NCBI GenBank assembly: GCA_963920665.1
Contig: OY987267.1
Location: forward strand, 10,478,001 to 10,542,000
Origin: Straminergon stramineum
Lineage: Eukaryota > Streptophyta > Bryopsida > Hypnales > Calliergonaceae
Direction: 5' to 3'
DNA length: 64,000 nt
The position numbers and the translations under genes were made by a program. Of the stretch, positions 1-64,000 are shown one piece after another. The notes beneath the pieces were generated by a model. The model did no database searches and had not been told where the DNA came from. It worked only from the letters and a program-made list of their open reading frames with translations. How positions within the stretch are numbered: position 1 is the first letter of the stretch; each line of letters opens with the position of its first letter.

Positions 1-2146
1 AGCAACCACCACTGGAATTGCTAAGAATGAGCGATTGGGAATAGGAGCTTGAGCAAGTAATAGCGGAAGTCGCAGACTTGGGGAAGTGTCTTGGCCTTGA
101 GCACGTCGCAACGCGGCCCACACGTCGCTTGCATGATTAGGATTGCAGACACTACTACCACGCCCATCACCTCGCCCTTCCACAACGTTGGCGGCTTTGA
201 CGCATTCAATCAACAGTTTCGAGCTGCCATGAAATAGGCTATGTCACTTCCTGTTTGTTTCGAACAGAAAACAAACAAAAAAGGTCTCACAGCAAGTACT
301 CGGAACTTGAACAGATACGAGTGGAAACGTCATACTTCTACGAGGGCGCACAGTGACTTACCTGTATGTTGACCTATGTTGACTCGATCGATCTCTTCGA
401 CGGTGCACGCGTCTGCAACTGGCAATCAATCATTCAATTCTGCAGGCAGAGTCCTGGAAGCTAATATGAGGAACGTGGGTTGGTGAATTTCCGCAGACGT
501 AGACGTACAAGCTACAAACTGATGGTTCCAGTGATCCAGACTAAAGCGAGCTAGGTCGAGGCGCGCCACGGAACAACTTGCCGGGCACCCAGCTACTGAA
601 AAAGACGGAGCACTTGAGAAACTCGGCTTGTCACTCTCGTACGCTGACAGCCCAGCGCTCTTGGTGTCAATTATTCTCAACAATCCCACCCGAAATCGAT
701 CTCTTTCTGGCAAAGTCAATCCGCCTTCATCTGATTTAATTTATCGATCACTACTGACGAGGCTTTGATGATGAAAGGCTAGGCTGGAGTCGGGAAGCAG
801 CTCTCAAGCTGCTGCTGTTTCAAATTGGATGACTAACCAGCCACCTGCCAGTACTGAGGGATTCAGTTATCTTACTAAAACACAGGAAGATTATACTTGC
901 TTCCCGAATATGAAAAATCCCCCATTTTTAACAGACGATTTTGCACTTGGAACGAGGGGAATACTGCATATCAAAGGGAACCGGCAATGCAAATGAACAG
1001 GGAAACGAGGCACACGTGTCCCCGCTGCTGGCAACACTGTGACCGGGACTGTAACCCGGGACAGGCAATCCGGGAACCATTCGAGAATAGTTCATCTTCC
1101 TGTGACAGGGATTGCCTGCGGAAGCTGATCTGTTGGTTTTGTAGAGATCGCAGGATTGTGCAGGAGAATTACTGTAACTGGCTGCATTGGGCGCAGATTT
1201 CGAGACCTGTGAATGCACCTTTAGCAGTATCTAGATAACAATAATTAAAACTCGTGAATAATTAAACGCAGCTGAATAAGCAATGGGCAAGCTTTGAAGA
1301 AGAAAAAAAGCCGCACGGAATGAACGGAGGCTTGACGACGTCATGTCTGCCAGCGCGAAACGACTAATTGGCTGCTGTCCGTTGGTTGGTATCTGCAGTG
1401 CCGAATCCACCGGTGAGTGTCGGTGTGGCTGAATTAATTACAGTAGTCTCTCTGGTTGGGAGATCTCGCTGTCAACGGAGAGGTGGAGTGATTTCTGCAG
1501 TGATTTCTGCCGTGAATTCTGCTTTCTGCTTTGGGGCTTTATCTAATTCCATAGCATTGTATATTTGTATTAAAGGTACTGTTATGCTTTGCTAGATACC
1601 TCGGAGGGACTTATTAGTTTATTCACGGATTGGGGTTGGCTGAGAAGCCATCAATAAGACACTTCTGTACACTGAGGGATCCCCAGTTCCAGTTTTCAAG
1701 GATGCAAAAGTGACCTGCTTCATTGATAAACAATATTATGTCTGCTTCAGAATTCTGTTGATATCGTGTACAGGAAAAAAACAGTCGAAAATGTCCAAGT
1801 ATGGAAATTCTGTTGAAATCATGCAGAGGAGAAATCCAAAATGTCCAAGCATGGCGATTTGGAAAGTCAATGTCCAGGGATTTGACTGGTTGAGAGCATA
1901 GGATACACCAGCAATGGCCGCTTTTGGAAAGGACATAATTTGTCCAATTTCCCTTCTGCCGTCTGAATTTCTCCTCAGTGTCATGACTGCGGCTTCACGT
2001 ACTACTCTGCATCATAGTCTGGACAGACTGTAAAAATCGTATCAAGATTTTCTGTCAAGCATCACTAATCGATGTGGAGACGAAGCTAAGGTCGTGCAAG
2101 CATTTACACAATTGTACATGTGCTTGAATAAGTTCCACTGGTAGAA
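1..2146. other. Left edge, no supported gene
   Basis: Base composition here is less AT-rich than the DNA that follows, so the stretch may be the flank of a gene outside the window. Open frames on both strands are short, overlap each other and mostly lack an ATG start. I see no conserved protein motif and no convincing exon with splice sites. Confidence 0.35.
1751..1858. repeat. Imperfect 55-bp tandem duplication
   Basis: Two adjacent copies both begin AATTCTGTTG and both end near ATGTCCAAG plus TATGG or CATGG. The copies start at 1751 and 1806 and differ by several substitutions. Confidence 0.6.
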
Positions 2147-2219
2147 ATGAAAAGGAGGTGTCGGTGCAAAGAGGATCGAGGTCTTCCGGTGAGTATACTG
2201 ACAGTCAAACTTGGGACAA

Positions 2220-2563
2220 CCCCTAAAGCTCCTTTAAATCCAAAACGTTTTTCGGGTGTTTTTGGTGGGTGGGTGTTTTTTTTTTTTGGGGGGGGGGGGA
2301 ATGAAACGGAATTTCATTGCGGGGCAAAATACATGACCACCAGTCACAAATTTTGGGGTTGTTTGGGTTTTTTTGGATACATGGATCCATCACTCATACA
2401 ATGCCTTTGAAGACCTAAATTTTGTGTATGTCATTTTCAGCACAAGTCAAGAATGAGATCCTTCAACTAGAAGTTCTTCAAAATGCATTTGTCCAAGGGG
2501 CTATTTTTGTGTAATTTTGAGAGTTCTTTTTTTCTTTTAAATTGAGCCAAGGAACTTTAGGGG
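2220..2563. mobile_element. Short copy of the TTAA/CCCCTAAAG element family
   Basis: The left end reads CCCCTAAAGCTCC and the right end reads GGAACTTTAGGGG, which are near-perfect inverted repeats. The flanking tetranucleotides are ACAA and TTAG, so the expected TTAA has decayed. The inside holds a poly-T/poly-G run (about 2276-2299) and no coding potential. It belongs with the fuller copies at 22896, 32179 and 50933. Confidence 0.55.
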
Positions 2564-5500
2564 TTAGTGGGAACTACAATGTAGTTTAAAACTCCCTAGT
2601 GGGTTTTTTGGTACTCTCACAAAAAATATGAAGGAAATAGTAAGGTAGTTATTGGTTATCTTTTTGTACTCTTTCCATCGTTAATTGCAGATGGATAATG
2701 GTTAATTTTCATTTCTTGGTTGGGAATAGTTGTCAATGACACTTTGAATTCGATAGACAACATTGGTTAATTTCATATCATGTCAGGTGATGCACTTTAT
2801 AATCCAAAAAGGAAATCATTAAAAGATGACTAAATATGGGACACTATTTTACCTACATCCAATGAATTAGAAGAAAGCAATGAAGAATTTGTATTAGAAG
2901 TTGAATAGCCTTTGCTTCCTATTGCATGTAGTCTAGTTTGTGCATCCATACCAAATATCAAATTGCACTTAAACCAACAATGTAGTGATTTTAGTACTTT
3001 GGTTAGTAAGCTTATTAAATGTGATTGAGAAGGATATTGCAAGTCTTTAATATCAATCCACTTTGATTTCCTACTTTCACTAAATTTTATTATCCTTAGT
3101 CAATTACATAGAATAATTTTATAATAGTTAGTGTATAATGACGTAACTTGTATATTAATTACTAAATTATTTACAAGTGATGTGAGCATACATACTTCTA
3201 CATGTATAAAAGTTATTTGTTAATTCATGTGTACTAGTTATATTTTTCTTCTTTCCAATGCATAATTAACGATTGACCAAGTTTGATTGTGTGTTCATTC
3301 ATTAGTGAGAATTTTGAAGTTAAATTTTGTCCTTGCAATGAATGCAATGGGAAAATTTAAAGCTAACAACTTCATTAGTGGAATTGGGCAAGTGGAGCCA
3401 TCAATAAGTCTAAAAAAGTCAACCCCAATGCAACTAAGGTAGGAGGCTCATGAATGGACCATCTCAAGGTTGGTCCACCATTTTCATGTGGTTTCTTGGA
3501 TGGGATTATTTTTGGCTCATTTTTCAGACAAAGAAAAATAGATCATGATTATAACACAAGTCGTTATGTATTTTTTAAAGCACTTTCGAATTACTTATGA
3601 ATTTTCAAATATGATGAGCCATAGGTCCCTATTTATGACCCTAGGTCTTCCATAAATTGTTCACTTGCAACTTCTAGAGAGAAATAGAGAAAGCAAATAG
3701 AATGATTGGCTCTTGTAATAAATAAATTTTTTTATTGATCCATTCAATAACTATAGAAGGTCAATTTAAAGACCACCTCACTTCCATTTCAAGCAAGTCT
3801 ATATAGGTAGTTTTAAATGCCCGTTCACTTTCAAAGTCTCCTACCTTACTATGTCATCAATGTTGTGGCCTCACTTCTACTACCTTCCTTGTCCACTCCG
3901 CTGCCTTACTACTTTGATTTCCTTGGCCATTACTTTGACATTCTTTGAGAGCCTACAATATAAGTAGACACATAAATTTTTTGTTGACCTTGACCTCACG
4001 AAGCTCCTTGAGTCATTATTCAATCTTTTGAAATGCTACAACTCAATCTTCTTCTGAAAAGCCCAAATAGGCATTTTCTTGCACAAAAGACACCATAGGG
4101 TTTGTTAGTATAGCTTCTACTAGGTTCCTTTTTATGCAAAGCTACCACCATAGTCTTCTGTCCAATAGTATACTTATTTTATAGCCAATGTTCCAGGCCT
4201 TGATTGAAGATGTCCAAAGGACTTATATGGAATTATGGTTGTATAAACCATCATGGAAAAAACCAAATATACAAAACGGTCATCATCTTTTGGAAGGTAG
4301 GTAGTGTAATGTTCAATGTGTTATGGATGATAGGACATGTGATAATGGATAATTTGAAACCCCATTCTTTATATTTTGGTTGAATTATGGTGCAAAATGG
4401 TGATTATTGTCTAGGATGGTTCTGCATACAAAAAGTTAATTGAAGTTTGACTAAATTAATTTATTTTATTAGTGCACATGCTTTTCAAGAACATGCTATG
4501 ACCTTTGAAAGGTTTTATTTATGGCATCTTGACCTAAGTGCATTAGGGCCTCGGCTAAGTTTGTTTTCTTGAAATGTTGATTCAAAATTGAAACTTTTAG
4601 CAAATTGCAATTTAGCTAGTTTTTTAGAACTAAACACAAAATAATCAAAACAACCAATAGAAACCTTGACACTCTTAACCAATTGTATAACCAAGCAATG
4701 GTTGTCTCCATACTTGGAAGATATTATACTTTGCTAGATACTTAGGAGAGACTTAGAGCATCCTTAGTCTACAATTTATGAAGGCATGGCAACAACAAGT
4801 CTTGTGTGGGTTCAAAAGATTTGCCCCAAATGAATGCTAACAATGCCTCCTATGTTATCTTCATGGGCATGGCATTTCCTATTTTTTGAGGGTCTTTTTA
4901 GTCTCCTTCAAGTAAACTAGCAAAACCTTTGACAATGCAATCATACCATCTCAAGCCAATGAGGGAGCAAATAGAGCAATGAATGGAAAGCGTTAGGTGG
5001 TTTAGGGATCTAAGTACCATTGGAAGGTTGAGGCACTTGTACTAGGAAGTGAAACAAGAAAAAAGGGGGAATGTGAACTAACACTACAATCATGTATTGT
5101 TGTAGTACTCATTTATCAGCATAAGACTAGGATGCCCTTATTAGTTAATTCAAAGATTGGGGTTGGATAACTGATAGAGCCCTATGACGGAAACACCCAA
5201 AACTGTCCTTGTACCCATTCATATACATTAGACTTCCATTTAATAAGTGTCCCTCAAAAGCAAGAGTGTACTTACATGTGAACATAGAATCCATGTACCA
5301 AGGTATCTATGTTATAGACACCTTCCATGGTTATAAGTGTCTATATTATAGGTACCTATATTACATACTTTTTCTGTGTTATAGTGTACCTATGTTATAG
5401 ATATACATGTTATAAACACTGTCAAATGATTGCAAGTACATACCTACAACTAAGTTCAAGGTTCATAGGCTCGCATCTTTACCCTCACACACAAGCATTA

Positions 5501-5892
5501 GTTGCCTCGAAAGCGTCATCAAACCGTCCCCATACTTAAACTACAATTGGTTGACAATAATTGCTAATACTATAAAATTATTTTTTCTACAAAAAGGTGC
5601 CTCCAACTACGCTGAATTGATTATTTTGACAATTGCAGGTGTTTCCACCTTACAAGACAAATTTTGTTCACTGTAGGGATCTCCTTTTTGGAGAATGGAA
5701 AAGGGCCCCCTGCCTCATTGGTAAACAATTGGTTACTGGCTGCTGCCAGAAGTTTGATTCAAAGTCCACTCTAACTTAGCATATGCTTATTGCATATGCC
5801 CCAGTTTCAGGATCTAAAACTCTGAAATCTCAGTTGTTAAACTTATTTATTACAATTCCTGCAATTGGGTTTGAATTCAGTCCATTCAAAAT

Positions 5893-6006
5893 GCTGCGGT
5901 TTGGGTTTTTTAAAACAAAAACAAAAAACATGCTGTGGAATTTTTAAAAACAAAAACAAAAAACATACTGTGGACTTTAAAACAAAACAAAAACATGCTG
6001 TGGACT
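5893..6006. repeat. Degenerate A-rich tandem repeat
   Basis: Three successive units of about 40-45 bp each contain an AAAACAAAAACAAAA-like run followed by CATGCTGTGG or CATACTGTGG. The units differ in length, so the array is decayed. Confidence 0.6.
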
Positions 6007-6085
6007 TGTGGCCTCAGTTCTTCAGACTTCTTCCCTCCCTCCCTCCATTGATCATCAGAAAGATATACCATAAGCATCTAAAGTT

Positions 6086-6300
6086 AACCCCTAACTGCCC
6101 AACTGACCATTTATGGTTGATCTAAAATTTCAAGCTGTTTTTGGATGGGCAATAAAATTCCTGTGACTGGTTTAAAATTTTCTACAGGCAGTTTCAAAGG
6201 TTAACTATTGAATTTTTTAATTTTGCACTGAAAAAGGTAAATACTTGATTCTTGAGAGGTCCTCAAAGGCATATATGTATCTTAGTGGAAGAGTATTCAA
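6086..6300. repeat. Dispersed repeat, related to 46760-46980
   Basis: Both places contain TTGATCTAAAATTTCAAG near the left side and GGTCCTCAAAGGCATATAT near the right side, in the same order and at similar spacing. They are diverged copies of one interspersed repeat of unknown class. Confidence 0.6.
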
Positions 6301-7970
6301 AGCTTGCAAAATTTACTTGATTTCTTGGCTTTGAGCAAAGCTTGCCAATTTCACTTGATTTGAGATTAAAAAAAATCGTACTTATCCATTTGTTAATTTG
6401 GTTTGAAAATGGTTCCAATGGAAAGAGTAAAGTGTTTTCATGATTTTCACCATTGAAAATTTAAACATACAAAAGTTGATTTGGAGTCTCTTGTCCAACC
6501 TTGGGCTTGGTTGTTTTGTTTTTGAAATTGTGCAATGGAATTCTTTTGTTTCCAAAAAAAAAAAAAATTGATTTGGAGTTAATTGTGATTTCTACTTATA
6601 AAAAAAATTGCATTTCAACAATTTCAAGGTGGATTGTGTAAAGAGTTTGATAGTTCTTCATTTGAAATTAAGGTTTTTGTAAGTGCATTTTAGTGTAGGA
6701 ACACAATTTTTAGTTGGTCGTGTCACCTTTAATCCCCCAAAACTCTTATATGCAAATTTTTGAAACATTGTGGGGAGGGGTAGTATACTAAAAATAAAAA
6801 ATGTACATTCTATTGTTATAATCTCACATGTTCTGTGCAATTTTGCACTCAAAAGTGGTGTGCATACTAATAAGCAAGCTCTTTAGACATCCATACAATT
6901 AGATTTTGCAAAAAAAAACATATTTTTTCATTGGAGATAACTACAAGACCATGCTCTTTTTTCCTAGTTAAAACACACCTGAAAAAGCTTGGGCATTTAG
7001 GGGTTCATAATCAAAAAGTGAAGGGAGATCTTTCTATCAATGGGAATTGTCCATGTGTTTAAAATTAAGAGATTAAAAGATTAAAAAGAAGTAAGAGGAG
7101 ATGGGAGGAAGGTCATAAGGTACACAACTCATAAAGAGATGGACCCTTTCATGGGCTTTTTCGCTTTTGATCACATAAGGAGTTTGGCTTCTTGAAATAT
7201 TTTACTAAAAAAGATTTGAGTGAAAGAAAAATGATATCAACATCGAACCCATTGCAACCGAAGTTGTTTCATAATTTTTGGACCTTTGTGGAATTATCTT
7301 AGTTACAAATTTTTGTAGTGGAAACTGACGGAGTGGTCAATAAATGGACCATCCCCTCCATTCCTCAAATGTAGACCATTTGTACATTGATGGTGTACTA
7401 ATGAGTGCAATATGTACCTATGTGTTAGAAGACGGCTTTTAGAGCAGTAAGGGTCGCTTTGGAACAACCCTACCTACTGTACCTTGAATAATCTGCTCCC
7501 AGTCAATGGAAATCGTCCATGTGTTTCAAAATAAAAAATAAAAAATAATCTGCTCCCAAGATTGGTCTTTTAAAAGGGTCCGGAAAAGGAAAGTGTGCTG
7601 GGGTTCTGGAATGATTTGGTTATGCAATTGGACAGACAGCCAAAGACAATTTAAACTATTGAATAGTATTAAAAAAATAAAAAATAAAAAACTATTGGAT
7701 AGTGCTTCATTTGTTTTAAAAAAACAAACAAACTATTGAATAGTATTTGCCCTACTCAATCAAATAGCACCACCGAGGTCTGCAACACTCAGGCTTTCAG
7801 GTACATTCAAAAGTCCACCATGGTTAACTTTGACATGGATGGTAACCCTGAAAAGCAGGCCAAAATCAAGAGCATGGGAATCTTGACCATCAATGCAAAA
7901 TCTACAAGTGCCCCCCCCCCCTTGCAGTGAAATTTTGTTTCATTGGTTCAAAAAATAAAGAAATATAAGG

Positions 7971-8165
7971 AATGACCCATGTGGGTAAATAAGGGAACAA
8001 CACTTAAAAGGCGACACTTTTTTAAAATGGCAATGACCGATGTGCCATGTGGGTAAAGAAGGGAACAACACCTAAAAGGGGACACTTTTTTTAAATGGAA
8101 ATGACCCATCTAGGTAAATAAGAGTACAACACCTAGAAGCGACCCTTTTTTTCAAATGGGAATGA
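7971..8165. repeat. Three-copy tandem repeat of about 65 bp
   Basis: Each copy carries a form of CATGTGGGTAAATAAGGG followed by ACAACACCTAAAAG and a GACACTTTTTT tract. The copies are clearly related but have drifted. Confidence 0.65.
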
Positions 8166-9590
8166 GCCCCTAAAAGTTGATGAGATTGGTAGTGAACTCA
8201 CAAAAAATGCAGCCCAAGTGCTTTTGTAATTTCATGAGGTGGTTTCAAGAGGCTCTAGTAATATTGTACAAATTTTCAAAGTTGAAAATAGAAGCCAACC
8301 TACATTTTAACAATAGACTCACCTTAAATAGACACCCTTGAAGTACAATACAAAAAGGTCTCAACTTTAGTTGGTTGCTTTCAAAAACTCCTCACTTCCC
8401 ATTGGTTGCTTTTCAAACGTTGTTATGGTTTTGAGTCATGGAAGTGTTCATTCATGACCATCCATTTTTTATGTGTTGGAGAATAGAACGTGGTGCAATT
8501 AGATAGCCATCTACCTCAATGTCTGGAGATAAATTTGAATCAGATCATCTAATACCTAGTATATAACATTTTCTATTATGAATTTTTTTTAATGATGTTT
8601 AATCTTGTCTATTTCTTGTACTTTTACTTGAAATAGTTTGTTATTTCTAAAATATAGATAAACAATTGGTATGAAGATTTGATTTTGTTCTAACAATTTA
8701 GAAAAATGAATTGGTTTGTCTTACACTCATTGTCAATTCTCCATGTACATCAAAGGGGATGAAGTCTACAAGACAAGGGGTGTAACGAGTAGAACTATCT
8801 TTGAAAACCAAATATCCTTGATATACTCAAGAGGATAATTACATGCAAATGTTGGGCAAATAGATGCAATTATGTTTTATCCCTATATGCTTTATCTACA
8901 TATGTTTAGATAAAAAAAACAAGTGTTTTGGGACAATAGGGGGTACAACAATCCAATTGTACTATGTAAAGTAAGATATGTAAGAACCAAACACTCATAG
9001 TCATGTCAAATTTCTCAATTCTTATGTTCACAATTGAACTTCAAACCTCGTATAAGTATAGTATAACATTATGTACAATATTCTTGTTCAAGAGTTGTTT
9101 GACTAAGAGTATATAGAAAGTCTAATGAACTTTAGCAATAGAAAATCTTTTTGTAATGTAGAGCCTCCAATAAAATAATTATGGACAAAATTTTGAGTGG
9201 TATAATGAAAATGTCCCATCAAACTCCTCTCTAAAGAATGTTATGATGTCTCCAATAGGATAAATCAATTTCCCTTAGTTAAGGAGCAAGTCCAACTAGA
9301 GAATAATCCAAGAAATTGAAGTTGAATATATATTTAGGAAAATTATGGCTATAGTGTCTATCATTTTGGGAAATTAAAGTCAAATGATGTTGAAAAATAT
9401 CCAATTGGAGATTGGAACTTGTATTCCAACTGTATGTATTCTAATGAAATTAATCTCAATTGGATATCATTGGACTTTAATCACAATTGACTTCTCCACG
9501 ATTGGAATATTGGTCCTACCATCCAAAGTTACACTACTTTAAATTAGCGGTTTGATGTTCGTATATATATATACACCAATAATTTATATT

Positions 9591-9745
9591 TGTATTGACA
9601 CTAATTTTGAACTCTTACTATTAGGATTAATAAGTGTTGTCCATCTTGTCTAACAAGTTTTTATAATTGTATTGGCACTAATTTTGAACTCTTACTATTA
9701 GGATAATATTAAGTGTTGTCCATCTAGTCTAACAATTTTTTATAC
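9591..9745. repeat. Two-copy tandem repeat, 77-bp period
   Basis: TGTATTGACACTAATTTTG at 9591 recurs as TGTATTGGCACTAATTTTG at 9668. The rest of each unit (CTCTTACTATTAGGAT, then GTGTTGTCCATCT) matches closely, which suggests a fairly recent duplication. Confidence 0.75.
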
Positions 9746-11103
9746 TAAAAAGAATAAAAATTTGTTAGAGTCACACCTTTGTAAGTTTTTCAATATTAGA
9801 AGGAAAAAAAAGTGACAACATGTTTCTTTTTTAAACCCATTTTTGGATGCATGCACCCAATGAAATTGAAGTACATTAGGTGCATGCTTCTAGGCATTTG
9901 GCTATAGGGAAAAAGGATCAATTATTAAACTATAACACATGGTCAAACACATATTAACAAACATTAAGGTGCAAAAATTCTTTTCATTTCTTATGTAGAC
10001 TCAAGGTTTCTAGGGTAGGCCCGATATTCCAAATGGAAAAGGTATACCATTATAAACCAATTGTAGAAGGATCCATTTTAACTTGAAGATATTAAGGAAA
10101 GAATGTTCTACCAAAGTATGAGGTGGCTTGAGGTTTCCATAAATTCTATAGTTCAAACAAATTATTAGTATTTGCCTTAAAGAAATTTTCTTGGCATGTA
10201 AGAGTGTAACTCCTAAAAGACTAAAGAAACTAATTTGGATTTTTTCACAATTTAGATAGGCTCTATTGACATTATAATTTTGACTTTTTGCATGAGATTA
10301 TTAAAATGGATACTAATCATCCTAATCTACATGTGAAACTTTGTTTTGTACCAAAGCAATAATGTTGCAAAAGTTTGAAGTTCTTTTTGGTCTCAATGTC
10401 AAAATAGGCAACTAAAAAGCAACTTTTGAAGGACATCAAAGTAATTTCATTTGATTGTATAGATTGATGTTTGCTAAAAAACATTTGAACCATTCAATTC
10501 CAAAGAATGAAGTAAAATTACCAAGAGTTAATTTGTACGCAATGAAGGTTAATAACCCATAAAAAGTTGTTTTCATAACTCAATTTTGAAAATATACAAA
10601 TAAAAACTAGAAGAAGGGTAAATATTGTTTTCTAGAACATTCTCAACATTGAAATTCATAATTCACAATTTTTTGTAGAGGTTATCAACGGTTTAGTTTT
10701 TTTTTAACCCAATACTACCTTCCACTTTATGATTTTTTTGAAAATGAATACAAAAGAAAATTCGATTATTTTTATTCATATATTCTCAATCCGAATTTAA
10801 ATATATTGGATAAATTGCATAAGTTTGGGACATATATTTTTTTTTTCTACAAATGTTGAAAGATAAAACTTCACCTTTAAGGACTAGAAAAAACTATTTT
10901 TTGAAGTTGAGGCACATTGAACTTGTAATTGGTGGGGATTTTTACTCTAATTTTTTTGAATAATGTTCTTCAACAAGTGTACTTCAACTAAGGGATCCTA
11001 TAGTTGGCTTTGTCAAAAAATAATCTTACAATATTGATGAAGATTGTGGCCTCCCTTTGGGAATGAGTATTTTGAAGTAGTTTGGATCCCAAAACAAAGC
11101 AAT

Positions 11104-11218
11104 ATTTTAGGGGTTAATGGAGACCTACATAAGTTGGTATACAATGTTATGAGACCCAACATTTCAAGGGTTAATCAAGATCTATGTGAGTTGATATACC
11201 ATGTTAATATGAGACCCT
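11104..11218. repeat. Two-copy tandem repeat, 57-bp period
   Basis: The units start at 11104 and 11161. Both contain GGGTTAAT, a TAAGTTGGTATAC or GAGTTGATATAC block and a terminal GAGACCC. The TTAGGGGTTAA at the start of the first unit resembles the end of the TTAA element family. Confidence 0.6.
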
Positions 11219-11479
11219 ACTACATTGTATGCAACTAAAAATTGTTATTACCCCCCAAAGCGCAAAGTTGAACAAGAATTCAAATACAATCTTAAGAAAA
11301 GAATTGACACACATTCGATGTAGGCCAAAGAAGGGTTACAACTTACAAGTTAAAACACACCATGATTCTTTTAATTTCTTTTTAAACGAGCGTGTTTAGG
11401 AAACACACTACACACAATGACCATAACTTTTCAAGTACAATGGACACCTCTGTTGTATTTTCACTAACTCAACCCTTCA

Positions 11480-11985
11480 ATGTTGACATAGATGATTAGT
11501 ATCTGATGAATGACATCTTTGTTCACTAATGAAACATAAAATGCACCTATTGGTCTAATAATCGAAGCAATTTTGCTAACCACCTTGGTCATGGGAGCTG
11601 CATCATTTAACCCTTAACCCTTGAACACCGGGCTGGTGACCGTGGAAATCAAGTATTTTGGAACCATGTGACATCATCTACTTTTAAAAAATTAGAAATA
11701 CTCATTAGGAATCAAACTACTGTAGAAGATCTTCCCTTTCCACCCCTAATTCTGAGGATGAATAGTTGCACTTCTATCCTAAGTAGGAGAATTCCTTGTC
11801 ATTCATCAGACAAAAAAAGTCTGCCTCGACGTTTAGGAGTTAAAGGACACAGCCCCATGACCGAGGTAGTCAGCAAAATTGCTCCAATTATTGGACCAGT
11901 AGATGCATTGTGTTTTTCTATAGTCAATAGTGAAGTCATCCATTGGACATATAACATCTGTGAGGCAATGTTCGGGGCTTCGTAG
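11480..11985. mobile_element. Long-inverted-repeat element (foldback type)
   Basis: The segment near 11545-11600 (GCAATTTTGCTAACCACC, then TTGGTCATGGG) is repeated in reverse complement at about 11855-11910. Weaker similarity extends outward on both sides for a further 50 bp or so. The middle part is unique and encodes nothing recognisable. A single diverged arm recurs at about 23950-24060. The exact outer ends and the target duplication are not resolved. Confidence 0.55.
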
Positions 11986-12027
11986 TAGAATAACGTCATG
12001 GTCAAAGGGGGTTGCAAACAGAAAGGG

Positions 12028-12432
12028 ATAAGGGAGCCGACCCCTTTCTAACCACTTAAGCAGATATAGATACTGCAAGGGAGGTTTCAACAGTGGGGAA
12101 ATTTTTCCCATGAGCAAAAATAGAGTTCATAAAGTTTCCATAATTTTTCAGATTTTTTTTCCTCACAAAATAATTACAACGAATTTTTAAGTTGAAGATT
12201 CTGTTCTACCCATATTAGCCATTCAGACCTTCCTCTTTTCGACCAAGGGTTGGTTGCAAAATCCAAGAAAGGCTGGGTCCAAATTTGAGAGTCTTGTAGC
12301 CAATTGTAATGCACCACGAACTACCCGGGAACTGTGCCAGCATTAATTGTTGCTAATCACCTGCTGATTGAAATTACTCCACCCTACGTTGCCAGATTGG
12401 GTCTGTGATTAGTAAGGGGTCGGCTCCCTTAT
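12028..12432. mobile_element. MITE-like element with 19-bp terminal inverted repeats
   Basis: The left end ATAAGGGAGCCGACCCCTT is the exact reverse complement of the right end at 12414-12432. The element is about 405 bp and non-coding. The GC-rich ends stand out in AT-rich surroundings. No clear target-site duplication is visible, so the superfamily is open. Confidence 0.65.
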
Positions 12433-13241
12433 TTGTGGATTTTTTAAGAATTTCCCACCAACTCATGGCACACCCTTCCCTAGTACATGCCATGTTCAGA
12501 AGAAACTGCAATTTTGGTGGGCAATTGAACTTCTAGTACAGTACCCTCTCTTACAAGACCTTGCTGAATCAGTACCGTAGAGATAAAGCCTGGACGGCAA
12601 GATTCCAAACCTTCAGTACAACAGTCGTGCCCAGGTAGACAGAATTCAAAGAATTTCATCACATGTGATAAGTATGGAATAGGAATTTGTGCCCCAGCTG
12701 AAAAAAACCAGATGAGCAGACCCCATAACTTTCATACACACTCACTCTCAAATGTAAGTTTGAGTTTAAAATATTTGCATTCAAAAAGTCAATAGCAGCG
12801 TCCGTGCACAAACAAGTCCTACAAAAACACTACAGCTATGGCGAGCAAGGCAGTACATTGATCTTCATTTAGATTGATACTAATCAATCCAACTTGGTGA
12901 TAATCTACAGTAAAGTACAACACAGTCCTTCAATTGTCAAGAAGGGATCAGTGACCATCTGCTAGGTCTAATTTTCCTGCCACAGAAAATTGCAGTCTGT
13001 TTCAAAGGTTGATCCAACCTGTAAGCACGACCAGGAATCAGTAGAGAGGATTGACCAGTGGCTGCATAGCAACGTGATTTTCTTGCGGTGAAGGGTTGGC
13101 TTGAGACTGTCAGGTGGTGCAGACAGAAGGTCTCAGAAGAGCCCTCGTCGTCTCGATTCACAAGAAAATAGATAATGACGAAAGCTTCTGCAACAAGGCA
13201 CCATGTCTTGCAAATCGACCAACATGACTCGCCCTCTTAGG

Positions 13242-14979
13242 TCAAACATTGCTTTGCTTGTATAATTTCGTGTCTAAGACTTGTTTGCCACACATGGCGC
13301 ATACACCTGCACTCAACCAGATTCAGGCAGCTTAGGAGACATAATTAAAGAAAGCGCAATTATTGTCCAGACTCCAGACTAGATTAATTTAGAAAGCCAC
13401 TTGCAAGTAAGATGACGCAAGATGGAAAAGCTGATACCTTTCTTGTAGGAACACGATTGACAGTACTTTGCTTCTTGATGCAGCTGCTGCTTGCAGATTA
13501 TGCATTTTGTTTTTCCATAAGGAGAAAACCTTCACATCACACACGATATTAGAACACCACCAAACGCAATCCGGCTTGCAGAGATTCAAAAAAGAGGTAC
13601 ACAATCGAGTTAGACTCACCCTCCTTTTCCTGCCCCACCCCCGTTTGCCCTACTTAAAGTATAAGGGAGACAATCTCGGCTTTCATACCAAGGTAAGTGC
13701 ATCCAGAATCGCCACTTGAAATGAATGCGTGCTAGTAGCGACTCTGGGTTCCCATATCTTACAAGGGATAAAAAGAAAACCTTATTCAATGAGAAAATTT
13801 GATAAAAAGAAGAAGTACGAAGGTACATTCGAAAGCACACCTGTTCTTCTTAGAGAGCAACTTGTTCTCGTTTATCTTCCGTCCACCCCCTTCAGTAGTA
13901 TTACTAGCACCCTCCTTCCACTTGTCAGGTACTATCACTTTCGTCAGCTTCTTCTCACCTGCTCGACACCACATACACCTCAGTTAGAGTACAGTTACTA
14001 AAAATCACAACAAAGATTACACAATATTAACAACAAATTACAATCCAGGCAGGGGTTTGGGGAATATAAGTCGTTAAATTCCTTCTGAAAGAAAGGGAGC
14101 TAGAGACCCTCCATCAGATACCACAACATATGTGGCTTGCTAACTACTGCTAGAGTGGGATTGAAAATACGGAGCATTGGCAATATTTTATCCTTCATAC
14201 TAACTAAGTAAAGCAAGACCAAATCCGCAGATACGAGTCGCAGATCTATCCCTTATGTGAGATGCAACTAGGTAAAATGCTCGCAAAATAAAAATAATTC
14301 ACACCTCATAGTTGCCAGTAAGAACTTAAACGACTATTTCTTATTTGGTGTTTCTACTCCTACTGCACAATCAGAAAATGAATTTCTATCAATGTACATC
14401 AGTTTCCTTGGTGCCGAACAAGCAGGCGAACCACGCCATGCGCAGCAGTAAAAACGGAATCCTTGTCACGAACTGCACCGTTTCCGAATGATCACCTGTA
14501 ATCGCCTCACACTACCCCAGCTCTATCTGAAATTCATCCGCTACATAGATAGTCGAAATTGATATAAAGGATCAGCTCAGGATTACAACATAGGGCAGAA
14601 TCACGACAGAGAGAGACCATATGACCTAACCCTCTCCAATACAGAGCACTAAAGCTAACATATAAATTCGAAAAATTCGGGATCAGAAATCAACCTCAAG
14701 GGTTTTATTTCACAAACCCCTCCCTCATCACGAACGAAGCCACCGCTAAAAGTCATTTCCATGCTACTCGACACCGACTATATCACTCTCCGCGTGAAAA
14801 TCCAAGTTTAAAATACTTGAAATCCTATCCACCAACACCAAAAGAAAACTCCTGTCCCACTCGCACCCACCCCTTCTCTCGCAACTCAAAATCTTCGACA
14901 AAATCTAAATTCACCGAAACCCTAAAACCCCCCAAACGAGAGCCAATAAACACAGAAACTCACATTTGTCGCACACCAT
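13242..14979 (-). CDS. CRIPT: CRIPT-like cysteine-rich zinc-ribbon protein
   Basis: Four coding exons (14964-14979, 13841-13958, 13438-13529, 13242-13306) give 96 residues; CRIPT proteins are about 100. It begins MVCDKCEKKL, followed by VIVPDKWKEGA, NTTEGGGRK and NENKLLSKK, all hallmarks of CRIPT. Four CxxC pairs follow the expected spacing (CDKC, CIIC, CQSC, CAMC) and would bind zinc. The C-terminus QSNV fits a class I PDZ ligand. Animal CRIPT binds the PDZ protein PSD-95 and has also been linked to the minor spliceosome; the plant role is inferred to lie in RNA processing. Intron 1 is about 1 kb. The first coding exon is only 16 nt. An in-frame ATG 51 codons upstream (15132) gives an alternative longer start; I chose 14979 because the family starts there. 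Confidence 0.93.
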
Positions 14980-15473
14980 GGTCACCAGCGTCCGCCACCC
15001 GCACCCAATTTCTTTCTTAAGCTCCTCTCGCTGCTGCCGCAATTCCGCAACAATCGAGGATGGTGTAATCTCAAAATCCAAAGTGCTAAACAACTGTGCA
15101 GGAAAGTTTGAAGCTGCAGCTGAAGAAGACATACTTCGCGTCTGATACCATGTTTGATACCCTGAGACGACTGTGAGATTAATACCCTGATTTGAACTCT
15201 AATTCAGGCAAGGATGGGTACATCCGGTTCTCATCGGTTGGAAGACTCGTAGTCACTGCTCTTACTGATACCCTGGTACGATCTATCAATCCAAGGGTAT
15301 CAATAGTAGCACTGGCTTCGAGCCTTCCGACGACGATGAACAGTCTCCTCTGCAAGCCCTGTTTGGTCCAATTCTCAGTTTTCGAAACCCTAATTTAAGC
15401 AAAATTAGGCTCTGTCCGAGTGAAACTGACTGAGTTCGTGCGATTGTTCTTGCAATGCACGGAATGCTTGACT
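14980..15473. promoter_or_regulatory. Divergent promoter between CRIPT and the COMM-domain gene
   Basis: The two start codons face away from each other across 494 bp, so the genes probably share a bidirectional promoter. A telo-box motif AAACCCTAA lies at 15385-15393, typical of promoters of plant housekeeping genes. Several GATACC-containing words recur near 15145-15275. No convincing TATA box was seen. Confidence 0.55.
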
Positions 15474-16763
15474 ATGGCGAACCATGTGCAAGTGCCGCAG
15501 TTTCTTCTAGGCGCTGATGTTGCAGGTGATTTTTCCTTCCATTCCCTCTTCACACTACATTTCAAGGGCTAGTTTTGGTAAATTTTTAGTTACCCCGCTT
15601 GCGACGATGCTGGAATTTTTCAGAATTGTTTTCGATGTAGGAAATTTGCAGCAGATTTAAGGGTTTCCTGAAACTAATTGAAGCCAGTTTCACTCCATTC
15701 GTGCAGTGGCACAGGAATTTGCCAAAATTGCAGTGGATCGCATTGTGAAGAGTGAGGCCGGGACACGAGGGTTTGCAAAGGCAGCGAGGGTGTTGCAGGT
15801 CTCTATAGAAGATGTGGAACAGGCAGTGGCAGCTTTGACAGCATTGTTTGCCCGTGCGGTTCGATTACATCTACAACATGCGGAGTTGCTCTCGCTTTTC
15901 AATGATGCAGGTAACAATCCGAATTGTCAATTTATTCAAACGATCACCACTCTCGGTTGGACTTTCCACAATGTCTTTGCTTATAATGTAATTCGTGGTT
16001 TATAGGTTTTGAGGAATCAGCGGGGGAGGTGCTAGCAGATTCGTTTGCTCAAAGAAACCAAGAGCTCTTTGGTGTTGTTGCATTGAGTGGCACTTCGTAT
16101 GGTCGTCTTGATTGGCGTCTTGATATTCAGGTATTCATCACCTTGAACCTTTAGAGTACTGATCGAGCATTGAGCGCTACTTATCCTCGTCCCATTTCTA
16201 TTTTGTTCGGCTGATAATGCGGATCTTCATCTGCAAGGGATCTTCAAAGCGTCTGGCTCGGAGGAAGAGACCCTGTAGAATGTTGAATGTCCTCTTCTTG
16301 TCCTTCTAGTGCAATATATTTATATCGCAACCCTAATTGCTCTACTCTACAGTATTTTTTATTTATGAAATGTCCTCGAATTGCACCCTGAAGGTGGGAT
16401 TGGGGGTCTAGGAGTTCTTGAAAGCATTCGGCCTGGAGGAAGAAACCCTGTACTATGTTGGCTTTCTTCCTCTGGATCCTCTTGAGTACTAACTATCTGT
16501 AGAGGTGACGTAAACCTTTTTTTTTTCCTAAGCTACCACAGCTTGCTCAAGAAGTTCATCTGTTTTGGGAAACACAGGTTGCTAGTCGAAGTGTGCGACA
16601 ACAAGCCAGCCCACGCTATTTACTGGCATTACAAACCTCTGATGGTATGAAACACATCGAAGCCGATTACAGTGTGCTGAAGGATGTTTGTCTCCAATTG
16701 GAATCTGCTCTAGCCGAGTCCCGCAGTACTCGCAGTCGACGGTTTCTTCGTGTCTTCAGATAA
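15474..16763 (+). CDS. COMM domain-containing protein, COMMD2-like
   Basis: Four exons (15474-15525, 15707-15910, 16006-16130, 16578-16763) encode 188 residues, a usual COMMD length. The N-terminal half is helical. The C-terminal COMM domain begins near residue 118 with YGRLDWRLDIQ, then VASRSVRQQ, and ends in a helix with LESALAE and a basic SRRFLRVFR tail. The tryptophan in LDWRLD (residue 122) and the VASRS motif resemble COMMD2 most. In animals, COMMD proteins form a ring within the Commander complex, which helps the retriever recycle endosomal cargo. Subfamily assignment is by motif only. The start is the first ATG in frame with a good exon; intron phases all close. It is transcribed away from CRIPT. 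Confidence 0.85.
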
Positions 16764-18847
16764 TGAATGCTACTGGGAGTGCAGTGACAAAGTTTGGGCC
16801 ACCTTCTTGCATTGACACGGCGTCTGGAATCGGCAAGTAAGGGACCTTGGTGATAACATACCCAGAGTTTAAGATTCTGAACTATAGTACAATTGAGGTA
16901 GACACATTCCCTGTTTGATTGAAGGTTCTTTCGCATTGAAGCCTCTAAGACTGAGGCCTTGAGTGTCATGTAGGTAGTCTGTTGATAGTGAGCTCTATTG
17001 GCTCTGGACCACAGGCGAGGAGGCTTAATTTGCAGTCACAGAAGCTACATGTGACAAAATTGTCATGGAATGATCCGCAACTACAGCATTAATATGGTTT
17101 CCGTTACAGTAGTCCTACGAGCGTTCCACGGAGGGAATTTCTTCCTTCCACATGGGGATAGATGTAAAACAATGTTTTACGCCACAAATGCCTGTAAAAT
17201 CCGGGTATGTAAAGCAATTCGTAATTTTGTGGCCTGCTCCATGTGTGCTATATATTCTTATCATTTCCCCTGGCATGCACGATGTGTTTTGTTAATAAGG
17301 TCAAGTCTGATTACTCTGAAATTCGTGGTGCTTTACCAATGAGTTTAAGCAATGAAATGCTGTGTTCAGGCTTAGTAGAGGAGCAGTTTCTTTGATGAAA
17401 GTACCAAGCCAAGAACTACTTAACGAAGTCGAATCTATTCGCCAGGTGTTCCAGGAGTGTTCTTCAATTCAAAAAGTTTTCCCTCACAAGCATACATAAC
17501 ATTGTTAACCAACCTAAACCATTCCCCCTCAAGAGATTGGGATAATCCCTCTTGGGATCTTGAGATCTTGAGATCTTTGGATCCTTGGGAGTGGATTTTG
17601 TTTAATTTATAGTCATTGGTTGGTTGGGAAGTTGCAATGCGAGTGTCATTGGTTGATTGGGAAGTTGCAACAATGGGACTCCCACTTTCTAGAGGATCAA
17701 AAGGGCCTCCCTAATGTTGGTTAATAATATTATGTAACCAAAGATTGAACCCTAATTCCTTATCTTAGCACCTCTTACGTCGTATAGTGGGAGGTCCTGC
17801 TGCGCAGGCGAGGGCGCGAGCCCGAGCTTGAGGGGCGGGGCCTTCACAGCCCGGGAGGCCTGAGGAAGGGGGGCCTCCCACAACATTAAGCAGTGGGCGG
17901 GGCAAGATATCTTGCCAGGGCACGATCTGCTAAGGGAAGCACACTGGCCAGTGCTTAACGATGTGGTTTGTTTGTTAGTGAAATCTAAACAATGATGCCA
18001 CGAGTGAACTATTGAAAGCCTTTAACGAGCGTACATATTGAAAGGCCTGGCTGGCGAAGGTCATAACAATGAAATACGCAAGTGCTGCATCTCGAAGAAT
18101 AGAGGTTACATGCCAGCACTGACCGTGACGACACTACCGGTGCAGCGAAGCCATGTCGTTTGGGGCACCATGGTGTTGCTCATCCATTTGTCCAATGCCC
18201 TAGGGAACAATGTGTCAACGGGATTCGTTTAATTGGCAGGCTCTGTTTTGTGAAGGGATCATCGTTCTATTCACAATCCACGTCGGTTATCCTTCGAATG
18301 TCATTCATATTTGACTTATGCAAGACAGGATCACCGTTCTATTCACAATCCACGTCAGTTATCCTTGGAATGTCATTCATATTTGACTTATGCAAGGCAC
18401 ACCGTATGACTTATGCACTGGTTCAGATTCTCAGCGCACAAACTGCTTTCATCACATCAAAGTGAAGAACAGGCCGCAACAACTTAACCGTTCCCATCGG
18501 GGACCTTCTTGGCCGAAAGAAGCACCGTATGTATGAATATCTGACTCCAGGAAAACTCTTGCGCACCGCAAGCGGGCACATTGTTACATTTCTGCCTTTG
18601 GCAGTATATGGAAACAAACCGCATCATCTCTCTACACCTTCATAACCATGCATGTCGCTCGACTTTCCTCACTTCCTGACTCTCGAATGGAAATGCAAAG
18701 AAAAAACTAACCTTCAACAATACAGTACAGGTACGTTCATACACGCTTCTAAAGCAGGGTTTGCTATTGTATCCTTAATAACTTGATGAAAATCAGCATA
18801 CACTCTCAACAAGTAACAGCAGCAATATCTCTTTAAGATGGAGTAGT
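16764..18847. other. Intergenic region between convergent COMMD and HHL1 genes
   Basis: It holds the two 3' flanks. It contains a short GC-rich patch (about 17790-17890), a degenerate 33-bp duplication with ATTGGTTGGTTGGGAAGTTG near 17610-17680, and the 72-bp duplication listed separately. Open frames here are short and unconvincing. Confidence 0.5.
18256..18399. repeat. 72-bp tandem duplication
   Basis: Copies begin at 18256 and 18328. Both read GGATCA(T/C)CGTTCTATTCAC and continue with few differences, through GAATGTCATTCATATTTGAC. The duplication is recent. Confidence 0.85.
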
Positions 18848-20995
18848 CTACTTCTTGTTTCTAGATTCTCCTGCTTGATCTCCTGACGCAGCTGGTAGAC
18901 TTCCTAGGCTGCCAAATGAGTCTCCAATTTTACCAAAGAAGCCCTTTACTTTGTCCACTACGGAATTCAGCTCTTCCTTGGGAGGGACCTGTAAACATCA
19001 CAACATCGAGTGAATACCTTGTGTTTCAATACCCAACCTTCGATCTCGCCACAAAGCAGCTCAATCACTCAGTTGGTAAACGATCATCTAGGACAAATGA
19101 AGTAGCAAAGCAAGTAGGTAAAAAATGTTTATCTTACTGTCACGACATCTGAAGCAAATAGGGCTGACTGTGGTTTTGCTGGATCCTGCAAGAGTCACTT
19201 GCCCAGTTAATACACCTCATAATTTTCAAGTCACAAGGTATGAATTGACATTCTCCTCTTCCACCGTCACTATGAATGATCAAGCGATGATTCAAAAAAG
19301 CGTACCATAACTTTGTAGCCATACTGAAATCCAGTGGCGGACTTCAACACAGGATACTGCTTAATAGCGGTTTGTCGGATTGATCGTTCGTCCTGAAATT
19401 CAAGTGCAGCCGCTTGAAGTAAATGACACAAATCGATCATGGAGCAATCAAGTGACTCACTCAAAAAGCTTGAGTGCTGCATATTGCCGCCTTTAAGTTC
19501 ATAATGTGCAAAACGCTACGAACGACCTCAATTCGAGAGCAAAGGGATACTACCAATACAAGGATCACTTTCCCAAAATCAAAAGCATTCAGCAATAATC
19601 CTTATATTGAGGGGATGTCCAGAACTCGGGCTCCGTTTTACAGTCAAAGATACTGTTTCTTACCTTGTAGATAACACCAGCTATATTCCGAGTCAATGTG
19701 CCTTCATAAAGCTTCTTTCCCCAGTCATTCTTCATAGCTCCCACCATCATTTTTGCTGTTGTTCCTCCCGTCACCACACTCAACGGATACCACCTTGGTA
19801 CCTGCACATTACAAGCTAATTATATTCAGATATATACCATATATACACCATGTGTCACTTTGCTCGCATCAAGGCCAGAGAGGAATCCATGACCCTAACC
19901 CTAACAAGGGCTTACAAATGCCACAGTACCATTATCCCGCAGATAGCCACTCTACACTATAAATTTGCGGTCCACAGGCATAATCATAGGTCATAACAAT
20001 TCAGGATCGTAGGCTCTGAATATGATATTGTATCGAACTCAAGTAATCAAATGGACTTAACTACCAGTTTCTTTAATTTAATGAAGATGCTCATGCACCC
20101 TAGAGGAAACAGTTGGACTAAGGAATAGACTCCCCTACATCTCAAACTCTAACTCAGACAATACACAGCCTTCGAGTCTGTTAGGGAAACCTAAAAATTA
20201 GAGAAATATGTTCTGTGGCGCTTCCAAGGTTTTGATCTCCTCATCACTCAAGACACGGCTATATGCGACGGTTTCAATCTAAACCAACGCGAATCAATTA
20301 AAGCAGCAAGCTACACTAAGATTTTGAACGCAATGCCCTATCCCACATAATAAACCCCTCTTTACTCGCATCCATTTCCAATTGCGATCTCTCTTCAAAC
20401 TAATACAACCAAAATGACCTCGCAGTATAAAAAATAGAACCATGCGTACGCATATGCAAGGTTCCGATAAACAAAACAAAACTTCGGTTCACAGGCTCTC
20501 TCTCTATATGATGATTTAACCTCAATATACACGCGAATCAATTAAACCTAGACTAAGTCCTTCAACTGAAAATAAAATAAGCCCCTCATTATTCGCAGTC
20601 CTTCTCAATTGCAATGTCTCTTCAAACCAATCCAACCAAAATTGACGCGCAGAGTAAAGAAAGGAACCACGAACACGTACATTCAAGGTTCGGATAAACA
20701 AGACGAACTTCGGATTATCGTCATCGTCCATTTTTGGCATCGCCGGCATCTGCTGCTTGTTCGGCTGCCTTCCAGGCATACCAGCTGTTCGCCTCCCCTT
20801 GGCTCGCACGCTCAAGGAGGCTCCTCTCCTGTCGCTGCCGCTTGGATCCTCCGCTCTGCAACACGACTTCAACGCCACACCACCGCTTCCTACCATGAAC
20901 GACGTCTGATGCGAGCTCACCGACGCAGCGAGCTTCATCGTCACCGCACACAAGCTGGACGGGCCGGGCGCAAGCGCCATCATTCTGGCCTCCAT
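18848..20995 (-). CDS. HHL1: HHL1, thylakoid protein of photosystem II repair
   Basis: Five exons (20681-20995, 19664-19801, 19306-19392, 19138-19185, 18848-18988), all phase 0, encode 242 residues. The first ~65 residues are Ser/Ala/Arg-rich and look like a plastid transit peptide. The conserved core reads NPKFVLFIRT, then WYPLSVVTGGTTAKMMVGA, LTRNIAGVIYK, RQTAIKQYPVLKSATGFQYG and a helical tail with VDKVKGFFG. These match Arabidopsis HHL1 (hypersensitive to high light 1), which binds the PSII core antenna CP43 and works with LQY1 in PSII repair. The start is firm: an in-frame TAA lies directly before the ATG. Intron 1 contains a short telomere-like CCCTAACCCTAAC run near 19893. Confidence 0.93.
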
Positions 20996-22895
20996 TTATC
21001 GCACAAGAAACTCCAAAAATTCGGAAAATTTGTAATCAGTTATAAAGAAGCGCCGGAGACCTAATTAAAAAATCCTCCACACAGAGATCCCCTTCCCAAC
21101 AAAATGGCAATTGCATGAAATCTGCTCGATGCGCAGGCGCCGAGCAAAACCTGTCGACGAGGGACGATGTTGGAGGGACTCCTCTGGGAAAGTATTCTAG
21201 CTTCGGCTGTGATTAGCTTCGGAATGGATAGGGTCGGAATCAGGTACGGTACTAGGCTTGGGGGGTCCCCTTTTCGTTGAGAAACAGTTCCGTCTCCGCC
21301 TGTCGTTGGCACTCGGAATTGGAAGCACAATGCCGGCCACGTCACTCGTTCTCTAAAATCTGTTCTTGTTGATGAATGGAAAGTGTTTGTTTTGTTTTGT
21401 TTTGTTTTTTCCCCTATGGAATTATTTTTCAGCTTGAGCTCATAAAATTCTTGAAGTATTAGTATAGGTGTTTTAGTAAGGTAACTACACCTAAAATTGT
21501 CCAAATAAGCATTTTAGTATAATGCCTATTGTTAAACTATCTTAATGTATGATCACACCTTGGTATGAGAAAGCCCCCTCTGTAAGTTATAGAAACATGT
21601 CATTACGTGGTGTAGGACCTATTCCACATAAATCACACTTTATCAATTAATTCTTGTATTACATGAACCCATTAAGTGTGGTATGAGCACATATTTAAAT
21701 TCCCATCTAACCTAGAATAAGAAAGAGTGTCTTCAATTTCCAAATTGCCATTCTAAAAAATACTAGTAGGGTCCTAAATATTAAAGTGCATTGGAATTTT
21801 ATATAATTGAAGGGTGTCTAAAATCCACAAATAATATTCCTAAATAAAATACTTTAATCATACATGTATATTCCATAATTATAAAAACAATGAACTCTCC
21901 AAGCTTCACCTCAAGGGAGGTTATAAGCTCCATTTTTAGCCTCTATTTTCCTTCTTCAATCATCATAGGCTCTCTACTCAATTCTTATTACTTGTTGAAT
22001 TTTTTTGGTTATTTTAATCCCTTAAGGACCACGAATTCAAATTTTGAACAATGGATGATTGCAAACACATCCCAAGTACTTAAAAATAGTGTGTTTTTCA
22101 TCCATGTATATTTTTAGAGATTCTTGTATTAGTTCTTTAACATTTGTATAGTATAGATTCTGAAGACTTGGCTTGGCAAATATTCTATAATTCAATTGAG
22201 GGTATTGGCACGTCTAGCCTCAAAAAGTGAACTTTTCAATTCAAAAAATGGTTCTTCAAAAACAAAATAAAAAAAATACAAAGAATCCTCAAAAATCACT
22301 ATAATTAGAACTTAATATTTTCAACGCAAAAAAAAATTCCTTTCAAAATCACAAACATTCAATCTACAATTGATTTTGGAAGGAATTCTTAATATTTGGT
22401 TTCAAATTTTATTGAAAAATATTGTGTTGTGTACTAGTTGATCTAATTGAATGGAAATGATATGTGGATCTTATTTTACAAGTGTTGTACTGTTGTTTGA
22501 GATACATCATTAAATTCTTATTCTAAGTTTCATTTCATAATACATCTTTACAATTTTGAAAATCTAGACTATCCATGGTCCTTAAGGAGTTAAGAGGAAA
22601 AAACCAATTCTATCTTAATTTACACTTTCAATTACATCATACCATGCTTCTTCTTTACACCACATGCTTTGTGACAAGTAGTGAGGTACGATGTAGTAGA
22701 GGAAGGGGATTTGATAATAGTTCAAATTTTCAAAGTTAGGATTACGAAAGCAAGCATCTCATGGAGTTGACGTTTTGTACATAGTTGACAAATGCTTCTG
22801 AAGAAAGAGCATTCCAATTTGTAGGAGTTGAGTTGGAGGATAAGGGTGATGAATGTGTGTGAATTGAGTGCTAGTTATTTGAAATGAGTACTTAA
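20996..22895. other. HHL1 upstream region and intergenic DNA
   Basis: The first ~400 bp are moderately GC-rich and should hold the HHL1 promoter and 5' UTR. Beyond about 21400 the DNA becomes AT-rich and shows no gene. Confidence 0.5.
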
Positions 22896-23819
22896 TCCCT
22901 AAAGTTCCTTCACTATGTTATCATCAAAAAACCTCAAAAATTGCCATTTTTAATACAAGTACCAAATTTTTGAAAAATATCATTTTTGGACACATGTAAT
23001 CGTAGGATCTTGTATTAAACTAAATTGAGAAGATGTGTAAAAAATTTCAGAACTCTCCATCTTGTAGATTGCAAGATATTAGCATTTGAAGTGACAAAAA
23101 CCTTTTGGGGGACTTGTGAAAAAACAAGTAGCTGCACTTCACAAGGTCACATTTGCATGAAAAAATGTCCAAAATGGTGGTGATTCTTTAGATTCATTCT
23201 TCAATGCAAGTTGGCTACATGCTTGAAAATTTTCAGATCATTTGGAATTGTGCAACATATAGGAAAAAAATAGTAAGTAGAAAGATGTAGATAATGACTC
23301 AAAATACTAAATTGTTAACAATTTATTAATGAAATTGAAAAATCCCAATCCCAATGGTTGTAATGTTGTAATAAAAAATCTACATCTAATGTTTTTATTT
23401 TTTCAAACAAAATTGAAAATTGAATTAGATATAGGACTTCAAAGTTTATTTTAGAGTAGAGATTCTATAACTGTCTGCAAACTAAAACATCTCATAACTT
23501 TTGACTCATTGATCAAAATGGAATGATTCAAAGCTTCCTATGTATATATAAATCTAGAAAATCATTTTCAAGTTTTTATTTATTTTTTAAATGATTTTTT
23601 CAGATCTGCCCAGACTGCCTGAGTTGAAAAACAAACTACATATTAGGCCATAACTTTTGACTCATATTTCCAAATGCCCTAAAATTTTTTGCACATGAAA
23701 GATATTCCTCGTCCGCACCTTCTTTTAAATTTTGGGCCCAAAACATGGAAATTTCTAGTCACACATACTTGCCCAAAAAAAGTTATGTTGCCAAAAAACA
23801 CACCTTGGTCCCTTAGGGG
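22896..23819. mobile_element. 924-bp non-autonomous TTAA element, copy A
   Basis: The element is flanked by TTAA at 22892-22895 and 23820-23823. Ends are TCCCTAAAGTTCC and, inverted, CCCCTAAGGGACCAAGG. The body is closely related along its length to the 924-bp copy at 50933-51856, and less closely to 33425-34387 and 32179-32758. No coding frame survives. TTAA targets with CCC-starting ends are the pattern of piggyBac-type transposons; that assignment is inference. Confidence 0.75.
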
Positions 23820-23934
23820 TTAACATATAAGGTGCCTAGTGTTGGAGGTTGTTGTGAGATTTTAGGTTATTGGATTTGTTTGAATTTGGAATTGTCAAGA
23901 ATTTCCTAGTGCTAGATTCTTGAATTCCTTTCTT

Positions 23935-24070
23935 AACTTTAGAAAGATGTGGCCCCCCTAGACCAAGGTAGTCACCAAAACACTTTGATTATTGAACCAA
24001 TATATAGGCACATTATTTGTTTCTATAGTTAATAGTGAAGTCATAAGTCATCCATCAAACCTTTTAGGTC
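23935..24070. repeat. Solo arm of the 11480-11985 element
   Basis: It contains GACCAAGGTAGTCACCAAAA and CTATAGTTAATAGTGAAGTC, in the same order as the right arm of the foldback element near 11860-11940. Confidence 0.55.
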
Positions 24071-24417
24071 CCCAATGTCTTTACATGATTTATGTTGTGG
24101 TGCCTACTTTGGAATGGCTTTTTCTTCCTTTGGTGAATATTTGAGAGGTTCCAAAGAATGGAAACATTGGATTAATAGTAGCATTGTAATAGTGAGGTTG
24201 TTGCATTAGAAAATATGATTTTATTATACCAGTTTGATTTCTTTGTATTTTCAATAGCTAGCTATAAATTAACCGTAATTATAGCTTTGGTTGCTTTTGA
24301 AAAAAATTCTGGAAAAATATGGTACCTAGAGTTCATAAGAGTAGATTTGAGGGCATTAAGAGACTATTTCAGGTCCATTCCTTGTGTTGTTAACCAGCCC
24401 TAGCTAACTAGAAAAAA

Positions 24418-24475
24418 AATTTTAAAATTTTGAAAAATTTTAAAAATTTTAAAAAATTTTAAAAATTTTAAAAAT
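24418..24475. repeat. Low-complexity AAATTTT tract
   Basis: A run of alternating A and T blocks, close to (AAAAATTTT)n. It is self-complementary and could fold. Confidence 0.8.
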
Positions 24476-24999
24476 GAATGAAAAATGATTTTTTGAAAAA
24501 AATAAATGAAAAAATAGAATATTAATTATTTGACATGGTAGTCTCTCAACCACATGAGATTATCTATATAGCAAAGTTCCCAAAGTTCCTATAGTGTGGA
24601 AATTCACAATCTCTTGGAGGCCTCCAAAATCCTCTAATGAGCAGTTGCAAGAGTTTAGGAATAATAAGAAAATGAGTGTTTGCACTTGTTATAACCATAG
24701 TTTTTGTTTTTTCAATTTTATCTTGATGGCAATTCTTCTACTTCTTCTCTTATATCATGCCACATACTTAGGATTGATTTTTTTTACCTTCTAGGAGATA
24801 TTTGAGAATTGAATAATAGAAAATTTTGTTCAATAGGGCGAGAGTACTTTTTGTGACTAACTAAAAATTTCAATTAAAGATTACTTGTTCTTTGTTTTGC
24901 TTATCGTGGTTTCAAGATTTATCAAGTTGACAAAATACATTAGCTTCCTATTTTTATAATTCATATTTCAATCAATGTCTAGAAGCAAAAGTTATATCA

Positions 25000-25629
25000 T
25001 CTTCAACACAATTTTCACCTCGTGAGCAACAAAAGAAATCCAAAAAAACTTGAAATAAAAAATTTAAAGATTTGCTTTATATAGTTCACATTTTTGTCAA
25101 CATGGAAAGTTGTGATTTGTTCCATTTGGATTAGTGATGTGCAAGTTATGGAGCATCTTGTTTTCCATGCAATCATAACATCTTCTTGAAAAAATAACAT
25201 ATTGGATCTGTTTTGAACTAAATTTTTACAATTTAAAAAAAATAAAAAGAAGTTCTCCGAGGTTTACTTTGCTTGCTAGAAAAATCTCACCATTGGGGTT
25301 AGTGTGTTTCAATTCCATCTTAAAGTATTAACAAATTAGTTTTTTTCTTCAATCTCATACAAACTCCTATTAAATTCTTTTTATGAAAGTTCAAAGTCAA
25401 ACACTCTTCATGCAAAAAAACTTATTTTCTTCTCTTTAAATGTAGATATCTTGTGTTCTATACGGCCAAAGTTTCTGAAATTTCTTCCACACATTCTTCC
25501 ACTACTCTAGAATAAGATCCTAAGCTTAGATAAGCAAAAAACATTCATTTTTATAGATTTTGCTCTTTGCAATAGAAATGGCAGTTTCGAGTGTTTTTTG
25601 ACAAAGAAAAGGCATGTGTCCTTAAAGGG
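25000..25629. mobile_element. Diverged TTAA element in reverse orientation, one end clear
   Basis: The right boundary is CCTTAAAGGG next to TTAA at 25630-25633. Read on the minus strand, the sequence follows the body of the 924-bp family: an ACTGCCATTTCTA block, a GATCTTA block, then ATTTCAGAAA and AAGATAT blocks. The other end could not be located. Confidence 0.4.
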
Positions 25630-26091
25630 TTAAATATGCTAATTGCAAATGTTTTGGATTTGTTTTACCTTTGTTTTATGGGATTTTTTTTTTTTGGGGG
25701 GGGGGAGAGAGGACTAGGTTGAAGCCCCTATGAATTAACCCCTACTGAGTAGCAAGAAATTTTGAATAAATCATAGAGGGATTTTCTTTTTCCAACTCAT
25801 TAATCATTACTTATTAATCATTTTGGACCAAACACATGCAGCACATCATTTATTAGTTTTATTTGCTGATTTTAATGATATAAGTTTTGCCCCCATCTAT
25901 ACCACGTTCTCTACAATATGATCAATCCAATTATCCGGTTCAAAACCATGAATCTTTGATCTTCTAGGAGCTAGAGGAACTCCATAACTGCAGAATTTTC
26001 TTTTACGTCTTGCACAAAATGAGAAGAGTGCGAACAGATCTTCTTCAGAGTCCACTTAAGTTGTTCATGTAACGAAAAGGGATTAACTTAC

Positions 26092-26172
26092 CTCATTGTT
26101 GTCTATGGGCTTTTTATGCAGAGTCAGGTCTGCTGCATAAAAACTCTTGCAGGCCTTCTGTAGCACCGAAAT
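26092..26172 (-). other. Exon-like segment, gene not identified
   Basis: On the minus strand, 27 open codons lie between a good acceptor (TTTCACACAG) and a good donor (GAG|GTAAGT). If the donor is not used, the frame ends two codons later. It translates as ISVLQKACKSFYAADLTLHK and onward. I could not link it to a neighbouring exon or a known family, so it may be a terminal exon, a relic or chance. The surrounding 25634-27116 shows no other supported feature. Confidence 0.2.
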
Positions 26173-27120
26173 CTGTGTGAAAGTTCACAGGTCACAGTAA
26201 GGTTACAGGGAACACCAAACCAAATACGATGTTAGATAGACTTTAAGTTCATGATATTCCAACTGTCCCAGCAGTTGACATGATGACCTGTACACTCTGC
26301 ATATCATATATCAGAACAATAGATACTCGAGCTACGTTTAGTAATCACAGCGTAAAGTTAATCGTGATCCCACAAACAAACGATTCTGTGAGTAATGCCT
26401 GCTTGAGCAGAATTCTATGCAGCAAGCTTCGCTGCACTGGTGACACCGATTCTCAGGTACCCTGCACTTTGGGAGCAATCCAGACAGACATGTAAAATTG
26501 ACTACACAAAATGCAATATAATATATCATACAATATATAATATTCAATATATACCCAGGTATTCTATAAGATCCATCACATGTAAGTTAAGGTACTGAAC
26601 CCTTTCGTTGTGGGTGGACAGAGTAAACCCCAAAAGAGTACAAGCCTACCAAGTGTTTCCCCTTGCAGGGTGTATGAGCAAATCTACTGTACAAAACTTC
26701 ACAACTTATTCATGCAACATCCAAAAAATACGTATTGTAGTGCATTGAATCCTCTCCAAAATGGAGACAAGGCCTACATGAAAAAGAATTCCACTCATTT
26801 AAGAGAAAACACTCACAAAAGAGCTGGAAGTCAGGGAAAAACCTAGAAACCTTGTAATACGCAATTACGAGTTAAGAAAGTGTTCAGTTCAAATGATCAG
26901 TACCGGGAGATCCAATGCTAAACCAATCCTTATCATGGCCGATGCTACAATCTCTGAAGGAAATATCGGAAGATCCCCCACACCAGTCTCTGACGACCTG
27001 ACTAAGACCTTTATATAGAAAGAAACTAAAGATCCTCCCTTATGAGAAAAAAAAACTGAGGCCCAAATCTAACACCATATTTCCATTTCTCTTGATGCTA
27101 ACGTCTCTTTACATGTTTAA

Positions 27121-27191
27121 CCCCTAAAGGACCATAAGGCCACCAGGTGGCTTCTGCAATACTGAATTTTGCACCCCTGGTCCTTTAGGGA
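27121..27191. mobile_element. 71-bp minimal TTAA element in the HPPD 3' region
   Basis: CCCCTAAAGGACCA at the left is matched by TGGTCCTTTAGGGA at the right, and TTAA flanks both sides (27117-27120 and 27192-27195). Almost half its length is terminal repeat. It lies 34 bp beyond the HPPD stop codon, so it is probably transcribed in the 3' UTR. Confidence 0.75.
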
Positions 27192-27225
27192 TTAACAGCA
27201 CAAACATGGAGTGATAAATTTATAT

Positions 27226-30200
27226 TCATGATTTTAAAGTGCCATCAAGAGTTTTTTCGTACTCTTCAATAGATTTGAAGAGCTCTGAAAAGTTTCCCTT
27301 GCCAAAGCCACCGCAACCTCCCTTCTGAACCACTACGCCAGTTTCATCCTTCTCCATGCATCCAATCCTCTGGATGATCTCTATGAATATTGTTGGTCTG
27401 GACAAAGAACACTGCTTGTTAGTAATAAATTAGGACACCTGTGAACAATTTCACATATGCCACAGTGAAAGGAACCATGGTCGTCAGCAGAAAATCTCCC
27501 AAGAACCCTATAAAAATTAACTCCCCAACATCAGAAGTTTGCCAAGGGCAAAGATGCACAAGAATTGAATTCCGAAACAACAAGAAAGTGGAAGATGGGT
27601 TCAAACGCACTTTGAGAAAATTTCCTACAAGTTGAGGCTTACTACAAAATTTTGTGACGTGACACCTCTGAACATTATTAAAACGTAAGAAATCAAATTT
27701 CAGTTTCAAGCAAAATTGATCTAAATCAAGCAAGAAAGGCAGCATCTGGAAAACGAAAACAATATTTTGTTTCGGTGAATTATTCAATATACTCACTTGA
27801 ATTGTTTTCGTTTTCGTTTTCGTCTTCAAGTGAGTATATTGAATAATTTTATTCAAGTTCATTTCAATTCACCTAATTTTGAATCCATTAAGAATAAAAC
27901 CCAAAAAAATGGGTACCATTCACGGTATTAATCGTCTACTTGCACCAATGGAAAAATTCATTAATCTAGTCAATTCAAGAGAAGGATTAATTTTAGAATT
28001 CATTCTGGTATTCACTGCAATGTCCAAACATGAATTTGTAGAAAGATCAAAAAGGTGAAAATGACTGACACAAAGAAGAAAAATGCAAAAAACCTTGCAA
28101 CCACTCAAGGGATGAATACAATTCGCTTGAAACGTGAACAAGAAAGAGAAGTAATACACAGTGCAGTGAGCGAACCTGTCACCAATAGGCTTGGTGAAGA
28201 TCTGCAACAACACGCCCTGGTCATCCTTATCCACCAGAATCCCAAGCTCGTCGCACTGTTTGACCTGTTCATCAGTGAGGATAGACCCAACCCGATTGGC
28301 CAGATTCTTGTAATAAGTAGGAGGGGGCTTCGGCATGAAGTCAAAGCCTCCAATGTGAGTACGGGTCCTCATTTCCCTCAAAGTGGTAAAGATGTCATCG
28401 CATATCAGCGCCAAATGCTGTAATCCCGGACCTTCGTTGTGCTCAAGATAAGTCTGGATCTGGGACTTCCGTTTCGTACCAAAAGTAGGCTCGTTTATAG
28501 GCAACAAAACCATTTCATTATTGCTAGCCACCACCATGCTATTCAACCCACTCTCAGTTGTGCCCACATCGTCAGCTGTAAACTCAGCAAACTCATGGAA
28601 CCCTGAGAATTTGGTGATATACTCCACAGCTTCGACAAGCTTGTGCACATTCCCGACAGCATGGTCAAGTCGCACGAGGCCATAGGTGAGAGGCAGTGAT
28701 TCCACCTCCTCGTAGTTAGGTAGCATGGGCCCCTTGTACCCTTGCTTACTCACATAGCGCAACACCACTTCCCCGTAGAGCTTCAACTCCGCCATCACCA
28801 TTTTACCACCCTTTGCATCGTCACTCAAAACATGAGGCTCCAGCACGGACACCGCTCCATTCTCAACGCTCACGCGGTACGCTTCGTCTGCGTCGTCCAC
28901 TAGGATACCCACTGCCCTTACGGCCAACCCGTGAGATTCAATGAAGCTCCGAGCCTCCTCGCTCTTGTAGCCCGGGTGAGGGATCTTCGTATTGCTCTGA
29001 TCGATCTTGGAAGAATAAGGGGCAGTGAAAGTGAACATGAGTTCATTAGACTGGATCGCGTAGCTGCAATACGTTTGGTTGCCGGTTGTCTGATCCGACT
29101 TTCCTACGAGATGCATGCCTAAACCCCATGAAAACCTTCGCCAGGTGTTTGATGCATCCCCACACCTGCAAATACAAACACGTTCTAATTAAGGTAGAGG
29201 AAACTAAAGCGTTAGGGACCTAATCCCGTGTTACCAACAGCAACTCATCTCTTCCAATACACGTATTTGGACTTCAAATAGCGATTTGAGTGTAAGAATT
29301 ACTTGACTAACTCACTCATCTTTGACTGGACCCAAGATTGTCTACTGTCACTTCAGTACTGGTCTACAACCTCCCACACTGAAAAAAATTCATACATAAG
29401 CGATAGAGATTTGATCTCGAAGGATTTGGCTCTTGTACTAAGGATATTGAAGTATCAGTCCAAATATCTCTTGGAGAAATTCATCAATCTACATGGCACA
29501 GGGATGAACACTATAGTGATGCCCGGAAAGAAGCAGAAATCACGCTAGAGCCTCATCAGGCGTCATACACATCTCAAACCCAACCAAACCCAAGAGAGTC
29601 GTATAAAATCCAGCATAATCGAAGCTCCAACATGCAACAACGCAAAATTCTACTCAACGCCGACAATACCATCTTGTGAATCCAAGACATAAACTCTCGT
29701 TAAAGCACTTCCACTAATGTGTTGCGTTCAACATTTGAAAGCAAAATCTTAAGTGCTAAATGGATAGCAGCCATCCTCAATTCCTCAGGGTTCAAGCTTT
29801 TGGTGTTACAGTAAAAAGGGTGGAACCCAATACTGCTCAAAAATGGTATGCAATGTGAAACCACTATCAGAGCCTGAATTTTTGCTTGAAAACACCAGAA
29901 ATAAAAAATTAAATATAAAAAATCCCAGCACAACGCCCTGAACGTTATGACCTGCTCCAAATTTTCTCACGAAGCAGAAAAACGATACTCTCTAGAATCG
30001 ATGCAAATGGGGAATAATATCAATAATGATAGCAGAAAAGCTAAAGGAGAACGGTTGATGCTGAAACCTTAACAAGCATCACACGCGCCTATCCAAACCA
30101 GACCGCATCTCAAACCCTATATTGCGACAAACGCAGATCGAAAGCTCCCACAACAATGGAAAAACTAAATCCACTCAAAACGCCGACAATTACCGTTCCC

Positions 30201-30536
30201 ACATCCCGCATCTCAAACCCTATATTGCGACAAACGCAGATCGAAAGCTCCCACAACAATGGAAAAACTAAATCCACTCAAAACGCCGACAATTACCGTT
30301 CCCACATCCCGCATCCCGCATTTCTAAACCTAAGTTTCTCCCAAAACTTCCAGAACAAAATGAAAGTCTAAAATTCGAAACATTTCCCATATCCCGTACC
30401 AAAATTCGATGTGATGAAATCGCTGCACGCCAAACCGATCCGTCTTGGGATTATTCCTTACAAACCGCTCGCATCCCACGAGCCGCAAAGCGCCGATCCC
30501 GCTGCCCTCGTGATCGCCCTCCTTGTCAAGCCCCAT
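27226..30536 (-). CDS. HPPD: 4-hydroxyphenylpyruvate dioxygenase (HPPD)
   Basis: Three exons (30400-30536, 28176-29165, 27226-27397) encode 432 residues; plant HPPDs are about 430-450. It converts 4-hydroxyphenylpyruvate to homogentisate, an Fe(II) reaction in tyrosine breakdown that feeds tocopherol and plastoquinone synthesis. The iron triad is intact: His214 (RLDHAVGNV), His296 (GLQHLAL) and Glu382 (FIEIIQR), with family spacing of 82 and 86 residues. Other signatures are RFHHIEFW, FAEFTADDVGT, KRKSQIQTYLEHNEG, GFDFMPKPPPTYY and the C-terminal GGCGGFGKGNFSELFKSIEE. Intron 1 splits the Trp codon of HHIEFW. The start is the Met before LDKEGDHEG, where family members begin; the frame stays open upstream. 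No clear transit peptide is seen, so cytosolic location is likely. Intron 1 carries a 103-bp duplication and intron 2 a strong hairpin. Confidence 0.96.
27778..27848. repeat. Perfect 24-bp stem hairpin in HPPD intron 2
   Basis: AATTATTCAATATACTCACT plus TGAA (27778-27801) is exactly complementary to 27825-27848. The 23-nt loop is made of TTTTCG repeats. A second inverted pair, AAAACGAAAACAAT at 27750 and its complement at 27801, overlaps the first. Confidence 0.85.
30109..30314. repeat. 103-bp tandem duplication in HPPD intron 1
   Basis: CTCAAACCCTATATTGCGAC at 30109 recurs at 30212, and the two units appear identical throughout. Short extra copies of CATCCCG follow. The near-perfect identity marks a recent event. 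Confidence 0.9.
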
Positions 30537-32174
30537 CCCTCCAAAGCGGCTGCCGCACGCCGTCGTCCGCCTCCCGTCCCCGTCCTCGTCGTCACTGTCG
30601 GTCACACTGAGCGCCACGCACGAGTAACGCTCCAGGGAGTTGAAGAAGGCGTTGGCGATCCCCCCGCCCACCGTCCACGCCGCCCTCTCCAGCCTGATTC
30701 CCCACAGAAAACCCACCACCAATACCCCGAATCCCAACTCCTCTCAATCCTCCCAATCCTTCAAATCCTTCGAATCCTTCGAATCCCCAGTCCCTCATAT
30801 GCAGCTGCCCTTCTTCTCCCTCACGAGAAGAACGCTGATGATGCAACCCCAGAAGAAGCTCGCCACAAGCGTGCCAAGTTACGAAAACTTGATGCAAAAG
30901 CTTGCTGCGAGTTCCGTCTGTTCAGGATTTTGTATAACTTACTCCACCATTTGGGCACCAAATCGGCGGATGTCAAGTTCGGCGTGTGGCCCTGAGACGT
31001 GGCGTTGTGGATTGGCCATGCGCGAGTGGTGGACAGGGATTTCGTAGCGGTGACGCAGAGGGGCGAGCGAGCGTTGATGATGACGAGGGACGAGGGTGCT
31101 TGATAATGGTGCGAAGGAGCGTTTGGGGGAGACGGACTGATGACCGGGGGAAGGTGAGGAGGGCCATCTGACGTGGGCGGGACAGCACATCTGACGTGGA
31201 ATTGGGGGGTCGAGGTGGAGGGGTGGCGTAATTGGCATAATTGGCATATGGTTTATTATTGGGGGGATTTGGTGGTGTGGGTTTGGAGTATGGGTGGGTG
31301 TGAAATGGACGGCATGGAAAATAATTGTATTCTACAAGATCTAAAGTATAAAATGTTTTGAATTGTTTTTATATGAAAAATATATGAAAATTGCGTAAAA
31401 AAGATTAAGAACAGGTTTCAATGGTAATTGTTCAAAAAAAAATTCCCAAAGCGAATTGAAATTAACTATTTGGAAATTTAGTTATGCTCATTAAAATCAT
31501 TTATAGTAGCATTTGAAAGAATGTTAATTGTTTAATGATTGTTACACACTTTAAATGCCTAATTTATATGTTTTATATATTCTTTAAAATTAAAAATACC
31601 TCATAGATTTCAATCCTTGGAAAATAGGGGAAACAAAATTTCCACTATGTTAATGGCCTTTTAAATTAAGGATGTTGACAAGGAATTGATAAGAATGTTG
31701 AAAAACAACACCTTTTGTAGGGGAATAGGGACAAAAGATATGAAATAGAGAGAAATATTACTCAAATCACTTCCATAAAGCTACTTCAAAGTCTATGCAG
31801 TAGTGAGAATAATGCAACCTAATTATCCTATTTGGACAAAGTACAAAACTAGTACCAATATATATATAAGAAATAAATATAATAAAGAATATTCTATTTT
31901 TTTCTAATTAAAAATGATGAGGCCTTAATTAATTAGCCTAACGTCCCCTAATAAGATGAATTAGAGTAGTGGAGACAACTAAACTAATGTATGATGTAAC
32001 TCTTGTTTTTTGGTAGAATGATATACATTTAATCTTAGCAAGTATTCTACTATCCACTGAGTGAATGATGAATGTTGTAAAAAGTACATTTCATTCAATT
32101 AAAATTCATTGGGAAAGCTTAAAAGGAAATCATATTATATATTAATGGAAAGAAGAAAGAATACCCTATATGAA
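30537..32174. other. HPPD upstream region, then AT-rich intergenic DNA
   Basis: About 30537-31320 is GC-rich and should contain the HPPD promoter and 5' UTR. Frames are open on both strands there because of composition, and none shows a family motif. From 31320 the DNA turns AT-rich and empty. Confidence 0.45.
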
Positions 32175-32178
32175 TTAA

Positions 32179-32758
32179 CCCCTAAAGGACTGAGGCACAT
32201 TTTGGGCAGAAATTGTCAAAAACTGACACTTTTTAGGGCAACAAGAAAAAAATGAAAAAAAAGGTTTTTTTCCAAAATTCAACTATAAAAATTTGAACTA
32301 GACTCCTTTGAGAACATGTGGAAAATTTTTTAGAAGCTTTGACCCCACGGATTGAAAGATTTTAACATTTGAAGTTGGGTGAAAAAGTTTTTTTCCAACC
32401 TTGCCCGACATAGCCTACAAACTTTAACTCCTTCTAGAATAAGATTCTTACACTAAATAGAGTTATTTGTTTTGACATTTGCATCTTGGATCATGTAAGC
32501 TATATACTCGCCAAATTTCAAAATCATAGGAAAAGTTTTGCACATGTTGCCCAAAGTTGCTTGATTTGCCCGCAAAGTTCAAGGCAACATAACTTTTGAT
32601 CCAGGCACCTAATTGGAAAAAAAAAAAAGATTTTTCGGAAGGAAATACCAAGCTACACATTATGTCTAAATTCCATGAACATCTGACTAAAAATGACTTT
32701 GTAGGAGCCTACCCAAGATTTCTTGTGTATGCCACATGGACACTTGGTCCTTTAGGGG
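32179..32758. mobile_element. 580-bp TTAA element
   Basis: It is flanked by TTAA at 32175-32178 and 32759-32762. The ends CCCCTAAAGGAC and GTCCTTTAGGGG are strict inverted repeats apart from the last base compared. Internal blocks are shared with the 924-bp copies, so this is an internally deleted relative. No coding capacity. Confidence 0.75.
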
Positions 32759-33424
32759 TTAATATATGATGTAGATATATTAGAGGCAATTCAATTGTTT
32801 ATTAGAATTTTCAAAAGTGATTTCACTATCTTTAGTTCATGCACTTAGGGATTGAAAGTTTGTTCATTCAAGGTCCTACACCAAAGTTCATAGACAACAA
32901 TGAGAGTGACACAAAAACAATATGTCTTTGTGATATACCACTGAATGTATAGGTTGAACAAGTGATAGGTGGATACTATTTGAACCACTTTAATTCTAAT
33001 TGCTAAAGTTGAGAGATACATCACATACATTAGCTTTACAATGTTTTCTAAAATCTGAAAAGAACTTAATTATATTGAAGCCTAAACTAATAACTTTTGC
33101 TAGCAATAGTTGGATTGGTATTTTACAAATAGAAACTCTAGTATATGCTTTCTTAAATACCAAATGAATAAAAATTATTCATGGATCCTATAAAAAATAT
33201 TCAAGATACTTTAAATCACCCTAATCTATATTTATGATACTATTTAACCCCTATTGACCCAAGTGACTATTTTTTGGCTATTGCTTTTTTTTTTCAAGTT
33301 GCTTGTTCTCAAATTTTGAGATTTCTTAGTAATAATTATTTCTAAGAAATAGATTGTGTTATAAATCCAATGACAATAGTTTCATCAAATTCTAAATATA
33401 ACCCCCACCTTGCAAATTTTTTAG

Positions 33425-34387
33425 CCCCTAAACTTCTATGACTACATTTTCACCACAATTGCTCCCAAACTACCATTTTTAGTACAAGTACAATTTTTTT
33501 CTTAAAAACACCTTTTTTTGGCAATTGTAACTATGGGATCTTGCAGTATGCTGACTTGAGAACATGTGGTAAAAATTTTAGAAATTTCCACCACGTGGGT
33601 TGCAAGATATAAGCATTCAAATTCATTGAAATTATTTTTTTGGCCCTCCAAAAAAAAAGAGCAGTTGCACTTTACAAGCTCACTTTTCTATGTAAAATTT
33701 TTTAGAATGGTGAAGATTTTTTGGATTCTTTTTCCTAGACAAGATGGCCACATGCTTGAAAGTTTTCAGATCATTTGGAATTGTACAACATATAGGAAAA
33801 AAATAGTAAGTAGACAATAACAAAGAATGATTCAAAATACTAACTTGTTCAAATTTTAATTATAGAATTGGAAAATGCCAATCTCAATGGTTGAAATGTT
33901 GTAATAAACAATCTAGATGCTATGATTTTATTTTTTTCCAAAAATGTTGAAAATTGAGTAAGATAAAGGACTTTAAAGTTTATTTTAGAGTAGAGAATCT
34001 ATAACTGCCTATAAACAAAAAATCCTCATAACTTTTGACTCATTGATCAAAATGGAATGATTCAAAGCTTTCCACATATTTATAAATTTGCATTACCAAT
34101 TTCAAATTTTTTTGGGGGAAAAAACAATTTTTTTTAATTTGCCTGAATTGCCCATTTACAAAAAAAAGTAACATATTAGGTCAATAACTTTTGACTTTTG
34201 GCATATAAGTTATATGCCAATAACTTTTTGGCATATTTTCAAATGTCATGAAATTTAGTGCATGTGAAAGGTATTCCTTGTCCCCACCCTCTATTAAAAT
34301 TTGGGCCAAAAATATGGAAATCTCTAGTCACACATACATGCCCCAAATTGCTATGTAGCCAAAAAACTCATGCTAATCCTTTAAGGG
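33425..34387. mobile_element. 963-bp TTAA element, diverged
   Basis: The left side is TTAG then CCCCTAAACTTC; the right side is CCTTTAAGGG then TTAA (34388-34391). The body aligns by eye with the 924-bp copies, including CATAACTTTTGACTCATTGA and TGGAATGATTCAAAGC. Another possible left end, TTAACCCCTATTGACC, sits just upstream at 33244 and may be a separate broken copy. Confidence 0.65.
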
Positions 34388-34773
34388 TTAAAGTTCAACA
34401 ATATAGTGCACTCCATGGCTCATGTTTTGGGGTTCAATTTAAGTGTGGACTAAAAAGTCATCCAACAAATGTGCTTGTTGCCCACCTAAAAAAGGGGTAA
34501 ATCCAAGGAGCTCAAGGAGAGGACAAGTGTGCCTATTCTTGTTTTTCTTACAAATACTACTCTCATTTTAGTGATCACCATGCATTGCAAGCTTGACCAA
34601 AAATTGCAAAATGACCAATATGTAGTGAAATTTTAGATGAACATTTTCAACTCCCTTGTCTATCATTGAGCACAAAAATTTATCATTTCCAAATATTCTC
34701 ACTAAAATATGCTCCTTTAAAGTATAATACCTCATATTTTCATTGACTAATCCAAATCTAACTTCAAACTTAA

Positions 34774-35344
34774 CCCCTAAGCGCTCCAACATCCATTTTC
34801 TAGACGATGAACAAATTGAAAGTGGAGTTTCATCCTCCTAACTACTTGGATGAAAGTTGTTCTAATTTGTGGAGATACAGTACAAAGTTGTTGTCCTATC
34901 TGAGGATTGGATTTGGTGTCACTAGAGTACATATTTTTCTAAAATTACAAATGAACAAGTATGTCAAGTGGTCAAACTACATTGACTTTAGTTCAAAACT
35001 GGATTAGCCAAAATGAGGTCATAGATTTCAAGAACACAAAAATTTCAAAAAATCACCATGTGAAGAGAAACTCATTTCAAATCCATTACAACAAATTTTA
35101 CTCAAAAAATGATAATATTTTGCTTGTAATCAAATTTTAAAGAAATTTTGGAATTTCTCCATCAAAATTTATAAAAAAAAGATTGGTGATAACATTGGTG
35201 AATCTAACCGTACAAATGGAATCTAAAAATCAAAATCTGCAACTTTTATTTGTATATCAATTCCAAAATATGCTTTCAAATAGCACTTTATAATGATTTT
35301 TCTAAAATTGTCAATTCTAGAGATGAATCAGAATGTTTAGGGGA
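34774..35344. mobile_element. Probable 571-bp TTAA element
   Basis: TTAA at 34770-34773 precedes CCCCTAAGCGCTCC, and GTTTAGGGGA precedes TTAA at 35345-35348. The terminal repeat is only about 8 bp and the body is not obviously related to the 924-bp copies, so the call is tentative. Confidence 0.45.
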
Positions 35345-35415
35345 TTAAATATCTACTAAACTCTGCAGTCAAATAATCTCAAATTCTTTGAGGTATTCAC
35401 TCTCAATATGAACTA

Positions 35416-35877
35416 AGGTAAAATAGCCCATTATGGACCTTTTGCCCATTACAGAACTCTATGAATGAACCCATTATAGTTTTCTTTTAGTTTTTGAGAT
35501 TTGGGCCACATTCAATGTCTTAGCAAATTGGAATGGAGTAATTAGTGACTGCCATAGAAACTTTCAGTTTTTTAGTACTAATTCATTGCAGGAAGTGCCT
35601 TTTTAAGGTCTTCTATATTAGAAAATATTGTGACTATAATAGGTGAGTAAGATGAGTGTTATGGATCAGTTTTTGTTGGTTTGGGGGTAGTCTACAGACT
35701 GTGATGGGATGAACACTTCAAAAATTAATAACAAATTCACACTTTGTTGAAAAAATGTAGTTTCAAATGCTCTCGCCATTTCTATCACTTGACTTTCTCT
35801 GGAAAAAAAAGTAAAAAATTTCAGAAATGACAAGAGGGCAAACCCCCCATTTGGTCCATAATGGGCTGTTTTACCTT
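35416..35877. mobile_element. MITE with 24-bp inverted repeats, possible TA target
   Basis: AGGTAAAATAGCCCATTATG and GACC at the left is repeated inverted at the right (35853-35877 region, GGTCCATAATGGGCTGTTTT then ACCT) with one mismatch. TA flanks both ends, compatible with a Tc1/mariner-like or Stowaway-like insertion. It is non-coding and about 460 bp. Confidence 0.65.
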
Positions 35878-36444
35878 ACAACATCCTATGGTTATATTCC
35901 ATTTGAACTCAAGAAAAAATAAGCATACAAATTGCTCAAGTTCTTGGTAGTTTTGGCCCATTTTGAAAGTACATCCCCCTCGGGTCACTAGGGGTTGACT
36001 GACTCAAATCCCCAATCCTATTTCGTCCTAGGCACGATATCCGCAACGAGATCAACCCCCGCGAGGTACTTGCCCGGCGACACATACCCGGGAGTGCATA
36101 TACCCTGAGATATATCATAACCGGGTCTCCTGATTCGATACCCGGTCCATCGAATCCAGATATAGATCCAGGAAACCAACTCGCGTTCACACAGAACGAA
36201 TATCTTTTTCCCACTGTTACGGGGCTCCGAAGCCCGGAAAGCCTTCGATCCGGGTTCGTTTCCAGTGCTACCCTAGTCCCGTTGCTGCTCAGTTTCCACC
36301 ATCCCCGTTTCAATTTGCATCGGCGTTGTCGTCGTCGTCGTATGCTCCAACACTTCATCAGCAGGCGCAAGAGCAACGTCACTTTCATTGATTCTCTTTT
36401 GAGATTCAACAAGGGGAATTCGAGGGAGGGTGGGAGGGGGAGCC

Positions 36445-39400
36445 ATGACGCCAGACTCGGAGCTCACCCGAGAGGAGGTCCGCGAATGATGCCGCATCTG
36501 TCTTTTTGACGAAAGAATTCTTTTCGCAATGTTGTGTTCCTGTCGTTTCGAATTATGCTTCTTGGAAATTTGGATTCGATTGGTGGGAGAGTTGGATCGG
36601 AGGGGGTTTAGGGTGAGGAGGGATTTTGGTGGATTTTGGGTGTGGATTTTGGGAGATTTGTGGGACGATCTGGGATAGGGTTTGGGTGGGGACTGATGGG
36701 AGAGATGATCCGGTTTCTTCTTTGTTGTAGGTTTTGAAACGGGACATTCCATGGGAGACTTACATGACCGCCAAGCTGATTAATGGCACGGGATTGCAAC
36801 TGCTCCGGCGGTACGACCACCGTCCTGACAACGTGCAAGCTGCATTGCTGGAAGAGGTAGGCATGCTGCTCTTTTGGAGAATTTGCGAGTGGGGCTAGAA
36901 ATGACGGAGCACATCAGCTGAGCGAGGGTTAGTAGATGGAGCTTGCGGGCTCATTGTTGTTGAGGGAGTGGATCCCGGTGGGAGGAAGTGATGTTCAGTG
37001 TATGATCTACGGAGAGAATGTATCAGAGGTGTACATTTCAGGGGGTCGTGTCCCCTGAGCAGCACTCGTCATTACCGGTGCAGCAAACCTAATCGAGCTG
37101 TTACAATTTGTGAGGAAGACTTGCCGAGATAGAATACACCCGACTTGCCTGGCCTGTTTTTTTTCTGGAGGAGTGATCTCCTTGAATTGAACAAGATAAT
37201 ATGGAAATTTTATTGTTTTTTCATAGCATGTTTGACATCAGCTTAGGCCTTCTGCTGTTCAAGCGAGAATCACGGTATCCACGAAGATTTAGTGATTCTC
37301 TCACGTTCACTTACTTTACCGCAATTTTGATGTCAACATTTGAAAGCCAATTTTCTGACTCATAAGTTGTTAGTGATCATGGTTCTAAAGTTACGTAATG
37401 TTGGGTGCCACATCTGTGTTAACATTCAGCAGTTCTCACATTATGCCAGTTAGCTATTGTCTTAGGTGCTACAGTGGCAGAGTGCAAGCCCAACGCTGCG
37501 TAAGAATGTTATGTGAGATCAATACAAGATTGAATATTGTTTGATAGTACTCTAAGGAGTTCTGATTTTTGAGTATCTGAACGGGACGCGCAGAACGGAG
37601 TAGCCTACATCAGAGTGTTTGTGGGCATTCTACGGGACATCTCCAAGCAGGAGACTGTGGAGTATATGCTTGCTGTGGTGGATGAGATGCTCACTGGTAC
37701 ATTCCTTGCAAAGACCTCATTCCATGTCAATGTAATATAATCAATTGAAAAGGTTTTTGGATGGCCGGGATCTGACATAATTGTGTGCACATTTTGACAG
37801 CTAACCCAAAGCGTGCTCGCTTGTTCCACGATAAGTCTCTCCAAGACAATGACGATGTTTACAAACCGTTTGTAAGGTTAGCATATTCTCATTTCCCGTT
37901 CACGATATTCTTGAGGGTCCTAGTGTATTTCTGAGAGGGTTGTTTTTGAGCCTCGTAATTATTTTCTCTGACATGGGACCTTGCTCTCCTTCAAAGTGTA
38001 CATCAAGCTTCATGTGATGATCTTCCTATTGTTGCCTGCGTTTCCTGGTGCAGGTTGCTGTCCAAGAAGAACTGGTTTATTCAGGAGAAGAGCTGCAAGA
38101 TTCTGACCTTAATTATCAGGTATGTACTTTACAGTCTTCAGCTCACATGTGAAGAGACTGGATTTTGCATGTTGGGCACCAGGTGTTTCAGTCTCTTCTG
38201 CTAATTGATTTTTGAATGTATGATTGAAAGTTACATGGATTAATTATCGTTTTTCTACGAGGTGCTTGACGGTGAAGGCTTGTGGCTAGGATGCTGCAGT
38301 GCTCGACAGTACGAGGCGCCAGAAATCGATAACCCTTCCGCTCCACAGAAGAAAGTTGATAAATTCGACGAGGCTCTTCGAGGTGTTGTAGATTGGCTCA
38401 TCTCTCAGGTAGAGCCTCCTCCTGCTATGTCAACAATTCAGGACACCTTATGTGTGAGTTTGTTTTTTCTGCTACAGAAATTGGTTTGAAAAGTGCTGGG
38501 TATCTCTGTGCAGCTAAGAAGTCCGACTCATCCAAACCGAGGAATTCCAACGGCTGTGGGTTCTTTGGCAACAGTTTTGCGCTACCCGAAAGTGCGGTCT
38601 ATGTTTATCACGGCCGATGGAATCAAACTTCTGGTTCCATTGATTACCCCGGCCACCAATCAGCAATATATTCAGGTCATTATAGTCCACATTGTATTGC
38701 GGTTCGTCATGTTAGAATCGAGGTTTGATCTTATTAAAGTTTTATATTTTTCTCATGGGATTCATGCTGAGCTAGAGCAGATTTGAGTGTGTTTTCAGCT
38801 GCAAGGTTGCAGATCTGTTTTGTGAATATGAGTGTTAATGTCATGAACTTGGGTCTATTGTTATTGCAGCTGCTGTATGAGGCCACGCTGTGCTTGTGGC
38901 TTCTTTCGTTTCACGATGATGCTGTTGAAGCATTTTCTAGAGGAAGAGTCCTACCCCGCCTTGTGGAAGTGGTGAAGACTTCCACTAAAGAAAAGGTGTG
39001 AATCGTTTAAATATTCTGGACTTATAGATAGCATTATATTACTAGGCTGAGAAGGAACCCGTGACAGCCGGCCTTATACCTGAGTGATGACAACAGTTCT
39101 ATTCAGTTCAACAGATCTGATGATGATGACTTTATGACTCACATGTAGCTTCGAACTTTTGTCTCTGTACCTTTAGGGATTGGCAAGATAATGGCTACTG
39201 GAGAAGAAGATGTTCTCTCTTTAGTAACTCTCTGTAAATGAAGACCGACTGAACAAGTTTCTGTATATTACAGGTGGTAAGAGTTGCTGTGATGACATTT
39301 CGCAATCTTTCAAATAGGGGAAACTTTGCTGCTGAGATGGTAGATTTGGGCATGGTGAAAGTGGTACAGAGTTTGAAGCTGCAAGCCTGGAGTGACGAGG

Positions 39401-41149
39401 TAAGATTTTGATCAACCGCTGCATTAACTTCCGAGTATTGACTATTGACCATTGACGTTTATAAACCTCACTGTTCGATAAAAAGTTGGACTTTAGAATG
39501 CGTCTTCAATCAACGCTCCCAAATGATACTGCCTCTGATGGACGAGAAGGATTTTAAATGCACTTTCACATGTGTTTCCCAACTTGACACGTAGAAGATA
39601 TGTTCACAACATGAGAGATTTTGAGAATATACAGGAAATGTGCAATTACAGAGTGCGTCATTAGAAAGGTTTGAGTGTACACTGACTGCAACAACCGATT
39701 CCTTAACCCAAAGCGTCGACGATGAAAGATACAAAGTCCACTTTGGAGCTAGTAGTATATTTTTGTAATTGTGAAAACATATTTCTATCGTTCAGAGTGT
39801 AGGGTACGGTCTCTACTTTCTATTGGTACCTTTTGTTGCCTTTCGTGAAGCTTCCTATATCATTTAGTTCAACTCCTCTTACTAGATAGAAATGGAAGCA
39901 GACACTTTTAGCCATTTGGACCCTCCAGGATTATAGGTCCAGAAAGGAAATCACCCAAGAAGAGCATAGCGTTTGTGATGTTTTTCTGAATTTTGGAACG
40001 GTGTTTGTTGCTGCAGGATTTATCCCAAGCATTGGTGGTGATAGATGCAGCTTTGAAGGACAGTATACGCAAGATGAGCTCCTTCGACAAGTACAAATCT
40101 GAAGCATTTTCTGGCCATCTGGAGTGGTCTCCAATGCACAAAGATCCCGTTTTTTGGCGTGAGAACATCTCCAAGTTCGAAGAAAATGATTTCCAGGTTT
40201 GATATTGCCCTTTTGGCGTAATGCCATTCCGCATTAACCTGGCCTTAAGTACACAAACTGAAAATTGAGAGTCCACTTTGGAACCTGATAATCGAATATA
40301 GTAACTTTCAAAACATATTTCTGTCGATCAAAATTGTAGGGTACGATTTCTTCTCTGTGGATGTTTTTATCAATATTCTTGTAAGCTCCCTAGATGGTTT
40401 ATTTTAACCTCTACATAGCGATTTTATCACGTGCTAAATTGGCTTCTTGGAAATATTGGCTGGAATAATCGCAAGACTCCGTGGAAATAATTCTCACAAT
40501 TTGGTTTTCGACATTACTGGCTATTACTGACCTCAAATATCCAAATATCATCCAAGTGTCACCTATTTATTACCCAAGCGTTACCAAATTATCACCCATG
40601 TATCACGTAATTATTAGCCGAGTATCACTTAATTATCTCCCGAGTAACACCCAAGTTTCACTCCCAAGTATCATCTGTATAACATAAGTATCAAAGAACG
40701 AAAAATATTAAAACTTTCTTAGCTACTTGGGGCTATTTGGGCACTTAGAGGTCAACTTATCCTGCCTTCTTAGCATGTGATGTTTTCGGATGTAGTCATT
40801 TGTACACCCTATTATGATACTTTCTGACTCATTTTGTTTCGTAATTCATGCGAGTATCTGCCGTCTTGCGGTCATCTGACACTAGATTCCCGGCCATGTG
40901 CAGGTACTCCGTGTTTTGATTACATTATTGGACAACTCCGAGGACTCTCAAACGCTTTCAGTAGCCTGCCACGACCTAGCCAAGTTCATTCAGATTCATC
41001 CAGCGGGTCGGGGCATCATCCTGGACTTGAAGGCCAAGGAGCGGGTTATGGAACTCATGTCCAGCTCTGATCCTGAGGTTGCCAAGTACGCTCTCCTGTG
41101 TGTGCAGAAACTTCTGCTTAGTGCCAAGTATGCGAGCTACATGCAATAG
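36445..41149 (+). CDS. VHA-H: V-type proton ATPase subunit H
   Basis: Eleven exons (36445-36477, 36731-36856, 37594-37696, 37801-37876, 38054-38119, 38300-38408, 38514-38675, 38870-38995, 39274-39399, 40017-40196, 40904-41149) encode 450 residues, close to the 441 of Arabidopsis VHA-H. Subunit H sits at the V1/V0 interface, activates the holoenzyme and blocks ATP hydrolysis by free V1. Signatures in order: [126 protein letters not shown] and a KYASYMQ end. The protein is built of HEAT/ARM-type helices. The start is the short first exon [11 protein letters not shown], whose donor joins directly to VLKRDIP as in the family. The acceptor of exon 6 (38300) is the one that restores the frame; an earlier AG leads to a stop. 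Confidence 0.95.
40545..40690. repeat. Degenerate 13-15 bp tandem array in VHA-H intron 10
   Basis: Around ten drifting copies of a CCAAGTATCACC-like word (for example ATCACCCATGTATCACG and CGAGTATCACTTAATTATC) run head to tail. Such arrays arise by slippage. Confidence 0.6.
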
Positions 41150-41697
41150 ACTGGTGATGAGTGTAGCTATTTTCTCTTTTCTTTTCAAAGTCAGCCCATT
41201 ATATTTAACCATGTACCTGGGTCTTCGCGTAAAGTGCCCTTGAGCTGTCCACTCTCTCTATGTGCGTCGATGATGTAACTTACTCGTCGGCGCCTGCAAT
41301 TCTGCAAATAATGTATCATTCCTGTTTTTGAGCTTTTTCACTCTGACTTAGTTGCAATTTTCTGGAACGAGTGATCATGTGGTTTTGATCGGTGGACATG
41401 AATGGGGACTCCGTCATCTGGAATGAGAAGTTTTAGGCAAGGCTTGAGTGCTCCTTGAATGCTACGTCTTATTCCTATTAATGTCACTGGACCGGGGGGC
41501 ATTTGGTGCCATACGCTTGCAACTCTACAAACTCTACTACCTAGTTTTAGCTCCTTTGATCAAGGGATTGACAGGATTATTATTTCATGACCTATAAGGT
41601 AACTGCACCTACAATCGCATGTTCCTTAAAATCTCAAGATTCTTGCCTACTATGCATAAGAGGCTTGGTCAGTTTTAGAAACATCTATTTTAAGCAC

Positions 41698-41953
41698 TTT
41701 AAAAATTCGTAGTTTATTCATAGTGTTCAAAAACTGCATTCTAAGAGAATCTAGAATCCCCTTTAAAAATTCGTAGTTTATTCATAGTGTTCAAAAACTG
41801 CATTCTAAGAGAATCTAGAATCCCCTTTAAAAATTCGTAGTTTATTCATAGTGTTCAAAAACTGCATTCTAAGAGAATCTAGAATCCCCTTTAAAAATTC
41901 GTAGTTTATTCATAGTGTTCAAAAACTGCATTCTAAGAGAATCTAGAATCCCC
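41698..41953. repeat. Four-copy 64-bp minisatellite
   Basis: Four contiguous units, starting at 41698, 41762, 41826 and 41890, appear identical. Each runs from TTTAAAAATTCGTAGTTTAT to AATCTAGAATCCCC. The identity implies recent expansion. It lies between the ends of VHA-H and the coiled-coil gene. Confidence 0.95.
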
Positions 41954-42684
41954 TTTTGACTACCAACAAGATCCTACAAAAAGATCCTACGAAAAGGTTT
42001 TTCCAGGGTTTGAATGTCTGAACTTTAGAGAGCGGATCCTCAACTTCGTGTTACACCCTAGCATTTATTGGAAGGGAATGGATGACTGCAAGAAATTTGC
42101 ATTCAGGAAAGTGCAGAATCCCACAGCTTGAAGATATATCCTGAATCGAATCAAGTATTGTAGTTACAGAGTAAGATGAATATTGAAAGGTCAAAAATAG
42201 TTGCAATGATCAATATGATTGAAGGTTTCAATTTGTAAAGGGGCTACTGGTCTTTTTAAGGATACAGGTAGCAATATTTTATCAAATTTTCAAAACACAT
42301 GGACATAAAAAAACATAAGTTTGAAACTCAGCAATCAGCTTTTCAACATCTCTATTGTTGACTTGGTACTCGCACACTTGATCAAAACGAATAGATCTTT
42401 TACAGAATATTCAAATTAGATCAAGAAGATTTCCCATTTTTTTATTTGTGGTTTGACTATACAATCAATTAGGCACCACGATAAAAAAATATCACCACGA
42501 TATATAAAATTTAGAACAGAAAATACGGAGTACATTCTAATTAATAATCCAAAGATTGTCTATTCCACACGTTAACCTATGCACATGATTTACACGATTA
42601 ATGTCGAAATATGCTTAGACGAAACGACTGCTAATATCATAATCAGCTGAATTTACAGGTTACTATCACTGCATTCTAACAAAA

Positions 42685-44602
42685 TTATGCGAGGATTGAA
42701 GGAGCTTCCGCAAACTCTGCCTCTCCGTCCTTCAGGTTTTGTGTTTCCGTGTCCACAACTTCCTCTTGCAAGCGGCGTGCCTTCTCCGCTTTGTGCACTG
42801 CATCCTCTTCACGACCCTTGATTGCTGATTCATGCTTCTCAATTTTCACTCCAACCTCCTGCAGCTGATTTTCCAGGTTCACAATATGTTGTTCTCTGTC
42901 ACCCAACTCACTTTCCAAACTTCCAACTCTGGCGTTCAAATCATCAACCTTGTCAGCGGAGGCCACAGCTTCATCTCTTTCTTTCCGCAAGGTGGTCAAC
43001 TTCTCTCCTAGGTCGGCCAATCGTTGGCCAGAAGACTGCAAGCCCTGATCCATTTCTCCTAACTGCGATTCCTTCTGCTTCAACTCCTCAGTGGCAGCAG
43101 TGTCTGCTTTACCCGCATTGTCTTTGACAGCATCCAAGGTTTCCTTCGTTTCCTCAGCTTCTTCGGTCTTCGTTTTCGCTTCCGCGTCTTTCTCTTCGAC
43201 CTTGGAAACTGCTCCAAACATTCTGGATTTCAAGTCTACGATTGTGGACAGCAAGCCACCTGTTTGGGTTTTGAGATCGTTAGCTTCAGTTTCGGCTATG
43301 CTTCGTTGTTCAGCTTCCGACCTAACCTCCTCACCTTCTTGTTTCACTTTCCCTTCCAGCCTTTTTTTAGTTTCCATACTGTGATCCTTGGTTGCAGAGA
43401 TCATTCTCTCCAGAGCATCAATCCTCTCCGCCAACACACGTGCGTGGGCAGCATCTTCGTTGGATTTCTTCCGTAGCTTTTCGACTTCCTCGTCTGCTGC
43501 AGTTACTCTCTCCTCAAATTTACTCCTCTGCTCTTCAGCCTCTGCCTTCACTCTGGCCGCCTTCTCCTCCTCAGTTCTCAAAGCAGCCCCCAAGCGGTTC
43601 GCTCGCGTGACGGCGTTGCGAAGCTCTTGCTGGTATTCGGCGATAGAAGCTTCCTTATGCTCGTTCACTTCGCGTTCGTGAGAAAGATCAGCTTCCACCC
43701 CACTCGCTTTCGCTGACAAGTCTCTGGCCTCTGAATCCAGATGTGAGGCTTTCTTCTCCGCTGGAATTGCTCGTGACTCAAAATGCTCAGCCTGGAACAA
43801 AACAGTAAGAAATTCAGCATTTCCGATACAATGCTCAAACACGAAGAAGTCATTCTACAACTTCAAAAGAGAGGGATGGATTGATTACCTTAGAGGACAG
43901 CTCTTCAACCGCAATATTCTTCTCGACCAGCCTTCTTTTTAACGTTTCCTCTTTTGTGGCAAGTTCCTCATCCAAATTCCGCAGCTTCACTTCCCGATCG
44001 TGTACAGTTGGCTTCAGACGATCGAGATCCGCTTTCAGATTCGCATTGCTGTGCTCAGCATTCTTCAGCTTCGTCTCCAACTCCTTGATGGCACTCTTAT
44101 TCCTATCCTCGACATTCTTCAATTTCAACTCCAGCTCCGCGGCCTTCTCACCAGCAGCTTGAACGTTCTTTTTCATCTCCACGTTCTCTTTCTCAAGGAC
44201 GTCAATTTTCTGCTTTCGCTCTCTCGTCACTTTGTTCGCCTTCTCAGTCTCACGATTTGCTAATTGAAATGCTTCCTCACAGTCTTTCAATTGCACTCTA
44301 AGCTTGGAATTTTCATTTTTCAAGGTTTTAATTTCCTGCAGCAGCGCAAATTCCTGTTATAATCGAACACGACGCAGCTTAATTGGAGCTATCTTAGATG
44401 TACTTCTACTAGTCCCTAGTAATTTCAGTTCAAGATGTCAGGGCACAGTCATTACCTCTTCCGCTTTCTCGCCAACTTTGGAAGGAACAACGGCCTGCGC
44501 GGTAACGACGGAGCTTTTATCATGTCCACCTCCAACGTAATCCTGTACTTCCTTAGCACGACTCTCCAAGCTCTCCTTGACAGCAGTCTCCTGGCTCGCC
44601 AT
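42685..44602 (-). CDS. Long coiled-coil protein of unknown function
   Basis: Three exons (44456-44602, 43889-44335, 42685-43791), all phase 0, encode 566 residues. The first ~45 residues (MASQETAVKESLESRAKEVQ onward) contain a glycine stretch DYVGGGHDKSS. From about residue 50 almost to the end the protein is Glu/Lys/Ala-rich heptad sequence, for example LKDCEEAFQLANRETEKAN and LENQLQEVGVKIEKHE, with few prolines, so it should be one long helical coiled coil. It ends AEFAEAPSILA. No signal peptide, membrane segment or enzyme motif is visible. Weak resemblance to myosin-tail or filament-like plant proteins is compositional and not proof of descent. The start is the only ATG in exon 1. Confidence 0.8.
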
Positions 44603-45532
44603 TTTTTCAAATAAGTCTGATGCTTCTCTTCGACGCTTGCCTTTACACAAAGATCGTTGAGCTCAGTGTATTATCTCTCCCCTGCTTCCAGAAACAAACA
44701 TTACATAGTGTAAATTCCCGGCGCGATACCTCTTCTCATGAAGGATTTTCCACCAGCCTGTATTCCTCAACAAGAAGAGCATTCAGCGCGACATTACTCA
44801 GCAAACCTGACTGTCGCTATCACTCAAACGACTGCAATTCTTCTAATCTCTCGACTCGTCTTTACAATGACACATCAAACGCTCATTCCTAAATTTCTTC
44901 TCCCTCTTCCACGCTCAGCAATTAAATCAAGAAACATTTCCTACACTAAACAAGCGCACATTACAATTCATCGTCAAAAAGCACACAAGAAGCACCGAAA
45001 GTTCTAAACAATATTTTCTGCGCTCATTTCCACCACTAACCTTCAGCTAATTACTCAGAGCAGCTCGCAAAGAAGCTAGCTAAAGGCCACATTCAAGTAC
45101 CTTGATCGGTCCGTCGTTCTCTCTCCCTGTTGTAAATTGCAAAATGCGAAGGAAAGCGTGAATGACATTTGCATAAGTTATTTCGTTAAACAACTTTCTA
45201 ATTGAGCTATATACATCCACCTGACTAAAAGATTATGTCGAGAACTTGTAAGATAACTGAGTGAAAGACGGAGATGGTGAGGCAGCGTGGCTCCATACCT
45301 TGCTTGCGATGCTGTCGTCTCCGCAGTCCCTTGAACTGCTCGCACTGCCCATGCACGCAGGCTCCCCCTCCATGTGTTGCAAGACGTGGCGCCCCTGCCT
45401 CAGTCTGTCCGTCCCGTGGTCATTGGTGGCCGACTTCCTCCCGCCTCCACTAATTAAGTTACTAGTAAGGTCTGCTAAGCTTAGGTGCGTGGTCCAAATG
45501 GTAAGTTTTTTGGGTAAGAGGGTTAACCTCCT
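44603..45532. other. Upstream flank of the coiled-coil gene
   Basis: It probably contains the 5' UTR and promoter of the coiled-coil gene. Short frames are present on the plus strand but have no support. From 45480 AT-rich repeat DNA begins. Confidence 0.45.
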
Positions 45533-45536
45533 TTAA

Positions 45537-46267
45537 CCCTATGAGGACGGGCCTATGACCATTGAGTTATAGCCTCCAACTATTCATTATTCTGTTTGTT
45601 GCCATTTTTCAACTAGATGTAAATGAAAAAAAATTATATTTATTTTTCAAAGATGAAATCATATGTTTGCTACAAGTTGTAAAATTTTCAACCTTTTTTG
45701 GAAAATATGGAAATTACTGTGAATTTCTTAAGAAAAAAATGGAGAAAATTTATATCAAATACGAAATATACCCCCAAAATATGAAATTTTTACTATATTT
45801 GTATAATATAGTGTATAATATCGTGATATAAACCAAAGCTAACATGTCATTCTATAATTACAAAACAACAAATCATGGTTATAGATCCAAAGTTCATATT
45901 GCTATAAAATATTGAAAATTAAGATTTTTTTCAAAATTTACAATTGGAGTAGAAAGTGAAGTAGATAGGCTTCATTTCATTGGTTGGACTCAAGTTCCAA
46001 AAATGCCATTTTTATGGCTAAAATTCACATCTAGAGTAAAGAGCAAGAAATGGCCCATATACACTATAAGGGGGATCCACGGATAAAACATCTTCTTCTT
46101 TAGAAAAGTCAATAAGATCATAATGAGGGACTTTGCAATGCTATTCACTGAAAATGTACTAAAGTACCCTCCAAATAAATAAATTGGATGAAAAAACATT
46201 TTTTCATCCTACACTCTTAGCTAAAATCATCCATCAAACATTCAATGTTCATAGTAGTGGTATAGGG
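45537..46267. mobile_element. 731-bp TTAA element, second family
   Basis: TTAA at 45533-45536 is followed by CCCTATGAGG, and ATAGGG is followed by TTAA at 46268-46271. Its body shares blocks with 47990-48200 (GTGAATTTCTTAAG, ATATGAAATTTT), where a further right end AAAGGGTTAA occurs at about 48590. Only six terminal bases are inverted repeats, so the boundaries are provisional. Confidence 0.45.
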
Positions 46268-47732
46268 TTAACACTTTAATGCTTGTAGGTTTGGAGAGAC
46301 TCACCATCTACTTCATCGTATTTTTGATGAAAGGAGAATACAATAGGCTTTAGATCCACAAAGATAGACTACATTGAAGGCAAAAAAATTTCAAATCATA
46401 CATATTATAGGTAAGTACATTTTCCAAATGTCAAAACACCAAGTTAAAAAAAATGTTGAACATGATAAATTGGAAAGTGTAGGGTGGTTCTAAAATACAT
46501 TGTTTGTAGACCATGGAGTAAATCCATATTATTGGGTGGTGAGATACGACCCTAGAGAACAAATGAAGTGTACCTGGAGAAAGGCCACTATGACAAAATT
46601 GATGGCCTCCAGTCATTACTCACCAATCCAAGCAGTACACACAATTCAAGTGTCAATTGCAGGATTTAAGTGTTAGTTGTGAGATTTAGAGACAAACTTT
46701 GAAATACCAAATTGTGTTTAGGCATAGAATTTCCAATGCCAAATGAATATTTATATTTATGCCTAATTGCCCAATCAACCGTACATAGTTGATCTAAAAT
46801 TTCAAGCTTGACACGGTGTACACAATAAAATACCTTTGACTATTTAAAAAAAAAATATGGGCAATTTTGAAGGTTGATTATTAAAATTTACTTATTTTCA
46901 CTAAAAAAATGGTAAATATTTAATTTCTAGGAGGTCCTCAAAGGCATATATATGCCATTAGAGGAAGGGTATAATACATTTGTGAAACAAACATTCATGT
47001 TTGTTGGGATCTTCAATTCGATCATCCTTCCACCTTTTTGCTTTATTCTTCTTCACCCAGGACCTAAACTTCTTTCCCATCCTAGAATTAGAAATAAAAA
47101 ATATTGATTAAAATACTTTTCATTTCATTAATTATATTAATTATATTAATATTAAAAGTCATTTCAATGATGAATGTTTCTTTACATTCTCACATGTTCT
47201 ATGGTTTAGGTGAATTAATATTTTATAGGGGCACATATATAGGTAAGTGAAAGCATTGACATACATATCATCCAAATGTAGAGAAGAGAGGTATGATACT
47301 AGGATAATACTTCAAAACATCTTGTGATGCTACAAGGTTTGTTGTAGCAACAGTCAACCAAGCCATTCCCTATTTAGAAACATGGCTTCAACTTTGTGGG
47401 ACTACAAAACATCTTGACATGCTATAAGATAATGTCATAGCATGTCTCAGATGAGGTCCCCATCAACTTCATTAGCATTGTTTCTAAATGAACCTTTCTT
47501 CAAAATGTGTGTGGGAACTACTTTTTATAATGAATTGTCCATCATGAATCGTCAAAAGGTATGAGATAATTTGAAGATGAGAGCTTGACTACTCATTGCA
47601 AAACGTAGGAATTGTGCTCAAAGTAGAATTTCAGACCTCATTTTAGTATAGTAAAATACCTTTTTTTTTTTTAAATTGAACAAAAAAAAAGTAGATAATT
47701 AAGATAATTTTTATCCCTAAAAATATGTTTCA

Positions 47733-47865
47733 GGTTTTGAGACTCCAACTAAAAGTTATGAACAAATTTCAAAGAGGGGTTGGAAGGGACATTTTTTTGG
47801 ACAATTTAAAATATTCTCTCTAAAATTTGTCCATAACTTTTTATTGGAATCTCGAAATCTCAAAC
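47733..47865. repeat. Imperfect foldback
   Basis: GGTTTTGAGACTCCAACTAA and the following AAGTTATGAACAAATTT is repeated inverted at about 47820-47865, with roughly one mismatch in six. It is a diverged relative of the foldback at 51861-52046. Confidence 0.6.
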
Positions 47866-50032
47866 TAATTTTTATAAATGAAATTTGGATAGATTTTACA
47901 ACTTTTTATAGTTCAAAGTTTTTTGGAAAAAATTATTTTACTGTGCCCAAATGAGGTCTAGAATTCTACTTTGAGATTATTTGAAATTATTGTGAATTTC
48001 TTAAGAGAAAAATGAAAAAAAATCATAATTATCAAATATAGAATAGACTCAAAAAATATGAAATTTTCACCATATATGAACCATTATATTTTAGTGCATA
48101 AGAGCATGGTATAAATGAAAGTTATCATGCTATTCTAAAATTAGAAAATCAACAAACTAAGCCCAAAGTTCATATTTCCAAAAAAATCTAAAAAAATGTT
48201 TGGACCCATTTCATTTGTTTCAAAAAAATTGTTGGGACTCAAGGACTAGGCTTGCATTCAAGTTGTATTTGAAGACTAGGATGGCAATAGAGTTGCTATA
48301 ATTGTTGTGTACTAGTTACATTGGTCACCCTCCTTGCAACCTCTACAATTCCTGACAAGTATTCTCCCTCACCCCAATGTATGTCTAAACCCTTGTATTG
48401 TATTCCTAGTTGAATATAGGCTTTGCATAGGCACAAAATCTTTAATTTTTCTGATTTTTTTATTGCTAAATTTTCAACTTACTCTTGCCCCCAACTTCAT
48501 AGTTCAACACATTTCATCTTGATTCCATTTTGTATTATGTAAATGCAACCAGAACATAAACCGTAGGCCATTTCTAGTTATCTTGGCATTAAAGGGTTAA
48601 GTGAGTCCACTCTAACAAGCAACCTATTCAAGAGTTGATTGTATTGGGGGAAGCTAAACTCCTTGAAAAATGGAATTGGCATCTAACCCAAGTCACTTCA
48701 TAAATTTTGGACTTTTGTGAAATTAAGTACGATTTTTTGAAGTGAAACATAGTCATCACTGAAAGTTATCCCCTCCTAAAATATACACTATTGGTACGTT
48801 GAAGAAAGCAAAATATACCTCCCATTTGGTATTTCAATGATTGTTTAGGAAGCAAGGTTGCTTTTAGAGCATTCTACTTTAGTAAAAATCAATCCAATAT
48901 TATAAATTTAATATTGAAAATAATATTCTATGAATTTTCGAATTTGAAAGCATAGGTTACCTATTTATGCCTCCTACACTCCCTTTAATTACACACCTTT
49001 GAAATACAAAATGCTCAACTTTCATTGATTGCTTCAATAAACTCTTCAAATTCCCTTGAAACCTTGTAGCAATTTTGGATGAAGTTAGGTCACCATTCAA
49101 GGCCAAATTGTAGATGGTATAATTAGAAAAGGATCAATTTTGGAGTCTCCTATTTTGGAGGTGGCCTTTTATTATAAGCATGTGCATCCTTGCACACTAA
49201 AAATAACAATCTCGTATCACATCGTGCTAAATTGGAGAGCTCTCCAATTTGGTTCCCACTCCTAGATCATCATCACGACAACGGGGGACCTAGCCTAGAT
49301 GCGTAGTACAACAAATCGACCATGTGAAGACAGCATTTCAAACTCAATGCAAACTCAATATTTGGAAATATGTTGTTGTATTGCAACAAACATGTTCTTC
49401 TACATGGAATTTTTACATCTTTCTGGTCAGTGTTACTCTCTACAACAAAGTCAATCAATGTTACACAAGGTCTCCCTTGGTTGTTTATGGCATAATACCC
49501 ATTTTTCCACTTAATATTAATAGCCTACTACAATAGCATGGTATTTGAGATTTGTTGAGGCCCTAAAAAGTGGTTGGATTGATGACGATCAAGCACAAGT
49601 CAAATGCAAGGTAATTAGAAGCAAGCTGAAACTAGATTTGTTAGGTCTAGTTTTGAAAAAAATATTTGGAAGAGCTTGGACCAATTAAATTTGTTAGTCT
49701 TTTCAAGAACTAGGATGAAGTTGTTTTAAGAGTGTTTTTAAATAGTACTTTGGTTTATTTTATTTTTAGAAGGATTATATTTTATCCTTTTGAAGAACTC
49801 TTGGCTAGCAATTAGATTTTCATATTCATTACATCAATTTATTCACTATGCATCCAAAAGATGCAAATACATTCCTCTTGCTTGCCACCCTTGACTCAAA
49901 AAATACAATACCATTGATGTGGGCTTTACAAAAATTGAGCCCCCTTTCCATGCTATCAATCTCAATTGCACAAAAAAATTATTTTGATGAAATCTCCATT
50001 GTCAATTTTGAATACGATACTTACAAAATATA

Positions 50033-50054
50033 ACATATATATATATATATATAT
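50033..50054. repeat. TA dinucleotide microsatellite
   Basis: About eleven uninterrupted AT/TA units. Confidence 0.9.
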
Positions 50055-50570
50055 GATTGTACTATATATTAATGTATAGATGTGAATATTGATATGGCAT
50101 ACGGTGCCAATATCCCATATCGATTACAGTGACAATAAGTTCCACAAAAATATAGGTAGGGGATACAAAATGAATTTCACAAGCAAATTGTGATTGGCAA
50201 TTAATTAATTGGCAAACAAGACTACTTTCTGACCATGCATCCAAAAGTATTTACTAAGCTACTTGACTAGGGTTTCATTTCTCTTAGCACTTCTATGAGT
50301 CAATCTACATTGGGAAAAAATGACCCCTCTAAAGCAAATTTATGAGGATCACTTTTAATATTGCTACACATGCTTAACAAAAGAATATTGATGTAGTATT
50401 GAAACAATATTGAAAAAAGGGTGTGTGCCTACAATATTGTAACCATACTAAATAAATATTAAAAAGAAGTTTAGGAAACAATGCTATAATGCTAATGAAA
50501 CTATTTTGTTACAATACTGTAAGTTGTTTTAAGAAAAGATTAATTAATTAATTTTATAAATAAAAAATTA

Positions 50571-50780
50571 GTGCCCGGGCAAGTAGCCTCCACCCGGACG
50601 GGGACCACCCAAGCAACAAATAGCTGGAACCCCACCCGGACAAGGACCAAGCACCCGAGCAACCAGCCCCTGATATCCCACAAAGACGGAGACCTCCTAA
50701 ACAAGTGCCACTCTCCGGATTTGAACCTTCAACCTCGCAGGTAAGAGCGAATGATGTGAGCCAATTCACCATACCAAACC
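50571..50780 (-). mobile_element. tRNA-derived SINE
   Basis: On the minus strand the element opens TTTGGTATGGTGAATTGGC, which contains an A-box-like TGGTGAATTGG. A B box GGTTCAAATCC lies about 30 bp on (50717-50727), as in a tRNA promoter. A GC-rich body with repeated GTCCGGGTGG words follows, then an AT-rich tail (about 50542-50570). It is too diverged and too long to be a functional tRNA. No clear target duplication was found. Confidence 0.7.
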
Positions 50781-50932
50781 TGATGTGAATATAGGACATA
50801 AAATTTTATTTAAGTAGTTTTTTGAAATGTTTTTTGCTTGCTTTGTAAAATCAGCATACTTTGGAGGCCTTTTAGACATAGTATAACAACTTTATCAAAA
50901 AAAAATTGAACTATGAAAAGTTGTAAAATTAA

Positions 50933-51856
50933 CCCCTAAAGTTCCTTGACTATCTTATCACCAAAACTCCTCAAAAACTGCCATTTCTAATACAAGTACC
51001 AAATTTTTGAAAAATATCATTTTTGGACACATGTAACCGTAGGATCTTGTAGTAATCTACATTGAAAAGATGTGGGAAAAATTTCAGAAATTTCCACCAT
51101 GTAGATTGCAAGATATTAACATTTGAAGTGACAAAAATCCTTTTTTGGGCCCTGCGAAAAACCGGGCAGCTGCACTTCACAAAATTCTATTTGTATGAAA
51201 AATGTCCAAAATGGTGGTGCTTCTTTAGATTCATTCTTGAAGTCAAGTTGTCTATATTCTTGAAAATTTTCAGATCATTTGGAATTGTGCAACATATAGG
51301 AAAAAAATAGTAAGTACAAAGATGTAGAGAATGATTCAAAATACTAAATTGTTAATAGTTTATTATTGGAATTGGAAAATGCCAATCCCAATGGTGGAAA
51401 TGTTGTAATAAACAATCTATACCCTATGATTTTATTTTTTTCCAAAAATATTAAAAATTGAGTTAAATAAAGGACTTCAAAGTTTATTTTAGAGTAGAAA
51501 ATCCATAAGTGCCCGTAAACTAAAACATCTCATAACTTTTGACTCATTGATCAAAATGGAATGATTCAAAGCTTTCTATGTATATATCAATCTAAAAAAC
51601 CAATTTCAAATTTTTATTTTAGAAAAAAGTGATTTTTTCAGATCTGCCCGGACTGCCCGAGTTGAGAAACAAACAACATATTAGGCCATAAATTTTGACT
51701 CATATTTTCAAATGTCCTGAAATTTAGTGCATATGAAAGATATTCCTTGTCCACACCTTCTATTAAATTTTGGGCCAAAAACATGGAAATTTGTAGTCAC
51801 ACGTACCTGCCCAAAATTTCTATGTTGCCAAAAAAGGCACCTTGGTCCTTCAGGGG
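50933..51856. mobile_element. 924-bp non-autonomous TTAA element, copy B
   Basis: It is flanked by TTAA at 50929-50932 and 51857-51860. It begins CCCCTAAAGTTCCTTGAC and ends GGTCCTTCAGGGG. Length equals copy A at 22896-23819 and the body is highly similar throughout, which defines the full-length non-autonomous form. No long open frame. Confidence 0.8.
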
Positions 51857-51860
51857 TTAA

Positions 51861-52046
51861 GCTAAATTTCATTTCCAAAAATCTCTTTGAGATTTTGGCT
51901 CTCCAATCAAAAATTATGGACAAAATTCAAAGAGGATGTTTGAAAATGTCCAAAAAATGTCCTTTTCAACCCCTCTTTGAACTTTGCCATAATTTTTTTA
52001 TTGGAAAGCCAAAATCTCAAATGGATTTTTTGAGATGAAATTTAGC
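51861..52046. repeat. 75-bp-arm foldback next to TTAA copy B
   Basis: The left arm starts GCTAAATTTCATTTCCAAAA at 51861 and its complement ends ...GATGAAATTTAGC at 52046, with a 36-bp spacer. Arm identity is about 85 percent. It abuts the right TTAA of copy B. Confidence 0.75.
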
Positions 52047-52779
52047 TTGACATTACAACTTTATACAGTTAAAAGTTTTTTGAAAAAAGTTGCTTTGCTA
52101 TGCCAAAATCGCCACCAAAGTCTATTGAGTTAAAAAAAAATGAATTGTAAATGATTAATTTTAAAACAAAAAAAAATGCCTTACTTAGTACCCTCTAAGA
52201 AGTTTTGCAACCCCATTATGAAGTCTAATTAAAAAAATTGTACCAAAAATTTCTCAAAATTATAATTAGGTTTGGCAAACCAATTGAACCATCATACTCA
52301 AACGTATAGAAGTAGTCATAATACAAGTATTTATTAGTAAAATATAATTATAATCTAAAAATATCTATTTAATAAAATTGGGGAAGGCAATACCTTGACA
52401 TTGAATTCTCTCTAGTGTAAATTTTTTCCTAGGGTACTGTGAATTTTTTTCTACAAAGGGAGATGAGTACTTTGATGTTTTTTAGATTTTTCCACAATAA
52501 AATTTGAAAAATCCATCACCAACATTTTTCAATCAATTATTATGTAACACAATGAAGAGCACATAAAATAATTTATTAAAAATTGAAATTTTGTTTTTTG
52601 AAATTGAAATTTGGTGTGTTGATGAAGATTGCATAAAAATGATAAATTCAATAGGATAGTTTTGATAGAGTATTCTTAAAATGATGCCATTCTCTTCATG
52701 CCAACCAACAATCTTTATAAGAAGTTACAAAAGGGAAATAGTAGTACAAAAAATGAATAATTGAAAGGTGAGATTTTGA

Positions 52780-53175
52780 GCAATTGCAATACTTGTGCAA
52801 TATTGTTTCAATGTAAATTTGTTATTTTAAATTGTATTATTTCAGTAAATATCCAAAATAATTCAGTTTAAATTATTAATTTCTGCAATATGGCAACACT
52901 ACCAAATTCTTCAGTATTGTATAGGTGTACTTTCAATATTGCATCAATACTATAAAATATTAGAATTGCATCAGTACTACAACAATTTCAATGGTTGCAA
53001 TATTGCAACAAGAACTAATTTTTCATAATTGAGAGGCTACTTAATTTGTACAAAATCAGCACTACAAGAATATATAATTTTCTAATATTGAATATATATA
53101 CATTGTATAATGCATCAATATTGCGTAGTTGGGAAAGTGTGTTAGTATTGATGCAGTACTGTTGCAATGGGGGGG
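52780..53175. repeat. Cluster of CAATATTG-type words
   Basis: TGCAATATTG, CAGTATTG, CATCAATATTG and related half-palindromes occur a dozen or so times in about 400 bp, in both orientations. A smaller similar cluster lies at 50385-50520. It looks like part of an unclassified repeat. Confidence 0.45.
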
Positions 53176-55631
53176 GTCCTGATGTAGAATTCAACTTAAA
53201 TTTTTGAAGTCTTGAAAGTTATGAATTGAAAAGCTGTAAAGTTAAAAATTTGAAAATATTGCAAATACATAGTTTGTAGATTTGGAAATTTATGAAATTT
53301 CAATGTTTGAACTTATAAAGTGGATCAAGGTTAATGCACAATTATAGAGGCAACCTCATTTTGTGTCCCAATGCACAAGATGGGTAACTTTTTAGATTTT
53401 AAGAAAATCTTGGAAAAAAATAGGAGATTCATTTTAGAAGGTTTGAAAATATTTTCTTTTAAGGTATTGTCACCAAAAAATTCAAAAAATGATTGTTGTA
53501 TTTTCATAGGTATTAGATTCTTTGAAGACAATAAATGTCCGATGTATAAGTGCAAACTAAATTTCATGAAAAATAGTATTGTTGATAGAATTTTGTGTAA
53601 GAAATTTCTTTTGTATTCAAACCTTGTGAAAATGAACCAAATCTTTTTTTGTTTTAGGGATATTTTCATTCTTAAATTAAGTTGTAATATATTTATAGTT
53701 TATTTAAATAGTTCATCTACTTTCATAAATATTTTTAGTGAATTTTTTCTAAATATGCTTGAAAATGAAAATTTGAAGGTGAGAGTTTCAATGAACTTTT
53801 TATTCTAAGATTAATATAGAATTAATGTTTACAATCAAATTTGATAGCAAATTTGATAAATCTAGTATCAATATTTGCTTAATCTAGAATCAAAATTTGA
53901 TTTTTGAAATTCAAATTCTACAAGCTAGATTAATTTTAAGAAACCAAATTTTCCTCTAAGGTTGATTTATGGTTGATAATAGTACATTGATTATTTCATT
54001 TTTCAATGTACTAGTGCTTTGTATTTCTTAAAATGTTTTAGAAACAAGTGTTTTTAAAAATGTGTACAATGTGCATACAACATATAAATCTTTGAAGAAT
54101 CTTGAACAAAAATAGATTGTACTATCCATCAACCTATCATCTTTATTGATTTTTAATGAGTCAATTGTTTTTGGTAATGATTGTTGTATTTCTATATTTT
54201 CATATTTCTTTAATTTATAAGATATTATAAATATGATGAATATTTTATATTAGAATCTTATTTGTATTTTGTGGACTTGTTCCTTTGTCATTTTGGCTAG
54301 TCCAAATGGTTAGCTACCCATTGAGAAATGGCCCAAAGGTGAAAAGAACCTAGAAGGACAAAGATATCAAAGTCATAATATACATGCCATCCATTTGGAC
54401 TAACTCCTAAATGCCTAATTAACCATTTTATGGTCATTTCTGCTCAAATTTCCAATTTTTTTTTAATTTCATATTTTTCTCATGTTATTTGTCAATTTAT
54501 CTTTCGACAACTGAAAATAAATTTTGATTTGGACAAGAACTCTACAATGGTTGATTTTTCAAGAAAACAAACTCCAAAAAATGCACTACAAATTGTCTTG
54601 GTAGAGAAACCTAACAATCTAAAACCATCTGAAGTAAAAAATTCCATGGGTGTGCAAGTGGGCAAGGGTTTGATTGATTGAAGTATATAGTGAATAGGTA
54701 TGGGCAAGTGAAATTTTTGTTTTCCTAATGTACCTCACTTGATTGCAAGACTTTGTAAACAATCTTCCATTGCTAGAATATTTGTGAAAATTGACATGGA
54801 TGTCCTCAACTCTTCATAACTACATTTGGTCAAAAATGACAAATTCTTCTATAATTGTGAATTTTTGAAATGTGGGATCCCCAAATCATTCTACCTAGGA
54901 AAAACTGTTTTTTTTTTATATCAAAGACTGAACTTTAGTTAAAGATTACTCAAATTCCATATAATCAAAGTCTTTGAAAATGGGAGACTACACTAATTTG
55001 ATAGTGATGAACAAGATCCTACTGTTAGATTTTTCAAAAAATGATTCTGAAGTATAAAAAAATTATACTTTCGTTTCAGAAATGGCAAGTTTGGAGGGAA
55101 CCTTAGTGGGCATTCAGTGGATAACTCATGACAAAAGGTCACTAAGAGGCTGTATTTGTAGCATGCATTATTACGGAACTTGCAGATGAAGAAGTAAACA
55201 TGGCACCACGAGTCATCGTGTCACCTGATCACGCCTGTTCCGAGAACCATCGATATCAAACTCCCAATTCGTGAATCACTCGCGCTGCTTTCACCAGCCA
55301 ACCTTTGAATAACTTCGATGTTCACAACGAACTCCCTCATTTTCACGTCTCCCTCTATGATACAGATTTGAAGACTAGCATATGTTGACCACCTACAGGA
55401 CTACTCTATGAAAAGCTCCACCTGTGAAGGGGCAAGTACCCCCTTTTAAAACTATTTGATACCCGAAGGAGAAGAAGAAGAAGAATTTCCACCTGTCGAA
55501 ACTCGTTCGACATCGAGCCTTGAATTCTGCTTCCAACGATACCAACATTGCATTCCCTCGAGCATTCGTTGGCTCTGCAGAAAGTGAATGCTCGCCTAAA
55601 ACCCTTAAACCCTAATTCCAACACCGGGAAC
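53176..55631. other. AT-rich intergenic DNA, no gene seen
   Basis: Short frames on both strands (up to about 145 codons near 53371-53808) are AT-driven, rich in Phe/Lys/Asn/Ile, and overlap an opposite-strand frame. From about 55150 composition becomes more balanced and is the 3' flank of the receptor kinase gene. A telo-box-like AAACCCTAA lies near 55607. Confidence 0.5.
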
Positions 55632-58600
55632 TCAATTCAGTGGTACTGATACAGGCCCTGTTCGTTTGGGTGGGCGTTCCACAAGAAGCGGTGGATCCAA
55701 ACTATCGTCCTCCCACCATTGCAAGGTCGATAGATCCGGAGAGGATTGTGCGGAAGAGACTCGTGAATGATCACCTCGTGTTCCGAAGTCTTGTAAAAGC
55801 TCCTCAGGAATGGGTTGGCTGCCTTCCAGCATGGGAATCAGTTGTGAGATGGGTGGCCGGATTGAAGGACTATCTGTTGTGCACAGGAGAGCCACCTTGA
55901 AGACCCGCGCCGCTTCTGCTCTTTCGAAGTTGCCAGACAATCTTGAGTCCACATGACGCAGCAGGAGCTCTTCGTCGCTTGATTCGCAGGATCGAAGGTA
56001 TGCACTCCTTATCTGCACGTGAGAAGCGCTTAAGTCAGAACGTAAACTTGCAAGTTCCACCAGTTTGGGGTAATCCCTCAAAACATGTCGTTGCTTTATA
56101 GTACTGAGCACAACCATTACAACTGTAACAACTTGGATCTTCAAAATGTAAGCTCACCTCATCCAGGAGGAAGCACATATTTCCGGAGAGACTGCGAGTT
56201 GTGGTTATCTTTCCCGTCACAATTTCCATCAAAAGTATGCCGTAGCTGAAAACGTCCACCTTCTCGGTTAACTCACCACACATGATGTATTCTGGTGCCA
56301 TGTAACCCCTGCAATCAGGAACACCTCAAAAATGAATATGAATACATCGTAACAGCCAACAGATACCGAGTGAACTAGAGGCATTGCATGTGAAAACATT
56401 TGTATCAGTCTACAAGAAACTTCAAAATTGCACCGACAATTTACACTTCATATTGCAACCCAGGTGCATACTAGCTCTCCAACACAAGACACCAGCATGT
56501 GCAACAAGAATTCAATTGTCTTCATTACAGTTTCATTTTCACATGAGGTTTTCAGCGCTTACATAGTGCCAACGAGATTTGTAGTAAAGTTCGTGTTGTC
56601 ATCAGGACACAGCTTCACCAGTCCAAAGTCCGCAATTTTGGCATCGAACTTGGAATTGAGCAGAACGTTGCTGGCTTTAATATCCCCATGTATAATCTGA
56701 GAGTGAAGATCATTGTGCAAATATTGCAAACCTCGAGCAGTTTGAGTGGCAATTTTGTAGCGTGTGGGCCAATCAATGCGTTCAGCGTCGATTGAGCTAC
56801 CTGCAAACAGTATTGCCCAAGTACATCAATTAGGTCTCACTAAACCTTTGGGAGCGCACTATGTGTATTGTATGAATACTAGGTACCAAGGAGACTAAAT
56901 GTAATACACATACTCCTAGAAATGCACTCCCATTGTATACATGTTCTTCAAGTTGACTAACAATATCCTATTTAATTCTAGATAGATAATAAATACTATT
57001 TTGAAAAACAAGGCAGACACTATGTTTTATCAAGCCTCGTTTCGAGAAATTTGAAATTGCAAATCCCGAGAACCAACCCAACAACGTGACAATCAAAACT
57101 TCGCAAGCTTTTGTAGCTTTCCACAAGACCAAAGCTAAGAGATGAAGCATAATTACCAAGAAGTGTTTGACGAAGGCTCCTCTTCTCCAGATACTCGTAG
57201 ACCAGGAGTCTGTGCTTTCCCTCCACACAGAACCCACGTAATTTGACAAGGCTCTCGTGCTGCACCTTGCTAATGTTAATAACCTCTGCAAGAAACTCAC
57301 GCTTTCCTTGCCTCGAACGATTCGTAAGCTTTTTCACTGCCACTTGCGAACCATCCTTGTTTCGCCCCTGTCATAATGTAACAACGCAATTTAACCCTGA
57401 AGGAATTAAGTATTCATGGTTCGAAAATGACCACTTTCATTGATCATATTGTGAAAAATAGACCTCAGATAGGGCCATATTTTATGTTCACCAGAATCAG
57501 CGAAGAACATTGCATGCGTTGAATACAGAGATAATGAATATTGAACAAAAGAAAGTGTTATTCCCGAATGAACTACTCAAAAGTGTTGAAAAGAAAATGA
57601 GACCCAATTTGGGCCACTTGGTCTGTTCGCGGTTAATGGTTCGCGTGCGTAGAAATGAAGGAAATGAAGAAAAAACCACATGCACTCTTCCATTCCCAAG
57701 TGACATCTTCTGAAGTAAACCAATATACTTCAACATCAGTTTACAAAATCAAAACCATGGTGTATTATTGGTGAGCCTTACCAGATACACTTCTCCAATT
57801 CCACCCTCCCCAAGTTTATTGTCTCTGTGAAAGTTGCGAGTCGCGACTTTGAGTTCTTTGTACGTGTACAAATAAGTCGATAAGGATGCTTTCGCAAAAT
57901 CTGTCCAAAAGCGAGCATACCATAAGGAGGGAGAAATCATTAGCACATGATTCTTCAATTCCCAAAGTCAAGACGGCATGATAGATGAACAAATTCATAA
58001 AGGGTGTGTGTAAGTAGCGCCACTCTTCATTTCTATTTAGTGTCATCCGTCAAATAATGTGCCACTTATTTAGCAAGCCTTGCGCTGATTCAAATTCTTA
58101 AAAAAATTAAGTACCACGTAGCCATTTTCTTTTCAACTTAGTGGTCTGACCTAAGCACTTCAATGCATATCACTAGGACCACACAATCTATTTGCGAAAT
58201 GGTGTTGCCCGGTCATAGCTACACTATTTGAAGGTGCTTGTATCAGCATCAAACCTACAAAATAGAATCATACACAAGATATAATAAGCAGTGTACCTTC
58301 TTTCATCCTGCGAACAGGTGATCGGGCTGCCACACACTGAAACGCTAGACACGCCACCAGGAACAGAAGAAGAAGAAATATCCCAGCACCTCCCAACCCC
58401 AGATATAACCGCAGTCGGCTTTCCTTTCCATCCCTTCTTCCACAAGAATTGCAGCAAAGGCTCGTCTTATACACCAACGCAGGAGACTGGCCAACAAATA
58501 TGCTCTGTTCGCACAAAGGCCGTAACCCAGGTTCCACAAGCTTCACGCACTGGCTGAGATTGACCTGCGACATTATTCAAAGATCCATGCTTCAGGAATA

Positions 58601-61385
58601 GAGCCAAAGCTGCAGTACTTGGCCGATAATTAATACCGCTTCTGTAGCTTCTTAGTCAGAACTCTAACCGGTCGGGGTGCATATCAAAACTTCCCGCTGA
58701 ATAGCAAAACTAATAGGCTGTCAACACGCACACTTTGAAAAATAAGCTTGCCTGATGCAACTGGCAGGTCAAGGGAATTGCAGGTACGTTTGGATCCACG
58801 TATTTCTGCTTGATAATATTCTCGTCGGTGTAGTTCACCGACACATCGATAGATGCAACGCCATACAAGGTTCCGTTCTTGAATACTGCCCACAAATACC
58901 AGTCAAGATGAACAACTTTTGGTTGTACGAGTGACGATGAACTGATCATTCAGAATTTCTCCGTGATACTAGAATTGCTCAGTGATACTTAATCCATTAA
59001 GGATCAGGAAGACCAAATTGGGCGTCACGATTTTTTTCAGCACTTTCGAGTAGACCATACGTGGACCTCCTTTTGTTTAATTTTCAATTTCCCTTTTTTA
59101 CCCAACACACGCAATGTTCTTCACTGAATTTGGAGGATATAAAAGTCGATTGATTCTGAAGTTTACTCTTCACAATATTGTCAATGAAACTGGTCATTAT
59201 AAACCACAAAACTCGGTCCTTTAGGGCTTGATGCACGTACCTGGATAACTCACGGTAGAGACGTTGCCCTGACCATTGACGCTTCCATAAACATCTGTCC
59301 AGAACGTGACATTTTCCTTGAACCGCATTGTGGCCTGGTAATCGAAGTAAGGGCGAATGGCCCACAGGGGATTTCGAACGGCATCCTGGGTATTCGTGTA
59401 AGTGACCGAGCTGTTCAATCGACAGGAGAATTTCCGCAAATCTGCAAGGGGATCCGGGATGGTCTCTCCATCCCCGGGACCTAAACTGAAAAAGAAAACA
59501 ACCACACCCTCCGAATTCAGAAGCGACACCGCCTTTTGAAATGCTCTACTTGAGAGGTTCCCAGCATTGGAGAAGTAGCCGTCGGTCACCACCACTATTA
59601 TCTGTCAAACCAAAAAGACTAGGTCACAAACTAGACGAAGAAATTGATCACACATGATCTCCAATTGTTCACAGAAAATTGCAAACCCTAAAAGCTTGAT
59701 TGCCGCATACAGGGAGCACCGTTGGGTAATCTAGGTTGTGTATATCTCTCTGTACACAGGAATGTATGACGAAGTTTGAAGAGGTACTTTAAGTTTACTT
59801 GATGAGTTGAAGGTGGTCATTGCTCGCTCAAATCCCAGGCTAAGATTCGAGAATCCTTTAGGGTTGTTCACCAAGGATGGAATGTCGAACGAAGAATGCA
59901 CGTCTGCACTGCTTCTGGCAAGAACCTACAAATTCGAGGCGCCACAAATGCATCATAAGCACTACTATCAACACTTTCCAATTTAGATTACCGAAAGAAA
60001 CTGCGCACAATTTGAAGATCAAGCTGCGAACTACTTAGGGTTTTACTGTTTTGATGAAGCGAAGAGAACAAGTACCGATGTCGGTTGCAACAGCGTTGCC
60101 CTCGTGGAGTCAAATGTAACCACATTGACAGAGTCGGCAGCAGTAAATGTGTCGAAAAGCTCTGTGACAACGTTCGTCGCCGCAATAAACGTTGCATTGT
60201 GTTGCTGTCCATTGTCGAGTAGCACCACTAGGTCTTTCACAACCGATGTCGACAACACGTACCTGCGTTGCAAAGAGAAACCTGTCACGATGACCAACAT
60301 TCTTAATGCTAGGGTTACGAAATGCAAAACTTTGTTCCAACACTCACCAAGGTTGTTTCCGAGGGTCAAAATTGTAACAGTCCCCATCTGGATTCGCTGC
60401 CTGCAAACACAGGTTGGGAAATACCCAGCTTAGAAAATGAACCTTGACATTGTACTCGTTTGGAAGAAAAATTTATGGATTGCGAGCAGCCTCAGATACT
60501 TACTCGACCTGGAAAGGCTCGATACACACCCTCGGCGGACGCAAACGCAACGCTCCGATCAGCAACAACACTACCACCACTAGCAGCAAATTGAAGAGTC
60601 GAGTACGTGCAGATGGATCGCGTAATCTCTGAACTCAAATTCGAATTTGCGGCGTTTCTGAAATACGGCGGGAGCCTGCAGTCGAAGAACAATGAGCGCT
60701 CGTGGCAGATAAATGAAAAGCCTATGGAGACAGAGACTGGCAGTACGCGTATCCTCTAGGTCACTGAGAAAGTGATGATAGTAGTTCCCTTCCAATGACA
60801 GAAGAATTTACTCGCACGGTTGAAATTATGAGCGTGTACCTGACAAACCCAGTCCCTCCGAAATCCAATTGAATTCCCTCGCACGATTCAGAGTTAAACT
60901 GGCAATCCGAAACTGGTCCTCGCGTCCCAGCGCAGGTGAAATTGTCTTTCGCAGTTGGCGTACATGCGTGCCGAGAGCAGGTTCGCACGCACTGGGACAG
61001 ACCTGAAAACCAAGCAAGACGCCAAATGATAAAAAAATCGGCCCAAATTCAGGCACAATGCAACAGAAACGACTGTCTCACCCGAAGGGAAATTCCGACA
61101 TGCTCCCGTAGTTACAGAATCGATAGGAAAAAGAGAAAAACAACCACAAAGAATTTTGAACGCATTCTTTTCCCAGTATATAGATACAGTACCGCAGTCT
61201 TCTCTATCAAGAGCTAACCGGAGGGCGTCACTGGCAAGAAGCCGCACTTTATTCTCCTCGGCCCCTAAATACGCCTCCAGGGAAGAATCTGCAGCCGCCG
61301 TCGCCGCCGCGTCGACGTCGTCGCCTATCCATGACATAAGCAGCAGAAACGATTGCAACACCAGCCCCCACTTGAGCTTGTCCAT
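55632..61385 (-). CDS. Receptor kinase with alpha2delta-like VWA/Cache ectodomain
   Basis: Fourteen exons close in phase to 922 residues: 61193-61385, 60840-61002, 60504-60675, 60348-60400, 60076-60262, 59788-59925, 59241-59601, 58752-58885, 58297-58564, 57782-57900, 57157-57367, 56563-56800, 56158-56308, 55632-56012. A signal peptide (1 to about 27) leads into a Cys-rich segment (65-115) and a region ending FDPRKQPWY (about 187-195). A VWA fold follows (KDLVVLLD near 203-210; VVVTDGYF near 306-312). A Cache-like part comes next ([10 protein letters not shown] near 383, [10 protein letters not shown] near 399, [11 protein letters not shown] near 429-439), then a membrane helix (about 521-543) and a kinase. 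The order and the PWY-to-VWA junction match animal alpha2delta/CACHD1. The kinase resembles plant Pelle/IRAK types: GEGGIGEV, Lys608, Glu624, HGD (704-706), DFG (724-726), MAPEY. It probably senses an extracellular ligand at the plasma membrane; the ligand is unknown. Confidence 0.88.
58993..59227. mobile_element. Decayed TTAA element in intron 7 of the receptor kinase
   Basis: TTAA (58989-58992) then TCCATTAAGGATC at the left, and GGTCCTTTAGGGC then TTGA at the right. It makes up most of this 355-bp intron (58886-59240). Confidence 0.45.
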
Positions 61386-62765
61386 AATCAACCCCCCCAA
61401 GACCTCGCATTAATAATCCACACTCCGAACCGCCCAAACATGTGACACAAAAACTCCGATCATTCAACCCCGTAACCCTCGCGGATCGACAGGGCTCCCA
61501 ACACACACCATCCGCAACCAAACTTTTTCACTTCGATCCTGTGCTCCAACTCGTACAAACAACCTTCGATCTTTCAACACTGTAAACCTACGCAGCGTCC
61601 TTCCAAATCATCCTGTGCTAGTTCTGGCTAGTCCTGGTTGCCCCCCGAAAGTGTGCGACGCCGAAACCCAAGGACTTCTCTTGGGATTCCTCCGCCACCG
61701 ACTTCCGCCATTCATCCCGCAAGCGCAGCATCCTCGTCGCAAAACAAAAAGTCCGAAATTGGAAACACCAGGCCAACCGAGTCGCGACTACAGTGCCGCT
61801 ACAGTAGTGACGGAACCTGGAATATGGCGACAACAAGGACTTCTAAAGAAAGTGAGTTGCTCCCAAGGTGAAATTATTAACTGAACTAAACTGAACCTAA
61901 GATACACCCGAACGGAACTGCAGGTTGCAAGGAGTTTCTTAGTTAACGTAAGGAGAGGCGATCTAGCTGGAGCCTCAGTCCCACACTGACAAGGCTCTGG
62001 ACAACTTTCTGGAACTGAGCCTCACTGTTCCTGTCAGTGAAGTGCTCACCTCCCCACTTACTCACTCACTCACTCACTCACTCACCCACACCATAACTGA
62101 GCTGGCTGCACAGCCACAAGCTTTATTTGCCCAATTCTGCAACCTCATCAGTCCCAAAGCTAGTGCATGCCAGCTTTGAAGTGGCACACCTTCCATTCCA
62201 CACTGTACAGTACAGTGCTGTACGTACACAGCCGACCCCCAAACTTGGTGAACTGATTGCTCGTGATTGCGGACGCTGGCTGGGATCGATGGTCTGCAGT
62301 GCCCCGTGCCTCGATCGACGAGACGGGCCGGGGGCCCAGTGGAGGACGTGATGGCGGGTGCAAGCAAGCAGGCACTGTGCACGTCGATCAGCCAGTTTCG
62401 ACTTTCGATGGCCGATGGACTGCCTGGTCTGGCCTGGCAACAACGGGGTGCGTGATGGTGGCAAGGATCGAGACCGAAGGGGGCAAGGCAAGGACTCGAT
62501 CGATCAGGCAAAGGACCACGGATGGCCTCGGGAAGCACGCCGCCCGGGTCAAGGTGAAATAAGGGAAAGTGGGGCTTTGAATGAATGAATGAATGAATGA
62601 ATGTGTAACTTCACTTAACCTTAAGTTAAGTTATAGGATTCTATTTTGTGCAGGAGAATCGGCGGAGTGTAGATATGGGAATTCTTGGGCATTCATGCTA
62701 TGGGCCCTGGCCTGGGATTGAGGACCTGGAGTTCAGGGGTGGGGGTAATAATAATAAGGGCAGTC
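61386..62765. other. Upstream region of the receptor kinase, no gene supported
   Basis: GC-rich DNA with open frames on both strands that lack motifs; promoter and 5' UTR of the receptor kinase should lie in its first part. Two simple repeats occur: ACTC units at about 62060-62087 and ATGA units at about 62579-62603. Confidence 0.45.
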
Positions 62766-63171
62766 AGTACACCCAAAACCAACAGCCAGGGCACCCTGAA
62801 CTTCAGCAACACTGTGTACAAGTTCTGTACATTTGAGGCAACTAAATGTACACAAAATAGTGAAATTAGGGTGCCTTAACAATGAGGTTGGCTTATAGCA
62901 AAAAAGTTACTTCACAAGCCATCAAAATCAGCAAATATTTCTAAAAACATTTCCATTTGTACACTGATGGAGGTTCACAAGTCTCAATTACAACAATACC
63001 TAATTCAAAACTGATAGTGGATTCTTGTACAATAACTCAAAATATTTACCTAGTGTCAAATGTCAAGAAATTAGTGTGGGGCAACCTAACTTCACTATTT
63101 TGTGTAGGTTGCTACTACATACATAGTGTTAGTTTTCTAAGTTTTCTAAGAGTGTTGGTTTTGGGTGTACT
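62766..63171. mobile_element. Long-inverted-repeat element of about 400 bp
   Basis: AGTACACCCAAAACCAACA (62766-62784) has a perfect inverted match at 63153-63171. A second inner pair, CACAAAATAGTGAA near 62853 and its complement near 63091, is in matching order, so the arms extend over about 100 bp with gaps. The inside is non-coding. Confidence 0.6.
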
Positions 63172-64000
63172 TTCTGTACCTTAACTTGAGGAGGGGCCAA
63201 GCTAATATTTCCTACATGGAATTCAAATGGATGGTGATGGGAGCATGGGGAAAAAAATGGAACAGTCAATTGGTAATGGGAAGAAGGTCATCTCTGTTCT
63301 CATACATCAAGTGGAAGTTTGGTGTTAACATATCAAGGAAATTGGTGTAAGGAGAAGCATTGTTGATCAAATGGCTCTTGGAAGGAACTATATTGTCATT
63401 TATTGCAAAGTACAATAGATACTTTCAATATTGGAGAAGACACTACTGACAATCTTTTTTCTTAGAATCAACATTCATAAAGAAGGTATACATCAATTGG
63501 AAAATACAACAGCAAGGGGAAAAAATGAAAAGAAACCTATAATATTATTGTTTGGGGTTGAATTATTGTAGTTGGTAGCAAATTGAGCAATCACATTGCC
63601 TTCAAATTGAATACTTTTAGCAAAAATTGAAATGAAAAGATGCCAAAGTTTGAAGAATATTTGCTACTACGAGTTTTTTTAATTATAGACTGAACTTCCA
63701 TAATTTTGACATTGACTTTACTCCAAATTTGCTACCATACAATAGTAGACATGATTTTCAATTGTTGAGGTGTTAGTGGAGACAATCTTTTCAATTTTTA
63801 TCCCTCAACTAACCTATTAGAAGGAAAATTTTGAAATGGAGTTTTTCAAGCAAAATGAAATATGGCTTAACTTGAATCTACACAAAGAATCTTCATGCTT
63901 AATTAGTGTTTTTTTCTTCTACCCATCGCTACATGAACTAATTAAAACCTTCTACAAAAATCATGAAGCACCAACTAAACCAATTCGTTACATTGTTGGA
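63172..64000. other. AT-rich right edge, nothing recognised
   Basis: No open frame of note, no RNA gene and no clear repeat was found in this last stretch. Confidence 0.5.

Follow-up and report, generated by a model that had tools for sequence, protein, structure and literature searches.

The locus raises the question of whether a single plant gene can join an ectodomain of the animal calcium-channel α2δ/CACHD1 type to a plant receptor-like kinase (RLK), and what such a receptor might sense. The window, that is, the whole 64,000-nucleotide stretch of Straminergon stramineum DNA that was analysed, carries the gene on its minus strand. Fourteen exons joining without a frame break into 922 residues had been proposed in the preliminary description, and this was reproduced when the gene model was rebuilt by script: the coding length is 2,769 bases with the stop codon, and every junction is in phase. 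Twelve introns are GT-AG and one, after exon 8, is GC-AG; they measure 85-414 bases each and 2,985 bases in total. The features of the gene are as follows.

55632..61385, minus strand: whole gene, 14 exons, 922 amino acids (scripted gene-model rebuild and homologues)
61385-61193, 61002-60840, 60675-60504, 60400-60348, 60262-60076, 59925-59788, 59601-59241, 58885-58752, 58564-58297, 57900-57782, 57367-57157, 56800-56563, 56308-56158, 56012-55632, minus strand: exons 1-14
61308..61385, minus strand: signal peptide, approximately residues 1-26 (hydrophobic stretch; boundary inferred)
60238..61208, minus strand: Cys-rich segment and first dCache half, residues ~60-202, interrupted by introns (conserved Cys; fold match)
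60348..60367, minus strand: DPRKQPWY, final codons of exon 4, finished in exon 5 at 60262-60259
59383..60237, minus strand: VWA domain, residues ~203-375, exons 5-7 (Pfam profile, alignment, fold)
58803..59382, minus strand: second dCache half, residues ~376-450, with motif Tyr407 and Asp436
58343..58411, minus strand: membrane helix, residues ~519-541 (hydropathy)
55836..57832, minus strand: RLK/Pelle kinase domain, residues 580-855, exons 10-14
56682..56690, minus strand: catalytic-loop HGD, residues 704-706, non-RD

The exon 1/2 junction was backed by 8 of 11 homologues, the three junctions after it by 10 of 11 each, and all remaining ones, the GC-AG one included, by 11 of 11. The exceptions at exon 1/2 were P0003 and P0004, which have a different exon 1 (the first ~28 residues of P0004 gave no match to exon 1), and P0011, which begins later. 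A 958-residue form using an alternative exon 2/3 junction was rejected, its 36 extra residues being missing in all 10 homologues that cover the place. At exons 9/10, where a split had been named beforehand as the sign of two genes, the homologous proteins run on unsplit. The greater unusualness of the ectodomain relative to the kinase could suggest two adjacent genes. However, both parts, the kinase included, are present in all 11 homologues of the first protein search, and the exon 9/10 junction keeps the frame, exon 9 itself encoding the neck and membrane helix. Moreover, the contigs behind P0004 (888 residues, encoded by 2,667 bases) are no longer than 2,790 bases, too short for introns of the window-gene kind, and P0004 therefore has the counterparts of exons 2-14 on one intron-free sequence. 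Given the homologues and this contig size, the two-gene reading was rejected as hardly credible.

The product is a single-pass moss receptor kinase, with a dCache ectodomain into which a VWA domain is inserted and a kinase of the RLK/Pelle type. It shows the receptor-kinase layout of that class: a predicted signal peptide, an ectodomain, one membrane helix (by hydropathy only) and a kinase. Profiles, hydropathy and fold agree with the order of parts claimed earlier, except that the "junction" and the "Cache-like region" are better described as the two halves of one dCache around the inserted VWA. The VWA/Cache order is supported by profile and, in two homologues, by fold. The window protein matched Pkinase (E 5.6e-46) and VWA_2 (E 2.5e-6, 28.5 bits, cut-off 27); the Cache-clan model MCP-like_PDC_1 gave E 1.2e-3, below that model's cut-off, and Pfam dCache_1 gave no match. 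Eight Cys at residues 69-184 are kept in all 11 rows covering them, and a CC..C neck (Cys463-508) sits before the membrane helix.

Homologue, profile and fold searches together support the earlier claim that an ectodomain of the α2δ/CACHD1 type sits on a plant RLK, and they show it to be conserved in mosses. α2δ-1 was the best solved match by profile and by fold; the profile match spans both Cache halves (E 3e-24), and in both proteins the VWA splits the dCache at the identical site, directly after the PWY of the RxxPWY sensor motif. The structure models were those of two homologues of the window protein, with mean pLDDT of 48.0 and 52.5 and mostly below 50 in the first Cache half. As the preliminary description had expected of VWA and Cache folds, they match α2δ-1 over VWA and dCache together, at low overall confidence; the match starts at the N-terminal helix of the Cys-rich/first dCache half, where model confidence is low. 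Foldseek TM-scores were just 0.21-0.28, a consequence of the large unmatched part of each chain, identity in the best fold alignments was 21-25%, and the 11 α2δ-1 entries matched represent one protein, not independent matches. In the first Foldseek search the P0001 model gave only kinases among the best 50 matches listed, and its α2δ match was found on a second look. The profile search against solved structures (E up to 1) did not list CACHD1, which was found by single-sequence search (E 4e-4) and by fold.

α2δ-1 and CACHD1 each have two dCache domains and no kinase, whereas the moss protein has one dCache, with Gln for the pocket Arg; a second dCache is absent from the window protein, where only ~70 residues separate the dCache from the membrane helix. 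The VWA metal site reads DNGQQ in the window protein instead of DxSxS, and DxGxx in all 12 rows, being degenerate throughout clades A-C of the family described below. In contrast, α2δ-1 and α2δ-2 are reported to have an intact MIDAS, which in α2δ-1 contacts the channel (PMC9901441). CACHD1 is described as interacting with Wnt receptors (PMC7615972) and as acting on CaV2.2 despite a disrupted MIDAS (PMC6231325).

Because the moss metal site is not intact, channel binding in the α2δ-1 manner is not implied. A receptor that behaves like animal α2δ, as a subunit that binds a channel and carries its kinase incidentally, would account for the shared layout and the best structural match, but it fits poorly with one dCache instead of two, with the membrane helix and kinase that come after the ectodomain, and with the altered MIDAS, although CACHD1 works with a disrupted one. 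Land plants are also not known to have a classical CaV channel, and we regard this possibility as very unlikely. The moss receptor kinases further bear on the source of the α2δ module. Independent origin of the VWA-in-dCache layout in mosses and animals would be consistent with the low identity to α2δ-1, with the absence of CACHD1 from the profile list, and with the failure to find bridging relatives in bacterial genomes. The last point comes from a narrow test with two short patterns, which seven stretches in genome contigs fitted, none of them confirmed. Convergence is nevertheless improbable given the shared insertion site and the match through both Cache halves; P0015, a 621-residue protein with dCache_1 and VWA_N, also counts against it through a weak profile match (E 1.6e-3).

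Named matches in three protein searches (two scoring only the ~8,000 candidates with the most shared words, the other with 6,863 candidates) came from Ceratodon purpureus and Physcomitrium patens only. Seven loci in the host genome encode this ectodomain family: five carry the kinase type of the window gene, including one that contains a stop; a sixth has a different kinase and the seventh has none. Within the window, tblastn with the 11 homologues gave no second copy; the tandem copy lies outside it. Clades A and C combine a complete amino-acid-binding motif with an HRD kinase. In clade B, to which the window gene belongs, the pocket R→Q and catalytic-loop R→G changes occur in all 5 proteins. 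Both changes fall on a single branch and therefore count as one joint event, not as a correlation. In the ectodomain tree, which has one very long outgroup branch, clade B appears derived (support 87/85). A single fusion for A-C is not firm, since the support of this group in the wider kinase tree is only 76/83.

The dCache_1AA motif, reportedly defined in an earlier paper, is given by two later ones as Y-x4-R-x-W-Y...Y...D. The window pocket (F187, Q192, W194, Y195, Y407, D436) has 4 of these 6 residues and is thus incomplete, Gln192 of DPRKQPWY standing at the position of the amino-acid-binding Arg in clades A and C, where the six rows covering the site have all six. The kinase-less relative P0013 also keeps the sensor motif in its sequence. 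PctA and PctB, bacterial dCache_1AA amino-acid chemoreceptors, share the motif with clades A and C and gave a weak profile match; they differ in having no VWA and a chemotaxis output, and the window copy is without the motif Arg. As judged from sequence, an amino-acid sensor would fit the sister clades better than the window gene, whose pocket Arg is Gln. Gln is the residue type used near the pocket-Arg place by an amine-binding dCache receptor.

These residues bear on two further readings. The protein could be mainly an adhesion or matrix receptor, with the VWA gripping the wall or an extracellular protein and the dCache as a structural spacer. In favour of this are the adhesion fold of the VWA, the strong conservation of the Cys framework, and the fact that clade B retained its VWA while losing the pocket Arg; yet the degenerate metal site in every row and the retention of all six pocket residues in clades A and C make this rather unlikely. 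Alternatively, clade B could be a side branch that is decaying or consists of pseudokinases and does little by itself. In addition to the loss of both Arg residues, two of its five proteins have Gly for the pocket Trp, one has His for the second-half Tyr and three have Asp for the helix-C Glu, and its stem in the kinase tree is long (0.43). However, the catalytic Lys, catalytic Asp, Asn and DFG Asp are present in all five, as in all 12 rows of the family, the frame is open in the window and in the four database sequences, and end branches within B resemble those within A. We give this second reading little credence.

Our preferred reading, with a probability of roughly 0.6, is that the family comprises putative small-ligand receptor kinases in which a VWA-in-dCache ectodomain sits on an RLK/Pelle kinase, the window copy being a re-specialised non-RD paralogue. 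The full amino-acid-binding motif and an HRD kinase would both have been present in the ancestor. Binding of a small ligand resembling an amino acid in the dCache pocket, perhaps joined by a protein that docks on the VWA face, would alter receptor pairing and thereby switch on the cytoplasmic kinase. In clade B, Gln replaced the putative ligand-carboxylate Arg and the kinase turned non-RD, and the ligand specificity was most likely changed or lost. Immune receptors of the non-RD kind work together with co-receptors of the SERK type, and by analogy the clade B copy would most likely signal with an RD relative. An extension of this reading, which we offer only tentatively and consider somewhat doubtful, is that mosses took the VWA-in-dCache amino-acid sensor that formed α2δ/CACHD1 as a receptor-kinase ectodomain on two occasions, each with a different kinase. 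The first plant receptor kinases to sense extracellular amino acids would then be those of clades A and C, and clade B would be a re-tuned non-RD partner moved by R to Q to another ligand such as betaine or an amine.

The preliminary description knew of no plant receptor of this layout, and none was found by full-text search of one open library, most subscription papers being outside its scope. A published survey limited plant Cache domains to histidine kinases, which the moss family contradicts. On term look-up, the main text of a survey covering 177,645 plant RLKs (PMC10834447) contained neither Cache nor VWA, and the text of a second survey (PMC3310802) gave the same result, so that the moss family adds an ectodomain class to the plant RLKs surveyed. 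AHK1 and the cytokinin receptors, described as Cache/CHASE histidine kinases with an extracellular Cache-clan sensor (PMC6944256, PMC4822843), share that sensor, but differ by their histidine kinase output and have no VWA. With a gabapentin-type pocket wired to a kinase in a plant system, a direct readout of ligand binding would be possible, and the clade A/B pair is a natural test of the roles of the pocket Arg and the HRD Arg.

As to the kinase itself, the nearest solved structure is BAK1 (E 8e-68). The window kinase has HGD in place of HRD and is not of the RD type; HRD is not required of RLK/Pelle kinases, which include a known non-RD sub-type. Among the other kinases of the host genome, the highest score went to an L-type lectin receptor kinase, which scores E 3.6e-39 for the legume-lectin domain. 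Neither the window protein nor any of six scanned relatives matched this domain, and the moss VWA-dCache family differs from plant L-type lectin receptor kinases in having no lectin domain. One Physcomitrium member bears the NCBI name "L-type lectin-domain containing receptor kinase IX.1-like".

The receptor kinase gene of the window was modelled as follows:

61385 to 55632, minus strand: receptor kinase gene, 14 exons with in-phase joins, 922 residues

The splice sites are GT-AG at twelve of its introns and GC-AG at the one that follows exon 8, with intron lengths of 85-414 bases. The preliminary description had proposed 14 exons without a frame break and 922 residues; this model was confirmed, and its junctions are also backed by homologues. 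The exon 1/2 junction was backed by 8 of 11 homologues, the exceptions being P0003 and P0004, which have a different exon 1, and P0011, which begins later. Backing came from 10/11 for the next three junctions and from all 11 for the remaining ones, including CQLHQ/VNLSQC at the GC-AG intron. A 958-residue variant, using an alternative exon 2/3 junction, was disfavoured because the homologues back the 922-residue model.

A first protein search, with residues 60-515 of the window protein as the scored part and 7,981 candidates scored, returned 11 proteins at the cut-off of E <= 1e-3. Kinase domains were found in all 11, bearing out the proposal that ectodomain and kinase lie in one protein. The homologues include P0003, P0006, P0007 and P0008 from Ceratodon purpureus, and P0005 and P0010 from Physcomitrium patens, to which P0012 was added by a later protein search. 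Their relatedness to the window protein suggests that the window is moss DNA. P0004 has 888 residues and its source contigs do not exceed 2,790 bases, so that everything corresponding to exons 2-14 sits in a single sequence without introns; judged from this length, the source is probably assembled RNA. The Ceratodon clade C member P0007 (KC19_VG339300) may be located on the V sex chromosome, as suggested by its locus tag only. P0005 is named 'L-type lectin-domain containing receptor kinase IX.1-like' in the database. No lectin domain was found in the window protein and six scanned relatives (P0005 not among the six) or in the precomputed domain list of P0005, and the name looks like a kinase-based misnomer.

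Trees were built from 13 ectodomain rows and 12 kinase rows. Clades A, B and C each formed a single group in both, which fits one fusion before the three clades split. However, the A-C group as a whole had only 76/83 support after five more kinases were added to the kinase tree. The ectodomain tree was rooted by P0013, a protein of 534 residues from a eukaryotic transcript set, which lies on a very long branch. It lacks a kinase but has YDPRKRPWY, most of the family's Cys framework, a VWA start, dCache, a CCxxC neck and a membrane helix.

The dCache amino-acid motif described in two papers has two parts, Y-R-W-Y from the first half of the Cache domain and Y...D from the second half; in PctA its residues are Y121, R126, W128, Y129 and Y144, closed by D173, and in α2δ-1 the motif is split by the VWA domain and its Arg is the third of RRR (PMC10104139, PMC9901441). 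Profile alignment set YDPRKRPWY of the family on YDVRRRPWY of α2δ-1, and the family's later Tyr on VYLD of the same protein. The final Asp lies outside the span of this alignment, and we take the family's Asp to match it from the dCache pattern. The residues Y, R, W, Y, Y and D are all present in the 6/6 clade A and C rows covering the site. The window protein has F187, Q192, W194, Y195, Y407 and D436. Gln replaces Arg in 5/5 clade B rows, with Gly for Trp in two of these and His for the second Tyr in one. The same five rows have HGD for HRD in the catalytic loop, and HRD is found in 7/7 clade A and C rows; Lys608, Asp706, Asn711 and Asp724 are kept in 12/12. Since the pocket and kinase changes fall on one branch, their association counts as a single event. 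The VWA metal motif is intact in α2δ-1, whereas it is DxGxx in 12/12 rows here.

Direct observation covers the domain layout and its conservation, the state of each motif and the catalytic residues that are kept. By analogy with the families named here, the dCache pocket would bind a small molecule, and the receptor would signal by ligand-driven pairing, as plant RLKs do. Our best reading is that the family represents putative small-ligand receptor kinases, with an amino-acid-like ligand in clades A and C, and that clade B, to which the window gene belongs, has been re-specialised in both pocket and kinase. In PacA, a dCache receptor for amines, the residue that best corresponds to the motif Arg is a Gln, and this Gln binds betaine (PMC10104139). 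This led to a bolder and rather doubtful reading, in which the Arg-to-Gln change moved the clade B pocket to a betaine- or amine-type ligand.

The host genome (a 326-Mb assembly of 59 contigs, in which the window is C5:10478001-10542000) was queried with a clade C ectodomain. Besides the window gene itself, six other loci were recovered:

About C5:10548129-10555750, same strand as the window gene and some 8.7 kb 5' of it: clade A tandem copy (L009+L010)
C7, 4.07 Mb: second clade A copy
C3, 43.07 Mb: copy nearest clade C, HRD kinase
C10, 7.13 Mb: copy nearest clade C, HRD kinase
C9, 15.14 Mb (C9:15139001-15149000): divergent VWA-Cache ectodomain locus L020
C6, 14.41-14.42 Mb (C6:14409001-14419000): divergent kinase-less locus L021

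The tandem copy has YDPRKRPWY and HRD and, in this assembly, an in-frame stop in the Cys-rich exon; it may be a pseudogene or reflect a sequence error. From locus tags and clades, the B and A pair is mirrored in Ceratodon by KC19_2G134200 (P0003, clade B) and KC19_2G134300 (P0006, clade A). At L020, ectodomain stretches matching P0013 at E 6e-15, one of them above the cut-off of a Cache-clan model (28.2 bits versus 27), are followed by a membrane helix and, beyond it, by a kinase that occupies one open frame. The nearest solved kinase is FERONIA (192 bits) for L020 and BAK1 (232 bits) for the window gene. The L020 kinase is 28-41% identical to the family kinases. In an unrooted tree with the 12 family kinases and four other host kinases, its end branch is 3.3 changes per column long. 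These data suggest either that the kinase was exchanged or that a second fusion took place independently, although the gene model across the last intron is putative and the branch is long. L021 has ectodomain stretches with the motif YDPRNRPWF and the VWA site DLAAS, and ends in a CCGAC neck, a membrane helix, a short tail and a stop; no kinase match was found at the locus or in the 10 kb that follow. Kinase-less and kinase-bearing forms thus occur together in one genome.

All features tested place the window protein among the RLKs, in the non-RD sub-type. An α2δ subunit is excluded, as the protein has one dCache and a degenerate metal site (MIDAS), and the window copy as it stands does not match a dCache_1AA sensor. 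According to an α2δ review, no animal proteins other than α2δ and Cachd1 have dCache (PMC9901441), and the terms Cache, VWA and Willebrand had no match in the main text of an RLK survey (PMC10834447). A full-text literature search, covering few subscription papers, found no description of such a receptor type, in line with the earlier statement that the writer knew of no described plant receptor with this layout. The original observation holds: the receptor-kinase class is real and conserved, and apparently undescribed.

Other open frames were noted on the minus strand of the window. Two adjoining long frames at 42688-44356 appeared coiled-coil-like by eye and had no match in a Pfam search. 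A single open frame of 422 codons at 27923-29188 matched the glyoxalase/dioxygenase superfamily, and by eye resembles 4-hydroxyphenylpyruvate dioxygenase.
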